From Natronosalvus vescus (lineage in GTDB: Archaea; Halobacteriota; Halobacteria; Halobacteriales; Natrialbaceae), in NCBI RefSeq assembly GCF_023973145.1, contig NZ_CP099546.1, positions 2,976,001 to 3,040,000 of the forward strand: a stretch of 64,000 bases of DNA, in the 5' to 3' direction. Positions 1 to 64,000 of the stretch are shown in pieces (position 1 is the first letter of the stretch; each line of letters starts with the position of its first letter). The translations under genes and the position numbers were made by a program. The notes beneath the pieces were generated by a model. The model was not told the DNA's origin. It made no database searches and worked only from the letters and a program-made list of their open reading frames with translations.

Positions 1-2688
1 GGAACCGAGGAGATCGAACTCACTGCCACGAACACCAACACCGGCGAGACGGAGGTCGTGGGAACGCAGGAGGTGACGCTCGCGCCCGGCTACTACCACC
101 TCGGGGCGATCAACGTCACGTACGCGCCTGATGAGGCCGGAACGTACGACCTCGAGTTAGGCGACCGAAACGCCGGGACGGTCGAGGTCGAGCCCGCCGA
201 ATCGGATATCCAGGTAATCGCCGCCTCGGCTTCAGAGATCGAACTGATCGAGGGCGAAGAGCTGTACGTCATTGGCAGCATCTACCAGGCCGGCACCATC
301 GAGGGAACCGAGGAACTCGAACTCACCGCCACGAACACCGACACCGGTGAGACGACGGTAGTGGGCACGCAGGAGGTGACGCTCGCGCCCGGCTACTACC
401 ACCTGGGTGCGCTCAACGTCACGTACGTCCCCGACGAAGCGGGCACGTACGACCTCGAGTTAGGCGACCGAAACGCCGGGACGATCGAGGTCGAGCCCGC
501 CGAATCGAACATCCAGGTGATCGCCGCCTCGGCTTCAGAGATCGAACTGGTGGAAGGCGAAGAGCTGTACGTCATAGGCAGCATCTACCAGTCCGGCACT
601 ATCGAGGGAACCGAGGAAATCGAACTCACTGCCACGAACACCGACACCGGTGAGACGGAGGTCGTGGGAACGCAGGAGGTGACGCTCGCTCCTGGTTACT
701 ACCACCTCGGGGCGATCAACGTCACGTACACGCCCGACGAAGCGGGCACGTACGACCTCGAGTTAGGCGACCGAAACGCCGGGACGATCGAAGTGGCCTC
801 CGCCGAGTCGGACATCCAGGTGATCGCCGCCTCAGCCTCCGCGCTCGAGGTCGCCGAGGGCCAGGAGTTCCACGTAATCGGGAGCATCTACCAGACTGGC
901 ACCATCGAGGGGCCGGAGGAGATCGCCCTCACAGCCACCCCGACCGACGGCGGCGACCCCATCGAACTCGGGAGTCAGGAAGCGTCGCTCCAGCCAGGCT
1001 GGTACCACCTCGGTGCGATCAACGTCAGCGCGACGCTCGAGCAACCGGGTACCTACGACCTCGAGTTGGGTGACCGATCCGCCGGGCAACTCGTGGTCAC
1101 CCAGGCGACCGTTGAACCGACCATCGTCGCCGTCGAGGGCCACTCGAGCGCGAGTGACCTCGTCACGGCCGATGGCGACGTCCTCGACACCGACGGCTCG
1201 TACGTGTACGCGAGCGACGAAGCGACCGTCGAGGTGGCTGTGGACGCCGATCACCCGATCGACGAGGTGACGGTACTCATCAGTTCACTCGAGACGACTT
1301 ACAGCGTCTCGACTCAGGCGATCCGTCAGGGCGACACCTGGATCGCGTCGATTCCGTTCGAGAGTCTCCCCGACGACGGCCGCTACGAACTGACGGCCGT
1401 CGCTGCCGACGAACGCGACAACGGCGGGATGGATCGAGCGGACGAAACGCTGGTGATCGACCGACAGTCACCGTCGATGTCGGTGAGCATCGAGGACGTT
1501 ACCCACGAGGACGCGACGATCGTCATCGAGAGCACCGAACCGCTCGATGGAGTACCGACCGTCGATGTTACCGTCGACGAACTCGAGGCGGACGACGCTT
1601 CCGTCGGAGCCGATCCAACGGTCACCGGGATCGAGGCCGATCCGTCGGGCACCACCTTCACGGGCACCCTCGAGTTCGACGAGTCGGGCGAGTACACCGT
1701 CACCGTGACGGGTGTCGACCGGGCCGGTAACGACGCGACCGACGACGCCTCCGTGGTCGTCCATACCGGATTCACGCTCGAGGACGGCACCATCGAATTC
1801 GCCAACAGCGGAACGACGATCGAGTTCGATCTTGTCGACGACGTCGAAGAGGCGATGAAGGCGGAGGAACTGTTCATCGCGCTCTCGGAGAACGCGGTGG
1901 ACGCCAACCTCGATGACGGGTCACTCGGCGTCAATTTCCTGACGGCCGATCTCGACAGCTTCATCGATCACCAGCTCGGGTCGGGCGCCATCGAAGGCGC
2001 AACGATCACGATGCCGGTCGACGAGACGGCCCTTCCGGCGGGCACTACTGCGACCGACGTCGGCTTCCACTACTACGACGAGGGCACCGAGACGTGGGAT
2101 CCAGTGGACTCGAGCGTCGATTTCATTGACGACGACCCATACCTCACCGCCACCGTCGACGGCTTCTCGACGTACGGAGCCATGATCGTGGATGAGGAAC
2201 CGCCGACGCTGACGAGCGTATCGCCCGCGCCCAAGAGCGAGTTGCCGACGGGTACCGACGAAACCACCGTTGCGTTCGCCTACGAGGACGATCTCTCTGG
2301 CGTCGACGTGAGCTCGATCACCATCGAACTCGACGGCGTCGACGTGACCGAGGACGATCGAACGCAGATCACCTCCTCAGAGACCACCCTCGAGGTGGCG
2401 CTCGAGGACGGTGCGTCACACACAGTAGCCCTCACTGTGGCCGACGAGGGCGGGAACGAGGAAACGTACACGACGTCGTTCAAAGTCGCGACGGCCGACG
2501 ACACAGACGGCTCAAGTGACGACCCGTCGGATGACTCGAGAACCGACGACACAGACGATGGCGAGGACAGCCCAGTCTTCGACGATGAGTACGCGGACGA
2601 CGCGGACGATTCGATCCCCGGATTCGGGGTTGGCATCGCGATTGGGGTAGTCCTCGTCACCGTGCTGCTTGGTCGCCGACGGTCGTAG
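1..2688 (+). CDS. Tandem-repeat PGF-CTERM surface protein (5'-truncated by window)
   Basis: The frame is open from base 1, so the gene begins upstream of the window. The visible 895 codons start with about three and a half copies of a roughly 101-residue domain (303 bp period). Each copy carries ELYVIGSIYQ, a GTQEVTLAPGYYHLGA strand and PDEAGTYDLELGDRNAG. The pattern resembles CARDB-type beta-sandwich repeats. Ig-like/Big-type modules follow, with VDRAGN-like and EDDLSGVD segments. The C-terminus has an Asp/Ser/Thr-rich spacer, then SIPGFGVG, one hydrophobic segment and RRRS. This is the PGF-CTERM signal that in haloarchaea is processed by an archaeosortase and lipid-anchored. It is probably a cell-surface or S-layer-associated adhesin; its ligand is unknown. 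The repeats are nearly identical in DNA, so copy number may vary. Confidence 0.88.
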   Translation, partial: GTEEIELTATNTNTGETEVVGTQEVTLAPGYYHLGAINVTYAPDEAGTYDLELGDRNAGTVEVEPAESDIQVIAASASEIELIEGEELYVIGSIYQAGTIEGTEELELTATNTDTGETTVVGTQEVTLAPGYYHLGALNVTYVPDEAGTYDLELGDRNAGTIEVEPAESNIQVIAASASEIELVEGEELYVIGSIYQSGTIEGTEEIELTATNTDTGETEVVGTQEVTLAPGYYHLGAINVTYTPDEAGTYDLELGDRNAGTIEVASAESDIQVIAASASALEVAEGQEFHVIGSIYQTGTIEGPEEIALTATPTDGGDPIELGSQEASLQPGWYHLGAINVSATLEQPGTYDLELGDRSAGQLVVTQATVEPTIVAVEGHSSASDLVTADGDVLDTDGSYVYASDEATVEVAVDADHPIDEVTVLISSLETTYSVSTQAIRQGDTWIASIPFESLPDDGRYELTAVAADERDNGGMDRADETLVIDRQSPSMSVSIEDVTHEDATIVIESTEPLDGVPTVDVTVDELEADDASVGADPTVTGIEADPSGTTFTGTLEFDESGEYTVTVTGVDRAGNDATDDASVVVHTGFTLEDGTIEFANSGTTIEFDLVDDVEEAMKAEELFIALSENAVDANLDDGSLGVNFLTADLDSFIDHQLGSGAIEGATITMPVDETALPAGTTATDVGFHYYDEGTETWDPVDSSVDFIDDDPYLTATVDGFSTYGAMIVDEEPPTLTSVSPAPKSELPTGTDETTVAFAYEDDLSGVDVSSITIELDGVDVTEDDRTQITSSETTLEVALEDGASHTVALTVADEGGNEETYTTSFKVATADDTDGSSDDPSDDSRTDDTDDGEDSPVFDDEYADDADDSIPGFGVGIAIGVVLVTVLLGRRRS

Positions 2689-2820
2689 CTGACGACCTCA
2701 TCACTCGTCACATCGATTTCTGCCATCCATTACTCGTCAACACTCGCTACTGTCAGTTACGAGATACCGATCGCTCGAGCGGACAGATTCACAAAAATAC
2801 CGTGAACAGTTGGTGTGATG

Positions 2821-2841
2821 ACGTCCCGTTCAGCAGGACGT
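2821..2841. terminator. Hairpin between convergent genes
   Basis: A perfect 6-bp inverted repeat, ACGTCC then GGACGT with a 9-nt loop, sits between the surface-protein stop codon and the end of the convergent Tat-protein gene. It could act as a bidirectional terminator or processing hairpin. No clear poly-T run follows on either strand, so this is weak. Confidence 0.3.
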
Positions 2842-2857
2842 GGTGGTTCGAAGTGAA

Positions 2858-4624
2858 TCAGGCGGGTGAGTCGTTGTTGCCGTTGTCACCGTTGTCGCCG
2901 TTGTCATCACAGACCACGTCAGTGTTGGCGTCAGCTTCGCCAACCTTCTTTTTGTTGTGGTGGATCGTTACACGGCCTTTGCCCTTCTTGTCGAGGTCGG
3001 CCCAGAAGCACCGCTTCTCCCGACCCGGAATCTCGAGGACGCCGGCCTGGTTCGTGTAGGCGTTGCGCCAGACGATTTTGACGTCTTTCTTGTAGTGGTT
3101 GTAGACGTAGTACTTCGCCTCCCCGTGTTTCTTCTCTTTGCCGTTCTCACTGCGGTAGCAGATCGGCTCGAGCTCGAGGGCTTTCTTGTGGTCGTCGGGT
3201 TTGCACTTCTTGTCCTTGACGCCTTTTCTGGCGAGGCGTTCACCCATGAACCAGAGGGAGACGGAGAGGTCGTCGAATCCGTTGTTGCCGTTATCGTCGT
3301 TGTCGTCCAGGTCGACCCAGAACTCCCGTGAGTCGTTCCCGCCGACGTAGAACGTTCCCTCGTAGTCCGGACAATCGTCGTCGCCATTGAAGCCGTTGTC
3401 GTCGTGATCGACCGTCCAGGATACTGGGACGGCCTGTCGGTTGTAGTTCCGGACACGGAACTTCGCCTCGCCGTCACGATAACAGACCGGTTTGAGGTGG
3501 ATCTTCCGTCCCTTCGGTCGGCAGAGGTCGTCGGTATTGGCGTCCTTTTCGTCGATCCGCTTGCTGTTGTAGTAGAGGCTCGCTCGACCCTTCCCCTTCC
3601 GATCGAGTTCCACCCAGAAGCATCGCGTGCCACCTGCAGGCACCTTCCTTACGCCGGCCTGGTTCTTATACTCGTTCTTCCAGACCACCTTCGCGTCGTG
3701 GCTGTAGTGATTGTGGACGCAGAACTTGGCCTCACCGTGGAAGTCGTCGTCCTTTTTCCGCTTTTTCTTCTCGTCGTACATCCCGTCGACGTCGCCAATC
3801 GTGAAGACGGTCGCCGAAGACTCCTCGTCGTTCAGCGTGAACCGCGCAGGGTACAGCCCAGGCATCTCCGGGTTCTGGACGTTGTCGAGGCAGACGTCGA
3901 TCGAGTCTCCTTGCTCGAGGTCGTAGTTCCCACCGAAGGTGAGGGTGAGCGTCTGGCCGTTGTTGCTGTCGCTGACCTCGTCCAGGTCGTTCGTCACGTC
4001 ATCACCGTTGAGTTCGGCGGAGACGTCGTCGTCTTCGACGTTCGAGACGTCGACGCCGGTTCCACAGAAGTCGGCGACGATTTCGTTCAGCGAGTTACCG
4101 TCGGCGTCGTCGCCCACGGTGAGGCTGAAGCAGTAGGTCGCCGTCTCCCCTGGTTCGTCGGGGTCGACGGTGAGGTCGGCGTCGCCGCGGTAGGCGCGCT
4201 CGTCGATGTAACACTTCGCCTCGAGCTCGAGGGCTTCCTTCGGGCTCTCGGGTTCGCACTCCTTCTGATCGTTGGCGTGTTTGACGTCGATCTGGTCACC
4301 CTTGTAAAAGAGGCGAACCGTAGCCTGGCCATCCTCGGCGTCGACCCAGAAGTACTTCGATTCCTTTCCGGGAACGGTGAGGGAACCAGTCTGGTCGGTT
4401 CCGTAGACGTCCCAGGTCACCTCGACCGATCGTTTGTTCTCGTTGTCCACGCGGAACCGCGATCGTTCCGATTCGTAACAGATCGCAACGAGTCTGATGT
4501 TGTCGCGTTTGTGTTCGCTCGCTGTCGCCGTCCCAGCGGCGAATCCGGTGCCACCTAGCAGTGCACCGGAGGCAGCGATTCGTTTGAGGCTATCTCGTCT
4601 CGTGATGGATCGTTCGTCTGTCAT
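2858..4624 (-). CDS. Tat-exported four-repeat cysteine-containing protein of unknown function
   Basis: This 588-residue protein is chosen from the ATG at 4624 because AGGAG lies 5-6 nt upstream; an in-frame start 12 codons earlier lacks this. The N-terminus SITRRDSLKRIAASGALLGG is a Tat signal ending near TATAS. The mature part has four copies of a domain of about 80-100 residues. The shared pattern is CY, a short strand ending F/Y-V-x-N, VxW, a Gly/Pro turn, FWVDL (FWADL in the last copy), a K/R-G turn, a Y/H strand, an AN turn and a closing Cys. Between copies 1 and 2 lies a DUF11/Ig-like insert (about residues 150-265). Charged linkers (KKKRKKDDD) and an Asn/Asp/Gly tail suggest an extracellular, salt-adapted protein. 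I do not recognise the repeat family. Confidence 0.82.
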   Translation of the reverse strand: MTDERSITRRDSLKRIAASGALLGGTGFAAGTATASEHKRDNIRLVAICYESERSRFRVDNENKRSVEVTWDVYGTDQTGSLTVPGKESKYFWVDAEDGQATVRLFYKGDQIDVKHANDQKECEPESPKEALELEAKCYIDERAYRGDADLTVDPDEPGETATYCFSLTVGDDADGNSLNEIVADFCGTGVDVSNVEDDDVSAELNGDDVTNDLDEVSDSNNGQTLTLTFGGNYDLEQGDSIDVCLDNVQNPEMPGLYPARFTLNDEESSATVFTIGDVDGMYDEKKKRKKDDDFHGEAKFCVHNHYSHDAKVVWKNEYKNQAGVRKVPAGGTRCFWVELDRKGKGRASLYYNSKRIDEKDANTDDLCRPKGRKIHLKPVCYRDGEAKFRVRNYNRQAVPVSWTVDHDDNGFNGDDDCPDYEGTFYVGGNDSREFWVDLDDNDDNGNNGFDDLSVSLWFMGERLARKGVKDKKCKPDDHKKALELEPICYRSENGKEKKHGEAKYYVYNHYKKDVKIVWRNAYTNQAGVLEIPGREKRCFWADLDKKGKGRVTIHHNKKKVGEADANTDVVCDDNGDNGDNGNNDSPA

Positions 4625-5000
4625 CGTATTCTCCTGGGTGTGCTCCCAGAGTGGATACACGTCCGAGACACGGACAGTTTGTAATCGATGAACTACTCGA
4701 TTTCACGAGCCTCCTTCTCGCTGAATCGTCTCGAGCGTTGAACAACCATCAGCAGTGACCAGTTGTAAGCCGGCCATACCTCGAGTAAATCACTGGCAAA
4801 CGGTCACTACACGACTTGCTGGGCCTCGAGTAAGCCGCGGTAGACGTGCTGTCTATCGACGACGTGTCGCTCAGACCCTGGTATCGACGGTCTACCGAAC
4901 GTAGGGCCAGTCACCGCTTCGTGATGACACGCCCTACCCACGTTTTCCAGTGGTTACTACGAGAAACGCACTCATCGCGGCCCACCTTCACTGACCGGCG
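4625..5000. other. 376-bp gap upstream of the Tat-exported repeat protein
   Basis: No supportable gene. The 5' leader of the downstream gene contains an inverted repeat at 4634-4649 (CTGGG, 6-nt loop, CCCAG) that abuts the AGGAG ribosome-binding site. A second repeat lies at 4661-4675 (GTCCG, AGACA, CGGAC). The gene therefore seems to have a real 5' UTR, unusual beside the mostly leaderless neighbours. The rest of the gap shows nothing further. Confidence 0.5.
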
Positions 5001-5774
5001 TTAGAGCCCGGTCGGTGCCTCGAGTAGTGTCGTCTCGAGCCCCCACTCTCGAGCCAGCCCCTCCAGCGCCTCGACGCCGAACGTCTCGGTCGCGTAGTGG
5101 CCGGCCAGCACGACGTGCACCCCGGCTTCCTTCGCGTCGTGGTACACCTGCTGTTTGCCTTCGCCCGTCACCAGCGCGTCGGCACCGACCCCGAGGGCTT
5201 CATCGAGCCAGTCGACGCCGCTGCCGGTGACGATCGCCACCGTTTCGACCGCCTCAGGCCCGAACTCGAGCACCTGTATCGGCTGGCCACCGGTCGCGAG
5301 TTCGGCCTCGAGGGTCGCCTGGAGTTCGGTGGGCGAGTACGGTTTCGGTACCTTCCCACGCTGCCCGATGTACTCCGGGCCGTATTCGCCGAACGGTTCG
5401 CGTTCTTCGAGGCCGAGGACGTCCGCGACGCCGGCAGCGTTGCCTAGCTCCTGGTGGCCGTCGAGTGGGAGGTGGGAGACGTAGAGCGCCATATCGTGTT
5501 CGAGCAACGCCTCGAGTCGGTCGTAGGTACGCCCGGTCACGCGTTCGATGCCGCCCCACGAGAGACCGTGATGGGAGACGAGCAGATCCGCGCCGGCCTC
5601 GCCAGCAGCCTGAATCGTTTCGAGGGCCGCGTCGACGGCGAAGGCGACGTGATCGACCGATTTCGATCTCGAGTCCGATCCGACCTGCAGGCCGTTCGCG
5701 CTAACGTCTAGGTCGGCGTAGGCGTCCGTCCGCAACTCCTCATCCAGCCGATCGACGATCGTAGCGAGTTCCAT
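5001..5774 (-). CDS. Nif3-like dinuclear metal centre protein
   Basis: This 257-residue protein belongs to the Nif3/YbgI family, often labelled 'GTP cyclohydrolase 1 type 2 homolog'. Metal-ligand motifs are visible: LLVSHHGLSWGG near residue 70, YVSHLPLDGH near 100, and AGHYATETFGVE near 230, which supply the His/Glu ligands for the two metals. The length fits the short archaeal form with no inserted domain. The ATG at 5774 is preferred over a GTG two codons upstream. The family forms toroidal hexamers, and its cellular reaction is unsettled. The neighbouring pyrF gene is on the same strand, but 220 bp separate them, so an operon is not evident. Confidence 0.85.
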   Translation of the reverse strand: MELATIVDRLDEELRTDAYADLDVSANGLQVGSDSRSKSVDHVAFAVDAALETIQAAGEAGADLLVSHHGLSWGGIERVTGRTYDRLEALLEHDMALYVSHLPLDGHQELGNAAGVADVLGLEEREPFGEYGPEYIGQRGKVPKPYSPTELQATLEAELATGGQPIQVLEFGPEAVETVAIVTGSGVDWLDEALGVGADALVTGEGKQQVYHDAKEAGVHVVLAGHYATETFGVEALEGLAREWGLETTLLEAPTGL

Positions 5775-6001
5775 GGCCACCGATTCGCGGGGGAGGTCTT
5801 TGAGTCGGACGGTTTTCGAGGCCAGGCCGACAGGGACTCGAGTGAACCCAGTATTGATCCGCCACTTACCGATACAGAAGTGAGGGAGTCACCGACAATC
5901 CAACATCTGTAGTCATAGATTCACTATCTATAGCATTACACTATACACATAATAGTTAGGATACACGGATCGCGACACACACTCGAGTCGGCCGACCGTA
6001 C

Positions 6002-6802
6002 TCACTCGCGGTACTGGTTCAGCCGCATCTTGAGCCGCTTTGCAGCCTCCCCAGCCACCGTCGCGAATTTCTCGCCGGCGTTCTCTCCTGCGAAGATGAT
6101 CCCGCGTGAGGAGTTGACGAGACCGACGCCGTTGGCCAGGCCGTACTCGACGGCCGCCTCGGCGTCGCCACCCTGGGCCCCCACTCCAGGGACGAGGAAC
6201 GGGAGGTCGGGCACTTGCTCGCGCAGTTCCTCGAGTTCCTCGGGTTTCGTCGCGCCGACGACGAGGCCGACGTTGTCGTTCTCGTTCCAGAGATCGGCCA
6301 GCGCAGCGACGCGCTCGTAGAGGGGTTCGCCCGTCTCGAGTTCGAGATCCTGGAGGTCAGCCCCGCCGGGGTTGGAGGTGCGACAGAGGACGAACACGCC
6401 GGCTTCCTCGTTCGCGAGGAACGGTTGGAGGGAGTCTCGACCCATGTAGGGGTTGACGGTGATCGCATCTACGCGTTCGAGGATCTGGGCGTACTGGCGG
6501 GTCGTGTTCCCGATGTCGGCACGCTTGGCGTCGAGCAGTACGGGGACGCCCTTGCCGTGGGCGTAGGCGATCGTCTCCTCGAGGGCGGCCCAGCCGTCGG
6601 GATCCTCGTAGAAGGCCGCGTTCGGTTTGTACACCGCGGCGTGTTCGTGGGTGGCGTCGATGATCCGGCGGTTGAACGCCCAGCGAGGGAGGTCGTACTC
6701 CTGCAGGTGCTCGGGAATGCGTTTGGGGTCGGGGTCGAGGCCGACGCTGACGACGCTGTCGACTGTCACGATGCGATCGTGCAACCGGTCGAAGAAGTTC
6801 AT
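6002..6802 (-). CDS. pyrF: Orotidine 5'-phosphate decarboxylase (class II)
   Basis: A 266-residue enzyme that decarboxylates OMP to UMP, the last step of de novo pyrimidine synthesis. The N-terminus has VGLDPDPKRIP, and the active-site strand VPVLLDAKRADIGNT carries the Asp-Lys-Asp catalytic set. AITVNPYMGRDSL and LVPGVGAQGGD are the phosphate-binding loops near the C-terminus. The length and motif spacing match the type-2 (PyrF subfamily 2) enzymes. It is cytoplasmic and monocistronic as far as can be seen. The gap to the upstream aldo/keto reductase is 116 bp on the same strand. Confidence 0.96.
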   Translation of the reverse strand: MNFFDRLHDRIVTVDSVVSVGLDPDPKRIPEHLQEYDLPRWAFNRRIIDATHEHAAVYKPNAAFYEDPDGWAALEETIAYAHGKGVPVLLDAKRADIGNTTRQYAQILERVDAITVNPYMGRDSLQPFLANEEAGVFVLCRTSNPGGADLQDLELETGEPLYERVAALADLWNENDNVGLVVGATKPEELEELREQVPDLPFLVPGVGAQGGDAEAAVEYGLANGVGLVNSSRGIIFAGENAGEKFATVAGEAAKRLKMRLNQYRE

Positions 6803-6918
6803 GCGCTCGAGTCGGCGGGCGATTGCCGAAAACGTTGCTATACTGCTTCCCGTCCGGCCAATCGGTCGGCACTCACACCGGGGTCGGCTTACTCCAGGGT
6901 CACGAACACCGACCTCGC

Positions 6919-7683
6919 TTACTCCGGAAATAACTCCTCGGTACGGTCGATGCCGTCGATGGCAGCGACGTCTGCGGCCTCGAGGTCGATATCGGTCGCC
7001 GACAGGTTCGCTTCGAGGTGGTCGCGGCTGCTGGCTTTCGGAATCGCCCGCACGCCGTCGTGGGCGAGCACCCAGGCCAGCGCGACCGCCTCGGGCGTCG
7101 TGTCATGACGGTCGGCGACCGCACAGACGGACTCGAGGTCGCGAACCCGTCCACCGGCCAGGGGCGAGTAGGCGACGACGGGATAGCCGTGATCACGGGC
7201 GTGGGCGAGCAATTCCGGCGACTGGAACAGAGGATGAAACTCGATCTGGTGGGCGGCGATCGGTGCCTCGAGAATCGACCGTGCGGTCTCGAGTTCCGCC
7301 ACCGAAAAGTTACTCAGGCCGACGTGCTCGATGAGCCCGTTCGTCCGCAGGGCGTCGAACGCCGGCAGCGTCCGCTCGGGATCGTAGGTGTCGATCGGTC
7401 GGTGAACGTACAGCAAGTCGATCGTCTCGAGTCCGAGGCGCTCGAGGCTCTCGTCGGTGGAGCGACGGACGGCTTTGGGGGAGAGGCTGTCTGCCCAGAC
7501 TTTCGTCGCGACCGTTAGTTCAGATCGGGGGACGTCGCTCCGGGCGATCCCCTCGCCGACGACGGTCTCGTTGTCGTAGATCTGGGCCGTATCGAGGTGG
7601 CGGTAGCCGACCTCGAGCGCCGTCGCGACGACATCGGGATCCTCGATTCCCATGGTGCCGAGGCCGACTGGTGGGAGTTCCAT
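6919..7683 (-). CDS. Aldo/keto reductase
   Basis: A 254-residue NAD(P)H-dependent oxidoreductase of the AKR superfamily, starting MELPPVGLGTMG at the internal ATG at 7683; the upstream codons lack family similarity. The catalytic tetrad regions are visible: YRHLDTAQIYDNE (Asp and Tyr), VATKVW (Lys) and LYVHRP (His). VGLSNFSVAEL and the C-terminal KASSRDHLEANL cofactor loop complete the barrel. It resembles the 2,5-diketo-D-gluconate reductase group common in haloarchaea. The physiological substrate cannot be deduced. It is divergent from udk across a 142-bp shared promoter region. Confidence 0.93.
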   Translation of the reverse strand: MELPPVGLGTMGIEDPDVVATALEVGYRHLDTAQIYDNETVVGEGIARSDVPRSELTVATKVWADSLSPKAVRRSTDESLERLGLETIDLLYVHRPIDTYDPERTLPAFDALRTNGLIEHVGLSNFSVAELETARSILEAPIAAHQIEFHPLFQSPELLAHARDHGYPVVAYSPLAGGRVRDLESVCAVADRHDTTPEAVALAWVLAHDGVRAIPKASSRDHLEANLSATDIDLEAADVAAIDGIDRTEELFPE

Positions 7684-7794
7684 ACCCCGGTTATCGGCTC
7701 CGGCGAAAAGTATCCGCCGCTCGAGGATCGGACGCACTGGCAGAGGTGGCTACACCGAGGAGAACCCACTGTACGCTCAGGCGCGGATCACTGT

Positions 7795-7803
7795 CTTCTT
7801 AAC
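7795..7803 (+). promoter_or_regulatory. TATA-like element of udk
   Basis: CTTCTTAAC lies about 25-30 nt upstream of the udk ATG at 7826. This is the spacing expected for a haloarchaeal TATA element driving a leaderless transcript. Confidence 0.45.
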
Positions 7804-7825
7804 CGTCGGTTTCGACCTACGTCCC

Positions 7826-8497
7826 ATGAGCATTCCCTCGTTCGTCATCGCCATCGCCGGGGGAACCGGCGCCGGGAAAACGACCGTCTCTCGAGCGGTC
7901 GCAGACACGGTCGGCGAGGGCGTCACCCGGATCCCACTCGACAACTACTACGAGGATCTCTCTCACCTCGCGTACGACGAACGCAGGGAGGTCAACTACG
8001 ACCACCCGGACGCGTTCGAGTGGGAACTGATCCGGGAACACCTCGACGCGCTCTCGATGGGCCAACCGATCGAGATGCCCCATTACGACTTCGAAATTCA
8101 CAATCGAAAAGAGGAAACTGTCCGCGTCGAACCAACCGAGGTCATCGTCGTCGAGGGCATCCTGGCGCTGTACGACGAGATACTCCTCGAGATGCTCGAT
8201 CTGCGGGTGTACGTGATGACCGACGCCGACGTGCGGATCCTCCGCCGCATCCAGCGCGACGTTATCGACCGTGGGCGCGACCTCGAGGGTGTCATCGATC
8301 AGTACCTCGAGACGGTCAAACCGATGCACGAGCGCTTCGTCGCACCGACGAAAAAACATGCCGACATCATTATCCCCGAAGGAGTCAACCGGATGGCGAT
8401 CGACCTCCTGACCGAGAAGATCGAGGCGGAACTGGTCGGCGAACCCGTCGACGATGAGCACGACCGGCGAGGGGCGCTCGAGTCGTTCGAAGACTGA
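7826..8497 (+). CDS. udk: Uridine kinase
   Basis: A 223-residue P-loop kinase that phosphorylates uridine/cytidine to UMP/CMP in pyrimidine salvage. The start ATG at 7826 gives MSIPSFVIAIAGGTGAGKTT with the Walker A motif (GGTGAGKT). IPLDNYYEDLSHL is the substrate loop with the catalytic Asp. NYDHPDAFEWELIREHL and VIVVEGILALYDE (Walker B region) follow, then RRIQRDVIDRGR and the ADIIIPEG strand. All are signatures of the Udk family. An upstream in-frame extension with low-complexity Arg/Ser content is not part of the protein. With pyrF nearby it adds a salvage step to UMP supply, but the two genes are divergent and not an operon. Confidence 0.95.
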   Translation: MSIPSFVIAIAGGTGAGKTTVSRAVADTVGEGVTRIPLDNYYEDLSHLAYDERREVNYDHPDAFEWELIREHLDALSMGQPIEMPHYDFEIHNRKEETVRVEPTEVIVVEGILALYDEILLEMLDLRVYVMTDADVRILRRIQRDVIDRGRDLEGVIDQYLETVKPMHERFVAPTKKHADIIIPEGVNRMAIDLLTEKIEAELVGEPVDDEHDRRGALESFED

Positions 8498-8549
8498 GAC
8501 TGGGCTTCGCGATTCTCTTCGGATGTCCCCGTCGGAAAGCGCTTTGTGT

Positions 8550-10631
8550 TCAGTCGTCTGCGGCTTCTTGCTCGCTCGAGCCGACTGGTTCGACCTCCGC
8601 GGCCGCAGCCTTGTACTCCGGAATCTTCGCCAGCGGATCGAGCACGTCGTTCGTGAGCGTGTTCGCCCGCGCGTCCGCGAAGTGCGGCGTCGTCCAGACC
8701 ACGCCCTCCTTGATGTCCTCGGTGACCTGTGCCTCGAGAACGATTTCGCCCCGGCGTGAGCGTAGCGTGACGTAGTCGCCGTCTTCGATCCCGCGGTCGG
8801 CGGCGTCGGCCGGGTGGATGTCGACGAAGTTCTCCGGCGTCTTCCGACGGAGGGTGGGCGAGCGCGTACTCATCGTTCCCGTATTGTAGTGTTCCTCGAG
8901 TCTCGCCGTCGTCAGCACGAGCGGGAACTCCTCGTCCTCGACCTCAGCAGGTGGCTGGTGGCGAACCCCCCGGATTACGCCCAGGCCGTCCTCGGTGTCG
9001 AACGACTCCGCGTAGAGGTACTGGTCGCCCTCGTCGCCCTCCTCGTAACAGGGCCACTGGACACCCTCGAGACCGATGCTGTCGTAGGTGATCCCGTGGT
9101 AGATCGGACACACCTCTCGAAGCTCCTCGAAGACCGCCTCTGGCCCGTCGAAGTCGAACCCCTCCCCGAACAGTCGGGTTCCCAGCTCACTGAGGATGTC
9201 GAGGTCGTGGCGGGTGTTTCCGGGGACGCTCGTTGCCGGGCGCATCAGTTGCACCCGTCGGTCGGTGTTCGTGACGGTACCGCCGCGTTCGGCCCAGGTA
9301 GTCGCGGGAAGGACGACGTCTGCGAACTCGGCGGTTTCGGTCATGAAGATATCCTGGACGGCGAGGAATTCGAGGTCGGCCATCCGTTTTTCCACCTCGA
9401 GGGCGTCCGGTTCGCTCATCACCGGGTTCTCGCCCATAACGAACAGGCCGTGGATCGAGTCCCCGATGGCGTTCGACACCTCGACGTTCGTCAGCCCCGG
9501 TTCGGGTGGAATCTCGAACCCCCACACGTCCTCGACCGACTCGCGCGCCTCGTCGTCGTCGACTTCCAGGTAACCCGGGAGGACGTTCGGCATCGCGCCG
9601 ACGTCACAGGTTCCCTGGACGTTGTTCTGACCGCGGAGGGGGTTGACACCGGTTCCTGGACGGCCCAGATTGCCCGTAATGAGTGCGAGGTTGACCTCGT
9701 TCTGGACGTTGTCGACGCCGCAGGCGTGCTGGCTCATCCCCATGCCGGTGAAGATGGCAGCGTTGTCGGCCTCGGCGTAGATGCGGGCGGCCTCCTGGAT
9801 ATCCTCGAGCGGGATGCCGCAGATGTCCGCTGCGTCTTCCATATCGAACTCTGCCAGGGTGGCCTCGAGGTGGTCGAAGCCCGTCGTTCGCGCCTCGATG
9901 AAGTCCTCGTCGTACAGTCCCTCGTCGATGATGGTCTTGAGGACGATGTTGAGCAGCGGGATGTCGGTACCGGGTTTGAGCTGGAGGTGGATGTCGGCGT
10001 CCCGGCTGGTCTTGTTCGCGTGGGGGTCGACCTGGATGAGCGTCGCGCCGTCGAGCGTCGCCTGCCGGAAGTAGTTGCTGTGGGCGATGACGTGCTGTTC
10101 GGCCGGGTTTGCCCCCTGCACCCAGTAGACCTCACCGTCTTCCTCGAGATCGGCCATGCTGTTGGTCATCGCCCCCGCACCCAGGCTCTGGCGGAGCGTG
10201 TACACCGTCGAGGCGTGACACATTCGCGTGCAGTTGTCCACGTTGTTCGTCCCGTAGCGACGGGCGAGTTTCTGGAGCAGGTAGTTCTCCTCGTTCATCA
10301 CCTTCGAAGAGGCGAAAAAACCGGTCGCGTCCGGGCCGTACTCGTCGTCCAACCGCTCGAGTTCGTCGACGATATGCTCGAGTGCTTCGTCCCAGGTGGC
10401 TTCCCGGAAGGATTCACCTTCGCGAATAAGCGGTTCCGTCAACCGATCCTCGTGGTCGACGACCTGGGTCGACGCGCCACCCTTGATGCACAGCGCACCA
10501 TCGTTCACCGGCGCGTCGAACCACGGCTGGAGGCGAACCGACCCGGGTTCGTCCTCCTCGAGCAGTTTGAGTCCACAGCCGACCCCGCAGTACGGACAGA
10601 TCGTGTGGACGCCCTCGTCGTCTGAGCTCAT
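8550..10631 (-). CDS. Molybdopterin oxidoreductase, formate dehydrogenase-like alpha subunit
   Basis: A 693-residue protein starting MSSDDEG at 10631. It has an N-terminal [4Fe-4S] motif CPYCGVGC with a fourth Cys in ALCIKGG. The molybdenum ligand is a Cys in NCTRMCHAST; the codon is TGT, so it is not selenocysteine. PLRGQNNVQGTCDVGA and the C-terminal molybdopterin-dinucleotide-binding domain match FdhF-type enzymes. It lacks the N-terminal NuoG-like extension of NAD-linked versions. No FdhB/ferredoxin partner gene lies beside it, so the electron acceptor is unknown. Formate oxidation is the best family guess. Some haloarchaeal nitrate reductases are related, so the substrate is not proven. 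MoaA for cofactor synthesis is 30 kb away. Confidence 0.85.
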   Translation of the reverse strand: MSSDDEGVHTICPYCGVGCGLKLLEEDEPGSVRLQPWFDAPVNDGALCIKGGASTQVVDHEDRLTEPLIREGESFREATWDEALEHIVDELERLDDEYGPDATGFFASSKVMNEENYLLQKLARRYGTNNVDNCTRMCHASTVYTLRQSLGAGAMTNSMADLEEDGEVYWVQGANPAEQHVIAHSNYFRQATLDGATLIQVDPHANKTSRDADIHLQLKPGTDIPLLNIVLKTIIDEGLYDEDFIEARTTGFDHLEATLAEFDMEDAADICGIPLEDIQEAARIYAEADNAAIFTGMGMSQHACGVDNVQNEVNLALITGNLGRPGTGVNPLRGQNNVQGTCDVGAMPNVLPGYLEVDDDEARESVEDVWGFEIPPEPGLTNVEVSNAIGDSIHGLFVMGENPVMSEPDALEVEKRMADLEFLAVQDIFMTETAEFADVVLPATTWAERGGTVTNTDRRVQLMRPATSVPGNTRHDLDILSELGTRLFGEGFDFDGPEAVFEELREVCPIYHGITYDSIGLEGVQWPCYEEGDEGDQYLYAESFDTEDGLGVIRGVRHQPPAEVEDEEFPLVLTTARLEEHYNTGTMSTRSPTLRRKTPENFVDIHPADAADRGIEDGDYVTLRSRRGEIVLEAQVTEDIKEGVVWTTPHFADARANTLTNDVLDPLAKIPEYKAAAAEVEPVGSSEQEAADD

Positions 10632-10639
10632 GGGTGTAT

Positions 10640-10652
10640 GTGACACCGTCAC
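10640..10652. promoter_or_regulatory. Inverted repeat in the fdh-like promoter
   Basis: GTGACACCGTCAC (5-bp arms, 3-bp spacer) lies 9 nt upstream of the formate dehydrogenase-like start codon. That places it between the start and an AT-rich CTAAATG element near 10655-10661 that could serve as a TATA box. The position suits a repressor operator or a short leader hairpin. Confidence 0.4.
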
Positions 10653-10735
10653 GCATTTAGTTGTTAGCGTAGGCTCGATGTTGATGGCGGTGCTAGCAGA
10701 CCACTGAGAATCAGCCAAAACGACCGGAAAACCCG

Positions 10736-11785
10736 TCAGTAGCCGCGTTCGATCAAGTAGTCGGCCACCTGGAACAACAGCTTTCGGGCCTCGTTGTCGG
10801 GCAACATTTCGAGGCGAGCCTTTCCACGGGTGACGAGGTCGCGAGCCTTCTCGTTGGCGTACTCGATCGATCCGGCCTCCTCGAGGGTAGCGACGGCGTC
10901 GTCGATTTCGGCTTCGGTCACCGCTTCGACGTCCGTCGTGTCCACGAGCGATTCGATGTCGACACCCTGCTCGCGAGCGTGGACGGTGATCAGGGTCTGT
11001 TTGTTCTCGACGAGGTCGCTGCCGCGCTGTTTCCCCAGTTTCTCGCTCGGTACGGTCAGGTCGAGCACGTCGTCCTGAATCTGGAAGGCTCGGCCGACGT
11101 CCAGCCCGTAGCCATAGAGGGCGTCGACGGTCTCCTGATCGGCACCCAGCAACACGGCCGGGAGACAGGCAGACGCGGCGTACAGGACGGCCGTCTTCTG
11201 TTCGACCATCTCGAGGTACTCCTCGGGCGTGACGTCGTCGCGGGCCTCGAAACTGACGTCGAGGGACTGTCCCTCACAGATCTTCGTGCACGTCTTCGCG
11301 AGGATGTCCAGCGCCTGGACGGTGCGATCGGCATCCGCACCCGTCTCGAGCATAATCTCGAACGCTTTCGAGTAGAGGGTGTCGCCGGCGAGGATGGCCG
11401 TCTCGAGGTCGTAGGCCTTGTGCACTGCGGGTACGCCCCGACGGAGGTCGTCGTCGTCCATGATGTCGTCGTGGATCAGCGTGAACGACTGGATGACCTC
11501 GACGCTGACGGCGGCGGCCATGATGTCGACCGTCGAGTCGGTGAGGGTGGGGAACTCCCGGTACGGCGTCGAGAGCGTCTCGACGTCCGCGAGGGCTTCG
11601 GCAGCCGCCAGCAACACCGTCGGCCGGAGGCGTTTACCGCCCGCATCGAGCAGGTAGCGCGACGCCTCGTAGAGCCGCTCGGGTCGCTGTATCGGCAGTT
11701 CCTCGGGAATGGCGTCGTTGACGAGGTCTCGTCGCTCGCCAACGGCCTCGAGTACCGCTTTTTCTCGTGCCTCGGGGGATGTCAT
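10736..11785 (-). CDS. idsA: Polyprenyl (geranylgeranyl/farnesylgeranyl) diphosphate synthase
   Basis: A 349-residue trans-prenyltransferase that condenses isopentenyl units to the C20/C25 chains of archaeal ether lipids. The first aspartate-rich motif DDIMDDDDLRRG and the second FQIQDDVLDL are intact, as are GGKRLRP near residue 50 and the KAFEIML helix. The ATG at 11785 directly follows the TAA of the RNase J gene with one base between, so the two are cotranslated or at least cotranscribed. The same pair ends the mevalonate kinase / IPK cluster in many Euryarchaeota. The chain length cannot be read with certainty from sequence. Confidence 0.93.
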   Translation of the reverse strand: MTSPEAREKAVLEAVGERRDLVNDAIPEELPIQRPERLYEASRYLLDAGGKRLRPTVLLAAAEALADVETLSTPYREFPTLTDSTVDIMAAAVSVEVIQSFTLIHDDIMDDDDLRRGVPAVHKAYDLETAILAGDTLYSKAFEIMLETGADADRTVQALDILAKTCTKICEGQSLDVSFEARDDVTPEEYLEMVEQKTAVLYAASACLPAVLLGADQETVDALYGYGLDVGRAFQIQDDVLDLTVPSEKLGKQRGSDLVENKQTLITVHAREQGVDIESLVDTTDVEAVTEAEIDDAVATLEEAGSIEYANEKARDLVTRGKARLEMLPDNEARKLLFQVADYLIERGY

Positions 11786-11786
11786 G

Positions 11787-13136
11787 TTAGTCGACGAGCT
11801 GGATGATGTTCCCGTTGCGAGAGACGTGGACGTCACGCCCCATCTGGTAGCCTTCGCCTTCACACAGGCCGACGTAGCCCGAGAGCCCTTTCAAGTTCTG
11901 GTGAGCGGGGATGATGTGCTGTGGCTGGAGGGCGTCGAGCATCTTGTAGTGGCCCTCCTGGTTCAGGTGACCAGAGACGTGAATGTCGTCGTAGACACGA
12001 GCGCCCTGCATGCCGAGTAGTTTCTCGGCCTGGTAGCGTTGTCCCTCGTTGGTCGGCTCCGGGATAACGCGGGCGGAGAAGACGACCTTATCGCCATCGT
12101 CCAGTTCGTACGGCGTCTCGCCACGTGCCATCCGGGTGAGCATCGCGCGCGGTTCGCCCTGGTGGCCCGTCACGACGGGTAGGAAGTTCTCCTTGCCCTC
12201 GTTCATGATGCGTTTGAAGGTTCGATCGACGGACTTGCGGTGGCCGAACATACCCAGATCAGAGGGGAAATCGACGAAGTCGAGTCGCTCGGCGGTGCCC
12301 GAATATTTCTCCATCGAGCGGCCGAGCAGGACGGGCTGGCGACCGATGTCGTCGGCGAACTCGACGAGGGATTTTACACGAGCGATGTGGCTCGAGAACG
12401 TCGTGGCGACGATGCCACCGTCGTAGTCCTCCATGCTGTAGAGGACGTCACGGAGGTGTTCGCGGGCGACGTTCTCGGAGGGGGTTCGCCCCTTCTTGTT
12501 CGCGTTCGTACAGTCCTCGATGTAACAGAGGACGCCGTTGTCCTCGCGGCCAATCTCACGGAAGCGCTTCATGTCGATCGGGTCGCCGAGCACCGGCGTG
12601 TGATCCATGCGCTTGTCGAGGCCGTAGACGATGGCACCCTCCGGGGTGTGGAGGACGGGGTTGATCGCGTCGATGATCGAGTGGGTGACGTTGACGAACT
12701 CGAGTTCGACCCCGTGGTCGCCGATCGTCATCGACTCGCCGGGATCCATCTTGATCAGGTCGTTCTCGACGCCGAACTTCTGTTCGCCCTCGATCTGCTG
12801 TTTGACCAGCTCGATCGTGAACGGGGTCGCGACGACTGGCGCGTTGTACCGGTGGGCGAGCTTGGAGATGGCTCCGATGTGGTCGAGGTGGCCGTGGGTC
12901 GGAACGATCGCCTGCACGTCGCCCTCGAGGTCGCTCATGACCCGGTCGTCCGGGATGGCGCCCATGTCGATCAGATCCAGGCTGTGCATTCGTTCGGTTT
13001 CGACGTTGTCGTGGATCAGAACCTGTGAGAGGTTCAGTCCCATGTCGAAGATAACGACGTCGTTTCCTGCGCGAACGGCAGTCATCTGCCGCCCAACTTC
13101 CTCGTAACCGCCAATGGTTGCAATTTCGATTTCCAT
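11787..13136 (-). CDS. rnj: beta-CASP ribonuclease J (archaeal RNase J)
   Basis: A 449-residue metallo-beta-lactamase/beta-CASP nuclease, starting [15 protein letters not shown] at 13136. The Zn-binding motif [11 protein letters not shown] is near residue 80, VTHSI and GLDKRMDH follow, and the beta-CASP domain spans roughly residues 200-370. [18 protein letters not shown] and [27 protein letters not shown] supply the C-terminal motifs. Archaeal RNase J proteins are 5'-3' exoribonucleases acting on 5'-monophosphate RNA. Linkage to idsA is a known conserved pairing. The length fits the euryarchaeal family with no extra domain. Confidence 0.93.
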
Positions 13137-13584
13137 GGTTGTATACACTGAGCGCGGTCGTCGCACTCATCGAAACGGTCCGCGGACTCCCAGGTACGGC
13201 AGACCGGCACGGTGTCGCGTCGGCCACAGTCCCGCTATGCGATCGGGATCGGTTCCGGGCGAGATCACGGCGACGCCGTAACCACACCACACGATCGCAC
13301 TTGCCCGCGGGTTTCGCTACTGCCGACTACACACCCAGGGAGTATAAAGTCCGTGGGTTTTCCGAGCCTCCTCGATACCGCCTCCCGTTTTGGGACGTGC
13401 GATGCCTCCGTTCTCGAGTCGCTCTAACACCACTGCTGGCTCCGAGAGGCTCAACCGTCGTTTTGCGCCGGTTCTGTGTGGCATAAACGAGCAATTAGTG
13501 CAACGTTTTACACGTTGCTTAGGATATTATTCTACACCATCATTCATGATAACATTAATGTCAGCGCTCGTTGTCGTGGGTCAT
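13137..13584. other. 448-bp gap, divergent promoter region with a palindrome
   Basis: No gene is supported. From about 13480 the region turns AT-rich. A perfect 7-bp inverted repeat lies at 13500-13518 (GCAACGT, 5-nt loop, ACGTTGC), about 70 nt upstream of the Tat-hydrolase start. It could be an operator or a leader hairpin. An alternative hydrolase start would extend into AT-rich codons just upstream of 13585. Confidence 0.45.
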
Positions 13585-14496
13585 ATGTCACCACGACACA
13601 CTTCGTCGGTGCCAGGGAATGATCGATCGGTCTCGAGACGAACAATCCTGCGAGGCGTCGGTGCCTCAGCCGTTGGCCTCGGTGGACTTGCACTCGCTTC
13701 ATCGCCCGCCCAGGCCGGCAAAGAGGATTCGTGTGACGATCCGCCGATGTGGTACCCGCGAGTCACGACACGCGGTCACTTCGATACGACCTGGTGGGGA
13801 AGCGTCTACATCACGGACGGCAACGACGAGACCAACTACGACGTCGCCGGTGATCCGATTCCGGGACTGGACGGATCGTCACCGGACGAACTCCTGATTC
13901 ACGCCCACGGCTGGAACAACGACCTCGAGGGTGGCGTCTGCTCGGTGAGCGAAGCCGGATTCACCTTCGACCTCGAGGGCTACGACCATCCGGTGGTCGG
14001 CTACACCTGGGACGCCGATTACGGCTGGTATAACGCGACGAGCATCGCCGAACAGAACGGGCCGAAACTCGCTCACTTCCTCATCGCCTATCGCGCACAG
14101 AACCCGAACGTCACGCTACGGCTGTGCTGTCACTCACTCGGGGCACGCGTCGCCCTCAGCGCCATCGACACGCTCGCTCACTGGGGCTACCACGACGTCG
14201 TCGAAAGTGCAACGTTGCTCGGCGGCGCGGCGGACAACGACAGCCCGTCACTCGAGGGAACCTACGGGTCAGCGATCGGTTCCGCGGTCGGCCGGTTGGA
14301 TAACTTCTGGATGAACGACGACGCGGTGCTCGACTGGGCGTACAGCACGGCCGAGTGGGGCACCGCGATCGGTGCGAGCACGATCGACGGTACGCCGCCG
14401 GCGAACTACGCCGATCACAACGTCGACTACGTCCCGGATCACTTCAGCCATTACAAACCCGACGGGTGTCTCCACGAGGTCATCGCGACGTTCTGA
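13585..14496 (+). CDS. Tat-exported alpha/beta hydrolase (lipase/esterase-like)
   Basis: A 303-residue protein with the Tat signal SRRTILRGVGASAVGLGGLA ending near PAQAG. The mature part has LIHAHGWNN (oxyanion-hole region), VVGYTWDADYGW and the nucleophile elbow CCHSLGARVALS, where Ser follows His in a GxSxG-like C-x-S-x-G. A late Asp (NDDAVLDW) and the His of PDHFSHYKPDGC are candidates for the rest of the triad. It is predicted to act outside the cell as an esterase or lipase; the substrate is unknown. The start at 13585 is chosen because it places the twin arginines near residue 18. Gene-context clues are absent. Confidence 0.8.
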   Translation: MSPRHTSSVPGNDRSVSRRTILRGVGASAVGLGGLALASSPAQAGKEDSCDDPPMWYPRVTTRGHFDTTWWGSVYITDGNDETNYDVAGDPIPGLDGSSPDELLIHAHGWNNDLEGGVCSVSEAGFTFDLEGYDHPVVGYTWDADYGWYNATSIAEQNGPKLAHFLIAYRAQNPNVTLRLCCHSLGARVALSAIDTLAHWGYHDVVESATLLGGAADNDSPSLEGTYGSAIGSAVGRLDNFWMNDDAVLDWAYSTAEWGTAIGASTIDGTPPANYADHNVDYVPDHFSHYKPDGCLHEVIATF

Positions 14497-14733
14497 TCCG
14501 ATTCTCGACGGATTTCGATCGATCGGGTACCGGGCGTTTGCGCTGTACCCAGACGCTGGTACGAGGGGACTTCACAGCGGGTGGTTGGGTTGAATGGGCG
14601 TCAAGAAAATCGGTCAAACGATCTCTTTTCACACTAAATTTTGCCACCAACGTCGCTTTCAACCGGTCAATGTAACGACGATATCCGAAATACAAACATT
14701 TCTAAACACTCGTACAAAATGGGTACGTGAGCT

Positions 14734-17046
14734 ATGTCGAAGGATCTCGAGCGAGACCTGGGTCTGTTCGCCGTCATTGCGATCAGTATGGGTGCGATGA
14801 TCGGCAGCGGCATCTTCATCCTCCCTGGATTGGCGATGGCCATTGCCGGACCGTCCGTGATCGTCGCGTTCGTCCTCGCCGCTATTCTGGTCGTCCCCGC
14901 CGCACTCAGCATCGCCGAGCTCGGCACGGCCATGCCCGAAGCCGGTGGGGATTACGTGTTCATCGAGCGCGGAATGGGGCCGGCAGCCGGCACGATCGCA
15001 GGGCTGGGCACCTGGCTCATGTTGATGCTCAAAGGCTCGCTCGCGCTCTACGGCGGTATGTTCTACATTCACTTTGTCTACGCGCTCCCGACCTGGGAGC
15101 TGGCGATTCCGGGGCTCGAGTTCGCGCTCACGGTTCCCGGCGTCAGGGCCCTCGGCGTCACGTTGGCGCTCGTCCTCATCGGCGTCAATCTCCTCGGGGT
15201 CAAACAGACCGGGGGGCTCCAGTTGATCATGGTGATCGTCATGCTCGTGATCCTCTCCGGGTTCGTCGCCGCCGCCATCGTCCAGGTCGAGGCGGCGAAC
15301 TACGCCGATTTCTTTGGCGAAGGAATCGGCGGCATTCTGAACGCGACGGCACTCGTCTTGGTTTCCTACGCCGGCGTGACGAAGGTCGCAGCAGTTGCCG
15401 AAGAGATCGAAAATCCCGGCCGGAACCTTCCGCTCGGGTTACTCATCTCGCTGATCGCGACCAGCTTTCTGTACGCTTTACTCGTGTTCGTCCTCGTCGG
15501 TATCATCGAGGGCGACGAGCTGGCCGGCTCGGAAGAACCGATGGCGCTCGCGACCGAGTTGCTGTTCGGTGACATGACGATTCCGGTTGCCGGTATGGAA
15601 CTCGCCATCGGATTCGGTGCCGTCGCCGCGATCGTCCTCGCGGCGCTGCTCGCACTCGTCAGCACGGCCAACGCCGGCATTTTGACTGCCTCGAGATACC
15701 CACTGGCGTTGAGTCGTGACAAGCTCTTCGTCCCGGCGTTCGAGTACATCCACCCTCGGTTCAAGACGCCGTTCGTTGCCATCCTCACGACCGGGGCGGT
15801 CATCGTCCTCATCGTCGCCACCATGCCCGTCGACGACATCGCGAAGATGGCCGGTGCCTTCCAGATTCTCGTCTACATTTTGGTGTGTGGCGCATTGATC
15901 GCCTTCCGTGAACGCGACCTCGAGTGGTACCAGCCGGATTTTCACACCCCAGCCTACCCCTGGGTTCAGCTCTTCGGCATCGTCTCGGGGGTGTTCATCA
16001 TCGCGCAAATGGACTGGCTCCCGGTCGTCGGTACTATCGTTATCACGATCTTCGGGTTCGTCTGGTACCACTACTACGCCCGCGACCGGGTCGAACGCGA
16101 GGGCGTCGCCGTCGGCCTCGCCAGACGCGAAGCTGGCAAACAGTTCGTCCGCGACACCGAAGCGGAATTCGCGCGCAACGACCGATACGAGGTGTTGATC
16201 CCGCTTCGCCAGGACGTTTCCCGCGAGCAAGAAAACGCCCTCTTGCAACTCGCCGCGCCCATCGTCCGTAGCCAGGGCGGGCGAATCCGAGTGATCCGGT
16301 TCGACGAAGTCCCCGACCAGGTACCCCTCGACACGGCCGCGAGCGAACTCTCCGAACGCGACGTCGCGTTCGAGAAACGAACCGACACGCTGGTGAGCGA
16401 ACTCGACGTCCCGGTCGAAGTTGGGGAAATCGTCAGCCACGACACCCGCCACGCCGTCGTCAACTTCGCCGAGCGAACCGGCGCGAACCTGATCCTCGCC
16501 CGCCAGCAGGCGACCAGCCGGCTCGGCACGCTGTTCGGCCGCGATACCGACTGGATCCTCGAGCACGCCCCCTGTGACGTCGTCTTCGTCCAGCACGAAC
16601 GACACACGCCGGTCGACGAAATCGCCATCGTGACCGACCGCAGCCCGTTCAACGATCCGCTGAAGGTCGAACTCGCGAACACGCTGGCGACGCAACTCGA
16701 CGCACGATTGCGATTCCTCTTTGCCGTCTCGGAGAACGCACCCGACGAACTAATCGAGACGGTCGAAGACTACCACGCCGAACTTGACGACATCTGTACG
16801 GTGCCCGTCGAGAGTTCAATCGTCCGGGCGAACGACGCCATCGGCGGGTTGTCGGCCGAACTCGAGAGCGCTGACCTCGTCATGCTGAGCACGGTTACCC
16901 ACCGCCGGCTCCCGGATCTGCTCATCGAGCAGCGTTCCGATCGGCTCGCGGCCGCGATAGAACAGCCGGTGTTGCTCGTTCACTCGAAGAAGACCAGGCG
17001 CGGGTCGTTCCTCAGGCCGATCCTCGAGCGCGTCTTGTTCAATTAA
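14734..17046 (+). CDS. APC-family amino-acid permease fused to two USP-like domains
   Basis: A 770-residue protein. Residues 1-430 form an APC transporter of about twelve membrane segments, beginning with the GAMIGSGIFILPG helix-1 motif typical of cationic amino-acid/GABA permeases and containing EAGGDYVFIERGMGP. Residues 480-770 carry two universal-stress-protein-like domains (VLIPLRQDVSREQENALLQL and DEIAIVTDRSPFNDPLKVELA), probably nucleotide-binding regulatory modules facing the cytoplasm. This architecture is common in haloarchaea. The substrate is not identifiable. The gene stands alone, with an AT-rich promoter stretch at about 14690-14715. Confidence 0.9.
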   Translation: MSKDLERDLGLFAVIAISMGAMIGSGIFILPGLAMAIAGPSVIVAFVLAAILVVPAALSIAELGTAMPEAGGDYVFIERGMGPAAGTIAGLGTWLMLMLKGSLALYGGMFYIHFVYALPTWELAIPGLEFALTVPGVRALGVTLALVLIGVNLLGVKQTGGLQLIMVIVMLVILSGFVAAAIVQVEAANYADFFGEGIGGILNATALVLVSYAGVTKVAAVAEEIENPGRNLPLGLLISLIATSFLYALLVFVLVGIIEGDELAGSEEPMALATELLFGDMTIPVAGMELAIGFGAVAAIVLAALLALVSTANAGILTASRYPLALSRDKLFVPAFEYIHPRFKTPFVAILTTGAVIVLIVATMPVDDIAKMAGAFQILVYILVCGALIAFRERDLEWYQPDFHTPAYPWVQLFGIVSGVFIIAQMDWLPVVGTIVITIFGFVWYHYYARDRVEREGVAVGLARREAGKQFVRDTEAEFARNDRYEVLIPLRQDVSREQENALLQLAAPIVRSQGGRIRVIRFDEVPDQVPLDTAASELSERDVAFEKRTDTLVSELDVPVEVGEIVSHDTRHAVVNFAERTGANLILARQQATSRLGTLFGRDTDWILEHAPCDVVFVQHERHTPVDEIAIVTDRSPFNDPLKVELANTLATQLDARLRFLFAVSENAPDELIETVEDYHAELDDICTVPVESSIVRANDAIGGLSAELESADLVMLSTVTHRRLPDLLIEQRSDRLAAAIEQPVLLVHSKKTRRGSFLRPILERVLFN

Positions 17047-17418
17047 CCGCACGACACCCTCAGCGAATCCATAACTCGCCAGTAGCCGACGGCACAGGTC
17101 TCGATGGTCGTTTCTCCGAATGACTTTCGCGCAATTCTAATGAATGCAATATGGCAGATCTGCCAAAGCATATTTTTCTTGTTATTTATGTCGATGGCAG
17201 GGTTGGGAATTCAAATTCTATGGAATAAGCCACTTATGGCTCTGATATCGTTATATCTAATTATAGTTCGAGTACGAAACTGAGGAGGAACATAGATTGG
17301 CAATTCGGACTAAAATGCCCAAGAGAGTGTCTCAATACTGGTTTTATTGTTGTGGATCCAAATAGTGTATGGTAAAAATTATATTAGTTCATTCATAGAA
17401 TGGGAATTGGTGGGTCTG
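17047..17418. other. 372-bp AT-rich gap with a 14-nt perfect palindrome
   Basis: No gene is supported. Base composition falls well below that of the flanks. At 17152-17165 lies the perfect palindrome TGGCAGATCTGCCA, about 110 nt past the permease stop. The region lies between the convergent ends of the permease and the DUF1028 gene, so it should hold terminators. No canonical hairpin plus T-run is evident. Confidence 0.5.
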
Positions 17419-18078
17419 TTACCAAGGATGACGCTGCAGATCCGCTCGAGGATACTTCTCTTCCCATTCGCTCCCGACACGTCTCGCGAGCTCGTGGATC
17501 CGAGCGAGTTTCGCCACGGCGGTCTCGTGCTCGTCGACACGAAGGTCGTGGGCCAGGTGTGGTTCCTCGGGATCGAACACGCATAGGGCGGCGCTCTGGG
17601 CGTGTTCCCCACGTTTGTCGCCGCCGGCGTTCGCACCCGCCTCGAGCGCCGCGAGTAAGCGTTCGTCAAGCGGCCGTCCGACGGTTGTCTCGAACCGATC
17701 GGCCATCGCTCCGAGGACGTCCTCACCGACGAGCATGTTTCCGGCGACCGTATACTCCGATCCGACGCGCTCTCCAGCGGTCGGGACGCACTCCTCGCCC
17801 GTGATTGCGACGACACCGCCGTCAGCGTCAACACCGTGGATTTGCCGCACCGTGGCGTGTGGGTCGTCCGCGAGCAGTTCCTCGACGGCCGCATCGATCG
17901 CGTCGCCGGCCTCGAGGGCTCGTATCGTTCGGACGCCGAGAGGCGTACTCGTCATCGCCTGGGTGCAGACTGCTCCGCGACGACAGACGAACGGTGCTGT
18001 CGACCCGACGGCGATGGCCTTCGTCGCGACGGCAACCCCGTGACGGCCCTCGACCGTCGCACAGATGGAGAACGTCAC
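17419..18078 (-). CDS. DUF1028 family protein (predicted Ntn-hydrolase)
   Basis: A 219-residue protein beginning MTFSICATVEGRHGVAVATK, the diagnostic DUF1028 start. If Met is removed, Thr2 becomes the N-terminal nucleophile expected for an Ntn-hydrolase; this mechanism is a family prediction. Further signatures are AVCTQAMTSTPLG, YTVAGNMLVG and the ALEAGANAGGDKRGEHAQSAAL stretch. DUF1028 genes are known to sit beside dipeptide-type ABC transporters and amidohydrolases, as here. The start codon overlaps the ABC ATPase stop by 4 nt (ATGA), so it is the last gene of that operon. It probably cleaves an amide in the imported compound, but the reaction is unknown. Confidence 0.88.
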   Translation of the reverse strand: MTFSICATVEGRHGVAVATKAIAVGSTAPFVCRRGAVCTQAMTSTPLGVRTIRALEAGDAIDAAVEELLADDPHATVRQIHGVDADGGVVAITGEECVPTAGERVGSEYTVAGNMLVGEDVLGAMADRFETTVGRPLDERLLAALEAGANAGGDKRGEHAQSAALCVFDPEEPHLAHDLRVDEHETAVAKLARIHELARRVGSEWEEKYPRADLQRHPW

Positions 18079-20201
18079 GGCTGCTCTCGCTCCGCGCTCT
18101 GGGTCGCCCGAGTCGTTTGGGTCTGGGTCGCCGGCTGACTCATCTCCTCGAGCGAGAGGTGACAGGCAATCCGGTGATTGCTCTCGTCGACCCTCTCGGG
18201 AAGCGGTTCGTCCGTCTCACACACCTCGCCAATCTTCTTCGGACAGCGGGTGTGGAACGGACAGCCGTTCGGCGGGTCGAGGGGGCTCGGCACCGTCCCC
18301 TCGAGCAGGATTCGATCGCTCGTCTGATCGGGGTTCGTGTGGGGAACCGCCGACAGCAAGCTCTCGGTGTAGGGGTGATACGGCGGGTCAAACACCTCGC
18401 CGACGGCGCCGAATTCGGCGATTTTACCGAGGTACATCACAGCAACCCTATCACAGAGGTGCCTGACGACGCTGATGTTGTGGGAGATGAACAGGAACGA
18501 GAGCCCGAACTCGTCCTGGATGTCATCGAGAAGGTTCAGAATTTGTGCCTGCACACTCACGTCCAGCGCCGAGACGGGTTCGTCACAGACGATCAGTTCC
18601 GGCTCGACCGCGAGGGCGTTCGCGATGGCGACCCGCTGTTGTTGCCCGCCGGAGAACTGGTGTGGATACTTGTCGATGTCGCTCGCCTGCAAGCCGACGC
18701 GTTCGAGCAGGTCTTTGATCCGCTCGCGCTTTTCCTCGCCCGTCGCGATGGAGTGTTTCTCCATGCCGCGCCCGATGATCTGGCCGACGGTCTTGCGCGG
18801 GTTGAGCGAACTCTTCGGATCCTGGAAGATGATCTGCATCTCTCGGCGGAGGCTTCGAATCTCCCGTTTACCGAGTTCGTGTAACGGGTGCCCGTCGAAG
18901 TACACTTCGCCGCCGGTCGGCTCGAGCAGTTGCATCACCGTCCGTGCGACCGTCGACTTTCCACAGCCACTCTCGCCAACCAGGCCGACCGTCTCGCCGC
19001 GGTTGATCGTGAAGCTCACGCCGTCGACGGCCTTGACGTACCGTCGCTCGAGTGTGAGCCCGCCGCCGTCGGTGCGAGCCAGTGAAAGGTTCCCGAAGAG
19101 CCCGTCGCCGGCCGGGAAGTGCTTCTCGAGGTCTCGCACCTCGAGGAGGGGCTCGTTGTGTTCCTCCCGACGGCGTCGTTCGACCTCGCCTTCGACGGCC
19201 GGCTCCGAGAGATCGAGTTCGTCCGTCCAGATGCATGCCGCTTGGGCGCCTTCGGGGCCGCCAATGACCGGCTCGAGCGCTGGATCGCCGCCGGATCGAC
19301 ACGCCTCGATGGCGTGCGGACAGCGATCGGCGAAGTTGCAACCGTCGGGAAGCGCCTTGAGGTCTGGCATCGACCCGCCGAGGGCGTACAGCCGGTTACG
19401 ATCGGAGTCGACTGCCGGAATCGCGTCGATGAGGGTTCGGGTGTAGGGGTGCCTCGGCTGCTCGAAGATATCGTCTACCCGTCCCGTCTCGACGAGATTA
19501 CCGGCGTACATGACCCCGACGCGGTCGCAGGTCTGGGCGACCACACCGAGGTTGTGCGTAATCATCAGAATCGAGACGCCGCGCTCTTCTCGAAGATCGT
19601 TTAACAGTTCGAGGATCTTCGCTTGGGTCGTCACGTCGAGCGCCGTCGTCGGCTCGTCGGCGATAATGAGATCCGGTTCGCAGGCGAGCCCGATGGCGAT
19701 CAGCACCCGCTGGCGCATCCCGCCCGAGAACTCGTGTGGGTACTCGTCGATCCGCGAGGCCGGATCCGGGATTTCGACATCTTCCATCGCTTCGATGGCA
19801 ATGTCGCGCGCCTCCGCTTCGCCGACGTCCTGGTGGAGCCGGATCGTTTCGATGATCTGCTGGCCGACCGTGAGGACGGGATTAAGCGAGGTCATCGGAT
19901 CCTGCGGGATCAGCGTGATCTTGTTCCCGCGAACGCTGCGCATCTCTTTTTCCGTGAGCGAGAGGAGTTCCTGCCCGTCGAACGTGATCGATCCCGAGAC
20001 GATTTCGCCCGGATACCGGATGAGCCGCATGATCGATTTGGCGGTTACGCTCTTGCCAGCGCCGGACTCGCCGACGATGCCCATCACTTCCCCGCGATCG
20101 AGGGTGAAGGAGACGTCGTTGACGGCGGTGACGGTGCCCTCTTCGGTGCGAAACTGCGTTCGCAGGTCGTCGACTGCAAGTAGTGTATTGGTAGTCGTCA
20201 T
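18075..20201 (-). CDS. Dipeptide/oligopeptide ABC transporter, fused ATPase (DppD-DppF type)
   Basis: A 708-residue protein with two complete nucleotide-binding domains in one chain. The first half (about 8-330) has GESGAGKS, FSGGMRQR and LIIADEPTTALD, plus a C-terminal oligopeptide-ABC extension with CNFADRCPHA. The second half (about 345-690) has GESGCGKST, FSGGQQQR, LIVCDEPVSALD and CPFHTRCPK. The Cys-containing extensions match the Dpp/Opp ATPases that can bind an Fe-S cluster. A fused pair replaces the usual two subunits, so one polypeptide could power the importer. Translation is coupled to the permease gene upstream (4-nt overlap) and to DUF1028 downstream. Confidence 0.94.
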   Translation of the reverse strand: MTTTNTLLAVDDLRTQFRTEEGTVTAVNDVSFTLDRGEVMGIVGESGAGKSVTAKSIMRLIRYPGEIVSGSITFDGQELLSLTEKEMRSVRGNKITLIPQDPMTSLNPVLTVGQQIIETIRLHQDVGEAEARDIAIEAMEDVEIPDPASRIDEYPHEFSGGMRQRVLIAIGLACEPDLIIADEPTTALDVTTQAKILELLNDLREERGVSILMITHNLGVVAQTCDRVGVMYAGNLVETGRVDDIFEQPRHPYTRTLIDAIPAVDSDRNRLYALGGSMPDLKALPDGCNFADRCPHAIEACRSGGDPALEPVIGGPEGAQAACIWTDELDLSEPAVEGEVERRRREEHNEPLLEVRDLEKHFPAGDGLFGNLSLARTDGGGLTLERRYVKAVDGVSFTINRGETVGLVGESGCGKSTVARTVMQLLEPTGGEVYFDGHPLHELGKREIRSLRREMQIIFQDPKSSLNPRKTVGQIIGRGMEKHSIATGEEKRERIKDLLERVGLQASDIDKYPHQFSGGQQQRVAIANALAVEPELIVCDEPVSALDVSVQAQILNLLDDIQDEFGLSFLFISHNISVVRHLCDRVAVMYLGKIAEFGAVGEVFDPPYHPYTESLLSAVPHTNPDQTSDRILLEGTVPSPLDPPNGCPFHTRCPKKIGEVCETDEPLPERVDESNHRIACHLSLEEMSQPATQTQTTRATQSAEREQP

Positions 20202-21079
20202 TCGATAATCTCCCCCTTTGGATCGAGGACGTCACGGAGGCCGTCGCCCAGCAGATTGAAGCCGATCACCGCGATGGCGATGGCCAGCGCCGGGAAGAAG
20301 ACGAGCCACGGCGCATCGCCCATGAAGGCCCAGCCCTGGTTGATCATCAGGCCCCACGACGGGGTCGGCGGCTGGACGCCAAGCCCGAGGAACGAGAGAC
20401 TCGCCTCGAGAAGCATGGTGAACGCGATGTTTATCGACCCCTGGACGAGCAGTGGGCCGACGCAGTTGGGCAACACTTCCCGGAAGATGATGTAGGTGTC
20501 ACTCTCCCCGCGCGCAACGGCTGCTTCGACGAACGATTCGTTGCGCACCGACAGCGCTGCGCTGCGGGCCACCCTGGCGATAAACGGCGTGTACACGAGC
20601 GCCAGTGCCAGGATCACGTTGTTCAGGCTCGGCTCGAGGACGGCGACGATTGTCAGGGCGAGCAAGATTGGTGGGAACGACATCATCGCGTCCATTCCGC
20701 GCATCAATCCCTCGTCGATCAGTCCCTGATAGTAGCCGGCGACGACCCCAATGGTCGTCCCCATAATCATCGCCGCGCTGATCGAGGTGAACCCGACGTA
20801 CAGCGAGATGCGTGCACCCATCATGACGCGGCTGAAGATGTCACGCCCAAGATCGTCGGTTCCCATCGGGTGCTCGAGCGACGGCGAGAGTTCTCGATCC
20901 TGCACGTTGGTCGCCTCGGGATCGTGCGGGACAATGAACGGCGCGAAGATCGCCGTCGTGAACAGTCCAATGATGATTAACAGGCCGAGCATCGCCTTCT
21001 GGTTCCGGCGGAACTGCTTGACGAATCGGCCGTAGTGAGCCTTCTTCTCGTCAGTCAAGCGAAAGCGTTCAGTCGACAT
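20198..21079 (-). CDS. Dipeptide-type ABC transporter permease (DppC-like)
   Basis: A 293-residue inner-membrane permease. The cytoplasmic N-terminus is followed by AMLGLLIIIGLFTTAIFAP and an HPMGTDDLGRDIFSRVMMGARISL segment, the hallmark of DppC/OppC. The EAA-type loop VEAAVARGESDTYIIFREVLPN contacts the ATPase, and SLSFLGLGVQPPTPSWG closes the conserved core. Six membrane segments are predicted by eye. It pairs with the DppB-like permease that ends on its start codon (1-nt overlap). Confidence 0.95.
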   Translation of the reverse strand: MSTERFRLTDEKKAHYGRFVKQFRRNQKAMLGLLIIIGLFTTAIFAPFIVPHDPEATNVQDRELSPSLEHPMGTDDLGRDIFSRVMMGARISLYVGFTSISAAMIMGTTIGVVAGYYQGLIDEGLMRGMDAMMSFPPILLALTIVAVLEPSLNNVILALALVYTPFIARVARSAALSVRNESFVEAAVARGESDTYIIFREVLPNCVGPLLVQGSINIAFTMLLEASLSFLGLGVQPPTPSWGLMINQGWAFMGDAPWLVFFPALAIAIAVIGFNLLGDGLRDVLDPKGEIIE

Positions 21080-22038
21080 TACTCGTCACCTCCGTAGCGG
21101 ATTCGCGGATCGACGTAAGCGTAGAACGTGTCCGCGAGGAAGTTCGAGAGCATGTAGATCAGCGCGATCACAATGATACAGCCTTGCAACAGCGGGACGT
21201 CGCGGTTCTCGATGGCCGTCAGCGTGAGCCGACCGATGCCCGGCCAGGAGAAGACTTCCTCGAGGACGACCACACCGCCGAAGGCGTAGCTGAACTGGAA
21301 CGCAATGACCGTGATGACCGGGATCGCGGCGTTTTTTAGCGCGTGGCGAAGCACGACAGCGCGTTCGCTCAATCCCTTCGACCGGGCGAACTCGACGTAG
21401 TCTTCGCTCAGTTCGTCGATCATGCTCGAGCGAGTCATGCGCATAATGTATGCGGTCAGCGCGACGCCCATCGCGCTGGCCGGCAACACGAGGTGGTGTG
21501 CAGCCGCGACGGGGTCTTCCATCGGTGAGACGTACCCACGCGTCGGGAACCCGCCGAGGGTTAGCGCGAACACGTAAATGAACACGAGCCCCCACAGGAA
21601 GATGGGCAGCGAGAGGCCGACGAACGCGACCATCGACGCGGTAAGGTCGGTCGGTGAGTTCTTCTTCACTGCGGCGATGACGCCCAATGGAATCGACAAA
21701 CTCACCGATATGATCGTCGCCGTGACCGCGAGCAACAGCGACCGTGGCAATCGAATCGCGATCAGGTCGGCGACGGGCGTCCCGTACCGGAGGGACGTGC
21801 CCATATCGCCCTGAACCATACCGACGATCCAGTCGACGTACTGTATGTAGAGCGGTTGATCGAGTCCCAGTTGTGCCTCGAGCTGGGCGATCGATTGCTC
21901 GGTCGCGTTCGGGCCGAGGATCAGGAGTGCGACGTTCCCTGGCAGGATGTTCGTGAGACCGAACGTGATCAGCGTCACCAAGAACAGCGTGATCGTCATG
22001 AACCCCAGCCGTTTGAAGATGTAGCTTACGAACGCCAT
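21079..22038 (-). CDS. Dipeptide-type ABC transporter permease (DppB-like)
   Basis: A 319-residue integral membrane protein starting MAFVSYIFKRLGFM. It contains LGLDQPLYIQYVDW and GDMGTSLRYGTPVADLI, typical of DppB/OppB, and an EAA loop SEDYVEFARSKGLSERAVVLRHALKNA. The C-terminus has EEVFSWPGIGRLTLTAI and DTFYAYVDPRIRYG. It forms the translocation pore with the DppC-like partner. It is first of the permease genes, 60 bp downstream of the substrate-binding protein, so one transcript likely covers binding protein, permeases, ATPase and DUF1028. Confidence 0.95.
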   Translation of the reverse strand: MAFVSYIFKRLGFMTITLFLVTLITFGLTNILPGNVALLILGPNATEQSIAQLEAQLGLDQPLYIQYVDWIVGMVQGDMGTSLRYGTPVADLIAIRLPRSLLLAVTATIISVSLSIPLGVIAAVKKNSPTDLTASMVAFVGLSLPIFLWGLVFIYVFALTLGGFPTRGYVSPMEDPVAAAHHLVLPASAMGVALTAYIMRMTRSSMIDELSEDYVEFARSKGLSERAVVLRHALKNAAIPVITVIAFQFSYAFGGVVVLEEVFSWPGIGRLTLTAIENRDVPLLQGCIIVIALIYMLSNFLADTFYAYVDPRIRYGGDE

Positions 22039-22098
22039 CTATCGGTGAGCGTGTGGTAAAGTCCGTATCATATCCCTTGCAGTGTGTACGTGTATCGA

Positions 22099-23736
22099 TC
22101 AGTTCATCCAGGTATTCTCGAAGCGGAAGGTCGAACCATCAGGTGACATGACCTCTCCCTGGAAGTCGTGCGTTCTGGCCATCAGGGTGGGCATCCAGTA
22201 GAGCAGGATGTGTCCCGACCGCCGTTCCTGTAGAATCTCTGCGGCATCATGGTACAGCGGTGCGCGGTCTTCCATTTCGTAGTAGCGTCGAGCCTCGTCG
22301 ACAAGGTCGTTGTACTCGTCGTCTTCCCAACCCGTAAAGAAGAACGCCCCATCGGTGTGGAACGGCCGGTGGAAGCCAGCGTCCGGGAACCAGAGCGCGA
22401 GGTAGGAACTCGTCGTCGCTTCGAAGTTACGATCGGTGTAAACGTCACTGAGCCAGTTGCTCCAGGTGATCAGCTGGATATTGAGGTCGATGCCGACCTG
22501 TGCAGCCTGCGATTCGATCACCTGCGCCGCCGTTACCTGATCGTTGTACTGTTCGGGAATTTGGAATGTGACCTCAAACCCGTCCGGATAGCCGGCAGCC
22601 TCGAGGTGTTCTTGAGCGAGGTCGTAATCCTGTGGGCGGGGCTCGAGGTCGGGATGCTCCCACTCGCTGTCGGGTGCGGCGGGGCTCGAGGCGACCTGTC
22701 CCTGTCCATAGAGGGCCGCCTCCATGACCTCTTGTTTGTCTATTGCGTAGTCGAGTGCCAGACGGGCATCGATGTCATCGAAGGGCTCCTCGTTGCAATT
22801 CAATCCGAGGTACGTAAGCGACTGCGGGAAGCGACGAATGAAATCGACGTCGGGGTCGTCATCGAGATCATCGGCGTGGCGGGGTGGAACCCCGTTGATG
22901 AAGTCGAGTTCCCCGGCATTGAACGTGTTGAGCCGGTTGTCGTCATCGGAAATCTCGAGTTTCGTTACCGTGTCCAGGTACGGGAGGTCGTCGTCCCAGT
23001 ACTCGTCGAATCGCGTCATCACGAACTCGGAGTCCAGTTCCATGCTGTCGAACTCGAACGGCCCGGTGCCGATCGGTTCGTCGATGGAGTTCTGGTCGGC
23101 CTGGTCGGCCGGAATAATGTGCATGTGTGAGGTCGCCATCCGGGAGAGCATCGGCGCGAACGGCTCGGAGAGCGTCATCTCGAACGTGTAGTCGCCGTCG
23201 GTGTCCATTCCGTCGACGAGTGCCATGTAGTCGGCGGCAAGTCCCTCGTGTTCCTGAATGCGATTGAACGAGGCGTATACGTCCTCGGCCGTCAGCTCGC
23301 TCCCGTCGTGGAACTGTACTCCCTCCCTGATCTGGAACGTCAGTTCCGTGTTGTCCTCGGAGGCGTCCCAGGACTCTGCCAATAGCGGCTCGAGTTCGTA
23401 CTCCCAGTTGACCCTGACGAGCCCCTGCGTGATGTTCTCGAGGACGCGTGCACTGGCGGCGGCACTCTCGAAGTGGGGGTCGAGACTCTGTACCGGAACG
23501 CTGCCGCCCCAGAGCACTTCACCACCATGGGTCGCGTCGCTGTCGTCAGTGTCGACTTCGGTTTCGTCGCCCACGCCGTTCCCGTTTCCGTTTCCGTTCC
23601 CCGGATCGTCGTCATCCCCACCGAGACACCCCGCAAACGCAATCGGGATGCCCGCAGCTGCCGCCTTCATGAAGAGGCGACGGCTGGGCACCGAAGCTGA
23701 ACTGGTAGTCTCTCGGCTACTGTGATGGCTTGGCAT
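22099..23736 (-). CDS. ABC transporter substrate-binding lipoprotein (family 5, Dpp/Opp)
   Basis: A 545-residue extracytoplasmic binding protein. The N-terminus SRRLFMKAAAAGIPIAFAGC combines twin arginines with a lipobox (FAGC), so it is exported by Tat and lipid-anchored at Cys. A Gly/Asn/Asp linker follows, then the SBP_bac_5 fold with FHDGSELTAEDVYASFNRI, the family signature. PLLAESWDASEDNTELTFQIREGV and the C-terminal YNDLVDEARRYYEMEDRAPLYHDA helices also fit. Ligand identity (peptide, N-carbamoyl amino acid, ureide) is not readable. It has its own TATA element 28 nt upstream of the ATG. Confidence 0.94.
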   Translation of the reverse strand: MPSHHSSRETTSSASVPSRRLFMKAAAAGIPIAFAGCLGGDDDDPGNGNGNGNGVGDETEVDTDDSDATHGGEVLWGGSVPVQSLDPHFESAAASARVLENITQGLVRVNWEYELEPLLAESWDASEDNTELTFQIREGVQFHDGSELTAEDVYASFNRIQEHEGLAADYMALVDGMDTDGDYTFEMTLSEPFAPMLSRMATSHMHIIPADQADQNSIDEPIGTGPFEFDSMELDSEFVMTRFDEYWDDDLPYLDTVTKLEISDDDNRLNTFNAGELDFINGVPPRHADDLDDDPDVDFIRRFPQSLTYLGLNCNEEPFDDIDARLALDYAIDKQEVMEAALYGQGQVASSPAAPDSEWEHPDLEPRPQDYDLAQEHLEAAGYPDGFEVTFQIPEQYNDQVTAAQVIESQAAQVGIDLNIQLITWSNWLSDVYTDRNFEATTSSYLALWFPDAGFHRPFHTDGAFFFTGWEDDEYNDLVDEARRYYEMEDRAPLYHDAAEILQERRSGHILLYWMPTLMARTHDFQGEVMSPDGSTFRFENTWMN

Positions 23737-23763
23737 ACCTACCTATCGATATTCGATTTACCA

Positions 23764-23771
23764 TATATAAA
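23764..23771 (-). promoter_or_regulatory. TATA box of the ABC-transporter operon
   Basis: TTTATATA on the minus strand lies 28-35 nt upstream of the binding-protein ATG at 23736. This is an excellent match to the archaeal TATA box at leaderless spacing. It separates transcription of the transporter from the upstream M20 hydrolase gene. Confidence 0.65.
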
Positions 23772-23889
23772 CTTATGGATTATGGAAGTGATCTGGGTCG
23801 TTCGTCCCCGAACTGCCGTCACTCGAGTGACCACTACTGGTCGTTGTGACAACCCTCTTCAGTGACTGTCAGGCTCCTCTTTGTATCAA

Positions 23890-25140
23890 TTAAGCCCCAG
23901 CCAGTTTGGCAACCGCAGCCGTGATCACATTGGCGGCGCTTGCGCAGTCGTCCCAGTCTGTCCACTCGCGCGGATTGTGCGAAATGCCGTCGCGAGACGG
24001 AGCAAATAGAAGCCCAGCGTCGGTTACTCTGGCGACGTTCATCGTGTCGTGAGCCGCTCCGGAGTGCAGCGACAGCGTCTCGGTACCCGTCGCGGCACCC
24101 GCCTCGAGCAGGGCCTCCCGACACCGTTCTGCCATCGGTTCCGGCGGGATGTCGTACGGTTGTGTAATGGAGATGTCGACGCCGCGGTCTGTTTCGACCC
24201 GTTGTACGCTTTCCTCGAGTGCGGCGACGAGCGCGTCCATCGAGTCAGCGTCGACGTCACGAATGTCGACGCCGAGCCGAATCGTCCCCGGAATCACGTT
24301 CGTCGCGTTGGGTGAGGCTTCCACCTTTCCGACCGTACCGACTGCCGAGGCCGACTCTGCCGAGACGATTCGATTGGCCGCCGACTCGAGGTCGAGGATG
24401 AGTTCGCTCGCCGCCGCGAGCGCGTCAGTTCGGTCGCCCATCGGCGTCGATCCGGCGTGGTCTGCTTCGCCCGTTACGTCGACGTAGCAGTGTGTGATCC
24501 CGCTGATCGACGTGACAACACCGGCTATCGCGCCAGCCTCCTCGAGTCGCGTCCCCTGTTCTACGTGGAGTTCCAGCCAGGCGTCCCACTCGGCGGCGTC
24601 AATTCGACCCTTGCCATGGTAGCCGATTTGCTCGAGCGCCGTCTCGAGGGACGTTCCCGATCCGTCCTCGAGCGCAACCGCCTCCTCGACGGACATCCGT
24701 CCGGTGGCGACCAACGACCCGAGCAAACCGTTGCCGAACCGTTGCCCTTCCTCTTCGGTGAAACAGACGACGTGTATCGGCCGCTCGACCGAAATCGACG
24801 ATTCCTGGAGCGTTCTGACGGCCTCGAGGGCTCCGTACGTGCCGAGTGGACCGTCGAAGATGCCACCGGAGGGGACGGAATCGAGGTGGCTCCCAATCGC
24901 AACGGGGGCAAGCGACGGATCAGCATTCGGTGACACCCACCGACCGACGATGTTTCCGACGGCGTCGACGCGAACCTCGAGACCCGCATCCTCGAGACGG
25001 CGGACGAATCGGTCACGTGCTTGTTTGTTCTCGGTAGTTCCCGTTAGTACGGTTCGTCCGTGGCCCTCGACGTCGGGAAGGACGCCACATTCGGCGTTCG
25101 CTTCGATATCGGATCGAAGCCGCTCTCCAGAGACCTGCAT
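23890..25140 (-). CDS. M20-family Zn-dependent hydrolase (N-carbamoyl-L-amino acid hydrolase / allantoate amidohydrolase type)
   Basis: A 416-residue amidohydrolase of the AmaB/HyuC/AllC group. Metal-binding and catalytic motifs are present: AIGSHLDSVPSGGIFDGPLG (His and bridging Asp), FTEEEGQRFGNGLLGS (Glu pair), LHVEQGTRLEEAG (His) and HSGAAHDTMNVAR (last metal His). The dimerisation domain spans about residues 210-330. The family removes a carbamoyl or ureido group, giving an amino acid (or ureidoglycolate), NH3 and CO2. Context with a peptide-type importer and a DUF1028 protein favours N-substituted amino acids. No hydantoinase or allantoinase gene is in the window. The substrate is inferred. 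Confidence 0.9.
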   Translation of the reverse strand: MQVSGERLRSDIEANAECGVLPDVEGHGRTVLTGTTENKQARDRFVRRLEDAGLEVRVDAVGNIVGRWVSPNADPSLAPVAIGSHLDSVPSGGIFDGPLGTYGALEAVRTLQESSISVERPIHVVCFTEEEGQRFGNGLLGSLVATGRMSVEEAVALEDGSGTSLETALEQIGYHGKGRIDAAEWDAWLELHVEQGTRLEEAGAIAGVVTSISGITHCYVDVTGEADHAGSTPMGDRTDALAAASELILDLESAANRIVSAESASAVGTVGKVEASPNATNVIPGTIRLGVDIRDVDADSMDALVAALEESVQRVETDRGVDISITQPYDIPPEPMAERCREALLEAGAATGTETLSLHSGAAHDTMNVARVTDAGLLFAPSRDGISHNPREWTDWDDCASAANVITAAVAKLAGA

Positions 25141-25156
25141 ACTCAGTTCGCCGTTC

Positions 25157-25168
25157 TGAAGTACTTCA
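25157..25168. promoter_or_regulatory. Perfect palindrome in the M20 hydrolase promoter
   Basis: TGAAGTACTTCA is a perfect 12-nt palindrome 17-28 nt upstream of the hydrolase start codon. It sits just downstream of a CTTAAC TATA-like element (minus strand, about 25170-25176). A bound protein here would block transcription start. The adjacent divergent IclR regulator is the obvious candidate. Confidence 0.5.
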
Positions 25169-25365
25169 TGTTAAGTGTTTGCGTTTCCCAGCACCTATCC
25201 GTTCGCTGTGTTACCGTTCGCGAAATCCGAACCCTGTGGGGTGGCCGAGATGTCGGTTTGAGTCGAAGTGTCCTCACAGTCGAAGTGTTGAACGCGTATC
25301 GGCGGCAGACCGATTTCACTGAATCGAGCTCACCGTTCGAGGCAGAACGTGTTCTCCAAATGCGA

Positions 25366-25378
25366 ACACCTATGGTGT
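25366..25378. promoter_or_regulatory. Inverted repeat upstream of the IclR gene
   Basis: ACACCTATGGTGT (5-bp arms, TAT spacer) lies 20 nt before the IclR ATG. A second small repeat, GAAC-GT-GTTC, is at 25345-25354. These are candidates for autoregulation. They differ from the palindrome in the hydrolase promoter, so one factor need not bind all. Confidence 0.4.
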
Positions 25379-25397
25379 ACCCGCACGTGACCCCGCT

Positions 25398-26198
25398 ATG
25401 GCCCGCGACGAGAACCGATCCGCTCGCACCCTCGAAACAGTCGCCCGAGCCTGTGACGTCATCGACACGCTCGATTCACTCGACGGCGCTGGCGTAACGG
25501 AACTGGCGACGGAACTCGGTATGGCGAAAAGTTCCGCCCACGCGTATCTCAATACGCTTCGGGAGCAACGACTGGTCGTTAAACGCGGTGACCAGTATCA
25601 CCTCAGCCTGGAGTTTCTCTACCTCGGAAAATCGGTTCGGCACCGACACGTGCTCTTCGAACACGGAAAATCGGTCGTCGAGGAACTCGCCGCGGATAGT
25701 GGCGAGTACGTCCACCTGATGGCCGAACAACACGGTCTCGAGCGGAATATTTACAAAGTAGCGGGTGAGAACGCCGTCGGCGATACCTACCACACCGCAA
25801 AGGAACGTAAGACCGACTACCTCCACTTCACTTCGACGGGGAAAGCTGTTCTCGCTTATCTGCCCGAGTCCCGGGTTCGAGAGATTGCCGACATCTACGG
25901 GCTCGTCGAGAAAACCGAGAACACGATTACCGATCTCGAGACGCTCATCGAGGAGCTCGAGGGGATTCGCGAGCGGGGGTACGCGGTCAACGACGAGGAG
26001 GAAGTCAAGGGCATTCGGGCAGTCGGTGCCCCGATTCGAAATGCGAACGGTACTGTCCTCGGCGCGGTTAGCGTCTCCGGCCCCACGAGTCGGTTCAATG
26101 GTGAGTATTATCACGAAGCGGTGCCTCACATGGTCAAAGAAGCCGCGAACGTCACCGAAGCCAGCATCAACATGTCAGACGCGAGCCGGACGCTATAG
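25398..26198 (+). CDS. IclR-family transcriptional regulator
   Basis: A 266-residue regulator. Residues 10-75 form the winged helix-turn-helix (ETVARACDVIDTLDSL, VTELATELGMAKSSAHAYLNTL). The C-terminal IclR effector domain has YVHLMAEQHGLE, HFTSTGKAVLAYLPE and the ligand-loop pattern NDEEEVKGIRAVGAPIRNANG. Such proteins bind a small metabolite and control nearby catabolic genes. It is divergent from the M20 hydrolase across 257 bp, the classic arrangement for local control of the hydrolase and transporter locus. Several small palindromes lie between the two starts. Confidence 0.94.
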   Translation: MARDENRSARTLETVARACDVIDTLDSLDGAGVTELATELGMAKSSAHAYLNTLREQRLVVKRGDQYHLSLEFLYLGKSVRHRHVLFEHGKSVVEELAADSGEYVHLMAEQHGLERNIYKVAGENAVGDTYHTAKERKTDYLHFTSTGKAVLAYLPESRVREIADIYGLVEKTENTITDLETLIEELEGIRERGYAVNDEEEVKGIRAVGAPIRNANGTVLGAVSVSGPTSRFNGEYYHEAVPHMVKEAANVTEASINMSDASRTL

Positions 26199-26879
26199 GT
26201 TCCCATCCTCGCGAAAGGAGCTATTACAAACCTAATACTGTAATACCCAACGAGAAATCGTCCCGGGTGAATCAAAGGCACTCTGGTTGCGTTCGCATTT
26301 GGCGAACGGCGCTCGTTTAGAGATCCGATGAGGCGCGCACTATCTACTGGTGGGAGTAGTATCAATTAAGACATACTTTCGAACCGCCAGTACGTAGACA
26401 CACGTTATAATATAATCAATGCAACACCTCAATACCATGGTGGTTTGAGGAATTGATAATTTTTTAAATATGTTTGCTCTGATTGTGGACTCGGGATTGT
26501 TTTGGCTTAATGATCGCCTATTAAGAAACCTTTCGCAGCCCATGGGCTGAAATCTTGGAGAGGTATAGTATTATAGGGCGTGTATTTATAATTCTAGGGC
26601 GCATGGAAGATTAGAATTCGGTTTATATGATTGGGCGCTTTACTGTACGTACAGGGCCCAATAGAGCCAATAACTATTGTTATATTGGTACTTATGCCAC
26701 AGAAACCTAATCTAACAATCATTCCTATATGGATGGTATGTTGGTCTACACTGCCGACGACTGGTTCCAATCGGAATCCGCTCGAGTGACCCATCTGACG
26801 ATCCAATGTTCGCCAGCAGTCCACGGCAAGTCTGCGGAGGTTCCAGAAAGGCTTACTCGAGGCTCCCCAACTGGCGAAT
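26199..26879. other. 681-bp AT-rich gene-free gap
   Basis: No supportable gene on either strand. From about 26370 to 26720 the composition is clearly AT-rich compared with the GC-rich flanks. A perfect 12-nt palindrome, CTGTACGTACAG, is at 26643-26654, directly followed by GGGCCC. No transposase remnant, tRNA or terminal repeat was recognised. It may be a relic of an insertion, an H-NS-like silenced spacer or a non-coding RNA locus; none is demonstrated. AGGCTTACTC near 26849 is a possible TATA-region for the carbonic anhydrase gene. Confidence 0.6.
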
Positions 26880-27422
26880 ATGATCAGAACCTTCGACGGC
26901 TACGCCCCGACGATCGCCGACTCGGCGTACGTCGACGAGAGCGCGGTCGTCATCGGCAACGTCACTATCGAAGCGGAGGCCAGCGTCTGGCCCGGGGCCG
27001 TCCTCCGGGGCGACCACGGCGAGATCGTCCTCGAGGAAGGCGCGAACGTCCAGGACAACGCCACCGTCCACGAGGGTGCGACGATCGGTCCGTATGCGAC
27101 GGTCGGCCACAACGCGATCGTTCACAGCGCGAGCGTCGGCGAGCGAGCGCTGGTTGGGATGGGGGCGATTGTGCTCGACCGATCCACAATCGGTGCCGAG
27201 AGCCTGGTCGGCGCGAACAGTGTCGTCACCGAAGACACGACGATCCCCGACTCCGTCCTGGCCATCGGTGCACCGGCCGAAGTCGTGAAGACCGTCGAGG
27301 ATTCGCCGTGGACGGCCGCTGCGGATCACTACGTTGATCTCGCGAAACGCTATACGGAAACATCCGAGGTGCTCGAGCGGGGGACACACGGTGCGGTCGA
27401 CGGTGAGGGCGACCAGTCCTAA
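26880..27422 (+). CDS. Gamma-class carbonic anhydrase-like hexapeptide protein
   Basis: A 180-residue left-handed beta-helix protein with about seven hexapeptide turns (VIGNVTIEAEASVWPGAVLRGD to LVGANSVVTEDT). His residues in NATVHEGATIG and GHNAIVHSASVG match the three zinc ligands of the Cam/CaiE/YrdA group. The family hydrates CO2 in some members. Others lack the proton-shuttle loop, as this short form appears to, so activity is not certain. It has no N-terminal signal and is cytoplasmic. A C-terminal helix of about 30 residues follows the helix core. Confidence 0.9.
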   Translation: MIRTFDGYAPTIADSAYVDESAVVIGNVTIEAEASVWPGAVLRGDHGEIVLEEGANVQDNATVHEGATIGPYATVGHNAIVHSASVGERALVGMGAIVLDRSTIGAESLVGANSVVTEDTTIPDSVLAIGAPAEVVKTVEDSPWTAAADHYVDLAKRYTETSEVLERGTHGAVDGEGDQS

Positions 27423-27446
27423 CGAAGCGGCAATCGAATGAAGCGG

Positions 27447-28193
27447 CTACCGAATCGTCGTTCCCGGCTGGTCGCCCGCGAGAAACGCCGACAATGCGTC
27501 GGGGCCGAAAATAGAGGCCTGGCCCGGCAACTCAAGCAGCGCCTGCACCTTCGCAGCCATGCCGCCAGTGACGTCCGTCGAGTCGCTCTCCCCGAGAACG
27601 GCCTCGACGTCACCGTAACGGTCGATTTCGGCGATAACCTCATCATCGTCGTCGAGGACACCTGGCACCGTCGAACACAACCCGATGCGCTCGGCCTCGA
27701 GGTCGGTCGCCAGCGTCGTGACGAGTTCGTCCCCGCTAATGATGGTCACGCCCCGTTCGCGCTGGGCGATGACGTCGCCGTGGAGGACGGGGACGAACCC
27801 TTCCTCGAGTAGCGTTTTCACGGGCTCCGTAGCGAACGTGAGCGTCCCGTCCTGATCGCGAGCCCCGGCCGAGAACGGATGGACGGGCACCGCCGGAATC
27901 GCTGCCTCGAGCAGTCGCTGGAGGACGAACCCGTTGAGCGTCTTCATCGCTCCGTGGATGTCGTGTACGGCGTCGACGTCGTGCGTGCCCTGGGTGGTGC
28001 TCACGTCGTGTTCGCTCGCGTGGACGTGCCCGAAGCTTCCGCCCCCGTGGACGACGACTAGTTTCCCAACGCTTCCGGCCTCGAGGGCCTCGGCGATTGA
28101 CGTCCCGGCCGTCTCGAGCGCATTTCCGTCGAGGGTTTCGGCCCGATCCTTGTCGGTGATGACGCTCCCGCCGAGTTTGAGCACGGTCGTCAT
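27447..28193 (-). CDS. ipk: Isopentenyl phosphate kinase
   Basis: A 248-residue amino-acid-kinase-fold enzyme that phosphorylates isopentenyl phosphate to IPP in the archaeal (alternative) mevalonate pathway. MTTVLKLGGSVITDKD holds the Lys of the phosphate loop. VVHGGGSFGHVHA has the catalytic His typical of IPK. HGDVIAQRERGVTIISGDEL, VPGVLDDDDEV and DVTGGMAAKVQAL complete the fold. The start overlaps the mevalonate kinase stop by 4 nt, so the two steps are translationally coupled. Confidence 0.95.
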   Translation of the reverse strand: MTTVLKLGGSVITDKDRAETLDGNALETAGTSIAEALEAGSVGKLVVVHGGGSFGHVHASEHDVSTTQGTHDVDAVHDIHGAMKTLNGFVLQRLLEAAIPAVPVHPFSAGARDQDGTLTFATEPVKTLLEEGFVPVLHGDVIAQRERGVTIISGDELVTTLATDLEAERIGLCSTVPGVLDDDDEVIAEIDRYGDVEAVLGESDSTDVTGGMAAKVQALLELPGQASIFGPDALSAFLAGDQPGTTIR

Positions 28194-29176
28194 TCGAGCC
28201 GTTTCACCCCGGTTTCGGCCAGTTCGGCGCGGAAGGCGTCCTCACAGCCAGGTGTGAACCGCAGTGCTGTCTCGCTGGCTTCGGTCTGATCGAGAGCCAC
28301 GATACAGCCGCCGCCACCAGCCCCCGTCAGTTTCGCCCCAAGGGCGTCGGCGTCTCGCGCCGCCCAGACCATGGTGTCGAGCGACCGCGAGGAGACGCCG
28401 AGTGCCGACAACAGCCCGTGGTTGAAGTCCATGAGTCGACCGACCTCCTCGAGGTTACCGTCTTCGAGCGCCGCCTCGCCGCGCCTGACCACGTTCCCGA
28501 TCGTTTCGACGGTATCGGCGGCGAACGCGTACTCCTCCCGGAGCGCCCGGACACCCGACACCAGTTCGCCGGTCTCGCCGGCCCCGCCATCGAACCCGAT
28601 GACGATCGGCAGATCCGGGGCGTCGATACGGCGACAGTCCTCGCCTTCGACGCGGACGGCACCACCGGTTGCTGAACAGAACGTGTCCGCCCTGGACGCC
28701 TGTCCATCCTGTACCGCGTACTCGGTCTGAAACGCCCGTTCGGCCAGTTCGTCGACCTCGAGCGTGGCTCCCAGTTCTCGGGTCGCGGCGTCGATAGCGG
28801 CGACGACGACCGCCGCGGACGACCCGAGTCCGGCCCCGAGCGGGATATCGCTCTCGATGATGACGTCGAAACCGGCGTCCGGTTCCTCCGTCACGTCCCG
28901 TACCTGTTCGATCGCCTCGTCGACGTAGCCCATCGCCGCGGTGATCAGGTGTTCCGGGACGTCGACGTCAGGATGGCCGTCCGTCCGTCCGCCGTACTCG
29001 ACGGTAAATCCGTCCAGGCTGAGATTGTCCGCCTGCACCCGCAGTTTGTCGTCCGCGCGCTGTTCGACGGTCACCCGTGCCCGCCGTTCGATCGCACACG
29101 GGACGGCGGGCTCGCCGTAGACGACTGCGTGCTCCCCGAAGAGATACACCTTCCCGGGAGCGCTCGAGACTGTCAT
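28190..29176 (-). CDS. mvk: Mevalonate kinase
   Basis: A 328-residue GHMP kinase converting mevalonate to mevalonate 5-phosphate. Signatures are SAPGKVYLFGEHAVVYG at the N-terminus, the ATP loop PLGAGLGSSAAV, the Asp-bearing DGQASRADTFCSATGG segment and the C-terminal KLTGAGGGGC motif. The length is normal for archaeal enzymes. The gene lies downstream of the S2 / enolase block on the same strand, a linkage known from Haloarcula and many other Euryarchaeota. A short DUF4870 gene intervenes here. It is cytoplasmic. Confidence 0.96.
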   Translation of the reverse strand: MTVSSAPGKVYLFGEHAVVYGEPAVPCAIERRARVTVEQRADDKLRVQADNLSLDGFTVEYGGRTDGHPDVDVPEHLITAAMGYVDEAIEQVRDVTEEPDAGFDVIIESDIPLGAGLGSSAAVVVAAIDAATRELGATLEVDELAERAFQTEYAVQDGQASRADTFCSATGGAVRVEGEDCRRIDAPDLPIVIGFDGGAGETGELVSGVRALREEYAFAADTVETIGNVVRRGEAALEDGNLEEVGRLMDFNHGLLSALGVSSRSLDTMVWAARDADALGAKLTGAGGGGCIVALDQTEASETALRFTPGCEDAFRAELAETGVKRLE

Positions 29177-29355
29177 ATTCCAGGATTCGGACGACGACGG
29201 TTAATAGCTATCCTCTCGCGTCGGGCCCGTATTGGGTACCCGACACTCGTCTCCCCCGTCATCAGGATGGAGGCACTCGTCTCCACTAGCAGGATGGACG
29301 CCCGTGTGGCGGTCGCTCCCACATCGCTTCCGTCACTCGAGGTCTCGCCGCTCGA

Positions 29356-29832
29356 TCAGACGTATCGCTCGGCGATCTCTCCGACGACCGGAAGGGCGAA
29401 CCGGTCTCCCCGGTACGCCTTGAGCATGAGCACGAGCCAGAGGATGAACACGATTGGCCCAATCAGGAGTCCAGACAGCGCCATCATCAATCCGAACCCG
29501 GCTGCGAACAGCCATCCAATCCCCGGGATGAGTTCGAGGAAGACGATCGCGATGTTGAGGCCAATCCCAATGGCGAAGAGGCCGCCAAAGACGAGCGTAC
29601 TCTGGGCCGCGTGAAATCGGACGAATTCATTTCTATCCTCCAGCAGGAGAAACACGATCCCCGTCACGAACCCGAACAGGTAACACAGCGTCCCAGCGAC
29701 GTGTTCCTCGAGCCCACCCACGATCTCGGTGGATCCTCGACTCTCGTGTGCTGTTCCCCCTCCGCTCGATCCACAGTCGGTGCAGAACGTGCGTTGACTG
29801 GACAGTTCCTCCCCACACTGCTGACAGTACAT
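29356..29832 (-). CDS. Zinc-ribbon plus DUF4870-like membrane protein
   Basis: A 158-residue protein, chosen to start MYCQQCGEEL at 29832 with a GGTGA-like site upstream. Longer forms starting at 29859 or 29874 are possible. An N-terminal zinc ribbon (CQQCGEEL and CTDCGSS) is followed by a Gly/Ser linker. Then come three or four membrane segments with the DUF4870-type core LCYLFGFVTGIVFLLLE, VRFHAAQSTLVFGG and KAYRGDRFALPVVGEIAE. The function of this family is unknown. It sits between ribosomal S2 and mevalonate kinase but seems functionally unrelated to either. Confidence 0.8.
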   Translation of the reverse strand: MYCQQCGEELSSQRTFCTDCGSSGGGTAHESRGSTEIVGGLEEHVAGTLCYLFGFVTGIVFLLLEDRNEFVRFHAAQSTLVFGGLFAIGIGLNIAIVFLELIPGIGWLFAAGFGLMMALSGLLIGPIVFILWLVLMLKAYRGDRFALPVVGEIAERYV

Positions 29833-30005
29833 GTGGTACGTGTCACCACACCTGTCCATTACTAATGACGACATACCATTGGGTACGCGATGCCAGCAGT
29901 TCCCGTAACGACCGTCGTCGCTGTGGGTGAAACGCACGCGTCCCTCGAGGAGTGCGGTATTCAAGTACACGACGACACAAAAGAACGCTTACCGAACGAA
30001 AACGT

Positions 30006-30797
30006 CTATACGAGGCTCTCGAAGTCGTCGAGCGCGTAATTGGGCTCTGCGCCACGGCGGTCGAGGACTTCGTTGGCCAGCAGCCAGTAGACGACGGAGA
30101 GCGCCTTGCGACCCTTGTTGTTCGTCGGCACGACGAGGTCGACGTTGCTGGTCTGGTTGTTCGAGTCACACATCGCGATCACGGGAATGCCGACCGTGAT
30201 CGCCTCCTTGACGGCCTGGGCGTCACCGATCGGGTCGGTGACGACCACGACGTCCGGCTCGATGTAGCCGGCGTATTTGGGGTTGGTCAGCGTGCCGGGG
30301 ATGAACCGACCCGTGCGAGCGCGAGCACCGACCGCTTCCGCGAACTTCTCGGCGGGGAAGCGACCGTACTGACGGCTCGAGGTGACCAGAATCTGTTCGG
30401 GGGCGTAGTTCGCGAGGAAGTCCGCGGCCGTACGGATGCGGCCGTCGGTCTTCGAGACGTCGAGCACGTAGAGACCGTCGGTTCGGACGCGGTGGATGAA
30501 CCGCTCCATGTCCTTGGTCTTTTGCTGGGTACCGATGTGGACACCGGCACCGAGGTAGTCCTCGACGGGGATGAGGAGGTCGGCCTCCTCGTCGGACATC
30601 ACGTCGTCGTCGAGTGCTGGTCCGGCTGATTCGGCTTCCTGTTCGTCCGCGGCCTCGTCGGCTGCGGCGGGCTGTTCGTCTACTGGCTCGACGTCCTCGG
30701 CGGGATCGGCGGCGGGACCAGCCCCTTCGGCTGGCTCCTCGTCGATCTCCGCCTCGGCGGCGTCGAGTCCGTCCTGTTGTGCGTTGTCCTCAGTCAT
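30006..30797 (-). CDS. rps2: 30S ribosomal protein S2
   Basis: A 263-residue small-subunit protein. The conserved core begins near residue 62 with [21 protein letters not shown] and continues through [31 protein letters not shown] and the [31 protein letters not shown] region. The first 55 residues are an extremely acidic, Ala-rich extension, typical of haloarchaeal S2. It is the last ribosomal gene of the block, and its start overlaps the enolase stop by 4 nt. Confidence 0.97.
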
Positions 30798-31999
30798 GTC
30801 GCATCGTCTGCAATTCGGATGAGCTCGTTGAGCTTGGCGGTTCGCTCGCCGCCGACTGCGCCGGTCTTGATGAACGGCACGTCGGTCGCGACGGCGAGGT
30901 GTGCGATCGTCGTGTCCTCGGTCTCACCGGATCGATGGGAGACGATCGACTCGTACCCGTTCTCGCGGGCGAGTTCGATCGCGTCGAAGGCGTCGGTGAG
31001 CGTCCCGATCTGGTTCGGTTTGATCAGAATGCTGTTTGCCGCGCCCTGCTCGATCCCGTCGGCGAGGCGTTCGGTGTTGGTGACGAACAGATCGTCACCG
31101 CAGACGAGCGTTCTGTCGCCGACTTCTTCGGTGAGAGTTGCGAACGCCTCGTAATCGTTCTCGTCGAGAGGATCCTCGACGTAGACGAGGTCGTACTCCT
31201 CGACCAGGTCGGCGATGTAGGCGATCTGTTCGGCCGTGTCTCGAGTCGTGTCGCTGTACTCGTAGATGCCGGCGTCGGCGTCGTACATTTCGGCCGCAGC
31301 GACGTCGAGTCCGAATCGGATCTCGAAGCCGACCTCGTCTTCGATGGTCGAGACGGCCTCGTCGACGATGTCGAACGCCTCGGCGTCGTCGATCGACGGC
31401 GCCCAGGCACCCTCATCGCCCTTGCCTGCGGGGACGTCCCGCTCGTGGAGCAACTCCGACACTTCGGCGTGGACGGCCGCGTTCGCGAACACCGCATCCG
31501 CGACGCTCGGTGCGCCGACGGGTGCGGAGAGGAACTCTTGGATGTCCGTCGCGTCGGCGGCGTGCTCGCCGCCGCCGATGACGTTTCCGAGCGGAATCGG
31601 GAAGTTCTCGCCACGGAACGCACCACCGAGGTGCTGGAACAGCGGGGCACCGAGCACGTCGGCGCCGGCTTTCGCGGCGGCCATCGAGATGGCGACCGCG
31701 CTGTTGGCTCCAATCTCGGAGAAGTCGTCGGTACCGTCGGCCGCCCGAAGGAGTGCGTCGACCTCCCGCTGGTTGCCGGCGAACGCCTCACCGACGAGAC
31801 GCGGGACGGCGTGTTCGCGGGCGGCGGCGATCGCTTCGTTTGGTGGGCGTTCGATCGCTTCGTACTCGCCCGTGCTCGCACCCGACGGCGCAGCTGCGCG
31901 CCCGAAGCCGCCGCTTTCGGTCAGCACGTCGGCTTCGACCGTGGGATTACCCCGCGAGTCGAGCACTTCCCGAAGCCGAACGTCGGTGATGCGCGTCAT
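30794..31999 (-). CDS. eno: Enolase (phosphopyruvate hydratase)
   Basis: A 401-residue glycolytic/gluconeogenic enzyme interconverting 2-phosphoglycerate and [17 protein letters not shown], the [10 protein letters not shown] loop, the Mg ligands ([19 protein letters not shown]), the catalytic Lys in [12 protein letters not shown] and [11 protein letters not shown] are all intact. Its place inside the ribosomal/RNA-polymerase operon between RpoK and S2 is the conserved archaeal arrangement. Start and stop overlap the neighbours by 4 nt each. Confidence 0.97.
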
Positions 32000-32175
32000 T
32001 TCGATCCTCGGTGGACGGTGAACGGAAGCACCCCAGCGTCGTACTCTTCGGCGGCGATCAGGATCGGTTCGGCCTGATCGGTGTCGATCAACACCGGTGC
32101 CCCGTAAGACACTTGCAGCGCTCGTGCGCCGAGGATGCGTGCTTTCTCGTATCGGTTGTGGCGTTGTCCCTGCAT
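31996..32175 (-). CDS. rpoK: DNA-directed RNA polymerase subunit K (Rpo6)
   Basis: A 59-residue subunit, the archaeal omega/Rpb6 equivalent that clamps the largest subunit. It reads [20 protein letters not shown], then the [13 protein letters not shown] core and a short C-terminus. The longer open frame upstream overlaps rpoN and has no family similarity, so the ATG at 32175 is chosen. The ATG overlaps the rpoN stop (TAATG), implying coupled translation. Confidence 0.95.
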
Positions 32176-32366
32176 TACTGGTATGGTGAGACGACGTCGA
32201 CGAGGTCGGTGTGGCTGACCAGCATCCGCCGGCAGCAGAACCGATCGACGCCGAGGTCGTCGAGAACCTCCTGCGGGTCCTCGTCGCCCTGGTTTGCTCG
32301 TTCGTCGAACGCTTCCCAGTGTTCGCCGACGACGTTGCCGCACGTGAAACACCGGACCGGTACCAT
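32175..32366 (-). CDS. rpoN: DNA-directed RNA polymerase subunit N (Rpo10)
   Basis: A 63-residue zinc-binding subunit, the Rpb10 homolog. The metal site is CFTCGN near the N-terminus and the double Cys in RFCCRRML, the strictly conserved Rpb10 motif. Two consecutive ATG codons exist; MVPVRC is the family start. It bridges the alpha-like D/L heterodimer to the core and sits beside rpoK as in most Archaea. Confidence 0.96.
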
Positions 32367-32381
32367 CATATCCTGATCACC

Positions 32382-32780
32382 TCAGCGGTAGGATTTCTGG
32401 TAGCGGGCCCGTGCGCCTGGGCCGCCCCACTTTTTGGGTTCGGACTGGCGAACGTCGTTGACCAGTAGCGAACGGTCGAACTCCATGTAGGCGTCGCGGA
32501 GTTCGGCGTCGTTCGTGTGCTGGACGATGCCGCGAGCGATGGCGGTGCGGACGGCGTTTGCCTGGCCGCTAACGCCGCCACCCTCGACGTGGACTTCGAC
32601 GTCGATGCCGTCACGGAGGTCGTCGCCTGCGATGCGGAACGGTTCGAGCATCTTCAGGCGGGACATCTCCGGTTCGACCAGTTCGACCGGTTGGGTGTTG
32701 ATTCGCACGCGACCCTCACCCTCGCGTACGGTTGCGCGGGCGACGGCCGTCTTCTTCTTTCCACTCGTGTTCGTTACCAT
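32382..32780 (-). CDS. rps9: 30S ribosomal protein S9
   Basis: A 132-residue protein with [20 protein letters not shown] at the N-terminus, [19 protein letters not shown] in the middle and the basic C-terminal tail ending KSYR that reaches the P-site tRNA. Its start overlaps the L13 stop by 7 nt. Confidence 0.97.
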
Positions 32781-33223
32781 GTGACGTTAGCACCTAGCTG
32801 TTCGGACACTTCGTGCAGGTGGACGAAGCGGATGTTCGAGAGTCGATCCAGCGACGTGCCCTCGAGGATCTCGGCCTCGCGGTCGTCGTCGCCTTCGTAG
32901 GGGTTGCCGACGTAGACGCGAACGTTCTCGAGCGCCTCGCGTCCGCGTGGCTTCTTGTACGGAAGCATCCCGCGAACGGCTCGCTTGAGAATGGCGTCCG
33001 GACGGCGCGGGTACATCGGCCCCTGGTCGGAGCCGAGCCCGATACGGGTTCGGTAGGTGTCGAACACGTCGTTCTTGTCGCCGGTGATGACGGCGTCCTC
33101 GGCGTTGACGATCGCGATTCGCTCGCCGTCGAGGGCGCGCTGGGCAACCTCACTGGCGACGCGGCCGAGAATGCAGTCTCGAGCGTCGACGACGACGTCG
33201 GCGTCGTATTCAGCGACGCTCAT
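32774..33223 (-). CDS. rpl13: 50S ribosomal protein L13
   Basis: A 149-residue large-subunit protein with [20 protein letters not shown] at the N-terminus, [13 protein letters not shown], and [26 protein letters not shown]. The length matches the archaeal/eukaryal L13a type. Its ATG overlaps the L18e stop codon by 1 nt. Confidence 0.97.
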
Positions 33224-33576
33224 CAGGCGATCACCCGGACGTTCGAGCCGTCGGGGTTCTCCTCGAGAAGTTCCTCGAGGCGAACCGATTCGCCGACCGC
33301 TTCGATCTTGGTCTCTGCCGACGACGAGAAGTCGACGGCGGCGACGGTGACGTTCTTTTGCAGTGCGCCGGATCCCAGCACCTTGCCGGGGACGACGACG
33401 GTCTCTTCCTCACGTGCGTATCGCTCGATCCGCCCCAGGTTGACCTCTGCGTGGTTGCGCCGGGGTTTCTCGAGACGATCCGCAATATCTCGCCAGACGG
33501 CTGCGTCCCGCTCGCGGGACGTAGACTTCAACTCGGCGATGAGATCGGTGAGTCTCGGATTGGTCTTTGTACTCAT
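33223..33576 (-). CDS. rpl18e: 50S ribosomal protein L18e
   Basis: A 117-residue protein, known as HL29 in Haloarcula, with [37 protein letters not shown] and KVLGSGAL. It is the first protein gene after tRNA-Leu and starts the L18e-L13-S9-RpoN-RpoK run. Confidence 0.96.
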
Positions 33577-33708
33577 TGGTTTCCTCCAGTGTCAACTAGA
33601 GCGTGCCCACCCGTCGATGGATGGGACTTCGCAAATCGACTATCGGTGACACACCTCACCTCGAGGTCAGTCGCTCCTCGAGTCGAGTGCGTCGGATCGG
33701 AGAAGTGA

Positions 33709-33793
33709 TGCAGGGAGCAGGATTTGAACCTGCGGACTCCTACGAGACAGCGCCCTGAACGCTGCGCCGTTGGCCTGACTTGGCTATCCCTGC
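33709..33793 (-). tRNA. tRNA-Leu(CAG)
   Basis: An 85-nt type II tRNA. The acceptor stem pairs GCAGGGA with TCCCTGC, with discriminator A. The anticodon stem CAGCG/CGCTG encloses loop TTCAGGG, giving anticodon CAG. A long variable arm (CTC/GAG stem) and the GCAGG-TTCAAAT-CCTGC T-arm complete it. There is no intron, and CCA is not encoded. It lies between rpoD and L18e, its known haloarchaeal position. Confidence 0.96.
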
Positions 33794-33820
33794 TCGCACT
33801 TCCCCGTACCCGTCGCCCCG

Positions 33821-33825
33821 TAAAA
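33821..33825 (-). promoter_or_regulatory. TATA-like element of tRNA-Leu
   Basis: TTTTA on the minus strand, inside AGGGGTTTTACGGGG, is 28-32 nt upstream of the mature tRNA-Leu 5' end. This suggests that the tRNA and the L18e operon have their own promoter within the larger block. Confidence 0.5.
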
Positions 33826-33960
33826 CCCCTTTCGATTTGAACCCCCGATCGGCTGCCGATCTCGTCGCTCACGGCGTCGGCGTCCGTCGGGATCGAACCG
33901 GGTGTGGAACGTCGGGTCATTGGTTTGGTAGTCGTCTGTGGTGTGTGGTCGTGATCGATA

Positions 33961-34710
33961 CTACAGCTGGACGGCTTCCTCGAGTTCGGCCGCACGCCGG
34001 TCAATCGAATCGACCGCGCGGGTCACGAGTTCCTCGACGCTGAACGAGCCGTCGGTTTCGACGTGGAAGACGAAGGCGTTCGGCACGTCCTCGACGCGTA
34101 CGTCCTTTCCGGGGTAACGCTGGGCGAGGTCGTGGTCGAACTCGCTCGTCGTAACGAGTTCGCCGTCGTCCTCGATGACGCCACGAACGATCTGGCGCTC
34201 CTGGTCTTCGAACTCGGGTAAGTCCTCGCCGACGTCGACACGCTGGAGGTGTCGGTAGCCGACGGCCACGCCGCCCTGGTGTTTGGCGTGATCCTTGCCG
34301 CGGTCGAAGACGGCGTCGGCTTCGGCCTCGAGACGCTGGTTGTCCTTCAGCTGGATGATCGGCACGTTCTGGTCGGCCGGTTTGACGAGGTCGTCACTCG
34401 AGACCAGATCGCCGGAGTAGGCGGTTCCTGGCCCTTCGACGTCGATCGAGAGCGTGACGGCGTCGCCGTCGACGAACTCGTCTACGGGAGGCGTCGTCAG
34501 CGGGACGAGCCCGAGCCGGAGCGCGATCTGCTCGTCGAACATGACCGACGAGTTCTCGATGAATCGAACCTCGTCGATCGCTAGCGTGGGGACGTCCGCG
34601 ATCATCGCCCGGCGAATGCCGTTGGCGAATGCGGGCGTCACACCACGGACGAGAAAGCGGGCGCTCCGTTCCTCACGTTCGACGAACTCGACGTCGTACT
34701 CTTCGGTCAT
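33961..34710 (-). CDS. rpoD: DNA-directed RNA polymerase subunit D (Rpo3)
   Basis: A 249-residue alpha-like subunit (Rpb3/AC40 homolog) that nucleates polymerase assembly with subunit L. The dimerisation core [23 protein letters not shown] is followed by [24 protein letters not shown]. The protein has no cysteine at all, so the ferredoxin-like Fe-S insert found in some archaeal D subunits is absent here. The length is that of the cluster-lacking haloarchaeal form. The gap to S11 upstream is 3 bp. Confidence 0.96.
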
Positions 34711-34713
34711 GGT

Positions 34714-35100
34714 CTAGTAGCCGCCCTTGCCTTTCGGTGCTCGCGATCCGTCGTGTGGGATCGGGGTTACGTCCTCGATGCGACCGATTTCGAGACCCGC
34801 ACGGGCGAGTGCACGGATGGTCGCCTGTGCGCCTGGCCCGGGGGACTTCTGTAAGTTCCCGCCGGGGCCGCGGACGCGGATGTGCAGGCCGGTGATACCG
34901 GCTGCTTTGATCTCGTCGGCGATGGATTCGGCCATCTGCATGGCCGCGTACGGCGACGCTTCGTCGCGGTTCTGTTTGACTGCCGTCCCGCCGGAGGATT
35001 TCGCGATCGTCTCGGCGCCCGTGAGGTCGGTCACGGTCATGACGGTGTTGTTGAACGATGCGTGAACGTGGGCAATGCCCCATTTGTCGTCGTCTGCCAT
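34714..35100 (-). CDS. rps11: 30S ribosomal protein S11
   Basis: A 128-residue protein with [24 protein letters not shown], the Gly-rich [18 protein letters not shown] and the C-terminal [20 protein letters not shown] plus [19 protein letters not shown]. It is a platform protein of the small subunit. One base separates it from S4. Confidence 0.97.
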
Positions 35101-35101
35101 G

Positions 35102-35623
35102 TTATTGACCCTCCGCGCGTGCTGGGTGGAGTTCGTCCGCGATCGGACTGTTCTCTTCGAAGTCGACCAGATCCTCCTCGTCGACGTCGACGACGTACGA
35201 CGGAACCCGCTGGCGCTGGCCGTCGAGGACGATGTGACCGTGCGTGATGAACTGACGCGCCTGTTGTGGCGTCTGGGCCAGCCCCTTGCGGTAGGCGACC
35301 GTCTGGAGACGGCGCTCGAGAACGTCCTCGACCTCGAGGCTCAGAACGGCACCGAGCTCGTCGGCTTCGTCGAGGATGCCGACGCGTTTGAGCCGTCCGA
35401 GGAACTCCTCGGTTCGGTTGATGACGGTTTCGTCGTCTTGCTCCTGAGCGAGCAGGTCACGGGCCTCGCGCCGGTAGGAGCGAAGTTCGGACTGGGCTCG
35501 CCAGAGCTCTTCTTTATTCTTCAGACCGTAGCGGTCGAGGAGCGAGTGCTCACTCGAGATCCGCTCGCCCTGGTAGGGGTGATTCGGCGTCTCGTACTGT
35601 TTGGTATTGGAGCCGAGTGGCAT
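35102..35623 (-). CDS. rps4: 30S ribosomal protein S4
   Basis: A 173-residue archaeal-type S4 with [21 protein letters not shown] at the N-terminus and the S4 RNA-binding domain ([40 protein letters not shown]). It initiates small-subunit assembly. It overlaps the S13 stop by 1 nt. Confidence 0.97.
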
Positions 35624-36141
35624 TATTCGTCATCCTCCGCCGCCGCTTCTTCGGCGGCTTCTTCACGGATCTCCTCGACGTTGACACCGATCGTCCCTTC
35701 GGTACGGCCGGTGGACTTCGTTCGCTGGCCGCGAACCTTCTGGCCGCGCTTGTGTCGAACGCCTCTGTAGGAGTCGATCATTTTCATCCGGTTGATGTCG
35801 TGCTGACGGGTCAACTGGAGATCGTTACCGGTTTCGTGGGAGGTCTCGCCGGTGTAAAAGTCCCGCTGGCGGTTGGTGAGCCACCCGGGAACGGTGTCGG
35901 CGTAGTTCTCGACGACTTCGATGACGTCGTCGATCGTCTCCTGGTCGAGCGCGCCGAACGTCGCCGTTCGGTCGACGCCCGCTTCGTCTGCGATGATGCG
36001 GGCGGTTCGTCGGCCGATCCCGTTCATCTCAGAGAGCGAGCGCTCGACGGACTTCGTCCCGTCCAGGTCTGTCTGCCCGATTCGGACGAAGTACTGAAGC
36101 TCGTCTTCCTCCTCGTGTTCTTGCGGTTCTTCCTCACTCAT
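35623..36141 (-). CDS. rps13: 30S ribosomal protein S13
   Basis: A 172-residue protein from the ATG at 36141; the longer frame upstream runs back into tRNA-Ser and is not coding. After an acidic N-terminus come [20 protein letters not shown], the helix-hairpin-helix [19 protein letters not shown] and the [29 protein letters not shown] tail region. It contacts tRNA and L5/L11 across the subunit interface. It opens the S13-S4-S11-RpoD gene run. Confidence 0.96.
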
Positions 36142-36242
36142 GTGTGGTTTTGCTATGGTGGTCGTGTGCGGTTCGAGGCGACCGTCTCCAACGACGGCGA
36201 CCAGCAGTGGTCGCTCGTCACCGGCAACAGTCGTCTGATCGA

Positions 36243-36325
36243 CGTCGTGGCGGGGATTTGAACCCCGGAGGCTTGACGCCACATGGTTAGCAACCATGCG
36301 CCTTGGGCCGCTTGGCTACCACGAC
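36243..36325 (-). tRNA. tRNA-Ser(GCT)
   Basis: An 83-nt type II tRNA. The acceptor stem pairs GTCGTGG with CCACGAC, with discriminator G as expected for serine. The anticodon stem CATGG/CCATG encloses loop TTGCTAA, giving anticodon GCT. A long variable arm is present. The T-arm reads CGGGG-TTCAAAT-CCCCG. It is intronless and CCA is not encoded. It immediately precedes S13, the known haloarchaeal arrangement, and is probably cotranscribed. Confidence 0.96.
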
Positions 36326-36403
36326 ACCGTGTGTATCGTCGCCCTCTCGGACTCGGGGACGGATCCCCTACATCGTATTGCACTCGTTCCTTCCCGTGGC
36401 CAG

Positions 36404-36413
36404 TACTTAAGGG
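36404..36413 (-). promoter_or_regulatory. Candidate promoter of the tRNA-Ser/S13 operon
   Basis: CCCTTAAGTA on the minus strand, about 80 nt upstream of the tRNA-Ser 5' end, is the best TATA-like element in the 180-bp gap to the divergent DUF4129 gene. Confidence 0.4.
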
Positions 36414-36473
36414 CAACGAAAGATCCCGGTTCGTCACCGTGGAGGCGTGTGATACCATACCGGAATCCGACGA

Positions 36474-36480
36474 CTTATTA
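36474..36480 (+). promoter_or_regulatory. TATA-like element of the DUF4129 gene
   Basis: CTTATTA is 29-35 nt upstream of the GTG start at 36509, fitting leaderless transcription of the three-gene membrane module. Confidence 0.4.
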
Positions 36481-36508
36481 GGAACTGTACAAAAGTGGCA
36501 GTCAATTG

Positions 36509-37423
36509 GTGCCTTCCACAGAGACGCTCACTCGAGTGGCGATCGTTCTCGTTGCAATCGTCGCCATCGGCCTGGTCGCCGCAACGATCAGTTCTCCGAT
36601 CGATCCCGGGAGCGAAGGCCTCGGTCCGAACGACGGCGACGGCGATGGCGAAATCGGCCCCCAGCCGGTCGAACACGGCGAAACGACGACCATTCCGTCC
36701 TTTTTCATCTACCTCATCTACGCGATGGGGATCCTTGTCGCCATCGCCATCGTCTGGTACCTGATATACTACCGGCGGGACGCCGTCAAAGCACTCGCAC
36801 TCGTGATCGCTACAGCGGCGATCCTCGTAGGGATTCTCTACCTCCTGCTCGAGTTGGGGGTCGACCTACCGACAGAGGAGCAACAAAACCAGACTGTAGA
36901 ATCGCCCGGGGACGGCGAGCCCGGTGGTGGCGACGGTGGCGACGGTGAGGAAGACATCGTCACACGGGAACTGGGGCCCTTTCTCGGCTTTCTCGTCGTT
37001 CTCGCAATGATTTTCGTGGGGGGACTCCTGTTGAGTGCTCGTTCGTCGTCGACCGACGAGAAACTACCAACCGAGTCGACGGACGCTCAACCGGACGAAC
37101 AGGCCGCCGTCGCCGCCGCGGCCGGCAGAGCGGCGAATCGGATTAGCGCTGACAGTACGGAAGACGTCGACAACGAAGTGTACCGGGCCTGGCGGGAGAT
37201 GACCCAGTTGCTCGAGGTCGACCGCCCCGAGACGACGACACCCGGAGAGTTCGCGACTGCTGCCACCGAGGCAGGCCTCGAGCGAGAGCACGTCGACGAA
37301 CTCACGCGGTTGTTCGAGGACGTCCGCTACGGCCACGAGGCGACAACGGCCGAGCGGGAAGAGCGAGCCGTGACGATCCTTCGTGCGATCGAATCCGCGT
37401 ACGGTGGCGGTGATGACGAATGA
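36509..37423 (+). CDS. DUF4129 domain membrane protein
   Basis: A 304-residue protein read from the GTG at 36509; a TTG one codon earlier is less likely. There is an N-terminal membrane helix, a Gly/Asp-rich external loop (about 30-55), two helices near residues 70-115, an acidic Gly-rich loop and a fourth helix (LGPFLGFLVVLAMIFVGGLLL). The C-terminal cytoplasmic domain (about 220-300) with EVYRAWREMTQLLEV, TPGEFATAA and LTRLFEDVRYG is DUF4129. In bacteria and Archaea DUF4129 genes accompany DUF58 and MoxR ATPases in an uncharacterised envelope-related module. The stop overlaps the DUF58 start by 4 nt. Confidence 0.88.
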   Translation: MPSTETLTRVAIVLVAIVAIGLVAATISSPIDPGSEGLGPNDGDGDGEIGPQPVEHGETTTIPSFFIYLIYAMGILVAIAIVWYLIYYRRDAVKALALVIATAAILVGILYLLLELGVDLPTEEQQNQTVESPGDGEPGGGDGGDGEEDIVTRELGPFLGFLVVLAMIFVGGLLLSARSSSTDEKLPTESTDAQPDEQAAVAAAAGRAANRISADSTEDVDNEVYRAWREMTQLLEVDRPETTTPGEFATAATEAGLEREHVDELTRLFEDVRYGHEATTAEREERAVTILRAIESAYGGGDDE

Positions 37424-39384
37424 ACGGGCGACGTCTCGCACTGGGTGTTGGCGTACTTCTGTTCTTCGTTGGCGTGCTCGCCATCCTCGGCATCACGTAC
37501 CTATCGGTTTCGCGGAACGCCATTTTCTTGATCGGTCTCGTCGTCATCCTGGCCGCGCTCAGCGGCCTGAGCAGCCGACGGGAAAAACGGCGCATTGCGG
37601 ACACGACCGATCCCGAACATCGAGCCACGGTTTCGACCCCGGGCCACGACCTGTCGAGGACGATCAACCAGTTCCGTACGGAGACGTACGGTTTCGCCGC
37701 TGACTCCCAGCGAATCGTCGAAGGGCTTCACGGCGCGGCCCTTGCCGTCCTCACCCGTTTCGATGGGCAGTCGGAGGCGGAGGCACTCGATCGAATCGAG
37801 AACGGTACCTGGACGGAGGACGACCGTGCTGCTGCCTTCCTCTCGTCCGATCTGGAGGCACCGACCAGATCCGTTCGGAACCGATTGGCAGCCGTGTTCG
37901 ACAGCCGAACGACGTTCAGACAGGACGTCAGTCGAACCGCTGCCACCATCGCCAGTATCGGCTACGGTGGGTTGGGCGAACGACCAGTTGCGACGGACAT
38001 TCCACAGTACGACCCGGAGGAACTCGATGACGTCACCCCACGAACGACGACTCTGAGCGTATCCGAGGTAACCGAACGCGCTGCCCGAGAGACGGGGTAC
38101 TGGACGGGCGTCGGTGCCCTCTCGTTGTTGGCTGTGGGTATCGGCGCGATAGCGGAATCGCCCGGCGTCGTGCTCGCCGGTGTCGTCGGTGTTGGCTACG
38201 CCGGGTCCGCCCACCTCCGCGTTGCGCCCCACCCGAATATTTCCCTCGAGCGAACGCTCAGCAACGAGACCCCTGATCCTGGCGAGGAGGTGGCGGTCAC
38301 CGTTACGATCACGAACGAGTCTGCCAGCTTCATTCCGGATCTCAGACTCATCGACGGTGTCCCGGCGGGCCTGGCGCTTACCGACGGGTCGGCACGACTT
38401 GGCACGAGCCTCAGACCCGAGGAGTCGGTCACGCTCGAGTACACCGTGACGGCCCGACGGGGCACTCACACGTTCGATCCGGCGCTCGTGATCACCCGTG
38501 ATCTCTCGCGGTCGAGCGAACGCGAGTGCTACGTCGGGACGGAGACGACGCTCGTGTCCCAGCCACTTCTGCGCCCGCTCGCCGCGACGATGCCGCTTCG
38601 ACCGGCCGCGGCCGCCTTCTCGGGGCAGTTGACCACGGCCGAAGCCGGCGAGGGAATGCAGTTCCACTCCGTGCGCGAGTATCGACGCAACGATCCGCTC
38701 AACCGCATCGACTGGAACCGACACGCCCGCTCGGGTGAGTTGGCGACCCTCGAGTTCCACGAAGAGCGCGCCGCACGCGTGCTCATTCTGATCGACGCGC
38801 GAAAGGCGTCCTACCTCGCGCCGAAGCCGGATGCACCCCACGCCGTCGACCGCGCTGTCGAAGCCGCCGGTTTGATCGCGGCGTCGCTGCTTGATGCCGG
38901 TGATACGGTCGGTCTCGCCGCCCTGGGGCCGGTCAACCGTACAGATACGAGACAGATCAACCTGCGTGATACCTGCTGGCTAGCCCCCTCCTCCGGTCAG
39001 CATCACCGCATCCAGTTCAGCGAACTGCTGGCGAGCCACCCGCAGTTCGCGACGGAGCCACCCCGCGGAAAGACACAGTGGCAGCCACAGCTCAGGATGA
39101 TCCGCCGTCGGCTCTCCGCCGAGACGCAAATTCTGTTCATCAGCCCGCTCTGTGATGCCACCGCCACCCGAATCGTACGGCGTCTTGACGCGCGCGGTCA
39201 CGCATTGACGGTGCTCAGCCCGGATCCGACCGCCGAGCGGACGACCAGCCAGCAACTCGCTCGCGTCGCTCGGCGCATTCGCCGGTTCGACCTCCAGCGG
39301 GCTGGAGTTCCGGTCATCGACTGGTCGGCAGACGAAACCATCGACGAGGTCATTGCACGAGCCAACGCGGGTGAGAACCGATGA
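37420..39384 (+). CDS. DUF58 protein with N-terminal DUF7269-like membrane domain (fusion)
   Basis: A 654-residue protein. Residues 1-200 resemble the haloarchaeal DUF7269 module: two membrane helices, then a soluble helical part (STPGHDLSRTINQFRTETYG). A second helix pair lies near 225-265, followed by a beta domain of the conserved-repeat (DUF11-like) type (about 270-365). The DUF58 region starts near 400, with the signature FHSVREYRRNDPLNRIDWNRHARSGEL and a VWA-like end with the VLILIDAR strand. DUF58 partners MoxR AAA ATPases in other genomes. Here DUF7269 and DUF58 look joined in one reading frame. The start overlaps the DUF4129 stop. The function is not known. Confidence 0.85.
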   Translation: MNGRRLALGVGVLLFFVGVLAILGITYLSVSRNAIFLIGLVVILAALSGLSSRREKRRIADTTDPEHRATVSTPGHDLSRTINQFRTETYGFAADSQRIVEGLHGAALAVLTRFDGQSEAEALDRIENGTWTEDDRAAAFLSSDLEAPTRSVRNRLAAVFDSRTTFRQDVSRTAATIASIGYGGLGERPVATDIPQYDPEELDDVTPRTTTLSVSEVTERAARETGYWTGVGALSLLAVGIGAIAESPGVVLAGVVGVGYAGSAHLRVAPHPNISLERTLSNETPDPGEEVAVTVTITNESASFIPDLRLIDGVPAGLALTDGSARLGTSLRPEESVTLEYTVTARRGTHTFDPALVITRDLSRSSERECYVGTETTLVSQPLLRPLAATMPLRPAAAAFSGQLTTAEAGEGMQFHSVREYRRNDPLNRIDWNRHARSGELATLEFHEERAARVLILIDARKASYLAPKPDAPHAVDRAVEAAGLIAASLLDAGDTVGLAALGPVNRTDTRQINLRDTCWLAPSSGQHHRIQFSELLASHPQFATEPPRGKTQWQPQLRMIRRRLSAETQILFISPLCDATATRIVRRLDARGHALTVLSPDPTAERTTSQQLARVARRIRRFDLQRAGVPVIDWSADETIDEVIARANAGENR

Positions 39385-39881
39385 TCGAAGTCACCAGACG
39401 CCCGACGCGGATTTCGAGTGTAGCTGCGACGCTCGCGGGCGGTGTCGCCGTCCTCTCGGCAGCCCTGGGTGGGCCGGCCGGCCCGACCGTTGGATTGGTC
39501 GGATTCCTCGTACTTGGTCTCGGTCTCCACCGCGGAATCTACGGCGCAGTCGACATCGGTGCCGGACTGGTGTTCCTGGGCGTCCTCTTCGGCGGGCTCC
39601 AGGGTGCGCCCGTCGAAGCGACGGTGCTCGGTGCCGTCACCGCGCTGGTAGCCTGGGATCTCGGTACCAGCGCCGTCGAACTCGGCTCCCAGCTCGGCCG
39701 GGAAGCCGACACTCGTCGTCTCGAGGGGGTACAGCTACTCTCGAGTCTCTCCGTCGGGTTGCTGACGGCGACGGTTGGCTACGGTGCGTACGTGTTCGGT
39801 GCCGGCGGCCAGCCCGCGGGTGCGGTGGTGCTCCTGTTGCTGTCGGTGTTGTTCGTGGTCGTCGGGCTGAAAGGTCGCTAG
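39381..39881 (+). CDS. DUF7519-like small membrane protein
   Basis: A 166-residue protein with about five hydrophobic segments (SVAATLAGGVAVLSAALGG, VGLVGFLVLGLGL, DIGAGLVFLGVLFGG, TVLGAVTALVAWDLG, VLLLLSVLFVVVGLKG). The soluble loop SAVELGSQLGREADTRRLEG lies between helices four and five. It is the usual last partner of the haloarchaeal DUF4129/DUF7269/DUF58 set, and its ATG overlaps the DUF58 stop by 4 nt. No catalytic motif is visible. The family assignment rests mainly on context. Confidence 0.75.
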   Translation: MIEVTRRPTRISSVAATLAGGVAVLSAALGGPAGPTVGLVGFLVLGLGLHRGIYGAVDIGAGLVFLGVLFGGLQGAPVEATVLGAVTALVAWDLGTSAVELGSQLGREADTRRLEGVQLLSSLSVGLLTATVGYGAYVFGAGGQPAGAVVLLLLSVLFVVVGLKGR

Positions 39882-39935
39882 AGCGAAAGCGACTCGAGCG
39901 GGTTCGTAACAGAGACACTACCTGCTGTTGAACCC

Positions 39936-40913
39936 CTAGACGCCGATGTACTCCTCGTTCAACTCCCAGTCGCCGGCCTCGTTTCGCACCATATACTCGC
40001 CGTAGTAGGGGACTCGGTTGGCGACGACCGCTCGAAACGCCTCCCGGATCTCGGCTTTCGTCATCTCCCCCATCGGGCGCAGGTCGTCGTTTCGGTTGAG
40101 ACAGCCTTTCAGATAGCCCTGATGGGTGACCCGGACGCGGTGGCAGTTCGCACAGAAGGTGGGGTTCTCGACGGGATCGACGATTTCGACCATGCCACGA
40201 CCCGTGCCGTCGTCCGCGCCGATCCAGTAGCGCTTGCGGTCGTGCATCTCGCGATGTTCGACCTCCTCTGCCTGTTCGGCGAGCCAGTCGTGAACGCGCT
40301 GGATGTCGACGTTCCACTCCGGTTTGCCCGTCAACTCGGGCATGTACTCGATCAACTGGAGCTGGAGGCCGTCGTTTTCGGCGACGTGGTCGACCATCTC
40401 GGGGACGTACCCCGCCGTGTGCTCGAAGACGACCATGTTGAGTTTGACCGGATCGAGCCCTGCATCCAGGGCCGCGTGGACACCTTCGATCACCTTGTCG
40501 TAGGCCCCGCTTTTCGTTACCGCGGCGAACGCCTCGGGATCGAGCGCATCCTGGGAGACGTTGACCCGCTCGAGACCAGCGTCGACGAGCGCCTCGGCCC
40601 GACCGGGGAGGAAGGTGCCGTTGGTCGTGAGCGAGACCTCCATCGAATTCGGTGTCCGGGTGATGATCTCCTCGAGATCCTCCCTGAGCATCGGTTCGCC
40701 ACCGGTGAATTTGACGGCCGTCACGTCGAACTCCGCGGCAACCTCGAGAAAGCGAACGACGTCGTCGGTGTCCATCTCGTCGTCCTGGGGGGCCATCGGC
40801 CCACGCGTGTCGCCCAACCCCTCGTTGTGACAGTAGACGCAGTCGAAATTACACCGATCGGTGAGCGAGACCCGAACCCCGGTTACCTCGCGTCCGAAGT
40901 CGTCGGTGAGCAT
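39936..40913 (-). CDS. moaA: GTP 3',8-cyclase MoaA (molybdenum cofactor synthesis)
   Basis: A 325-residue radical SAM enzyme that rearranges GTP to 3',8-cyclo-GTP, the first step of molybdopterin synthesis. The ATG at 40913 gives [20 protein letters not shown], followed by the SAM-cluster motif [19 protein letters not shown] binds SAM, and LTTNGTFL follows. The second cluster near the C-terminus is formed by CANC and the Cys of LKGCL. The product would serve the formate dehydrogenase-like enzyme at 8.5-10.6 kb and any molybdenum partner of the NrfD complex. It is monocistronic. Confidence 0.95.
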
Positions 40914-41117
40914 GCGAGACAATTGCGGTCGGATCCGCTTAAACACGTGGGCTTCACCGGCAGTTATGTAACCATTCGTGGTTACGTGCCAGGGCCGAAG
41001 AGCGGACGCATTCGGTTCACGCACGGCATGGTATGTGTCATCCGTGGGGGACATGTGCCAGATTGAGCCGGGCCCAGAAGCCCAACAGCTACCCCACTCG
41101 AGGTCGGAGGGAGTGGT

Positions 41118-41336
41118 ATGGATCGCGAGATGCTCGACGACCAGCGTGAACTCGTCGCCCTGATCGAAGACGCCGGCTGGGAGGTAACCGGCCTCGAGCT
41201 GTCCGCCTACGACAGTCCGTGGGTGGACGAGGACGCGCCGGAAGCGGAAGTGACGATTACAGCCAGAAAACCCTACGACGATGGGACGGAGGAGGACGAT
41301 TCGGACGAAGACGAGAGTCCGTTCCGGATCAGCTGA
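41118..41336 (+). CDS. Small acidic protein of unknown function
   Basis: A 72-residue protein, [20 protein letters not shown], with a short beta-hairpin-like core ([27 protein letters not shown]) and an Asp/Glu tail ending PFRIS. The amphipathic start and halophilic composition argue for a real gene. It is convergent with rtcB and lies alone. I do not recognise the family and infer no function. Confidence 0.65.
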
Positions 41337-41410
41337 TCGGCGCTCGAGACTGACTGATCACCGGCGGTACCGGGAACCCCAAAAATCGGTCTCGAGCCAG
41401 CGACGCGTCG

Positions 41411-42874
41411 TCACCCCTTGATGTTGCAGACCGGGAACGTCCGGGCCACTTTATCGCCGATGCCGAGTTCGTCGGAGACACGTACGACCTCGTCGACGTC
41501 CTTGTAGACGCCCGGCGCTTCCTCGGCGATCGTCGCTCCCGACTGGGCTTTGACGAAGATCTGTTGCTGGGACTCGAGTTCGTCCCGAACGTCCTCGCCC
41601 CAGTAGTCCTTTTTCGCCTGGGTACGGCTCATCAGCCGACCAGCGCCGTGGGCCGTCGACCCAAACGTAAGATCGAGCGAGTTCTCGCCCCCACGGAGGA
41701 CGTAGCTTCCGGCACCCATGCTGCCGGGGATGATCACCGGCTGGCCGACGTCGCGATAGGCCTTCGGGACGTCTGGATGGCCGGCAGGGAACGCCCGCGT
41801 CGCCCCTTTCCGGTGGACGAACAGTTCTCGCTGTTCGCCCTCGACGGTGTGGTTTTCCTTCTTGGCGATGTTGTGGGCGACGTCGTACAGCAATTCCATC
41901 TCCATCGACTGCCAGGAGCGATCGAACACGTCCGCGAAGACTTCCCGCGTGCGGTGCATGATTAGCTGCCGGTTGACCCAGGCGAAGTTGATCGCCGCAT
42001 TCATCGCCGCGTAGTAGTCCTCGGCCAGCTGTGAGCCAGCGGGCGCAGCCGCCAGCTCTTTGTCCGGCAACTGGTTCAACAGCCCACCGTGTTGACGCTC
42101 GATCTTTCGCAGGTAGTCGTTACACGTCTGGTGACCCAGTCCGCGCGAGCCACAGTGGATCAACACCACGATCTGGTCTTCCGCGAGCCCGAAGGCCTCG
42201 CCGACCGCGTCGTCGAAGATGTCGGTCACACGCTGTACCTCGAGGAAGTGGTTCCCGGAGCCGAGTGAGCCGACCTGGTTTTTGCCCCGATCCTTGGCCT
42301 TCTGGCTGATCTTCGAGGCGTCGGCTCCGGCTCGAACGCCCTCGTCCTCACAGTGAGCAAGGTCGTCTTCGACGGCGTGGCCTGCCTCCAGCGCCCAGTC
42401 GACGCCGCGCTCGAGTATCTGCTCGATCGTTTCGACGTCAGTTTCGACGACGCCGCCACCACCGAGCCCCGACGGGATGGCCTCGAAGAGGGCCTCGACG
42501 AGTGCCTCCTCCCGGCCCTGGAGGTCGTCGTAGGTCAGGTTCGTTCGCATCATTCTGACGCCGCAGTTGATGTCGTAGCCGACCGACCCCGGCGAGATAC
42601 AGCCGTTTTCGGCGTCCATCGCGCCCACGCCGCCGACCGGGAAGCCGTACCCCTGGTGACCGTCGGGCATGCAGATGGCGTACTTCGTGATCCCCGGGAG
42701 GTGGGTCGCGTTGCGCAACTGTTCGAGCGTGCGATCCTCGCTGATCTCCTCGAGCAGGGATTCACTGGCCAGCACACGGGCTGGAACGCGCATGGGGCCT
42801 TCCTGTGGTAGCTCCCAGACGTGCTCTCGAATCTGTTCGAGCACGATGCCGTCGGCGTCGAACGTCTTGGTCAT
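41411..42874 (-). CDS. rtcB: RNA-splicing ligase RtcB
   Basis: A 487-residue GTP-dependent RNA ligase joining 2',3'-cyclic phosphate ends to 5'-OH ends, the tRNA-exon ligase of Archaea. Conserved blocks are CMPDGHQGYGFPVGG, ISPGSVGYDINCGVRM (metal-binding Cys/Asp), GSLGSGNHFLEVQ, HCGSRGLGHQ and the guanylation loop TAHGAGRLMSR with the nucleophilic His. It ends VFPVCNIKG-like (FPVCNIKG). No intein is present. Archease, its activator, is encoded 1.3 kb upstream on the same strand with one DoxX gene between. Confidence 0.97.
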   Translation of the reverse strand: MTKTFDADGIVLEQIREHVWELPQEGPMRVPARVLASESLLEEISEDRTLEQLRNATHLPGITKYAICMPDGHQGYGFPVGGVGAMDAENGCISPGSVGYDINCGVRMMRTNLTYDDLQGREEALVEALFEAIPSGLGGGGVVETDVETIEQILERGVDWALEAGHAVEDDLAHCEDEGVRAGADASKISQKAKDRGKNQVGSLGSGNHFLEVQRVTDIFDDAVGEAFGLAEDQIVVLIHCGSRGLGHQTCNDYLRKIERQHGGLLNQLPDKELAAAPAGSQLAEDYYAAMNAAINFAWVNRQLIMHRTREVFADVFDRSWQSMEMELLYDVAHNIAKKENHTVEGEQRELFVHRKGATRAFPAGHPDVPKAYRDVGQPVIIPGSMGAGSYVLRGGENSLDLTFGSTAHGAGRLMSRTQAKKDYWGEDVRDELESQQQIFVKAQSGATIAEEAPGVYKDVDEVVRVSDELGIGDKVARTFPVCNIKG

Positions 42875-42931
42875 ACTCGACGATGGGACGTGCAGGCTGA
42901 AAGGTGTTGCCAGGTCGTGCCCGTCGAGTGG

Positions 42932-44023
42932 TTAGTCTGCGGCCGCTGATGCCACGGCGTCCTCGAGTTCGGCTTCGACGGTCTCGAGGCGGTTGTCGAC
43001 CGAGTACGGGCCTGCGCCGGTGATCAACAGCACCGACGCCATCCCGAAGAGGGCGACGTGGGCCAGGACGGGATCGTCGGGCAACGCGAAGAGCGTTAGC
43101 GTGAACATTGCGATCGCCGTCGCCGCGCTGGCTCGGGTAAAGAGGCCGAGAATCAGGGCAATTCCGAGTGCCGTCTCGGTTAGCCCCGCACCAATCACCC
43201 ACAGTTCGGGGCTCACCGGGACGACGTTCGTGAGGTCGTACCGATCGACCACGGCGAGTGCGATGCCTGGTCGAAGCAGTTTCTGGCCGGTGCCGAGGTA
43301 GATGAACGTGAGTCCCAGTCCGACGCGAGTGACGGTCGGAACAAATTGCTCGTAGGATGCGATCCACGTCTGAAAGCGTGTGGCGACGTCGTACACCCGA
43401 TCGATGCGACCGTACAGCGTTCCCGGCCCGCCGGCCACCCGCTGGAGGACGTGATCGCCGCTTGGCTGACCGCTCCCAACGAGTGCTATTGCGAGGAGGC
43501 CACCCACGAACTCGAGTTGTAACAGCAAGGTCGGCCAGGTGAGCAGACCGACGAGGTAGACGGCGAGGGTGACGAGCGCGACGAGTCGTGTGGCCAGCCC
43601 GAACAGGAGAAGAAAGCCCAGAGCCACCTGCAGTAGACGAACCTCGATCTCGAGAGCGGGACTGACGAAGTAGCCGCTGAACCCGGCACCGATGAGGGGA
43701 ATGCCGAAGGAGATGCGAAGGAGCCACGGCACGAACTCTGTGTACTCGCGCATGGCGGTTCGGAAGGCGGCAACGTCTCTGGGAACCGGTTTCACCCACA
43801 GATACCCCGCCAGCGCGAACACCACGGCGAGTCCACCTGCTACGAGCACTCCCACGATAGCCGGATCGGTGAATGCGTCGGCCAAAAACTCGCTCGCGCT
43901 GACGTCGTGTTCCTCGTCGACGACGTACTCCTCGTGGGCGCTGACGGGCGCTGTGGTAAGGAGGAACAGCAGCGACAGGCCGATTGTGGCGACTCCGCTC
44001 GTGACGTGATGACGTCGCGCCAT
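42932..44023 (-). CDS. DoxX-family membrane protein with N-terminal signal
   Basis: A 363-residue protein from the ATG at 44023. A signal-like helix (TSGVATIGLSLLFLLTTAPVSA) is followed by HEEYVVDEEHDVSASEF, a helix, and then two DoxX-like four-helix units. The first starts LLRISFGIPLIGAGFSGYF, the second RVGLGLTFIYLGTGQKLLRPG. DoxX proteins occur with thiosulfate:quinone oxidoreductases and redox-stress proteins, but a duplicated form has no assigned reaction. The spacing of 57 bp to rtcB suggests cotranscription. A functional link to RNA ligation is not evident. Confidence 0.82.
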   Translation of the reverse strand: MARRHHVTSGVATIGLSLLFLLTTAPVSAHEEYVVDEEHDVSASEFLADAFTDPAIVGVLVAGGLAVVFALAGYLWVKPVPRDVAAFRTAMREYTEFVPWLLRISFGIPLIGAGFSGYFVSPALEIEVRLLQVALGFLLLFGLATRLVALVTLAVYLVGLLTWPTLLLQLEFVGGLLAIALVGSGQPSGDHVLQRVAGGPGTLYGRIDRVYDVATRFQTWIASYEQFVPTVTRVGLGLTFIYLGTGQKLLRPGIALAVVDRYDLTNVVPVSPELWVIGAGLTETALGIALILGLFTRASAATAIAMFTLTLFALPDDPVLAHVALFGMASVLLITGAGPYSVDNRLETVEAELEDAVASAAAD

Positions 44024-44188
44024 AGCTGCCCGTACTCCAGCCACGAATAAAAGCACACAGTCGATCACGTTGACAGGCCAGAGTCGGCCGCTCGAGTGAC
44101 GAGCGACAGGACGAGGTGTACAGTGTCGAGAAATCGTCGGGAACCACAGACGCCAGGTGCGTGCGGTGATCAGTTAGCGAGGGATTGG

Positions 44189-44671
44189 TTACACGTCGAA
44201 GACGACGTACGCCTCCCACCCGGCGTCGACCTCCTCGAGGCGCATCTCGGAGTAGGTGACGGCCTTGATCTCGCGGGCGTCGATGTCAGAGAGCGGAACG
44301 CCGCGGGCAGTGGCCTCGAGTCGCCAGGCATCCAGGTCGTCTCCCTCGTCCGTTTCAGGCTCTTCCGCGAGCCGTTCGACCCGGTTTTCGACGGGAAGCT
44401 CGAGGCGCACGTCGCGAAGATAGATGAGTTCGTCCAGGTACTCGAACAGGAGCGCCTCGCGGTTCTCGGCGGTGACTGCGAGCGAGAATCGATCCGTCGA
44501 CGCGCCGGGAGCAGCGTCGTCAGGGGTGGGAGGAGCAGCGTCACCGGCGGCGATCTCATCACAGGAGGCCCCGGCTAACCCGTCGGCGACGGCCGCAAAC
44601 GTCGACTCGAGTGACTCCCCCCTCGCGGCGACCGCGATGTCCGCGGTGTGGGCGCGGAGTTCGTAGCTCAT
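44189..44671 (-). CDS. Archease (RtcB activator)
   Basis: A 160-residue protein starting MSYELRAHTADIAVAARG, the archease signature with the metal-binding Asp in HTADIA. It has a haloarchaeal Ala/Pro/Asp-rich insert near residues 45-65, then FEYLDELIYLRDV, IKAVTYSEMRLEE and the terminal WEAYVVFDV. Archease speeds RtcB guanylation and turnover. The ATG at 44671 is chosen over one seven codons upstream. It is in the same orientation as rtcB. Confidence 0.94.
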   Translation of the reverse strand: MSYELRAHTADIAVAARGESLESTFAAVADGLAGASCDEIAAGDAAPPTPDDAAPGASTDRFSLAVTAENREALLFEYLDELIYLRDVRLELPVENRVERLAEEPETDEGDDLDAWRLEATARGVPLSDIDAREIKAVTYSEMRLEEVDAGWEAYVVFDV

Positions 44672-44737
44672 ACGTGTTGGAGCGTACCCCACCCAGTGCC
44701 CTATGTTCGTCGATCTATAGGCGGTGCAGGGCGAGAA

Positions 44738-44758
44738 CCCCGACCCTTGGGGTCGGGG
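44738..44758. repeat. Left-end hairpin of the IS605-type element
   Basis: CCCCGACCC-TTG-GGGTCGGGG is a perfect 9-bp stem with a 3-nt loop, just beyond the tnpA stop codon. Such subterminal imperfect palindromes are what TnpA binds as single-stranded DNA. Confidence 0.65.
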
Positions 44759-44776
44759 GTGAAGCCCGTCGAAGGA

Positions 44777-45175
44777 CTACACATGCTCACTACGGTTGAT
44801 GTACTGTTCAATCGTTTCCCGACTCACCTCTCCTGCCGTCCCCACGTAGAATGAACGCTCCCAACACCCACCGCCCCAATACAACGACCGCATCACTTCG
44901 GGATATTCTGACCACAATCTCCGTGCTGTCACGCTCTTCAACCGTAATACAATCTCACTTGGCGCGTGTTTCGGATGCGCTCCCAGGAACACATGAACGT
45001 GGTCAGGGGAGATATGCAACGACCGCAACTCGGTGTCGTTCCGCTCGATAATCACATGGAACTCCGATTCCAATGTCTCTGCAACGTAGTCGAGAAACGA
45101 GTGTCGATACCGAGGGCACCACACGAAGTGGTAGTTGATATTGTACACCGTGTGGTTTGAACGAGTCACCTCCAT
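44777..45175 (-). CDS. tnpA: IS200/IS605 transposase TnpA
   Basis: A 132-residue Y1 transposase from the ATG at 45175. It has YHFVWCPRYRH at the N-terminus, the HUH metal motif in SPDHVHVFLGAHP and the nucleophile Tyr in ETIEQYINRS. All are present, so the enzyme looks active. It cuts and rejoins single-stranded DNA at the element ends, recognising the subterminal hairpins. It is transcribed away from tnpB; the starts are about 210 bp apart with the small RHH gene in the gap. Confidence 0.93.
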   Translation of the reverse strand: MEVTRSNHTVYNINYHFVWCPRYRHSFLDYVAETLESEFHVIIERNDTELRSLHISPDHVHVFLGAHPKHAPSEIVLRLKSVTARRLWSEYPEVMRSLYWGGGCWERSFYVGTAGEVSRETIEQYINRSEHV

Positions 45176-45237
45176 ACACACCGCACGACGTAACAACATT
45201 TAAGTCAATGTGTTAATAAGTATTTACTGCAAATAAG

Positions 45238-45378
45238 ATGGCGCGACGATTCACCGTCGATTTCGAGGAGGACTTCTACAAAGACTTCTCGAAGAAATGC
45301 ATCGACGAAGACCGAACGAAAGCCGATGTCGTACGCAAACTTCTCCGCGAGTGGACGTACGACGAAGACACCGAGTGA
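45238..45378 (+). CDS. Small ribbon-helix-helix (CopG-like) protein in the IS element
   Basis: A 46-residue protein, MARRFTVDFEEDFYKDFSKK then CIDEDRTKADVVRKLLREW. One beta strand (RRFTVDF) followed by two helices is the ribbon-helix-helix DNA-binding fold. It lies immediately upstream of tnpB, 9 bp apart, between the two transposon genes, and covers the divergent promoter region. It could repress tnpA and tnpB or be coupled to tnpB. Genes under 60 codons are easily missed, but the fold pattern and location support it. Confidence 0.72.
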   Translation: MARRFTVDFEEDFYKDFSKKCIDEDRTKADVVRKLLREWTYDEDTE

Positions 45379-45387
45379 GTTTCACGC

Positions 45388-46635
45388 ATGGACATCGAAG
45401 ACCAAAACCTCACGAAAACCCTCCCACTCCAACTCCAGTTTTACGAAGAGGGCGATGAGGCGAAAGTCTTCGAGTCCACGCAAGAATCACGCTCAGTGTA
45501 CAACGACACCATCCGCCTCGCCAAACAGGGCGAAGACTGGGATGACATCCGTCGCCAGATGGAGCAAGACGCCAACCTCGTGAAAAACAACACACAGTTG
45601 GTCGTCAAGAAAGCCCTCGAAGCGATGGAGAACTATTACGAATACGACGACTACAACATGCCCAGTCACACCAAAACTGGGTCATATCCCCTGCGAATGA
45701 ACCACAAAGAGGGCTACACACTCTCACTCACCGACGACGGCGAGGTTGCGTTTCGTATCTCTCCGAAACCATATCATCCCGTTCGAGGGACGGTCGTTGG
45801 CGATCCGGTGCATCTCGACGTGTTGAAAATCGCACTGTCGAGTGACGAGTGGAAGATAGGGACGGCTGAAGCCCTATTCACGGATGGCCGTGCCGAACTC
45901 CACGTCAACGTCACACACCAGACGCAGACCGTCCGAGACAAAACCGACTCGAAGACGGTGATTGGTGTGGATGTGAACGAGGACAACATCGCGTTGACCG
46001 CAATGGATGAAACGGGAGTTCTCGACACACTCATCATCGACTTCCCCGAAATTAAGTCTGAACGCCACCGCTATTTCACGATGAAAAAGCGGATGCAGAA
46101 CGCGGGGAAGCCGTCGTACAAGAACGTGGTTTGTGACCGAGAGTATCGGTTTGTCCACGATAGACTCCACAAATTGTCTCGGGCCGTAGTCGAGTTTGCG
46201 AAGCGGTTTCCTGACCCGTGCATTGCACTTGAAGACCTCAAGGATATGCGCGAGTCAATTGACTACGGCACTCAGATGAATCGTCGGCTCCACGCGATGC
46301 CGTTCCGCGCAACACACGTGTTCATCGCGTACAAAGCAGCGTTTGAAAGCATCCCGATTGCCTCGGTTGAAGCGGAGTACACGAGTCAGGGCTGTGCGTT
46401 GACGGCGTGTGAACACGCCGAGCGAGCGAATCGACGGTGGAAGCGGTTCCAGTGCAAGTCGTGTGGTCATCAAGACCATGCGGATAGGAATGCGTCGGTG
46501 AACGTTGCGAAGCGTGGATTGGCGAAGTGTTTGTTAGATGTACCTGCTCTCAAGAGCCTTCCTCAAGTTCGGAAGGTGCGACGGTGGGCATCGGGGCGCG
46601 TGAACCGCCCGACCTCATCCCTCGTAACCGTTTGA
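45388..46635 (+). CDS. tnpB: IS605-family TnpB, RNA-guided RuvC nuclease
   Basis: A 415-residue protein with the RuvC triad in place: Asp in IGVDVNEDN, Glu in IALEDLKDM and Asp in DHADRNASVNVA. The zinc-finger region between Glu and the last Asp reads GCALTACEHAERANRRW then FQCKSCG. The first Cys pair is spaced C-x4-C rather than the usual CxxC. TnpB proteins cut DNA guided by an RNA made from the element's right end. The reading frame is intact, so it may be active. It is translated just after the RHH gene. Confidence 0.92.
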   Translation: MDIEDQNLTKTLPLQLQFYEEGDEAKVFESTQESRSVYNDTIRLAKQGEDWDDIRRQMEQDANLVKNNTQLVVKKALEAMENYYEYDDYNMPSHTKTGSYPLRMNHKEGYTLSLTDDGEVAFRISPKPYHPVRGTVVGDPVHLDVLKIALSSDEWKIGTAEALFTDGRAELHVNVTHQTQTVRDKTDSKTVIGVDVNEDNIALTAMDETGVLDTLIIDFPEIKSERHRYFTMKKRMQNAGKPSYKNVVCDREYRFVHDRLHKLSRAVVEFAKRFPDPCIALEDLKDMRESIDYGTQMNRRLHAMPFRATHVFIAYKAAFESIPIASVEAEYTSQGCALTACEHAERANRRWKRFQCKSCGHQDHADRNASVNVAKRGLAKCLLDVPALKSLPQVRKVRRWASGRVNRPTSSLVTV

Positions 46636-46745
46636 GACGGCCTTGCTCTGAAACGGGTAGGCGTCGGGGGTTGCAGGGAGTGTTAGCGATAATCTGAGGG
46701 AACCACGAAGAAGCCCCGACCCTTGTGGTCGGGGTTGTTCACCGT
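46500..46745 (+). ncRNA. Candidate right-end omega RNA (reRNA) for TnpB
   Basis: TnpB guide RNAs are known to overlap the tnpB 3' end and finish at the right element end with a stem-loop. Here the tnpB tail and the 80 bp after it end in the 46714-46734 hairpin (CCCCGACC, CTTGT, GGTCGGGG), which fits. The 5' limit and the exact guide boundary after about 46740 are guesses. Confidence 0.4.
46714..46734. repeat. Right-end hairpin of the IS605-type element
   Basis: An 8-bp stem (CCCCGACC/GGTCGGGG) with a 5-nt loop, about 80 nt after the tnpB stop. It closely matches the left-end hairpin. Confidence 0.65.
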
Positions 46746-46890
46746 CGAACCACCGCTTGCAGCGGCGACGTGGGATGCTCGAGCGAACACTGAAAACGGA
46801 AAAATCGGTGTTCGGAGGCTAACGACCACCGTTTCCCCTGAAATGTCGGTCTGACTGCCGGTGGAATTATATTGCCGTCCGTGATACGGT

Positions 46891-47376
46891 ATGGTAGTGA
46901 GCGTCAACATCGACAGTCGCGTTGTCGGGCCCGGGAGCGACGAGTTCGTCGAGGAGGCCTGGGAGCTCAAAGAACAGATTAGCCAGGCCGAAGGGGTACT
47001 CAAGCAGCGACGGAACTTCTTCATCGACGCCTATCGTCGCTCCACGGTTCACTGTTACGTCCGCGACGGAACTACCCTCGTCGGGTTTGCGGCCGTTCGA
47101 CGGGACGGATACATTCTCTTTCTTGCCGTCTCGCCCGAGGCTCGAGGCGAAGGGATTGGCAAGCGCCTCGTCGCACAGGTCGCCCAGGATCACCGAACCA
47201 TCACCTGCCACGCCCGAACGACGAACGAAAACGCCCTCCAGTTCTACGAACACCTCGGCTTCGAAATCAAACGACGCATCGACAACTACTACGAGGACGG
47301 TGGCGACGCCTACTACCTCAAACTCGGCTCGAGTGCCGGCCTGACCGATCGGATTTCGGATCTGATTCGCCGATAG
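46891..47376 (+). CDS. GNAT-family N-acetyltransferase
   Basis: A 161-residue acetyl-CoA-dependent transferase. The acetyl-CoA loop is LAVSPEARGEGIGKRLV (RGEGIG), followed by TCHARTTNENALQFYEHLGFEIKRR, the RimI-like motif B. The substrate could be a protein N-terminus or a small amine; it cannot be read from sequence. AATTATATT at 46865-46873 is a likely TATA element. Its spacing would suit a GTG start at 46897 better than the ATG at 46891, so the first two residues are uncertain. Confidence 0.88.
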   Translation: MVVSVNIDSRVVGPGSDEFVEEAWELKEQISQAEGVLKQRRNFFIDAYRRSTVHCYVRDGTTLVGFAAVRRDGYILFLAVSPEARGEGIGKRLVAQVAQDHRTITCHARTTNENALQFYEHLGFEIKRRIDNYYEDGGDAYYLKLGSSAGLTDRISDLIRR

Positions 47377-47452
47377 TCGGTCGCGGATCCCTCGTCTCAA
47401 TCAGTCAGCGTTGCTGTTACCGAACTCGAGTCGGACGAACATTCGGAAACGC

Positions 47453-47459
47453 CTATATG
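47453..47459 (+). promoter_or_regulatory. TATA-like element of priS
   Basis: CTATATG lies 27-33 nt upstream of the priS ATG at 47486, the leaderless spacing. This supports that ATG over a longer open frame. Confidence 0.5.
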
Positions 47460-47485
47460 CTCGTATTGCTGACTACCAGAGACGA

Positions 47486-48664
47486 ATGGAGGAGCGAACG
47501 CGAGCCTATCTTCGGGGGCGGTTTCGGGATCATTATCGACGCACGGAGATCACCCCGCCCCCGGGGGCCAACGAACGCGAGTGGGGATTCATCCCCTGGA
47601 CGGAGGGCCCCAAGACCACGATGGTTCGCCACCGCTCGCTCCTCGAGTTGGGTTCGATCGAGGACTTCCTCGAGCGAAAGCGCCCACAGCACGTCTACTT
47701 CTCGGTCGGCCGTTATCGCGACCCCGGCGCGAACTCGATGAGCGCGAAGGACTGGCGCGCGTCGGATCTCGTCTTCGACCTCGACGCCGACCACCTGCCC
47801 AGCGTGACCCTCGGTGAGGACTCCTACGCCGAAATGCTGTCGAAGTGCAAGGACGCCTTACTCAGGTTACTCGATTTCCTGGAGGACGACTTCGGTTTCG
47901 AGGAACTCGAGGTCGTCTTCTCCGGTGGACGTGGCTACCACGTGCACGTGCGCGACGAGAACGTCCTCCACCTCGAGCGCGAGCACCGCCGGGAGATCGT
48001 CGACTACGTGCGCGGAATCGGCCTCGAGTACGACCAGCTGATCGACGCCGAGACGGTCGCGGGCCTGGGGCGAAAGACGCCAACACAGCGGCGACATCTC
48101 TCCGTCGAGGGCGGCTGGGGACGCCGAACCCACCGACACTTCATGGCCTTCGTCGACGAGCTCCTCGACCTCGAGGAGGAGGCCGCCCTCGAGCGACTCC
48201 AGTCGTTCGACGGCATCGGCGAGGGGAAGGCGACGGCGACGCTCAACGCCGCCCGAACCAACCGCCAGGAACTCGAGGCGGGCAACGTCACGGTTCACAC
48301 CGCCGTCTCCCAACTGGCCGAGCGGTTCGCCAAACGGGCCGTCGAGCGGGACAACGCGCCGATCGACGAACCGGTGACGACCGACACGAATCGACTGATC
48401 CGCCTCCCCGGCAGCCTCCACGGCGGCAGCGCGCTCGAGACCAGACGCATCGCGCGAGACGAACTCGACGCGTTCGACCCGCTGGTTGACGCCGTCCCCG
48501 AGACGTTCGTCGGGCACGAGATCGCCGTCGACGTGAGCCGCGGCGGCGAGGTTGAACTCGGGGGCGATATCTTTACAGTCCCGGAGGGTGACCAGTCACT
48601 ACCAGAGTACGTTGCCATGTTCCTGATGGCGCGTGGTCGGGCGGAGAAGGAAACGGAAACATGA
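47486..48664 (+). CDS. priS: DNA primase small subunit PriS
   Basis: A 392-residue catalytic subunit of the archaeal/eukaryal primase. MEERTRAYLRGRFRDHYRR opens the protein. The conserved REWGFIPW and VYFSVGRY segments follow, and the active-site Asp pair is in DLVFDLDADHLP. VVFSGGRGYHVHV and the RLPGSLHGGSAL motif near the C-terminus complete the fold. It makes RNA/DNA primers with PriL, which is not in the window. The stop overlaps the GINS start by 4 nt, tying two replisome genes together. Confidence 0.96.
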   Translation: MEERTRAYLRGRFRDHYRRTEITPPPGANEREWGFIPWTEGPKTTMVRHRSLLELGSIEDFLERKRPQHVYFSVGRYRDPGANSMSAKDWRASDLVFDLDADHLPSVTLGEDSYAEMLSKCKDALLRLLDFLEDDFGFEELEVVFSGGRGYHVHVRDENVLHLEREHRREIVDYVRGIGLEYDQLIDAETVAGLGRKTPTQRRHLSVEGGWGRRTHRHFMAFVDELLDLEEEAALERLQSFDGIGEGKATATLNAARTNRQELEAGNVTVHTAVSQLAERFAKRAVERDNAPIDEPVTTDTNRLIRLPGSLHGGSALETRRIARDELDAFDPLVDAVPETFVGHEIAVDVSRGGEVELGGDIFTVPEGDQSLPEYVAMFLMARGRAEKETET

Positions 48665-49587
48665 ATCTCGACGAGTTACGCACGGTGCAAAGCAAGGAGC
48701 GTCAGAAGGACAGTCTCCAGCATCTGCGTCCCTCCTTTTACCAGGAGGTCGGCGACTACATCGCGAATCTCGAGGCCGAACGCGAGTGTATCGCCGACGC
48801 GGCCGACGACCCCTTCTCTTCGCCCGAGGTCGGTCGGCTGACTGACGAAATCGAGACGGCGAAGGACGTCGTCGACGCGATCTACGAGCGCCGGATGGGC
48901 AAACTCGTCAAACAGGCCAGTCTTGCAGCGGCGGGGATGCCCGCCGACGACGAGGGGCTCACGGCCGAAGAGTCGGATCTGTTCGACGACCTCGTCGACC
49001 GAATCCAGGGCAACAAAACGCGGGTGCTGGACGTCCTCGAGGGCAAGGAGTCGGTGGCTGGAGGCGCGGCAAACGACGCAAGCGACTCGAATCCGAACGC
49101 GGACACCAAGTCACCGGATCGTTCTGCCGACGCACCGGAATCATCGTCGCCAGCGTCAAACGCCCCATCCGATTCGGTGAGCGTCGCCGACGCGATGGGT
49201 GGGGAGTTGCCGGCGGACGAGACGGAGGCATCTCAGGAGTCATCATCGGCCGACGAAACGCCGCCACCACCGCCACCGGACGAACCGCCGCTCGAGAACG
49301 CTGACGCGGTATCCGACGGGGCGGATTCGGAGCCACCCATTCGAGACGACGAGCCGTCAGCATTGGCCACTGAAACTGACGCTGATGCTCAAACTGACAC
49401 CGCAACCGCAGGCGACGAATCGACCACGGACGTCGACCGCGTCACCGTCAAGATCACCCGCGACGTCGGCTCGATTCTCGGGATCGACGATCGGGAGTAC
49501 ACTCTCGCGACCGACGACGTCGTCACGCTCCCCGAGCAGAACGCGACGCCGCTGGTCGAGCGGGAAGCGGCCGAACAGCTCGAGTGA
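48661..49587 (+). CDS. GINS complex subunit (Gins51/Sld5-like)
   Basis: A 308-residue replisome factor. Residues 1-125 are the helical A domain (MNLDELRTVQSKERQKDSLQ, RPSFYQEVGDYIANLEAE, KLVKQASLAAAG). The last 50 residues (VDRVTVKITRDVGSILGIDD and the following beta strands) are the small B domain. The middle, about 130-255, is a low-complexity Ser/Asp/Glu/Pro linker including PPPPPPDEPP, longer than in non-halophiles. GINS joins MCM and Cdc45/RecJ. Linkage to priS is a conserved archaeal pairing. Confidence 0.92.
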   Translation: MNLDELRTVQSKERQKDSLQHLRPSFYQEVGDYIANLEAERECIADAADDPFSSPEVGRLTDEIETAKDVVDAIYERRMGKLVKQASLAAAGMPADDEGLTAEESDLFDDLVDRIQGNKTRVLDVLEGKESVAGGAANDASDSNPNADTKSPDRSADAPESSSPASNAPSDSVSVADAMGGELPADETEASQESSSADETPPPPPPDEPPLENADAVSDGADSEPPIRDDEPSALATETDADAQTDTATAGDESTTDVDRVTVKITRDVGSILGIDDREYTLATDDVVTLPEQNATPLVEREAAEQLE

Positions 49588-49659
49588 CCTGACCCGGTCG
49601 GACGAGGAAGATGCCGTCACGACCGACACCACTACAACTATCGAGACGAACGTCCAGGT

Positions 49660-50115
49660 ATGCTCGAGATTGGCGACGACGCACCCGATTTCGCACTGGA
49701 CAATCAACACGGCGAGACCGTTCGCCGCTCTGATTTCGACGGCCAGCACCTCATCGTCTACTTCTACCCGCGGGCGAACACCGAGGGCTGTACGGTCGAA
49801 GCCTGTGAGTTTCGCGACGCGCGCCCCACGTTCGAGAACGAGAACGCGGCCGTCGTCGGCATCAGCGACGACCCAGTCGACGACCTGGCGTCGTTCGCGG
49901 CGGAGTACGACCTCGAGTTCGACCTCCTCTCGGACGAGGATGGCGAGGTCTCGGCCGCCTACGACTCCTACGGCGAGAAGAACATGTTCGGCAACACCTT
50001 CGACGGCGTCTTCCGGAACACCTACGTCGTCGGCCCGGACGGGACGATCCAGGCCGTCTTCGAGGGCGTCTCCCCCGAAGGGCACGCCGAGGAAGTGCTT
50101 GAGGCGCTCGCGTAG
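49660..50115 (+). CDS. bcp: Peroxiredoxin, BCP/PrxQ type
   Basis: A 151-residue thiol peroxidase. The peroxidatic Cys is in YPRANTEGCTVEAC, with the resolving Cys five residues later, the alpha2-Cys PrxQ pattern. APDFALDNQHGETVRRSDF and the C-terminal NTYVVGPDGTIQAVFEGVSPEGHAEEVLEAL fit the family. It reduces peroxides in the cytoplasm using thioredoxin-type donors. It is 72 bp past the GINS gene and 8 bp before the NUDIX gene, so it may be cotranscribed with the latter. Confidence 0.94.
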   Translation: MLEIGDDAPDFALDNQHGETVRRSDFDGQHLIVYFYPRANTEGCTVEACEFRDARPTFENENAAVVGISDDPVDDLASFAAEYDLEFDLLSDEDGEVSAAYDSYGEKNMFGNTFDGVFRNTYVVGPDGTIQAVFEGVSPEGHAEEVLEALA

Positions 50116-50123
50116 GGTGGCCG

Positions 50124-50678
50124 ATGTCGGGGTCGATCACCGCTGAAAGCAAACGCGAGGTCGACGCCCTCCTCTCGCGACTCGAGGCCGATTACGGCAC
50201 GTTCGAGCGTCTCGAGAAAACGTGGACTCACTCGCCCGACGAACAGAAACGGATTCTCGAGCGGTACGAACGTGACGAACTCGGCGGCGCCGGGGTCTGG
50301 CTGCGAAACGGGGCCGGCGAAATTCTGCTGGTTCGAAACGAGGGCGACGACGGATGGGCGGATCCCGGCGGCAAAGTCGAACCCGGTGAGTCTGTTGAAC
50401 GGGCCGCGAAACGGGAAGTTCGGGAGGAAGCCGGCGTCGACTGTCGGCTAACCGGAATCTGTGAAGTTCACGAGATCACAAATCGATGTGAGACCGCCGC
50501 ACTCCCCGACGTCCTCGAAGCTATCGTCATCTTCGATGGCGAATACGTTTCTGGGGAACCGCGGCCTCGAGAGGGAGAAATCGCTGAGGTGGACTGGTTC
50601 GATGCTCCGCCCTCGAGCGTGTTGTACGACGAGGTACGGACGAGGCCGTATCCGGCACAGGAATATAGTGCCAATTGA
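50124..50678 (+). CDS. NUDIX hydrolase
   Basis: A 184-residue pyrophosphohydrolase. The NUDIX box is complete in GGKVEPGESVERAAKREVREEAGV, where the G-x5-E-x7-R-E-x2-E-E-x-G pattern holds the metal Glu residues. An N-terminal helical part of about 60 residues (EVDALLSRLEADYGTFERLE) precedes the domain, as in a haloarchaeal subgroup. The substrate is unknown. The last 15 codons (50622-50666) recur as a decayed copy at 51936-51980. It starts 8 bp after bcp. Confidence 0.92.
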   Translation: MSGSITAESKREVDALLSRLEADYGTFERLEKTWTHSPDEQKRILERYERDELGGAGVWLRNGAGEILLVRNEGDDGWADPGGKVEPGESVERAAKREVREEAGVDCRLTGICEVHEITNRCETAALPDVLEAIVIFDGEYVSGEPRPREGEIAEVDWFDAPPSSVLYDEVRTRPYPAQEYSAN

Positions 50679-50682
50679 AACG

Positions 50683-51152
50683 ATGTACACACCGTTAGCA
50701 GACTTGTCTTCCGATCAGCTGTACAGTGACGTTCAGTGGCTACTAAAGGTCGACGATTAACCTGCGTGGACTTTCCAGACTGTCGTCGGGGGTGGCGGTC
50801 GAAAGACGATCAGATCGACGGAATGCACACACTTCCACACGCCAGCGACCCGGATCGGGCGAGAAGCCTTCGAACTGCCGATCGTCACGACGACACTCGA
50901 GCCGATCAACTCCGAAATTGCCGCCGTCGCATTCGTCCTCGCCGTCGCCGTCCTGATCGGCGCGGCAGCACTGTTGTTCACCCCGGATTGTCAGCAAGGG
51001 CAACACTCTACGACTTCTTTTCCTTTCCACCGGCGATACTCCTCGTCACCGTGGTCTGGAAACTCTCCTATCCGAACCACCTGGGGGAACTCGACGGCGC
51101 GTCAGAGGGAGATCGATTCCTGGACGTCCTGAGACTCGAGGGGAGTTGGTAG
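50683..51152 (+). pseudogene. Decayed small membrane-protein gene (nonsense codon plus frameshift)
   Basis: Reading from the ATG at 50683, MYTPLADLSSDQLYSDVQWL is cut by TAA at 50758-50760. The same frame then continues as WTFQTVVGGGG, RSTECTHFHTPATRIGREAF and a membrane segment (VAFVLAVAVLIGAAALLF), and is lost at a CCCC run near 50980. Restoring one C joins it to LYDFFSFPPAILLVTVVWKL, a second membrane segment in the next frame, ending at 51150-51152. Without the two lesions it would be a roughly 155-residue, two-helix membrane protein. I do not recognise the family. The frameshift could be a sequencing error in a homopolymer, but the TAA could not. Confidence 0.65.
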
Positions 51153-51196
51153 CTCGAGTGTCTCGAGAGTTCCATGAATCACTTCGAGAAACCAAC

Positions 51197-51868
51197 CTAA
51201 AGCCCTGAATCCGACGAAACGGAGCCGTTCCGATCGATTTGTTCGTACAGATAGTACGAATAGACAACTGTGATGATGGCGGTGACGACTACGGGGACGA
51301 AAAAGAAGTACAGCGCGTATTCGCCAAACAGGAGTCCGACCACTGTGAGTATCGCTGTCAGTTTGAACAGTTTCCCACCGAGCGCGTGAGTTCGATCCCA
51401 GACCACCTCGTCACTGAGCGTCCACGGCGTACGGATGCCGACAAACCAGTTTCGGTTTGCGTGGGTGAGTACGACCCCGCAGTAGTAAAACAATCCGGCT
51501 GCTCCAAGCAGGATCAGGTAGACGAAGTCGAATTCGTACCCGAGATTGAACGCGATAATGCCGGTGTGAATGAGGAACATATATGACGCGAAAACGACGA
51601 CGAACCAGTCGTAATAGGTGCGAAACTCGGCGATGTTCGCACGCAGTGGATCTATTCGTGGAATTACGGCGAACAAACCGAGTAGTCCCGCAGTCAGCGA
51701 GGGCATGAGTCCGAGTGCGAGTGATTTAGACATCGTCCCACTCGGTTCACCGGCGGCGTTCCAGTTGGAAACGACCTGGTCGGGGAGTTCGGGTGCAGCA
51801 ATAACGCTCACCATCGCCGAGAATACGACGAAGCTGCCAGCCAAGGCGAATCGGTGACGAGTGTTCAT
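51197..51868 (-). CDS. SdpI/DUF1648-family membrane protein
   Basis: A 223-residue membrane protein starting MNTRHRFALAGSFVV at 51868. The DUF1648 motif LPDQVVSNWNAAGEPSGTMSK follows the first helix. After about five more helices the SdpI signature WFVGIRTPWTLSDEVVWDRTH appears, with a last helix pair. SdpI in Bacillus is the immunity protein against the SDP toxin and also a signal transducer. Archaeal members are of unknown role. No toxin gene is recognisable nearby, but a decayed two-helix gene lies convergent to it. Confidence 0.88.
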   Translation of the reverse strand: MNTRHRFALAGSFVVFSAMVSVIAAPELPDQVVSNWNAAGEPSGTMSKSLALGLMPSLTAGLLGLFAVIPRIDPLRANIAEFRTYYDWFVVVFASYMFLIHTGIIAFNLGYEFDFVYLILLGAAGLFYYCGVVLTHANRNWFVGIRTPWTLSDEVVWDRTHALGGKLFKLTAILTVVGLLFGEYALYFFFVPVVVTAIITVVYSYYLYEQIDRNGSVSSDSGL

Positions 51869-51935
51869 AGCGGATGATACGTCGGACGTACTGATGAATT
51901 CGAGGGATGGGTCAATCACGGAACCAGGACGATCG

Positions 51936-51980
51936 ATGTACGATGAGGTACGGGCGAGGGCGTATCCGGCTCGAGAATAG
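51936..51980 (+). pseudogene. Relic of a second NUDIX 3' end
   Basis: These 45 bases read MYDEVRARAYPARE then TAG. They match the last part of the intact NUDIX gene at 50622-50666 (LYDEVRTRPYPAQEY) at about 37 of 45 positions. Sequence before it does not match. A fragment this size suggests a past duplication of the NUDIX gene, or an insertion that left a repeated 3' end. Confidence 0.6.
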
Positions 51981-52045
51981 AGTTAAAATCCGGGGACTGT
52001 CAATCCAGACAACGTGGTCGCCTGTACGCGGCGCTGGCTGACTGT

Positions 52046-52139
52046 ACGCGGCGCGGAGCGCCGCGTTTCACCGAGCGCTTCGCGCTTGGCCTTTTAAGCG
52101 TAGCTTTTTGCGCTGAGTGGTTCCGCGCGGAGCGCGGAA
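52046..52139. repeat. Cluster of three strong hairpins downstream of cdc48
   Basis: Three inverted repeats lie within 94 bp. The first is 52046-52066, 8-bp arms ACGCGGCG/CGCCGCGT with a 5-nt loop. The second is 52071-52089, 8 pairs including one G-U with a 3-nt loop TTC. The third is 52121-52139, 8-bp arms TTCCGCGC/GCGCGGAA with loop GGA. They start 21 bp past the end of cdc48, in the gap to the SdpI gene. They could be a REP-like element, a transcript-end structure for cdc48 or a small structured RNA. Confidence 0.6.
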
Positions 52140-52159
52140 TCCCGAAGCGGAAAAAGGTA

Positions 52160-54424
52160 CTATTGGAAGGTTCGTCCCAGCTGATCCTCGGCCGTCTCCG
52201 GTTCGCGCGTCTGGAACTGCTCTTCGATCTCTTCGTAGCGCTCCCGGGTGTCGGCGGTCACGCTCGGTGGCACTTCCTCGAGCGCCTGCTCGAAGTGTGC
52301 CTTGCTGATCCGGACGTTGCCGACCGTGTCAGCCATGTCTTCGGGGGAGACGGTGTTGATGAACTCCCGCGAAGCGGCCATCGACGCCTCACGGCAGACC
52401 GCTTCGATGTCGGCACCGACGTAGCCCGCCGTCTCGCTCGCAAGCCACTCGAGGTCGATCGCCTCGGCGAGGGGCTTGTTGCGCGTGTGCACCTCGAAGA
52501 TCTTCTTGCGACCGTCCTCGTCGGGGACGGGAACGTGAACGTGGCGGTCGAGGCGACCGGGGCGGAGCAGCGCCGTGTCGATGAGATCCGGCCGATTTGT
52601 CGTCGCAATGACCACGACGTCCTCGAGTTCCTCGAGGCCGTCGAGTTCCGTGAGCAGCTGGGAGACGACGCGTTCGCCGACACCTGAATCCATCTGACCG
52701 CCGCCGCGTTCGGTGGCGATGGAGTCGATCTCGTCGAAGAAGATCACGGTCGGGGCGTTCGACCGGGCCTTCTCGAAGACTTCGCGAACGCCCTTCTCGG
52801 ACTCCCCGACGTACTTGTTCAGCAGTTCGGGGCCTTTGATCGAGATGAAGTTCGACTGGGCCTCGTTGGCGACGGCCTTCGCGAGCAGGGTCTTCCCCGT
52901 GCCGGGCGGGCCGTACATGAGGACGCCTTTGGCGGCCTCCATGTCCATCGCCCGGAACACCTCGGGGTAATCGAGGGGCCACTGGATCGTCTCTTGGAGG
53001 CGTTCTTTGGTGTCCGCCAGGCCACCGACGTCGTTCCAGGTGACGTCGGGCACTTCGACGAACACTTCCCGGAGGGCGGAGGGGGTAATCCCCTTGAGCG
53101 CTTCCTTGAAGTCTTTCTCCGTGACGCGCAGGCGCTCGAGCACCTCGGCGTCGATCTCTTCCTGTTCGAGATCGAGCTCGGGCCGGATGCGTCGGAGGGC
53201 GTTCATCGCCGCCTCTTTGGTCAGGCTCTCGAGGTCGGCGCCGACGAAGCCGTGGGTGTTCTCGGCGTAGCGATCCAGATCGACGCTGTCGGAGAGGGGC
53301 ATCCCGCGGGTGTGTACCTGCAGGATCTCCGTTCGGCCGTCCTTGTCCGGGACGCCGATTTCGATCTCGCGGTCGAAGCGACCGCCACGACGGAGCGCGG
53401 GATCGATCGCGTCGAGGCGGTTAGTCGCGGCGATGACGGTGACGCGGCCTCGCTCCTCGAGGCCGTCCATCAGCGAGAGTAACTGGGCGACGACGCGCCG
53501 TTCGACGTCACCGCCGGCGTCTTCGCGCTTTGCGGCGATGGAGTCGATTTCGTCGATGAAGACGATCGCCGGGGCGTTCTCCTCGGCCTCCTCGAAAACC
53601 TCCCGGAGCTGCTCTTCCGATTCGCCGTAGTACTTCGACATGATCTCCGGGCCGGAGATCGTAGTGAAGTGGGCGTCGATTTCGTTGGCGACGGCTTTCG
53701 CCATCAGCGTCTTCCCGGTGCCCGGCGGGCCGTGGAGCAGGACGCCTTTTGGCGGCTCGATACCGAGTTGCTGGAACAGTTCGGGGTGGCGCATCGGCAG
53801 CTCAATCATCTCCCGAACCTGGTCGAGTTCGTTATCGAGTCCGCCGATGTCCTCGTAGGCGACGTTCGGGACGCCCTCGCGACCGCCGCCCGCACCGGCG
53901 CTGATCTGTTCGGCCGGGGTTTCGGAGATCTGGATCTCCGTCGAGTCAGTGATGACCACCGTTCCGCTCGGCGACGTCGAAGCGATCTTCAGCGGCACCG
54001 ACTGGCCGGAGCTGGCCATCGGCCCGAACGACAGCGAGAAGGGGACGGTCTGTCCCTCGGTGACCGCTTGTCCGCTGAGCTTATCGCGGACGAGCGGACC
54101 GATGTTACCCCGGATGCGGAGGTTCTGAGGGAGCGCGACCGTGACGCGCGTCGCCTGTTTGACGTCCGCTTTCTCGATGGTGACGCGGTCGTCGATACCG
54201 ACACCAGCCTCCTGGCGAAGGCGGCCATCGATCCGGATGACGCCGCGGCCTTCGTCTTCGGGATAGCCTGGCCACACGCGTGCAACCGCTCGCGCGTCGG
54301 CGTTTCCTTCGATGACGATGTAGTCACCGTTCTCGAGGCCGAGCTCGCTCATCGAAGTGCGATCGATCGCAGCGAGTCCGCGCCCAGCGTCTTTCTGTTT
54401 GAGCGGTCTGACGGTGAGTTTCAT
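52160..54424 (-). CDS. cdc48: CDC48/VAT AAA+ ATPase
   Basis: A 754-residue hexameric unfoldase (p97 homolog). The N-terminal double-psi barrel and 4-beta domain span residues 1-180 ([16 protein letters not shown]). The D1 ATPase has Walker A GPPGTGKT near 232 and Walker B VFIDEID near 288. The D2 ATPase has GPPGTGKT near 506 and IFFDEIDS near 565, with Arg-finger regions in [19 protein letters not shown] and its D2 equivalent. It extracts and unfolds proteins for the proteasome. The start overlaps the small upstream Hsp20-like gene by 4 nt. No C-terminal HbYX proteasome-docking motif is evident. Confidence 0.97.
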
Positions 54425-54669
54425 AGGGAGTCCTCCAATTCGACAGTGAGTACGCCGTTTTTGATAAACGCTTGCGCGTCACGTGCCTGTGCTGGCAGAT
54501 CGAATTCGTGCTGATCGTCGCCCAGAACGACGATGACGGTTCCGTCCACCACGTCGACCGTCGCATCGTCGTCGACGTCGCCGAAGTCGACCGCCAGAAC
54601 GGATTCGTCGTCGTACTGGTACTGGCGCACCAGCCGATCACCGTCTCGGGCAAACTGTGAGTAATTCAT
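54421..54669 (-). CDS. Small Hsp20-like protein (DUF7127-type) coupled to cdc48
   Basis: An 82-residue acidic protein starting [20 protein letters not shown] at 54669. The beta-rich pattern ([46 protein letters not shown]) looks like a shortened alpha-crystallin domain, where the GVLTVELE strand is typical of Hsp20. A conserved haloarchaeal family (DUF7127) fits. The 4-nt overlap with cdc48 suggests a co-made adaptor or chaperone for the unfoldase; that role is inference. Confidence 0.78.
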
Positions 54670-54698
54670 TGTAACTAACCCCAGGTAAGCTGCGCTAC

Positions 54699-54706
54699 TA
54701 TATAAA
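54699..54706 (-). promoter_or_regulatory. TATA box of the Hsp20-like/cdc48 operon
   Basis: TTTATATA on the minus strand, 30-37 nt upstream of the ATG at 54669. It is a near-consensus archaeal TATA box, so transcripts would start within a few bases of the ATG. Confidence 0.65.
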
Positions 54707-54875
54707 TGTTGTGTTGAGAAAACGCACGACGTGAGCACATAGGTGAGTTAGCGGTCGAACTGCAGTTCGCGAAGACAACTCGAGCAGAACCGCATTGTCG
54801 ACATCCGGCTCACAATACGTTGATCGGGCACGCACACGCTACTACTCGTTGGATCGGGGACGCACACGCCCACTG

Positions 54876-56348
54876 TTAGTCAGATCGGCGACGATCAGCG
54901 ATACTCTCCTCGCCGGTCTCGGTCGCGACGATTTCGTACAGGATCGCTCGAGCACCGTCGGTTTTCGGTCGAAGGATCCTGCCGAGGCGCTGGGTAAACT
55001 CGCGCTCGCTCCCGCTTCCGGAGAGGACGACCGCGACCGATGCGTCGGGAACGTCGACCCCTTCGTCGAGGACGTTCGACGTCACCACGCGCGAGTACGT
55101 GCCGTCGCGAAACTTCTCGAGGACGTCCCGGCGTTCGGCCGTCCCCGTTTGATGGGTGAGTACGGGTATCAGGAATCGTTCGCCGACCTCGTAAGCGAGG
55201 TCGTTGTAGGCGGTGAAGACGATCGTTCGTTCCTCTCGATGATCGCCGAGCACGTCGGCCAGGGTCTCGAGTTTCCCTTCGGCACCGAGCATGATCTCTC
55301 GAGCGCGCTGGCGTGCCAGGAGTGCTTCCCGTGCGGCCGGGTCGGAGCCGGATCGCTTGACGAGCTCCTGATAGTCCGAACCCGACTGCATCCGGATGTT
55401 CGACCTGGCGAGGTAGTCCACAAATGTACCCTGATGCCGTTCATAGGCAGCCCGTTCCTCGACCGTGAGCGAGACGGTCAGTCGCTTGACGTCGTACGGA
55501 GCCAGGTGCTCGCCGGCGAGGTCGTCAGCGGAGAGGCGGTAGACGACCGGCCCCACGAGCGATTCGATCACCTCGTGAGCGCCATCGGGCCGTTCGAACG
55601 TCGCCGTCAAGCCCAATCGCGCCGGTGCAGCCAGCAGGCGCGCGATGTCCCGGTACCCCTCGCCGCCGAGATGGTGCACTTCGTCGAAGACGACGAAGCC
55701 GAACCGATCACCGACGGAGTCGGCTTTCAGATACGCAGAATCGTACGTCGAGACGGTGAGCGCTTCGAGTCGCTGCTCGCCGCCGCCGAAGCGCCCAACG
55801 GGAAAGTCGAACTCCGCCTCGAGTTCGGTCGCCCACTGCTCGAGCAGATCGATCGTAGGTACGACGATTAGCGTGGGCACGCCGAGGCGTTCGATCGCTT
55901 TGATCGCGATGACGGTCTTCCCGCTGCCGGTCGGCAGCTCGAGTACGCCGGCTGGTGCCACTGCCGGGTGGGCGCTGCCGTCATCGGTGTCGGTGGCCGA
56001 ATCGACCGTACCCCATCGGTCGGTCTCGAGCCAGTACTCGAGCGCCTCGCGCTGGTACGAACGGAGGTCGTAGGCAGAACGAATCCCGTGGAGCCGTTCC
56101 GGTTCGAAGGTGAGCACCGTGTCGTCCACCACGACCCCGTGGTCGTCGAGTGCAGACCGGAGTGGTGCGTACCGATAGCCTTCCGCGCGGAACGATCCCG
56201 TCCGGGCATCTCTCTTGAGCGCACCATCGGCCAGCAAGCCGTCCTCGAGGAGCGTCTCGAGCGTTTGCTCGTCGCCCTCGATGCGAATCGTCCCGTCCTC
56301 ATAACACAAGCTGACGGGGCGATCGGGTGCGGTGGCAGGCGGCGACAT
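54876..56348 (-). CDS. XPB/Rad25-like superfamily 2 helicase
   Basis: A 490-residue DNA helicase. The N-terminal damage-recognition-like part (about 1-90; LRSALDDHGVVVDDTVLTFE) leads into YDLRSYQREALEYWLE, Walker A LPTGSGKTV, the DEVHH box in VVFDEVHHLGG and the motif III-like LGLTATFERPDG. The C-terminal RecA fold holds TIVFTAYNDLAY, SNVLDEGVDVPDASVAVVL and QRLGRILRPK. This is the archaeal XPB layout, used in repair or transcription-coupled roles. No Bax1 nuclease gene is adjacent. The start at 56348 is chosen over one 13 codons upstream. Confidence 0.9.
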   Translation of the reverse strand: MSPPATAPDRPVSLCYEDGTIRIEGDEQTLETLLEDGLLADGALKRDARTGSFRAEGYRYAPLRSALDDHGVVVDDTVLTFEPERLHGIRSAYDLRSYQREALEYWLETDRWGTVDSATDTDDGSAHPAVAPAGVLELPTGSGKTVIAIKAIERLGVPTLIVVPTIDLLEQWATELEAEFDFPVGRFGGGEQRLEALTVSTYDSAYLKADSVGDRFGFVVFDEVHHLGGEGYRDIARLLAAPARLGLTATFERPDGAHEVIESLVGPVVYRLSADDLAGEHLAPYDVKRLTVSLTVEERAAYERHQGTFVDYLARSNIRMQSGSDYQELVKRSGSDPAAREALLARQRAREIMLGAEGKLETLADVLGDHREERTIVFTAYNDLAYEVGERFLIPVLTHQTGTAERRDVLEKFRDGTYSRVVTSNVLDEGVDVPDASVAVVLSGSGSEREFTQRLGRILRPKTDGARAILYEIVATETGEESIADRRRSD

Positions 56349-56494
56349 AGCTTCGACTCTGTTCGTGTGTGGACGTGGCTGGCACAAATACTCTCTGACG
56401 GGCAGTGATGGCGTTTCCCTACTTATTGCAAAGAGACAGTGTCATTCGGGTCGACCACTACCTGCTGGCGGTGATAAGAACGCATACCTCAACC

Positions 56495-56503
56495 CTTTTA
56501 TTA
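56495..56503 (+). promoter_or_regulatory. TATA-like element of grpE
   Basis: CTTTTATTA lies 22-30 nt before the ATG at 56525. It supports that start rather than the longer open frame beginning near 56405. Confidence 0.45.
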
Positions 56504-56524
56504 CCGCTGTGCCTTGTCTGGGAC

Positions 56525-57991
56525 ATGAGCGAAGACGAGGGCCCAAACCCCACAGCCCAAGGCGTTTCGGCTGCGGGAAACGACGACGCCGATGCGGAAG
56601 ACGGCTCCGAGGCCTCGAGCCAGGATGCGGACGAGGAGCCGGAGCCATCCGACGGCGAGGGAACCGCCGATGAGCAGCCACCGGAGGACGAACTACCGAC
56701 CGACTCGAGTGCGGACGCTGAACCTGTCGCTGAGGATGGCGAAGCCGCCGAAACGGGAGTGACGGACGAGACACCACAAACGAGCGACGACATTCGCGAC
56801 CTCCTCAATACGCTCCGGGAATACGACGACGAGATCGCTCGCGACGTCAACTCGATCGTCGAGACGGCCCGCGACCTCAACGGAACCGTCCAGCACCAGC
56901 GCGACGAGCTAGACGACCTGAGCGAGCGCGTCGACGCCCAGGCGGAGACGATCGGCGACCTCCAGAGCCAACTCGAGAACCGCGAACAGGAACTCGAGGC
57001 CCGCCAGGAAATCATCGACGAGTACGAACAACAGATCGAGGATCTCAAAGGGCACGTCAAACGGACGCAGGCGGACTTCCAGAACTACAAAAAGCGGGCG
57101 AAAAAGCGTCAACAGCAGATCAAAGATCGGGCAACCGAAGATCTCGTTCAGCGACTGGTTGGCGTGCGAGACAACCTGAAACGGGCGCTCGGGGAAGAGA
57201 GCGACGACGTCGAGAGCCTGCGGGACGGCCTCGAGATGACCCTGCGGGAGTTCGACCGGATCCTCGCCGACGAGAACGTCGAGGAGATCGATCCCGAACC
57301 GGGAACCGACGTCGATCCGCAGCGCCACGAGGTGATGATGCGAATCGATAGCGAACTGCCCGAGGGAACGATCGCCGACGTCTTCACGCCCGGCTACGAG
57401 ATGAGCGAGAAGGTGATCCAGAACGCCCAGGTGACGGTGAGCAACGGAGCGCTCGAGGGTGAGAGCGAGGCCGAAGCCGATGGCGAAGGTGAAGACGAGG
57501 GCGAGGGCGAGCCACCGTCCGACGACGCGGACGACGGTATCGCTGGCAACGATAGTGACGATGGCGCTGACGCGGATGGTGACGATGACGACGATAATGC
57601 TCAGGGGAGCGAATCAGTCGACGGCGACGAGGGATCGCACCCGGATGGGGACAACGAAGCCGACACAGAGACCGACGACGGCGACGGTGAGGAGGCGATC
57701 GAACTTGGCGGTGAGGTTGCGGTGACTGACGACGAGGACAGCGAGAACGTCGGCGAGAGCGATGGGGACGTGAACGACGAGACGGCTGATGCCGACGAAG
57801 TTGCATCGACGGACGACGAGGATAGCGAGGAAGCCGGTGACGGTGCCGATGCGAGCGACACTGACGAGGCGGATATCAACGTCGATGGCGATGTCGATGC
57901 GGATGGCGACGGTGGCGAAGTCGACGGCGACGAGTCCGACGAACCCGATGGGGAAGCCACGGATGACGTGGAGACGGAACCTACCGAGTAG
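56525..57991 (+). CDS. grpE: GrpE nucleotide exchange factor with long acidic tail
   Basis: A 488-residue protein, far longer than the usual 170-250. Residues 1-87 are an acidic disordered lead. Residues 88-185 form a coiled coil (LSERVDAQAETIGDLQSQLE). Residues 185-305 are the GrpE core, with HVKRTQADFQNYKKRAKKRQ, the helix pair and the beta head (RHEVMMRIDSELPEGTIADVF, GYEMSEKVIQNAQVTVS). Residues 307-488 are an Asp/Glu/Gly low-complexity tail. It exchanges ADP on DnaK. The usual dnaK/dnaJ neighbours are absent from the window. Confidence 0.92.
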   Translation: MSEDEGPNPTAQGVSAAGNDDADAEDGSEASSQDADEEPEPSDGEGTADEQPPEDELPTDSSADAEPVAEDGEAAETGVTDETPQTSDDIRDLLNTLREYDDEIARDVNSIVETARDLNGTVQHQRDELDDLSERVDAQAETIGDLQSQLENREQELEARQEIIDEYEQQIEDLKGHVKRTQADFQNYKKRAKKRQQQIKDRATEDLVQRLVGVRDNLKRALGEESDDVESLRDGLEMTLREFDRILADENVEEIDPEPGTDVDPQRHEVMMRIDSELPEGTIADVFTPGYEMSEKVIQNAQVTVSNGALEGESEAEADGEGEDEGEGEPPSDDADDGIAGNDSDDGADADGDDDDDNAQGSESVDGDEGSHPDGDNEADTETDDGDGEEAIELGGEVAVTDDEDSENVGESDGDVNDETADADEVASTDDEDSEEAGDGADASDTDEADINVDGDVDADGDGGEVDGDESDEPDGEATDDVETEPTE

Positions 57992-58038
57992 GGAACGTGA
58001 GCGATTGACCGAGCCTGACGGTTCGGTTCGTCTCAACC

Positions 58039-58094
58039 GGTGGCTCGAGCATTCACCGCCTCGAGCCACCCACCGACTCGAAGCAGGTTTTTTT
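58039..58094 (+). terminator. Hairpin and T-run after grpE
   Basis: A perfect 11-bp inverted repeat, GGTGGCTCGAG (58039-58049) and CTCGAGCCACC (58060-58070) with a 10-nt loop, is followed 17 nt later by seven T residues (58088-58094). It lies 48 bp past the grpE stop and should separate grpE from the oxidoreductase operon. Confidence 0.65.
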
Positions 58095-58242
58095 ACGTGT
58101 CAGCGTCAGATTCGATAGCCAGTGCGTCCCTGGAACCGATCGCTCGAGAGTAACTACGATCGGGGTAAGACTTCCACGGAATCGCGCGTTGGGTGGGGTT
58201 TCAGAAGTCTTTTGACGACATAGGGGTAACGTCCGCTACGAC

Positions 58243-59997
58243 ATGACCGAGGACTTAAACTGGGCAATTGGAGGCGAGGCCGGGGACGGTATCGACTCCA
58301 CTGGGAAAATTTTCGCCCAGGCACTCTCCAGGGCCGGACGACACGTCTTTACGTCGAAGGATTTCGCGTCGCGGATCCGTGGCGGCTACACCGCCTACAA
58401 GATACGGACGTCGACAGACCGCGTACAGAGTGTCGTCGATCGGCTCGACATTCTCGTCGCGCTCACCCAACGAACCATCGACGAAAATCTCGACGAACTT
58501 CACGAGGGCAGTGCCGTCATCTACGACGGCGAGCGCTCGTGGGACGCCGAGATTCCCGACGAAATCACCGCCGTCGACGTGCCACTGAAAACGCTCGCCG
58601 AAGAGGCCGGCGGTGCCATCATGCTCAACGTCGTCGCGCTCGGGGCCGCCTGTGAAATTACCGGTTTCGACGTCGAGTACCTCGACGAATCGCTCGAGAA
58701 GCGCTTCGGTGGCAAGGGATCGAAGATCGTCGAGAACAACCGCGAGGCCGCCCGCAAGGGCCGAGACTACGTCCGCGAGAACTACGATTTCGACCTCGGT
58801 TACGAACTCGATACGACGGACAACGACTACGTCCTGCTCAACGGCGACGAGGCCATCGGGATGGGCGCACTCGCCGCTGGCTGTCGCTTCTACGCCGGCT
58901 ACCCGATCACGCCGGCGACGAACGTGATGGAGTACCTGACCGGGCGGATCGAACAGTACGGCGGTCACGTCGTCCAGGCTGAGGACGAACTGTCGGCGAT
59001 CAACATGGCGCTCGGTGGCGCCCGCGCCGGCGCTCGCTCGATGACGGCAACCTCGGGGCCGGGCATCGACCTGATGACCGAAACGTTTGGCCTCGTCGCG
59101 ACGAGCGAAACGCCGCTCGTCATCGTCGACGTGATGCGCTCTGGACCATCGACCGGGATGCCGACCAAGCAAGAACAGGGCGACCTGAACATGACGTTGT
59201 ACGGCGGCCACGGCGAAATTCCACGGTTCGTCGTCGCGCCGACGACCATCGACGAGTGTTTCTGGAAGACCGTCGAGGCGTTCAACTACGCCGAGAAGTA
59301 CCAGACGCCCGTCTACGTCGTCGCCGACCTCGCGCTCGCAGTCACCGAACAGACGTTCTCGCCCGAGACGTTCGACATGGACGCCGTCGAGATCGACCGC
59401 GGCACCCTCGTCGACGACGACTCGATCGGCGAGTGGCTCGACGAGCAGGGTCGCTTCCGCGCCCACGCCGCCACCGAGGACGGCATCAGCCCCCGCGCCA
59501 TCCCCGGTACGACCGACGGGGCCCACATGTCCACCGGCCTCGAGCACGACGAACTCGGCCGGCGAACGGAGGACACCGAGGTGCGCGTCGAACAGGTCGA
59601 CAAACGAAACCGAAAGGTCGAGACTGCCAAGGCCGAGGAGGACTGGGACTACCGGGAGTTCGGCGACGAAGACGCCGAGAACCTCGTCATCTCCTGGGGG
59701 TCGAACGAGGGCGCGCTCGTCGAAGCGCTCGAGTACCTCGAGGACGAGGGTATCGACGTCCGTATCCTCTCGGTGCCGTACATCTTCCCGCGGCCGGATC
59801 TCACCGACGACGTCGAGGCGGCCGAGGACGTGATCGTAGTCGAGTGTAACGCGACCGGTCAGTTCGCCGACGTGATCGAACACGACACGCTGACGCGGGT
59901 CAAACGGGTCAACAAGTACACCGGTGTCCGCTTCAAGGCGGACGAACTCGCCGACGCGATTTCAACGAAACTCTCAGAGGAGGTGCCTGCACAATGA
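58243..59997 (+). CDS. korA: 2-oxoacid:ferredoxin oxidoreductase, alpha subunit
   Basis: A 584-residue fused gamma-alpha subunit. The gamma domain (1-185) begins LNWAIGGEAGDGIDSTGKIF with the SRIRGGYTAYKIRTS motif. The pyrimidine-binding alpha part starts near 200 with LNGDEAIGMGALAAGCRFYAGYPITPATNVMEY and continues TSGPGIDLMTE and MRSGPSTGMPTKQEQGD. The last 100 residues form the transketolase C-like domain. With the beta subunit it oxidises pyruvate or 2-oxoglutarate to the acyl-CoA, reducing ferredoxin. Which substrate is not decidable by eye. It overlaps korB by 4 nt. Confidence 0.94.
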   Translation: MTEDLNWAIGGEAGDGIDSTGKIFAQALSRAGRHVFTSKDFASRIRGGYTAYKIRTSTDRVQSVVDRLDILVALTQRTIDENLDELHEGSAVIYDGERSWDAEIPDEITAVDVPLKTLAEEAGGAIMLNVVALGAACEITGFDVEYLDESLEKRFGGKGSKIVENNREAARKGRDYVRENYDFDLGYELDTTDNDYVLLNGDEAIGMGALAAGCRFYAGYPITPATNVMEYLTGRIEQYGGHVVQAEDELSAINMALGGARAGARSMTATSGPGIDLMTETFGLVATSETPLVIVDVMRSGPSTGMPTKQEQGDLNMTLYGGHGEIPRFVVAPTTIDECFWKTVEAFNYAEKYQTPVYVVADLALAVTEQTFSPETFDMDAVEIDRGTLVDDDSIGEWLDEQGRFRAHAATEDGISPRAIPGTTDGAHMSTGLEHDELGRRTEDTEVRVEQVDKRNRKVETAKAEEDWDYREFGDEDAENLVISWGSNEGALVEALEYLEDEGIDVRILSVPYIFPRPDLTDDVEAAEDVIVVECNATGQFADVIEHDTLTRVKRVNKYTGVRFKADELADAISTKLSEEVPAQ

Positions 59998-60857
59998 GCT
60001 CAGAGGTACGATTCACCGACTTCAAATCCGACAAGCAACCGACCTGGTGTCCTGGCTGTGGGGACTTCGGGACGATGAACGGCATGATGAAAGCCCTCGC
60101 GAACACGGGGAACGACCCGGACAACACCTTCCTCGTCGCCGGGATCGGCTGTTCCGGCAAGATCGGGACGTACATGCACAGCTACGCCCTCCACGGGGTG
60201 CACGGTCGTGCGCTCCCCGTAGCGACGGGGGTCAAGATGGCCCGACCCGACATCGAGGTCATGGCCGCCGGCGGCGACGGCGACGGCTACTCGATCGGTG
60301 CCGGCCACTTCGTCCACGCCGTCCGGCGCAACGTCGACATGACCTACGTCGTCATGGACAACCGCATCTACGGGCTGACCAAGGGGCAGGCTTCGCCGAC
60401 CTCGCGATCCGATTTCGAGACGTCGACGACGCCAGAGGGGCCACAGCAGCCACCCGTCAACCCGCTCGCGCTCGCGCTCGCCGCCGGGGCGACGTTCATC
60501 GCCCAGTCGTTCGCCTCCGACGCGCTGCGCCACGCCGAGATCATCGAGGAGGCCATCGAACACGACGGCTTCGGCTTCGTCAACGTCTTCAGCCCGTGTG
60601 TGACGTTCAACGACGTCGACACCTACGACTACTTCCGCGACACGCTGGTCGACCTCGAGGAGGAGGGTCACGACCGTCACGACCTCGAGGCCGCAAAGGA
60701 GGTCATCCTCGACGCGGACAAAGAGTATCAGGGCGTAATGTATCAGAACGAGAACTCGGTTCCGTACCATGAACAACACGGCGTCACCGAGAACATGGCT
60801 GATATTCCAGACGGCGCGCCGGAGAACGCGATGGATCTCGTGCGCGAGTTCTACTGA
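59994..60857 (+). CDS. korB: 2-oxoacid:ferredoxin oxidoreductase, beta subunit
   Basis: A 287-residue TPP-binding subunit. WCPGCGDFG near residue 18 and GIGCSGKIGTYM supply cluster Cys residues, with a third at NVFSPCVTF. The TPP motif is AAGGDGDGYSIGAGH, followed by VVMDNRIYGLTKGQASPTS. It houses one [4Fe-4S] cluster that passes electrons to ferredoxin. The haloarchaeal enzyme is an alpha2beta2 form made from these two genes alone. It ends the operon. Confidence 0.95.
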   Translation: MSSEVRFTDFKSDKQPTWCPGCGDFGTMNGMMKALANTGNDPDNTFLVAGIGCSGKIGTYMHSYALHGVHGRALPVATGVKMARPDIEVMAAGGDGDGYSIGAGHFVHAVRRNVDMTYVVMDNRIYGLTKGQASPTSRSDFETSTTPEGPQQPPVNPLALALAAGATFIAQSFASDALRHAEIIEEAIEHDGFGFVNVFSPCVTFNDVDTYDYFRDTLVDLEEEGHDRHDLEAAKEVILDADKEYQGVMYQNENSVPYHEQHGVTENMADIPDGAPENAMDLVREFY

Positions 60858-61164
60858 GTCCGCTTCAATTCTTTTCGCCGCCGTCAGAGACCCCAACACG
60901 GTCGAGACCGATGAAAACGGTACACACCGCTCGAGGCTTGTCGCTTGAGTGCACCAGGATTAAAGAGAGTGTCGACGATTGTGACCAGTTCGAAATAGCG
61001 TGAGGGTACCGAAGGCGGCCGTCGAACAGCTGCAAATTGTTTTCATTGTGGTCTCTCGAGAAGCCACTTACCGAGAAAATGCCGATCGCTCCGAACGTAC
61101 CCCTGAGACGTTCGTCAGTTAGGGTGAAAACGGCAGCAATATTCCTCAGAAGTGTCGGTCGTGG
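60858..61164. other. 307-bp gap between convergent operons
   Basis: No gene is supported. A T-rich stretch (TTCAATTCTTTTC, 60867-60879) right after the korB stop may serve as its terminator. Nothing further was recognised. Confidence 0.5.
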
Positions 61165-61377
61165 TCAGTACGGTGTGAGAACTGAGGTCACAAGTCCCAC
61201 GACTAACAGTCCCGCGATGATAAGGATGATAAACCCGACGATGTATCCGAACGCCATAGCGACAGCCCGGTAGTTTCGCGGCTTCCCAATCAACCAGCCC
61301 AGAATCATCACGTACACCGGAAGCATGATGATTCCGAAGATCACGTACAATCCAAGGTGGATCGTTTCATGCGCCAT
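61165..61377 (-). CDS. Small two-helix membrane protein of the NrfD operon
   Basis: A 70-residue protein, MAHETIHLGLYVIFGIIMLPVY and onward, with one hydrophobic helix, a charged loop (LIGKPRNYRAVAM) and a second long helix (FGYIVGFIILIIAGLLVVGLV). It follows the NrfD-like gene by 1 bp, so it is the last gene of that operon. It may be a small accessory subunit or assembly factor of the membrane complex. I do not recognise the family. Alternative starts are unlikely, as the first residue is 1 bp after the neighbour's stop. Confidence 0.75.
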   Translation of the reverse strand: MAHETIHLGLYVIFGIIMLPVYVMILGWLIGKPRNYRAVAMAFGYIVGFIILIIAGLLVVGLVTSVLTPY

Positions 61378-61378
61378 C

Positions 61379-62683
61379 TCAGTTCACCTCCTCCGGGTCG
61401 AGTTCAACCATTGGGATCACTTTCGTCGCGACCAGGAATCCGAGGCCGACCAGAACGATCGTGCCGATAAAGAGCCACCACTCGAGGAGCGTAGGGGAAT
61501 ACGATCCACTGGGATACAGGTTCGTCAGCGGTGGGGCAGTCGGGAACATGAGCCCTTCCACGATGAACATCACCTTCTTGTTCAGGATCGTCACGGAGAG
61601 GATCGCCGAGATGGCGACCAGTGCCGGAATGCTGAAGAACCGGTCGGGCCAGCCGATCATGAGGAACAATGCAACGACGGAGACGACGAGCCCGGCGACG
61701 GCCAGCCAGAAGAACGGCAACTCGAGCATCGCTCCAGTGAGTGCACCGATGTTTGTCGGGGCCGTGTATACCCCGGTCAAAATGTCGTGCATCGTGAACC
61801 AGATCGTCGCTAGTGCCAGGAACGCGAGGACGGTCGCGAGATCACGGAAGATTCGGTCTTCGATGACATCTCCCCAGTCGTACGCGAATCTGAAAATCGC
61901 TGTAATGATGATGACACCGGCGAGCGCACTTGTGAGCGACTCCGTGAGCATCGCTGCACCGGCTGCGGATCCGTACCACGCTGGTTGGGCGGCGATGAGG
62001 CTGAACAGCCACGGAACGACGCCGCCAGACAGCAGCGGCACGAGCGCAAGGATCGCTACCGCAAGCCACCAGAGGATCTGCTCGATCTTCTCGTCTTCCG
62101 ATCTCGAGTATCCGATCGTAAGCACCGAGTACAGCGGCGAGAAGACAGTGGGGAGTCGGTCTCGGAAGGCAGCTATCTCCGCTCTAAGTGAGAGACACAA
62201 ATACGTCAGACTCAGCACGAGGTACAGCGTAATCACAGCGATGTCCCAGGCCAGCGGCGAGTGGTGTACGGTGGCTGGCCACCAGAGGATCGTGTTGAAT
62301 ATCCTGTCGGGGCGACCCATGCTCAACACGATATTGAACGCGGCCATGCTGAGCGCAAGCACCGTCAATACCTCCGATACTCGAGCGATGGGGGCGAACC
62401 GGTCGATATCGATCACTCGTACGGCAGCCGAGATGGCGATGCCCCCGTGTGCTAGACCGACCCACCAGACGAACCCGCCGATGTACAGTCCCCAGGGAAC
62501 CCCTCCGGAGATCCCCCAGTCACCGATGCCAGTCACCGCCCAGACGCCGGCGTTGAGCTGGTACGCCCATGCGATCAGGAACAATACCGTCCCGAGTAAA
62601 AAGATCACGAGAAGCGCGTAGTACCGTTTCGATGTGTGCTCTAACGGGTACAGGATCCTGTCCTCGAAGACGTCAGTACTCAT
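61379..62683 (-). CDS. NrfD/PsrC-family quinone-interacting membrane subunit
   Basis: A 434-residue protein with about ten membrane helices. GISGGVPWGLYIGGFVWWVGLAHGG near residues 55-80 and AFNIVLSMGRPDRIFNTILWW match the PsrC/NrfD quinol-site region. HHSPLAWDIAVITLYLVLSL follows. A charged C-terminal tail ends PMVELDPEEVN. It passes electrons between menaquinone and the iron-sulfur subunit encoded upstream, whose stop overlaps its start by 4 nt. The catalytic molybdenum subunit expected for a Psr/Dms-like enzyme is not in the window. Confidence 0.9.
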   Translation of the reverse strand: MSTDVFEDRILYPLEHTSKRYYALLVIFLLGTVLFLIAWAYQLNAGVWAVTGIGDWGISGGVPWGLYIGGFVWWVGLAHGGIAISAAVRVIDIDRFAPIARVSEVLTVLALSMAAFNIVLSMGRPDRIFNTILWWPATVHHSPLAWDIAVITLYLVLSLTYLCLSLRAEIAAFRDRLPTVFSPLYSVLTIGYSRSEDEKIEQILWWLAVAILALVPLLSGGVVPWLFSLIAAQPAWYGSAAGAAMLTESLTSALAGVIIITAIFRFAYDWGDVIEDRIFRDLATVLAFLALATIWFTMHDILTGVYTAPTNIGALTGAMLELPFFWLAVAGLVVSVVALFLMIGWPDRFFSIPALVAISAILSVTILNKKVMFIVEGLMFPTAPPLTNLYPSGSYSPTLLEWWLFIGTIVLVGLGFLVATKVIPMVELDPEEVN

Positions 62684-63939
62684 TGATCCCCACCCCCATC
62701 GTCCGCGAGCGTCTCCATGCCGAGATCTTCGTAGGTGAACGGTCCATCCGTCGGTGTTGCGTTCTTCGATGGCTCGTTACCTAGATAGACGACGTTCGGC
62801 TCGTTTCCTTGTTCCTCGAGTAGCTTGAACCGGGATTGGTCTCGGTTCTCTCGAAGATACTGGCGGGGTTGGCTGTCCGCATCGTTCATGTCACCGAAGT
62901 GGATCGCATCGACGGGGCAGTCGTCCTCACAGGCGGTCGTCCCCCGTTGAGCGCTGTCGTCCTGTCGGTGGACGCAGAAGGTACACTTGCCCATGACACC
63001 TGCGGGTGGCGGCCCGCCGACTCGTCGATCGTTCCTATCAGTGTCCGACCCGATAAAGCCGGGAGACTTGTCGGTCGGCTCATCCTTCCCGAGGAAGTTT
63101 ACACCGTACGGACAGGCGACCTCGCAGTACTTACAACCGATACATCGATCGTAGTCCGTGAGGACGATACCATCTTCCTGACGTTTGAACCGCGATTGGG
63201 TCGGACAGACGTACGTACACGACGGTTCGGAGCAGTGTTGGCACGGACGGGGCATCTGTCCCTCGCTCACGTCGTCGTACTCCGTTTCCTCGTATCGGAA
63301 GACGTGCATCCACTGGCTGCCGCGGTCGGTATCGTTCTCCCGTTTACAGGCTTCCGCACACTTCAAGCAGGCAATGCATTGATCCGTGTCAATCACCATC
63401 CCCAGCTGGACGTCATCCCCGTCGGAATCTGCCGTGCTCGCGGGTGTGTTAACTGCTCGGTCGAGACAACCGGCCACGCTCGTTGCCGCTCCCGCTACGG
63501 CCAACCCACCCATTGTCTTTAGCAATCCTCGCCGGGAAGGTACCGCGTCTCCTCCGACATCGGGAACACCGGGAAGCGCATCCCCGTCGTCGTCAGTTGT
63601 CGCTTTGACCGTTGTTTCGTACGTCGGCCGCAGATCGATCCCGAACTCCTCGAAGACTGCTTCGTGGTGTTTTTCGTGGAACGCGGCCTCGGTCATTTCT
63701 CCCCGTGCAAGGGCCATCGCGTCTCTACTGATCTCGATGCCCAGGTTCGTGTCGAACTCCACGGTCTCGAGTTTGGCCTCGGCGCGGGCTTCCCAGTCAT
63801 CATCGAGGTCATCAGGAGTCCATCCCTGACCGAGATCTGGTATCTCAGGCGCTGTTTCTGGCGATTCGTCGCTCTCATTTGACCCGGAACATGTCCCCGA
63901 ACCACAGGTACACCGGGACGGATCTATGTCGGAACTCAT
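62680..63939 (-). CDS. Four-cluster iron-sulfur subunit with an internal Tat motif (DmsB/PsrB-like)
   Basis: A 419-residue protein from the ATG at 63939; a start at 63960 is also possible. The N-terminus has CTCGSGTC and a conserved helical domain (about 35-120: LDDDWEARAEAKLE, ALARGEMTEAAFHEKHHEAVFEEFG). Near residue 135 comes SRRGLLKTMGGLAVAG, a Tat motif placed far inside the chain, ending AGC. Four [4Fe-4S] motifs follow: CIACLKCAEAC, CQHCSEPSCTYVC, CIGCKYCEVAC and CTFC with CEDDC. It links a catalytic subunit to the NrfD protein. The upstream gene lies beyond the window. Confidence 0.88.
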   Translation of the reverse strand: MSSDIDPSRCTCGSGTCSGSNESDESPETAPEIPDLGQGWTPDDLDDDWEARAEAKLETVEFDTNLGIEISRDAMALARGEMTEAAFHEKHHEAVFEEFGIDLRPTYETTVKATTDDDGDALPGVPDVGGDAVPSRRGLLKTMGGLAVAGAATSVAGCLDRAVNTPASTADSDGDDVQLGMVIDTDQCIACLKCAEACKRENDTDRGSQWMHVFRYEETEYDDVSEGQMPRPCQHCSEPSCTYVCPTQSRFKRQEDGIVLTDYDRCIGCKYCEVACPYGVNFLGKDEPTDKSPGFIGSDTDRNDRRVGGPPPAGVMGKCTFCVHRQDDSAQRGTTACEDDCPVDAIHFGDMNDADSQPRQYLRENRDQSRFKLLEEQGNEPNVVYLGNEPSKNATPTDGPFTYEDLGMETLADDGGGDQ

Positions 63940-64000
63940 ACCGATACCCTCATCATGCATATGGATCCCACCGGACTGCGGGTAGGGTTGCGTGTGGAAA

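Follow-up and report, generated by a model that had tools for sequence, protein, structure and literature searches.

A DUF7269-DUF58 fusion in a haloarchaeal membrane gene trio and its probable MoxR partner at a distant locus

In the NorQ-NorD complex, the NorD finger (residues 403-448) is essential for remodelling, and its helix touches the NorQ helix-2 insert within the pore, as described in a part of PMC13036017; a part of PMC9976466 assigns the MIDAS of NorD to the client and not to NorQ binding. A MoxR ATPase, a vWA protein and arCOG01314 (DUF4350) have been proposed as a secretion complex in an excerpt of Makarova 2015 (PMC5898192). According to a passage of PMC5700661 that cites other work, defects of the envelope and of cell shape in Rhizobium have been connected with Bat/cmd operons that contain MoxR and DUF58. 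Among haloarchaea, a DUF4129-DUF7269-DUF58-DUF7519 module with a convergent MoxR gene is found in Haloferax, Halogranum, some Halorussus and others. We found no open-access PMC article that names DUF7269 or DUF7519 or describes the module examined here, and the term DUF58 is absent from the main text of both NorQD papers (PMC13036017, PMC9976466).

The window, i.e., the whole 64-kb stretch of the Natronosalvus vescus genome that was analysed (2976001-3040000), carries a trio of genes with the following features.

36509..37423, plus strand: DUF4129 membrane protein gene (GTG start; ORF 36506/36509), by Pfam and ORF
37420..39384, plus strand: DUF7269-DUF58 fusion gene, 654 aa, by Pfam, ORF and models
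38608..38766, plus strand: DUF58 signature (fusion residues 397-449), proposed MoxR pore finger, by conservation and NorD-like position, at low model confidence
39381..39881, plus strand: DUF7519 membrane protein gene, 166 aa, by Pfam and ORF
36475..36480, plus strand: TATA-like TTATTA, by sequence, about 31 nt 5' of the GTG start
35102..36297, minus strand: rps4 and rps13, one of the two conserved flanks of the locus, by Pfam and relatives
39936..41054, minus strand: moaA-like radical SAM gene, the other conserved flank, by Pfam and relatives

As the first-pass annotation had stated, the three genes overlap by 4 nt each, both overlaps reading ATGA. The DUF4129 gene starts with GTG at 36509, with a TTG one codon 5', and the TTATTA at 36475 would fit a leaderless transcript of this gene. 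Its product comprises 304 aa from that GTG, with four membrane segments predicted by hydropathy and a C-terminal DUF4129 domain (Pfam, E 4e-13). The third protein matches DUF7519 (Pfam, E 1e-47) and has at least three membrane segments predicted by hydropathy. Pfam detected no DUF4350 in any of the three proteins, which are flanked by S13 and moaA. The annotated fusion of DUF7269 to DUF58 with a DUF11-like domain between them was borne out, since Pfam placed DUF7269 at residues 10-173 (E 9e-37), DUF11 at 274-345 (E 6e-6) and DUF58 at 417-598 (E 6e-12) of a single 654-aa protein. Its overall layout is DUF7269 (10-173), a membrane hairpin (about 227-259), an Ig-like/DUF11 domain (271-382), the signature (397-449) and a VWA domain (about 450-652); according to hydropathy, there are two hairpin regions, one within DUF7269 and the other N-terminal to the Ig-like domain. 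The trio thus keeps the gene order of the haloarchaeal four-domain module, and the description of it as a reduced form does not hold: DUF4129, DUF7269, DUF58 and DUF7519 are all retained, and the linkage to MoxR alone is lost.

AlphaFold2 models were obtained for the whole fusion (30 sequences, pLDDT 75, pTM 0.69) and for its C-terminal part (44 sequences, pLDDT 80.5). In these models, the Ig-like sandwich matches TRAP-complex chains, and the VWA domain resembles those of Rpn10, Rea1/MDN1, BatA/BatB and NorD, with a best Z of 12-13 for residues 449-652 against VWA chains. The NorD VWA domain of the NorQ-NorD complex aligned with a Z of 11.5 (3.7 A, 182 aligned residues), a score that generic VWA folds equal. 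When the fusion profile was searched against PDB sequences, the best E was only 0.14, and the NCBIfam comparison was uninformative.

Compared with the systems introduced at the outset, the trio is a split and fused variant of the MoxR-VWA machine kind. It has the same domains in the same order as the haloarchaeal four-gene module, a related DUF58 and, likewise, an A-type MoxR in the same genome; in the trio, however, DUF7269 and DUF58 form one protein, and MoxR lies at least 19 kb away, versus 0.5-4.5 kb from DUF58 in the four-gene module, where it is mostly convergent. With NorQ-NorD, as presented in the portions of PMC13036017 and PMC9976466 cited above, it shares a VWA fold, a candidate segment in the position that the finger takes in NorD and a MoxR-class ATPase in the genome; it differs in being membrane-anchored, in carrying an Ig-like domain before the VWA domain and in having D-x-R for D-x-S-x-S. 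The predicted arCOG01314 (DUF4350) secretion/membrane-remodelling complex, as outlined in the excerpt of PMC5898192, also combines a MoxR-type ATPase, an Ig-like/vWA protein and membrane proteins, but the trio is without DUF4350. Similarly, Bat/cmd systems pair MoxR with DUF58 and VWA membrane proteins, and the fold matches include the VWA domains of BatA/BatB, yet the trio does not look like a Bat set and the phenotype quoted in that passage of PMC5700661 is a bacterium's.

To follow the locus across the family Natrialbaceae, to which the host belongs, we used a comparison set of the host and 43 relatives, which was drawn from MoxR_A and module match lists and is not a random draw. DUF7269 and DUF58 formed one open frame in all 44 genomes. 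Within the host genus, the fusion was found in all eight genomes, the eighth of which (G117) was looked at apart, and is thus fixed across the genus. DUF4129 and DUF7519 adjoined the fusion in 43 of the 43 relatives, as did rps13 (S13), and moaA was present in the fetched piece in 42 of them. The trio is therefore real and conserved, an assembly error being ruled out by the same open frame in 44/44 genomes and matching flanks in 42/43.

The absence of a MoxR gene from the flanking sequence, claimed in the first-pass annotation, was confirmed: no MoxR (PF07726) is found in the 64-kb window, and the five of the genome all lie outside it. The nearest MoxR gene precedes the trio and ends about 187 kb from it; MoxR_A, the probable partner, starts about 337 kb after the trio. 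No MoxR was detected in the fetched pieces around the fused trio in any of the 43 relatives (0/43). Instead, the best MoxR_A match occupied a second locus with no module genes beside it in 43/43, with ppc in the same fetched piece in 38 of the 43; in G105, ppc is about 10 kb from MoxR_A, just beyond the fetched piece. Where the trio and MoxR_A are on a shared contig (38 genomes, host included), they are separated by at least 19 kb and at most 2.66 Mb, with a median distance of 135 kb. Walker A (VPGTGKT) and Walker B (VLADEI) motifs of MoxR_A were intact in 44/44. MoxR_A is the type that adjoins the same module in other haloarchaea, mostly convergent beside the unfused four-gene form. Most genomes also contain other MoxR paralogues as possible substitutes. 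In the host, we counted matches to 5 MoxR, 7 DUF58, 6 DUF4129, 4 DUF7519 and 6 DUF7269. Besides the trio, the host has the following further modules.

3349.3-3354.1 kb: module A, separate DUF4129, DUF7269, DUF58 and DUF7519 genes and convergent MoxR_A, directly after ppc
about 1470-1475 kb: module C, the same four genes unfused, MoxR being absent from the 18-kb piece
about 1785-1792 kb: module D, the four genes and MoxR
modules F and G (L052, L053): DUF58, MoxR and DUF4350
module E: MoxR, DUF58 and a DUF4129 protein

Modules F and G, and not the trio, look to be of the arCOG01314 kind. The first-pass annotation had regarded a MoxR gene in an identical second module elsewhere as evidence against its view. 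This applies in part: module A is indeed a second module with MoxR, but it is not identical, being unfused and 38% identical to the fusion over fusion residues 81-651.

We then determined whether the module and its candidate MoxR occur together. Across 391 genomes of the class, counting types w, A, C and D as module and types A and D as MoxR, with cut-offs (MoxR, E 1e-110; module, E 1e-20) placed at gaps in the lists after these had been seen, 335 had both, 51 had neither, 2 had the module only (G285 and G382) and 3 had MoxR only (G278, G301 and G397, the last being close to the MoxR cut-off), for a concordance of 386/391. Among 125 genomes of the family (MoxR_A, at least 480 bits; w- and A-type modules, at least 285 bits), 85 had both, 37 had neither, 3 had the module only and none had MoxR_A only, i.e., 122/125 were concordant, although the genomes in both tables are not independent. 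In two of the three module-only genomes, G060 and G061, the best MoxR shows 64-65% identity, and that of G061 is located near the module; the third is G117, in which a fused trio without MoxR_A was found in an assembly that is 66% complete. Since linked modules make part of this co-occurrence trivial, the telling cases come from genera where the pair is unlinked. There, eight genomes lacked both (G088, G021, G101, G109, G102, G107, G037, and G036). The trio site was closed, with S13 adjoining moaA, in six of the eight; G021 had 1.9 kb without module genes between S13 and moaA, and in G036 (assembly 55% complete, ppc contig 5.4 kb) moaA fell outside the fetched piece. At the second site, ppc was present and MoxR_A absent in the fetched piece in 8/8. 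On the ppc tree, the unlinked pair requires only four presence/absence changes, two of them forced by well supported branches, which is too few for significance in a sign test on independent pairs. The mirror-tree partial correlation was 0.31 for DUF58-MoxR, hardly higher than that for DUF58-ppc (0.27).

The fusion itself carries a candidate contact site for such a motor. The DUF58 signature (residues 397-449) is located as the NorD finger is, directly before the first VWA strand, and was modelled with little confidence (pLDDT about 43-60) as a strand, two short helices and a strand. The fusion alignment has 60 invariant columns, 14 of which fall within these 53 of 654 residues. In every one of the five groups compared, the signature exceeded the other two segments in conservation: its mean pairwise identity was 0.75 in fused modules without a neighbouring MoxR (0.64 and 0.63 for the other domains) and 0.81 in the relatives of module C (0.47 and 0.57). 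If the ATPase were dispensable, erosion of this segment would be expected. As for the MIDAS, the first Asp was retained in 97/97 aligned DUF58 rows and the last in 94/97, with Arg at position 3 (D-x-R, not D-x-S-x-S) in 96/97. We considered whether this change is tied to the loss of a neighbouring MoxR and rejected it, as D-x-R occurs whether MoxR adjoins or not; being found in nearly the whole DUF58 subfamily, it does not account for the split. Given that the NorD MIDAS serves the client in the cited part of PMC9976466, client binding is probably different in the fusion.

Since the module and MoxR_A are nearly always present or absent together, they are most likely still one machine, and distribution and position make a partner in trans well supported. 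Of the two options offered by the first-pass annotation, that the ATPase is elsewhere or dispensable, the former is upheld by MoxR_A at a second locus in 43/43 and by the 386/391 co-occurrence, and the latter is not. We therefore consider it probable that the trio encodes the membrane component of a MoxR-VWA complex, an AAA+ motor with its adaptor, whose motor is encoded at another locus and acts in trans. In such a complex, MoxR_A would form a cytoplasmic hexamer onto which the DUF58 VWA domain may dock, with the signature inserted into the pore as a finger, in the way that NorD engages NorQ. Movement driven by ATP would be passed to the membrane-anchored fusion and from there to DUF4129 and DUF7519, and a putative membrane or envelope client would be remodelled. 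Fusing DUF7269 to DUF58, elsewhere two neighbouring genes, would fix their stoichiometry at 1:1.

It is unlikely, in our assessment, that another MoxR paralogue (host types D to G), or several of them, drives the trio and that MoxR_A tracks the module for other reasons. Module C provides a precedent for modules without a neighbouring MoxR besides the trio, and 5 MoxR genes for 7 DUF58 loci make some sharing of MoxR likely in the host; however, it is the A type that adjoins the same module in other haloarchaea, and genomes without the module have lost the A type while retaining other MoxR types (best E values, about 1e-80 to 1e-90). We deem it rather improbable that the trio is independent of any MoxR, with the fusion replacing the role of the ATPase and the lone MoxR_A doing an unrelated job. 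The lack of an adjoining MoxR in all 43 relatives, the Arg at MIDAS position 3 and the module C relatives, which are likewise without a nearby MoxR, would be consistent with such independence, whereas MoxR_A without a module in 0/125 family genomes, a fused trio without MoxR_A in one incomplete genome only (G117), co-absence at two unlinked sites and a signature that remains the most conserved segment in unlinked modules all argue against it. An assembly or annotation artefact is next to impossible as an explanation of the fusion or of the absent MoxR, in view of the common frame and flanks described above.

As to how the proposed trans arrangement of trio and MoxR_A arose, fused forms made up one group of 41 rows (SH-aLRT 98) in a DUF58 tree of 92 rows, Halobaculum excepted, in which the fusion is independent. 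This group includes five rows with MoxR next door, and the unlinked fused Natrialbaceae forms (33 rows, 100) are nested inside it; the fusion was thus probably the earlier event and the separation from MoxR the later one. At least six switches between cis and trans were counted on this tree, and in six Halorubrum genomes an unfused module is also away from the closest MoxR. In the MoxR tree, the lone MoxRs grouped with those of unfused Natrialbaceae modules (95/90) and not with fused-module ones, which suggests a re-pairing of partners, although an AU test did not reject the alternative grouping with fused-module MoxRs (p 0.159). We tentatively propose that the ancestor of most Natrialbaceae may have lost a resident unfused module beside MoxR and that the resident MoxR_A then came to serve in trans a fused trio of another lineage, one that in other genomes is accompanied by a MoxR of its own. 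The DUF58 signature, being conserved, would then be the MoxR pore finger, and a DUF58 protein bearing it could work with a compatible MoxR regardless of where the gene for that MoxR lies.

Partners of MoxR are usually assigned by adjacency, which fails in much of the Natrialbaceae; distribution and two fixed loci point to MoxR_A as the partner where it does. An action in trans predicts one phenotype common to two unlinked deletions, of the trio and of moxR_A. If the signature is indeed the pore finger, DUF58 of bacteria and archaea would gain a defined mechanical role and a mechanism testable by mutation.

The host itself departs from six congeneric genomes in that module A is inserted between its ppc and MoxR_A genes. 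The host MoxR_A shares 91% identity with the lone MoxR_A of G112, and the host DUF58_A forms a long branch among unfused modules of other genera in the DUF58 tree, which suggests that module A was acquired. In another genome of the family, G103, which is outside the 43, MoxR_A likewise has a second module (L274) beside it.

Between ppc and MoxR_A, the MoxR ATPase proposed as the trans partner of the fused trio, the host carries module A, whereas the same interval contains no module in six other genomes of the genus. The host loci considered here, with the DNA pieces that cover them, are as follows.

Host 3346.4-3354.1 kb (L049:398-8055): module A, between ppc and MoxR_A
Host 1470.0-1475.1 kb (L050:8033-13075): module C, unfused DUF4129, DUF7269, DUF58 and long DUF7519
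Host 47-65 kb (L052): MoxR, DUF58 and DUF4350
Host 2816-2832 kb (L053): MoxR, DUF58 and DUF4350

No MoxR was found around module C within the 18-kb piece L050, nor at the module C loci of 5/5 relatives (pieces L140-L144, of which L142 ends 2.7 kb downstream). The gene content of L052 and L053 resembles the secretion complex proposed by Makarova et al. 2015 (PMC5898192).

In G116, a genome of the host's genus, the rps13-moaA locus holds two adjacent, divergent fused trios (L064:1442-8754). Outside the Natrialbaceae, Halobaculum litoreum (Haloferacaceae) carries a DUF7269-DUF58 fusion of independent origin (L110:9019-10941), which is adjoined by MoxR. In Halorubrum (L116, L118, L121, L122, L123, L131, L195-L200), the closest MoxR is unlinked to the module, as for the Natrialbaceae trio, and DUF7269 and DUF58 are encoded separately.

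Follow-up and report, generated by a model that had tools for sequence, protein, structure and literature searches.

Close to the end of the window, the 64,000-nucleotide stretch of the Natronosalvus vescus genome that was analyzed (NZ_CP099546.1, positions 2,976,001 to 3,040,000), three adjoining genes are encoded on the minus strand. The first (62680..63939, minus strand, 419 aa; ATG at 63939, stop codon at 62680-62682) encodes an iron-sulfur (Fe-S) subunit composed of a leader domain, a Tat signal with lipobox and a domain with four cysteine motifs of the PsrB/ArrB/DsrO type. An alternative upstream ATG at 63960 is possible for this gene; the MSS/MTS start context is common to relatives. 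The gene overlaps by 4 nt that of an NrfD membrane subunit (61379..62683, minus strand; Pfam PF03916, E 1e-16), which is directly followed by the gene of a small hydrophobic protein of 70 aa (61165..61377, minus strand) with homologues at related loci. The closest named relative of the Fe-S protein, 94% identical, is that of Natronosalvus hydrolyticus, and a second Fe-S/NrfD pair of this kind, adjoining a halocyanin-like Tat lipoprotein, is present in the window genome. The divergent neighbor, just past the window end (L004:10357-11784, plus strand), encodes a Tat lipoprotein of the EB_dh type (PF09459), with its RR behind a longer-than-usual N-terminus.

The leader domain (residues 45-107; 63619..63807, minus strand) was matched by Pfam PF16947, Ferredoxin_N, at 84.9 bits against a gathering cut-off of 25 (E 4e-24). 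In the AlphaFold model of the window protein, the core of this domain forms three helices at a pLDDT of about 85-93, the linker is disordered, the signal helix is of low confidence and the signal shows no confident packing on the front domain. A sequence-only reading of the locus had described a conserved, acidic, helical front of some 130 residues; the helical domain was recovered, but the conserved part spans only about 63 residues, and the rest of the front is an acidic linker, disordered and without conservation. The CTCGSGTC knuckle that it had also pointed out is present (residues 10-17; 63889..63912, minus strand) but occurs in close relatives only, with any cysteine cluster before the domain found in 6/66 fused proteins, and was rejected as a functional part because it is not conserved. 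An N-terminus this rich in cysteine, which a few relatives share with the window protein, would suit a front domain that donates Fe-S or metal to the subunit and is not a Tat helper; given how few fused proteins have the cluster and that the domain itself lacks conserved cysteines, this explanation is regarded as very improbable.

The Fe-S domain (residues 180-355; 62875..63402, minus strand) has four cysteine motifs related to those of DsrO, TtrB, ArrB and NrfC. With these motifs and an NrfD partner the protein has the marks of a CISM Fe-S subunit (PsrB/DmsB/DsrO type), and the model of the domain gave ArrB and PsrB as best PDB matches with ActB among the next, in agreement with the earlier assignment to a DmsB/PsrB-type subunit. 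In searches with the NCBIfam equivalogs DsrO, TtrB, ArrB and DMSO_dmsB, the window protein stayed under all curated cut-offs (best DsrO, 160.9 vs 200; TtrB, 132.5 vs 416). The Fe-S subunits of PsrABC, ArrAB and DsrMKJOP are alike in cysteine motifs, fold and NrfD-type partner; the window type differs from them in the added leader domain before the signal and in that no catalytic gene adjoins the inspected loci encoding such fused, RR-bearing proteins.

The Tat signal and lipobox occupy residues 135-158 (63466..63537, minus strand), with the RR pair at residues 136-137 (63529-63534), SRRGLLKTMGGLAVAGAATSVAGC, a hydrophobic stretch after the pair and then Cys158 (63466-63468) of the lipobox VAGC. 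An RR followed by a hydrophobic region is the hallmark of a Tat substrate, and shuffling residues 108-187 yielded such a pattern in 0.1% of cases, shuffling the whole protein in 0.5%; the motif taken alone is uncommon, yet it is not impossible that chance would yield it. Two Tat profile models scored the window protein below cut-off (PF10518, 13.4 vs 22.7; TIGR01409, 13.6 vs 16.7). Conservation is a stronger argument than the shuffle statistics: R136, R137 and G144 are invariant in 40 aligned fused relatives, a set that had been selected by presence of RR, where mean column identity is 34%, and K141 and the hydrophobic stretch are conserved along with them. The lipobox AGC, the mark of an archaeal lipoprotein, is kept in 9/9 window-clade sequences seen and is absent from the other listed fused relatives, outside that clade. 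The proposal of a Tat signal with a lipobox-like end behind a conserved helical domain is thus upheld by the residues themselves and by their conservation in relatives. Predictors limited to the first tens of residues are expected to miss Tat signals buried in this way, so the cellular location of these proteins may be misjudged. A Tat signal that is not N-terminal has been described in the Streptomyces Rieske protein (PMC13186574); there the protein is polytopic and membrane-spanning segments are involved, whereas in the window protein a soluble domain lies ahead of the signal.

In ActB of alternative complex III (TIGR04519, MoCo_extend_TAT), too, a conserved leader some tens of residues long precedes the RR, and the protein is likewise an Fe-S subunit of the CISM type that docks to a quinol subunit of the NrfD type. 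Mature ActB of R. marinus lacks the first 74 residues, including the Tat signal (PMC5928083). TIGR04519 matched an ActB-like relative above cut-off; the window front gave no match to TIGR04519, the PF16947 profile gave none in the ActB rows, and no similarity emerged when profiles of the domain and of ActB leaders (three sequences only) were compared. Unlike ActB, the window protein has no molybdopterin-like domain, and its PF16947 leader can also be encoded by a gene of its own; by leader and domain content it falls outside the ActB/alternative complex III family. Whether the front domain stays tethered or is removed had been left as a choice. For the window protein and the rest of its clade removal is preferred, since the lipobox cysteine is conserved there (nine sequences) and since the ActB leader is removed, and the leader is probably cleaved at Cys158. 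In fused relatives outside the clade, which lack the lipobox, the leader domain may stay tethered.

A profile of the domain was run over 102 haloarchaeal loci and yielded 104 copies in three arrangements, designated classes A, B and C. Class A comprises 38 stand-alone ORFs of 52-87 aa, of which 37 (including two first copies of tandem pairs) stand immediately before a gene with an RR near its N-terminus, mostly with an 8 nt overlap; the exception is a 52-residue remnant (L147). All three of the downstream RR genes tested encode molybdopterin oxidoreductases, and RR was not found on the Fe-S partners inspected in these operons. At two loci (L079 and L080), tandem stand-alone PF16947 ORFs precede one molybdopterin gene. 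Modeling of the stand-alone form gave, at moderate confidence, three helices, and a fold search of the PDB with this model returned no significant match. The chaperone-like character suggested earlier for the leader agrees with gene positions only, in that a separate ORF precedes Tat-signalled molybdopterin genes. A TorD/NarJ-type chaperone (PF02613) is encoded in at least one stand-alone operon (L083), so the PF16947 domain would be an additional factor. NapD, which has a ferredoxin-type fold, binds the Tat signal of NapA (PMC10609526). The PF16947 protein resembles it as a small cytoplasmic protein from the operon of a Tat-exported molybdoenzyme and by its position beside the signal, in cis or in trans, and differs in being predicted all-helical and in being often fused. 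Stand-alone ORFs also hold the position of dmsE before dmsA-like catalytic genes, a likeness of gene order alone, in the manner of the haloarchaeal dmsREABCD operon that is needed for DMSO/TMAO respiration (PMC1971269).

Class B, to which the window protein belongs, comprises 48 haloarchaeal proteins in which the RR lies 18-70 residues past the domain and is followed by the Fe-S domain. The same succession was found in Chloroflexi, Nitriliruptorales and Dehalococcoidia MAGs; as bacterial MAGs carry PF16947, the idea of a haloarchaeal speciality was rejected. In the phylum sample, all PF16947 among the matches listed fell in one order. Taking classes A and B together, the domain stands before an RR signal in 85/104 copies. 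Class C comprises 18 of the 66 fused proteins, all in one clade (support 100/99), in which the domain is fused to the Fe-S domain without RR and its last helix is altered (YWEKYD vs FHEKYHE). All 18 (L103, L104 and 16 more) belong to Fe-S/NrfD pairs that have PF16947 and lack a Tat signal. Inverted NrfD topology as an explanation of class C was unsupported, the charge pattern placing both termini inside in all classes.

The expected co-variation of domain and RR therefore holds in classes A and B and at one further locus (L081) and fails in class C, where the domain is kept without the RR, the outcome that the sequence-only reading had named as a refutation. Class C disposes of the view that the front domain is inseparable from the RR, led to rejection of the strict rule that the domain always precedes RR, and means that the domain is not tied to Tat everywhere. 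The three arrangements nevertheless associate PF16947 with CISM Tat carriers and not with "ferredoxins"; the name Ferredoxin_N hides the usual tie of the domain to the export signal of respiratory molybdoenzyme-type complexes.

At L081 the Fe-S subunit (55-57% identical to its nearest window-clade members and placed beside that clade, support 89/81) has neither domain nor RR, both of which are instead located at the catalytic gene upstream. The notion that a window-type gene had simply split was rejected for this locus, since its stand-alone domain is nearest to other stand-alone domains, which indicates a swap of partners.

Fused RR loci and class C loci were also compared by their neighbors. 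Homologues of the 70-aa small protein were found near 34/48 fused RR loci vs 0/18 class C loci, and homologues of exported carriers, counted at a loose similarity threshold, near 26/48 vs 0/18 (p = 3e-5, kinship ignored). The altered last helix and the missing carrier homologues suggest that class C functions in a different setting. The redox proteins adjoining fused RR loci are often Tat lipoproteins. Two [2Fe-2S] Fer2 Tat lipoproteins (L120:4063-4926 and L090:7568-8422) adjoin window-type Fe-S/NrfD pairs; at L138, the Tat lipoprotein tested beside the Fe-S gene had no Fer2 domain.

These comparisons bear on two further explanations. The front domain could be a structural subunit, without export role, kept on the cytoplasmic side of the complex, either fused or as a small protein of its own, where it would touch NrfD or else the small membrane protein. 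That the three arrangements are for the most part those of Fe-S/NrfD complexes, that class C keeps the domain without RR, and that fused proteins outside the window clade have no lipobox and could stay tethered all fit such a subunit; in class A, however, the ORF immediately precedes, and in most cases overlaps, the Tat-signalled catalytic gene and not the Fe-S or NrfD gene, and lipobox processing in the window clade would sever the domain, and on balance a purely structural role is considered unlikely. Less probable still is that the RR stretch is a vestige and the protein is cytoplasmic or carried by another Tat partner. The sub-threshold scores of the TAT_signal models, the RR-less class C and the Fe-S subunits of stand-alone operons, which have no signal of their own, are what a vestige would predict, but it accounts poorly for the conservation of RR, K141, G144, the hydrophobic stretch and, in the window clade, the lipobox, for the lack of an adjoining catalytic gene at the fused RR loci inspected, and for neighboring redox proteins that are often Tat lipoproteins themselves.

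The observations are best explained, with a probability of roughly 0.6, by the window protein being the Fe-S subunit of an Fe-S/NrfD quinol module that is exported by Tat, with PF16947 left inside and aiding export. The subunit would fold in the cytoplasm, Tat would recognize the buried RR signal, and the Fe-S domain would come to lie outside the cytoplasm. The stretch of a Tat signal ahead of the RR remains cytoplasmic, and for this reason export would leave the front domain on the cytoplasmic side. In the window clade, cutting and lipidation at Cys158 would probably follow and detach a leader of 157 residues; in relatives without a lipobox it may stay attached. We infer that the three-helix domain acts in the cytoplasm on export of the CISM subunit, as an escort, by hold-back or by proofreading. 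A domain joined to the signal would do so in cis; one encoded by its own ORF immediately upstream of the molybdopterin subunit that bears the signal would do so in trans. Electrons would pass between menaquinol, at NrfD, and exported lipid-anchored carriers, namely halocyanin, the [2Fe-2S] protein or the haem-binding EB_dh protein. Architecture, conservation, gene order and neighbors are established by the sequences; export, processing, the action of the domain and the direction in which electrons flow are inferred. Weighing against this explanation are class C, the signal that is not confidently packed on the domain in the AlphaFold model, the domain model without a significant PDB match, the TorD/NarJ-type chaperone of L083 and the swap of partners at L081.

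How electrons flow in the roughly one third of haloarchaea that lack complex III has been called unresolved (PMC8305020); in natronoarchaea, neither complex III nor its alternative homologues were reported, and quinol oxidases could offer a route around it (PMC6176080). The PF16947 family bears on how haloarchaea without bc1 pass on electrons. With petB scored as PF13631 over 391 haloarchaeal genomes (99 without, 292 with), PF16947 was found in 97/99 petB-less and 100/292 petB-bearing genomes, and is thus present where bc1 is absent, as a replacement of complex III should be; the comparison counts related genomes, and 80 of the 99 petB-less ones are from one family (f1), which inflates the contrast. 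Two sampled genomes (G285 and G365) have neither petB nor PF16947. The pattern recurs in four genera (g41, g60, g65 and g76), and in the first of these PF16947 is present in 6/6 petB-less vs 1/5 petB-bearing genomes (p = 0.015). Direct reading showed the fused RR form in ten petB-less genomes outside f1, with further ones among the surveyed loci; for f1 itself, part of the evidence consists of long open frames. Nearly all petB-less genomes inspected carry the fused Fe-S/NrfD form, sometimes adjoining halocyanin; the exception (G092) has a class C and a stand-alone copy only, and another genome (G007) has no halocyanin-type copy.

At the level of genes, the fused Fe-S/NrfD form is a candidate for the missing complex III, with a putative menaquinol:halocyanin activity. 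A broader reading, put forward tentatively and at less than even odds, would join two proposals: that PF16947 represents a so far unrecognized type of escort domain, coupled to Tat, not related to TorD or NapD, and working for the CISM subunits of haloarchaea and some bacteria whether in cis or in trans, and that the missing complex III of haloarchaea without bc1 is the fused Fe-S/NrfD-halocyanin system. The Fe-S/NrfD module may also be present in genomes that have petB, and the window genome is among them.
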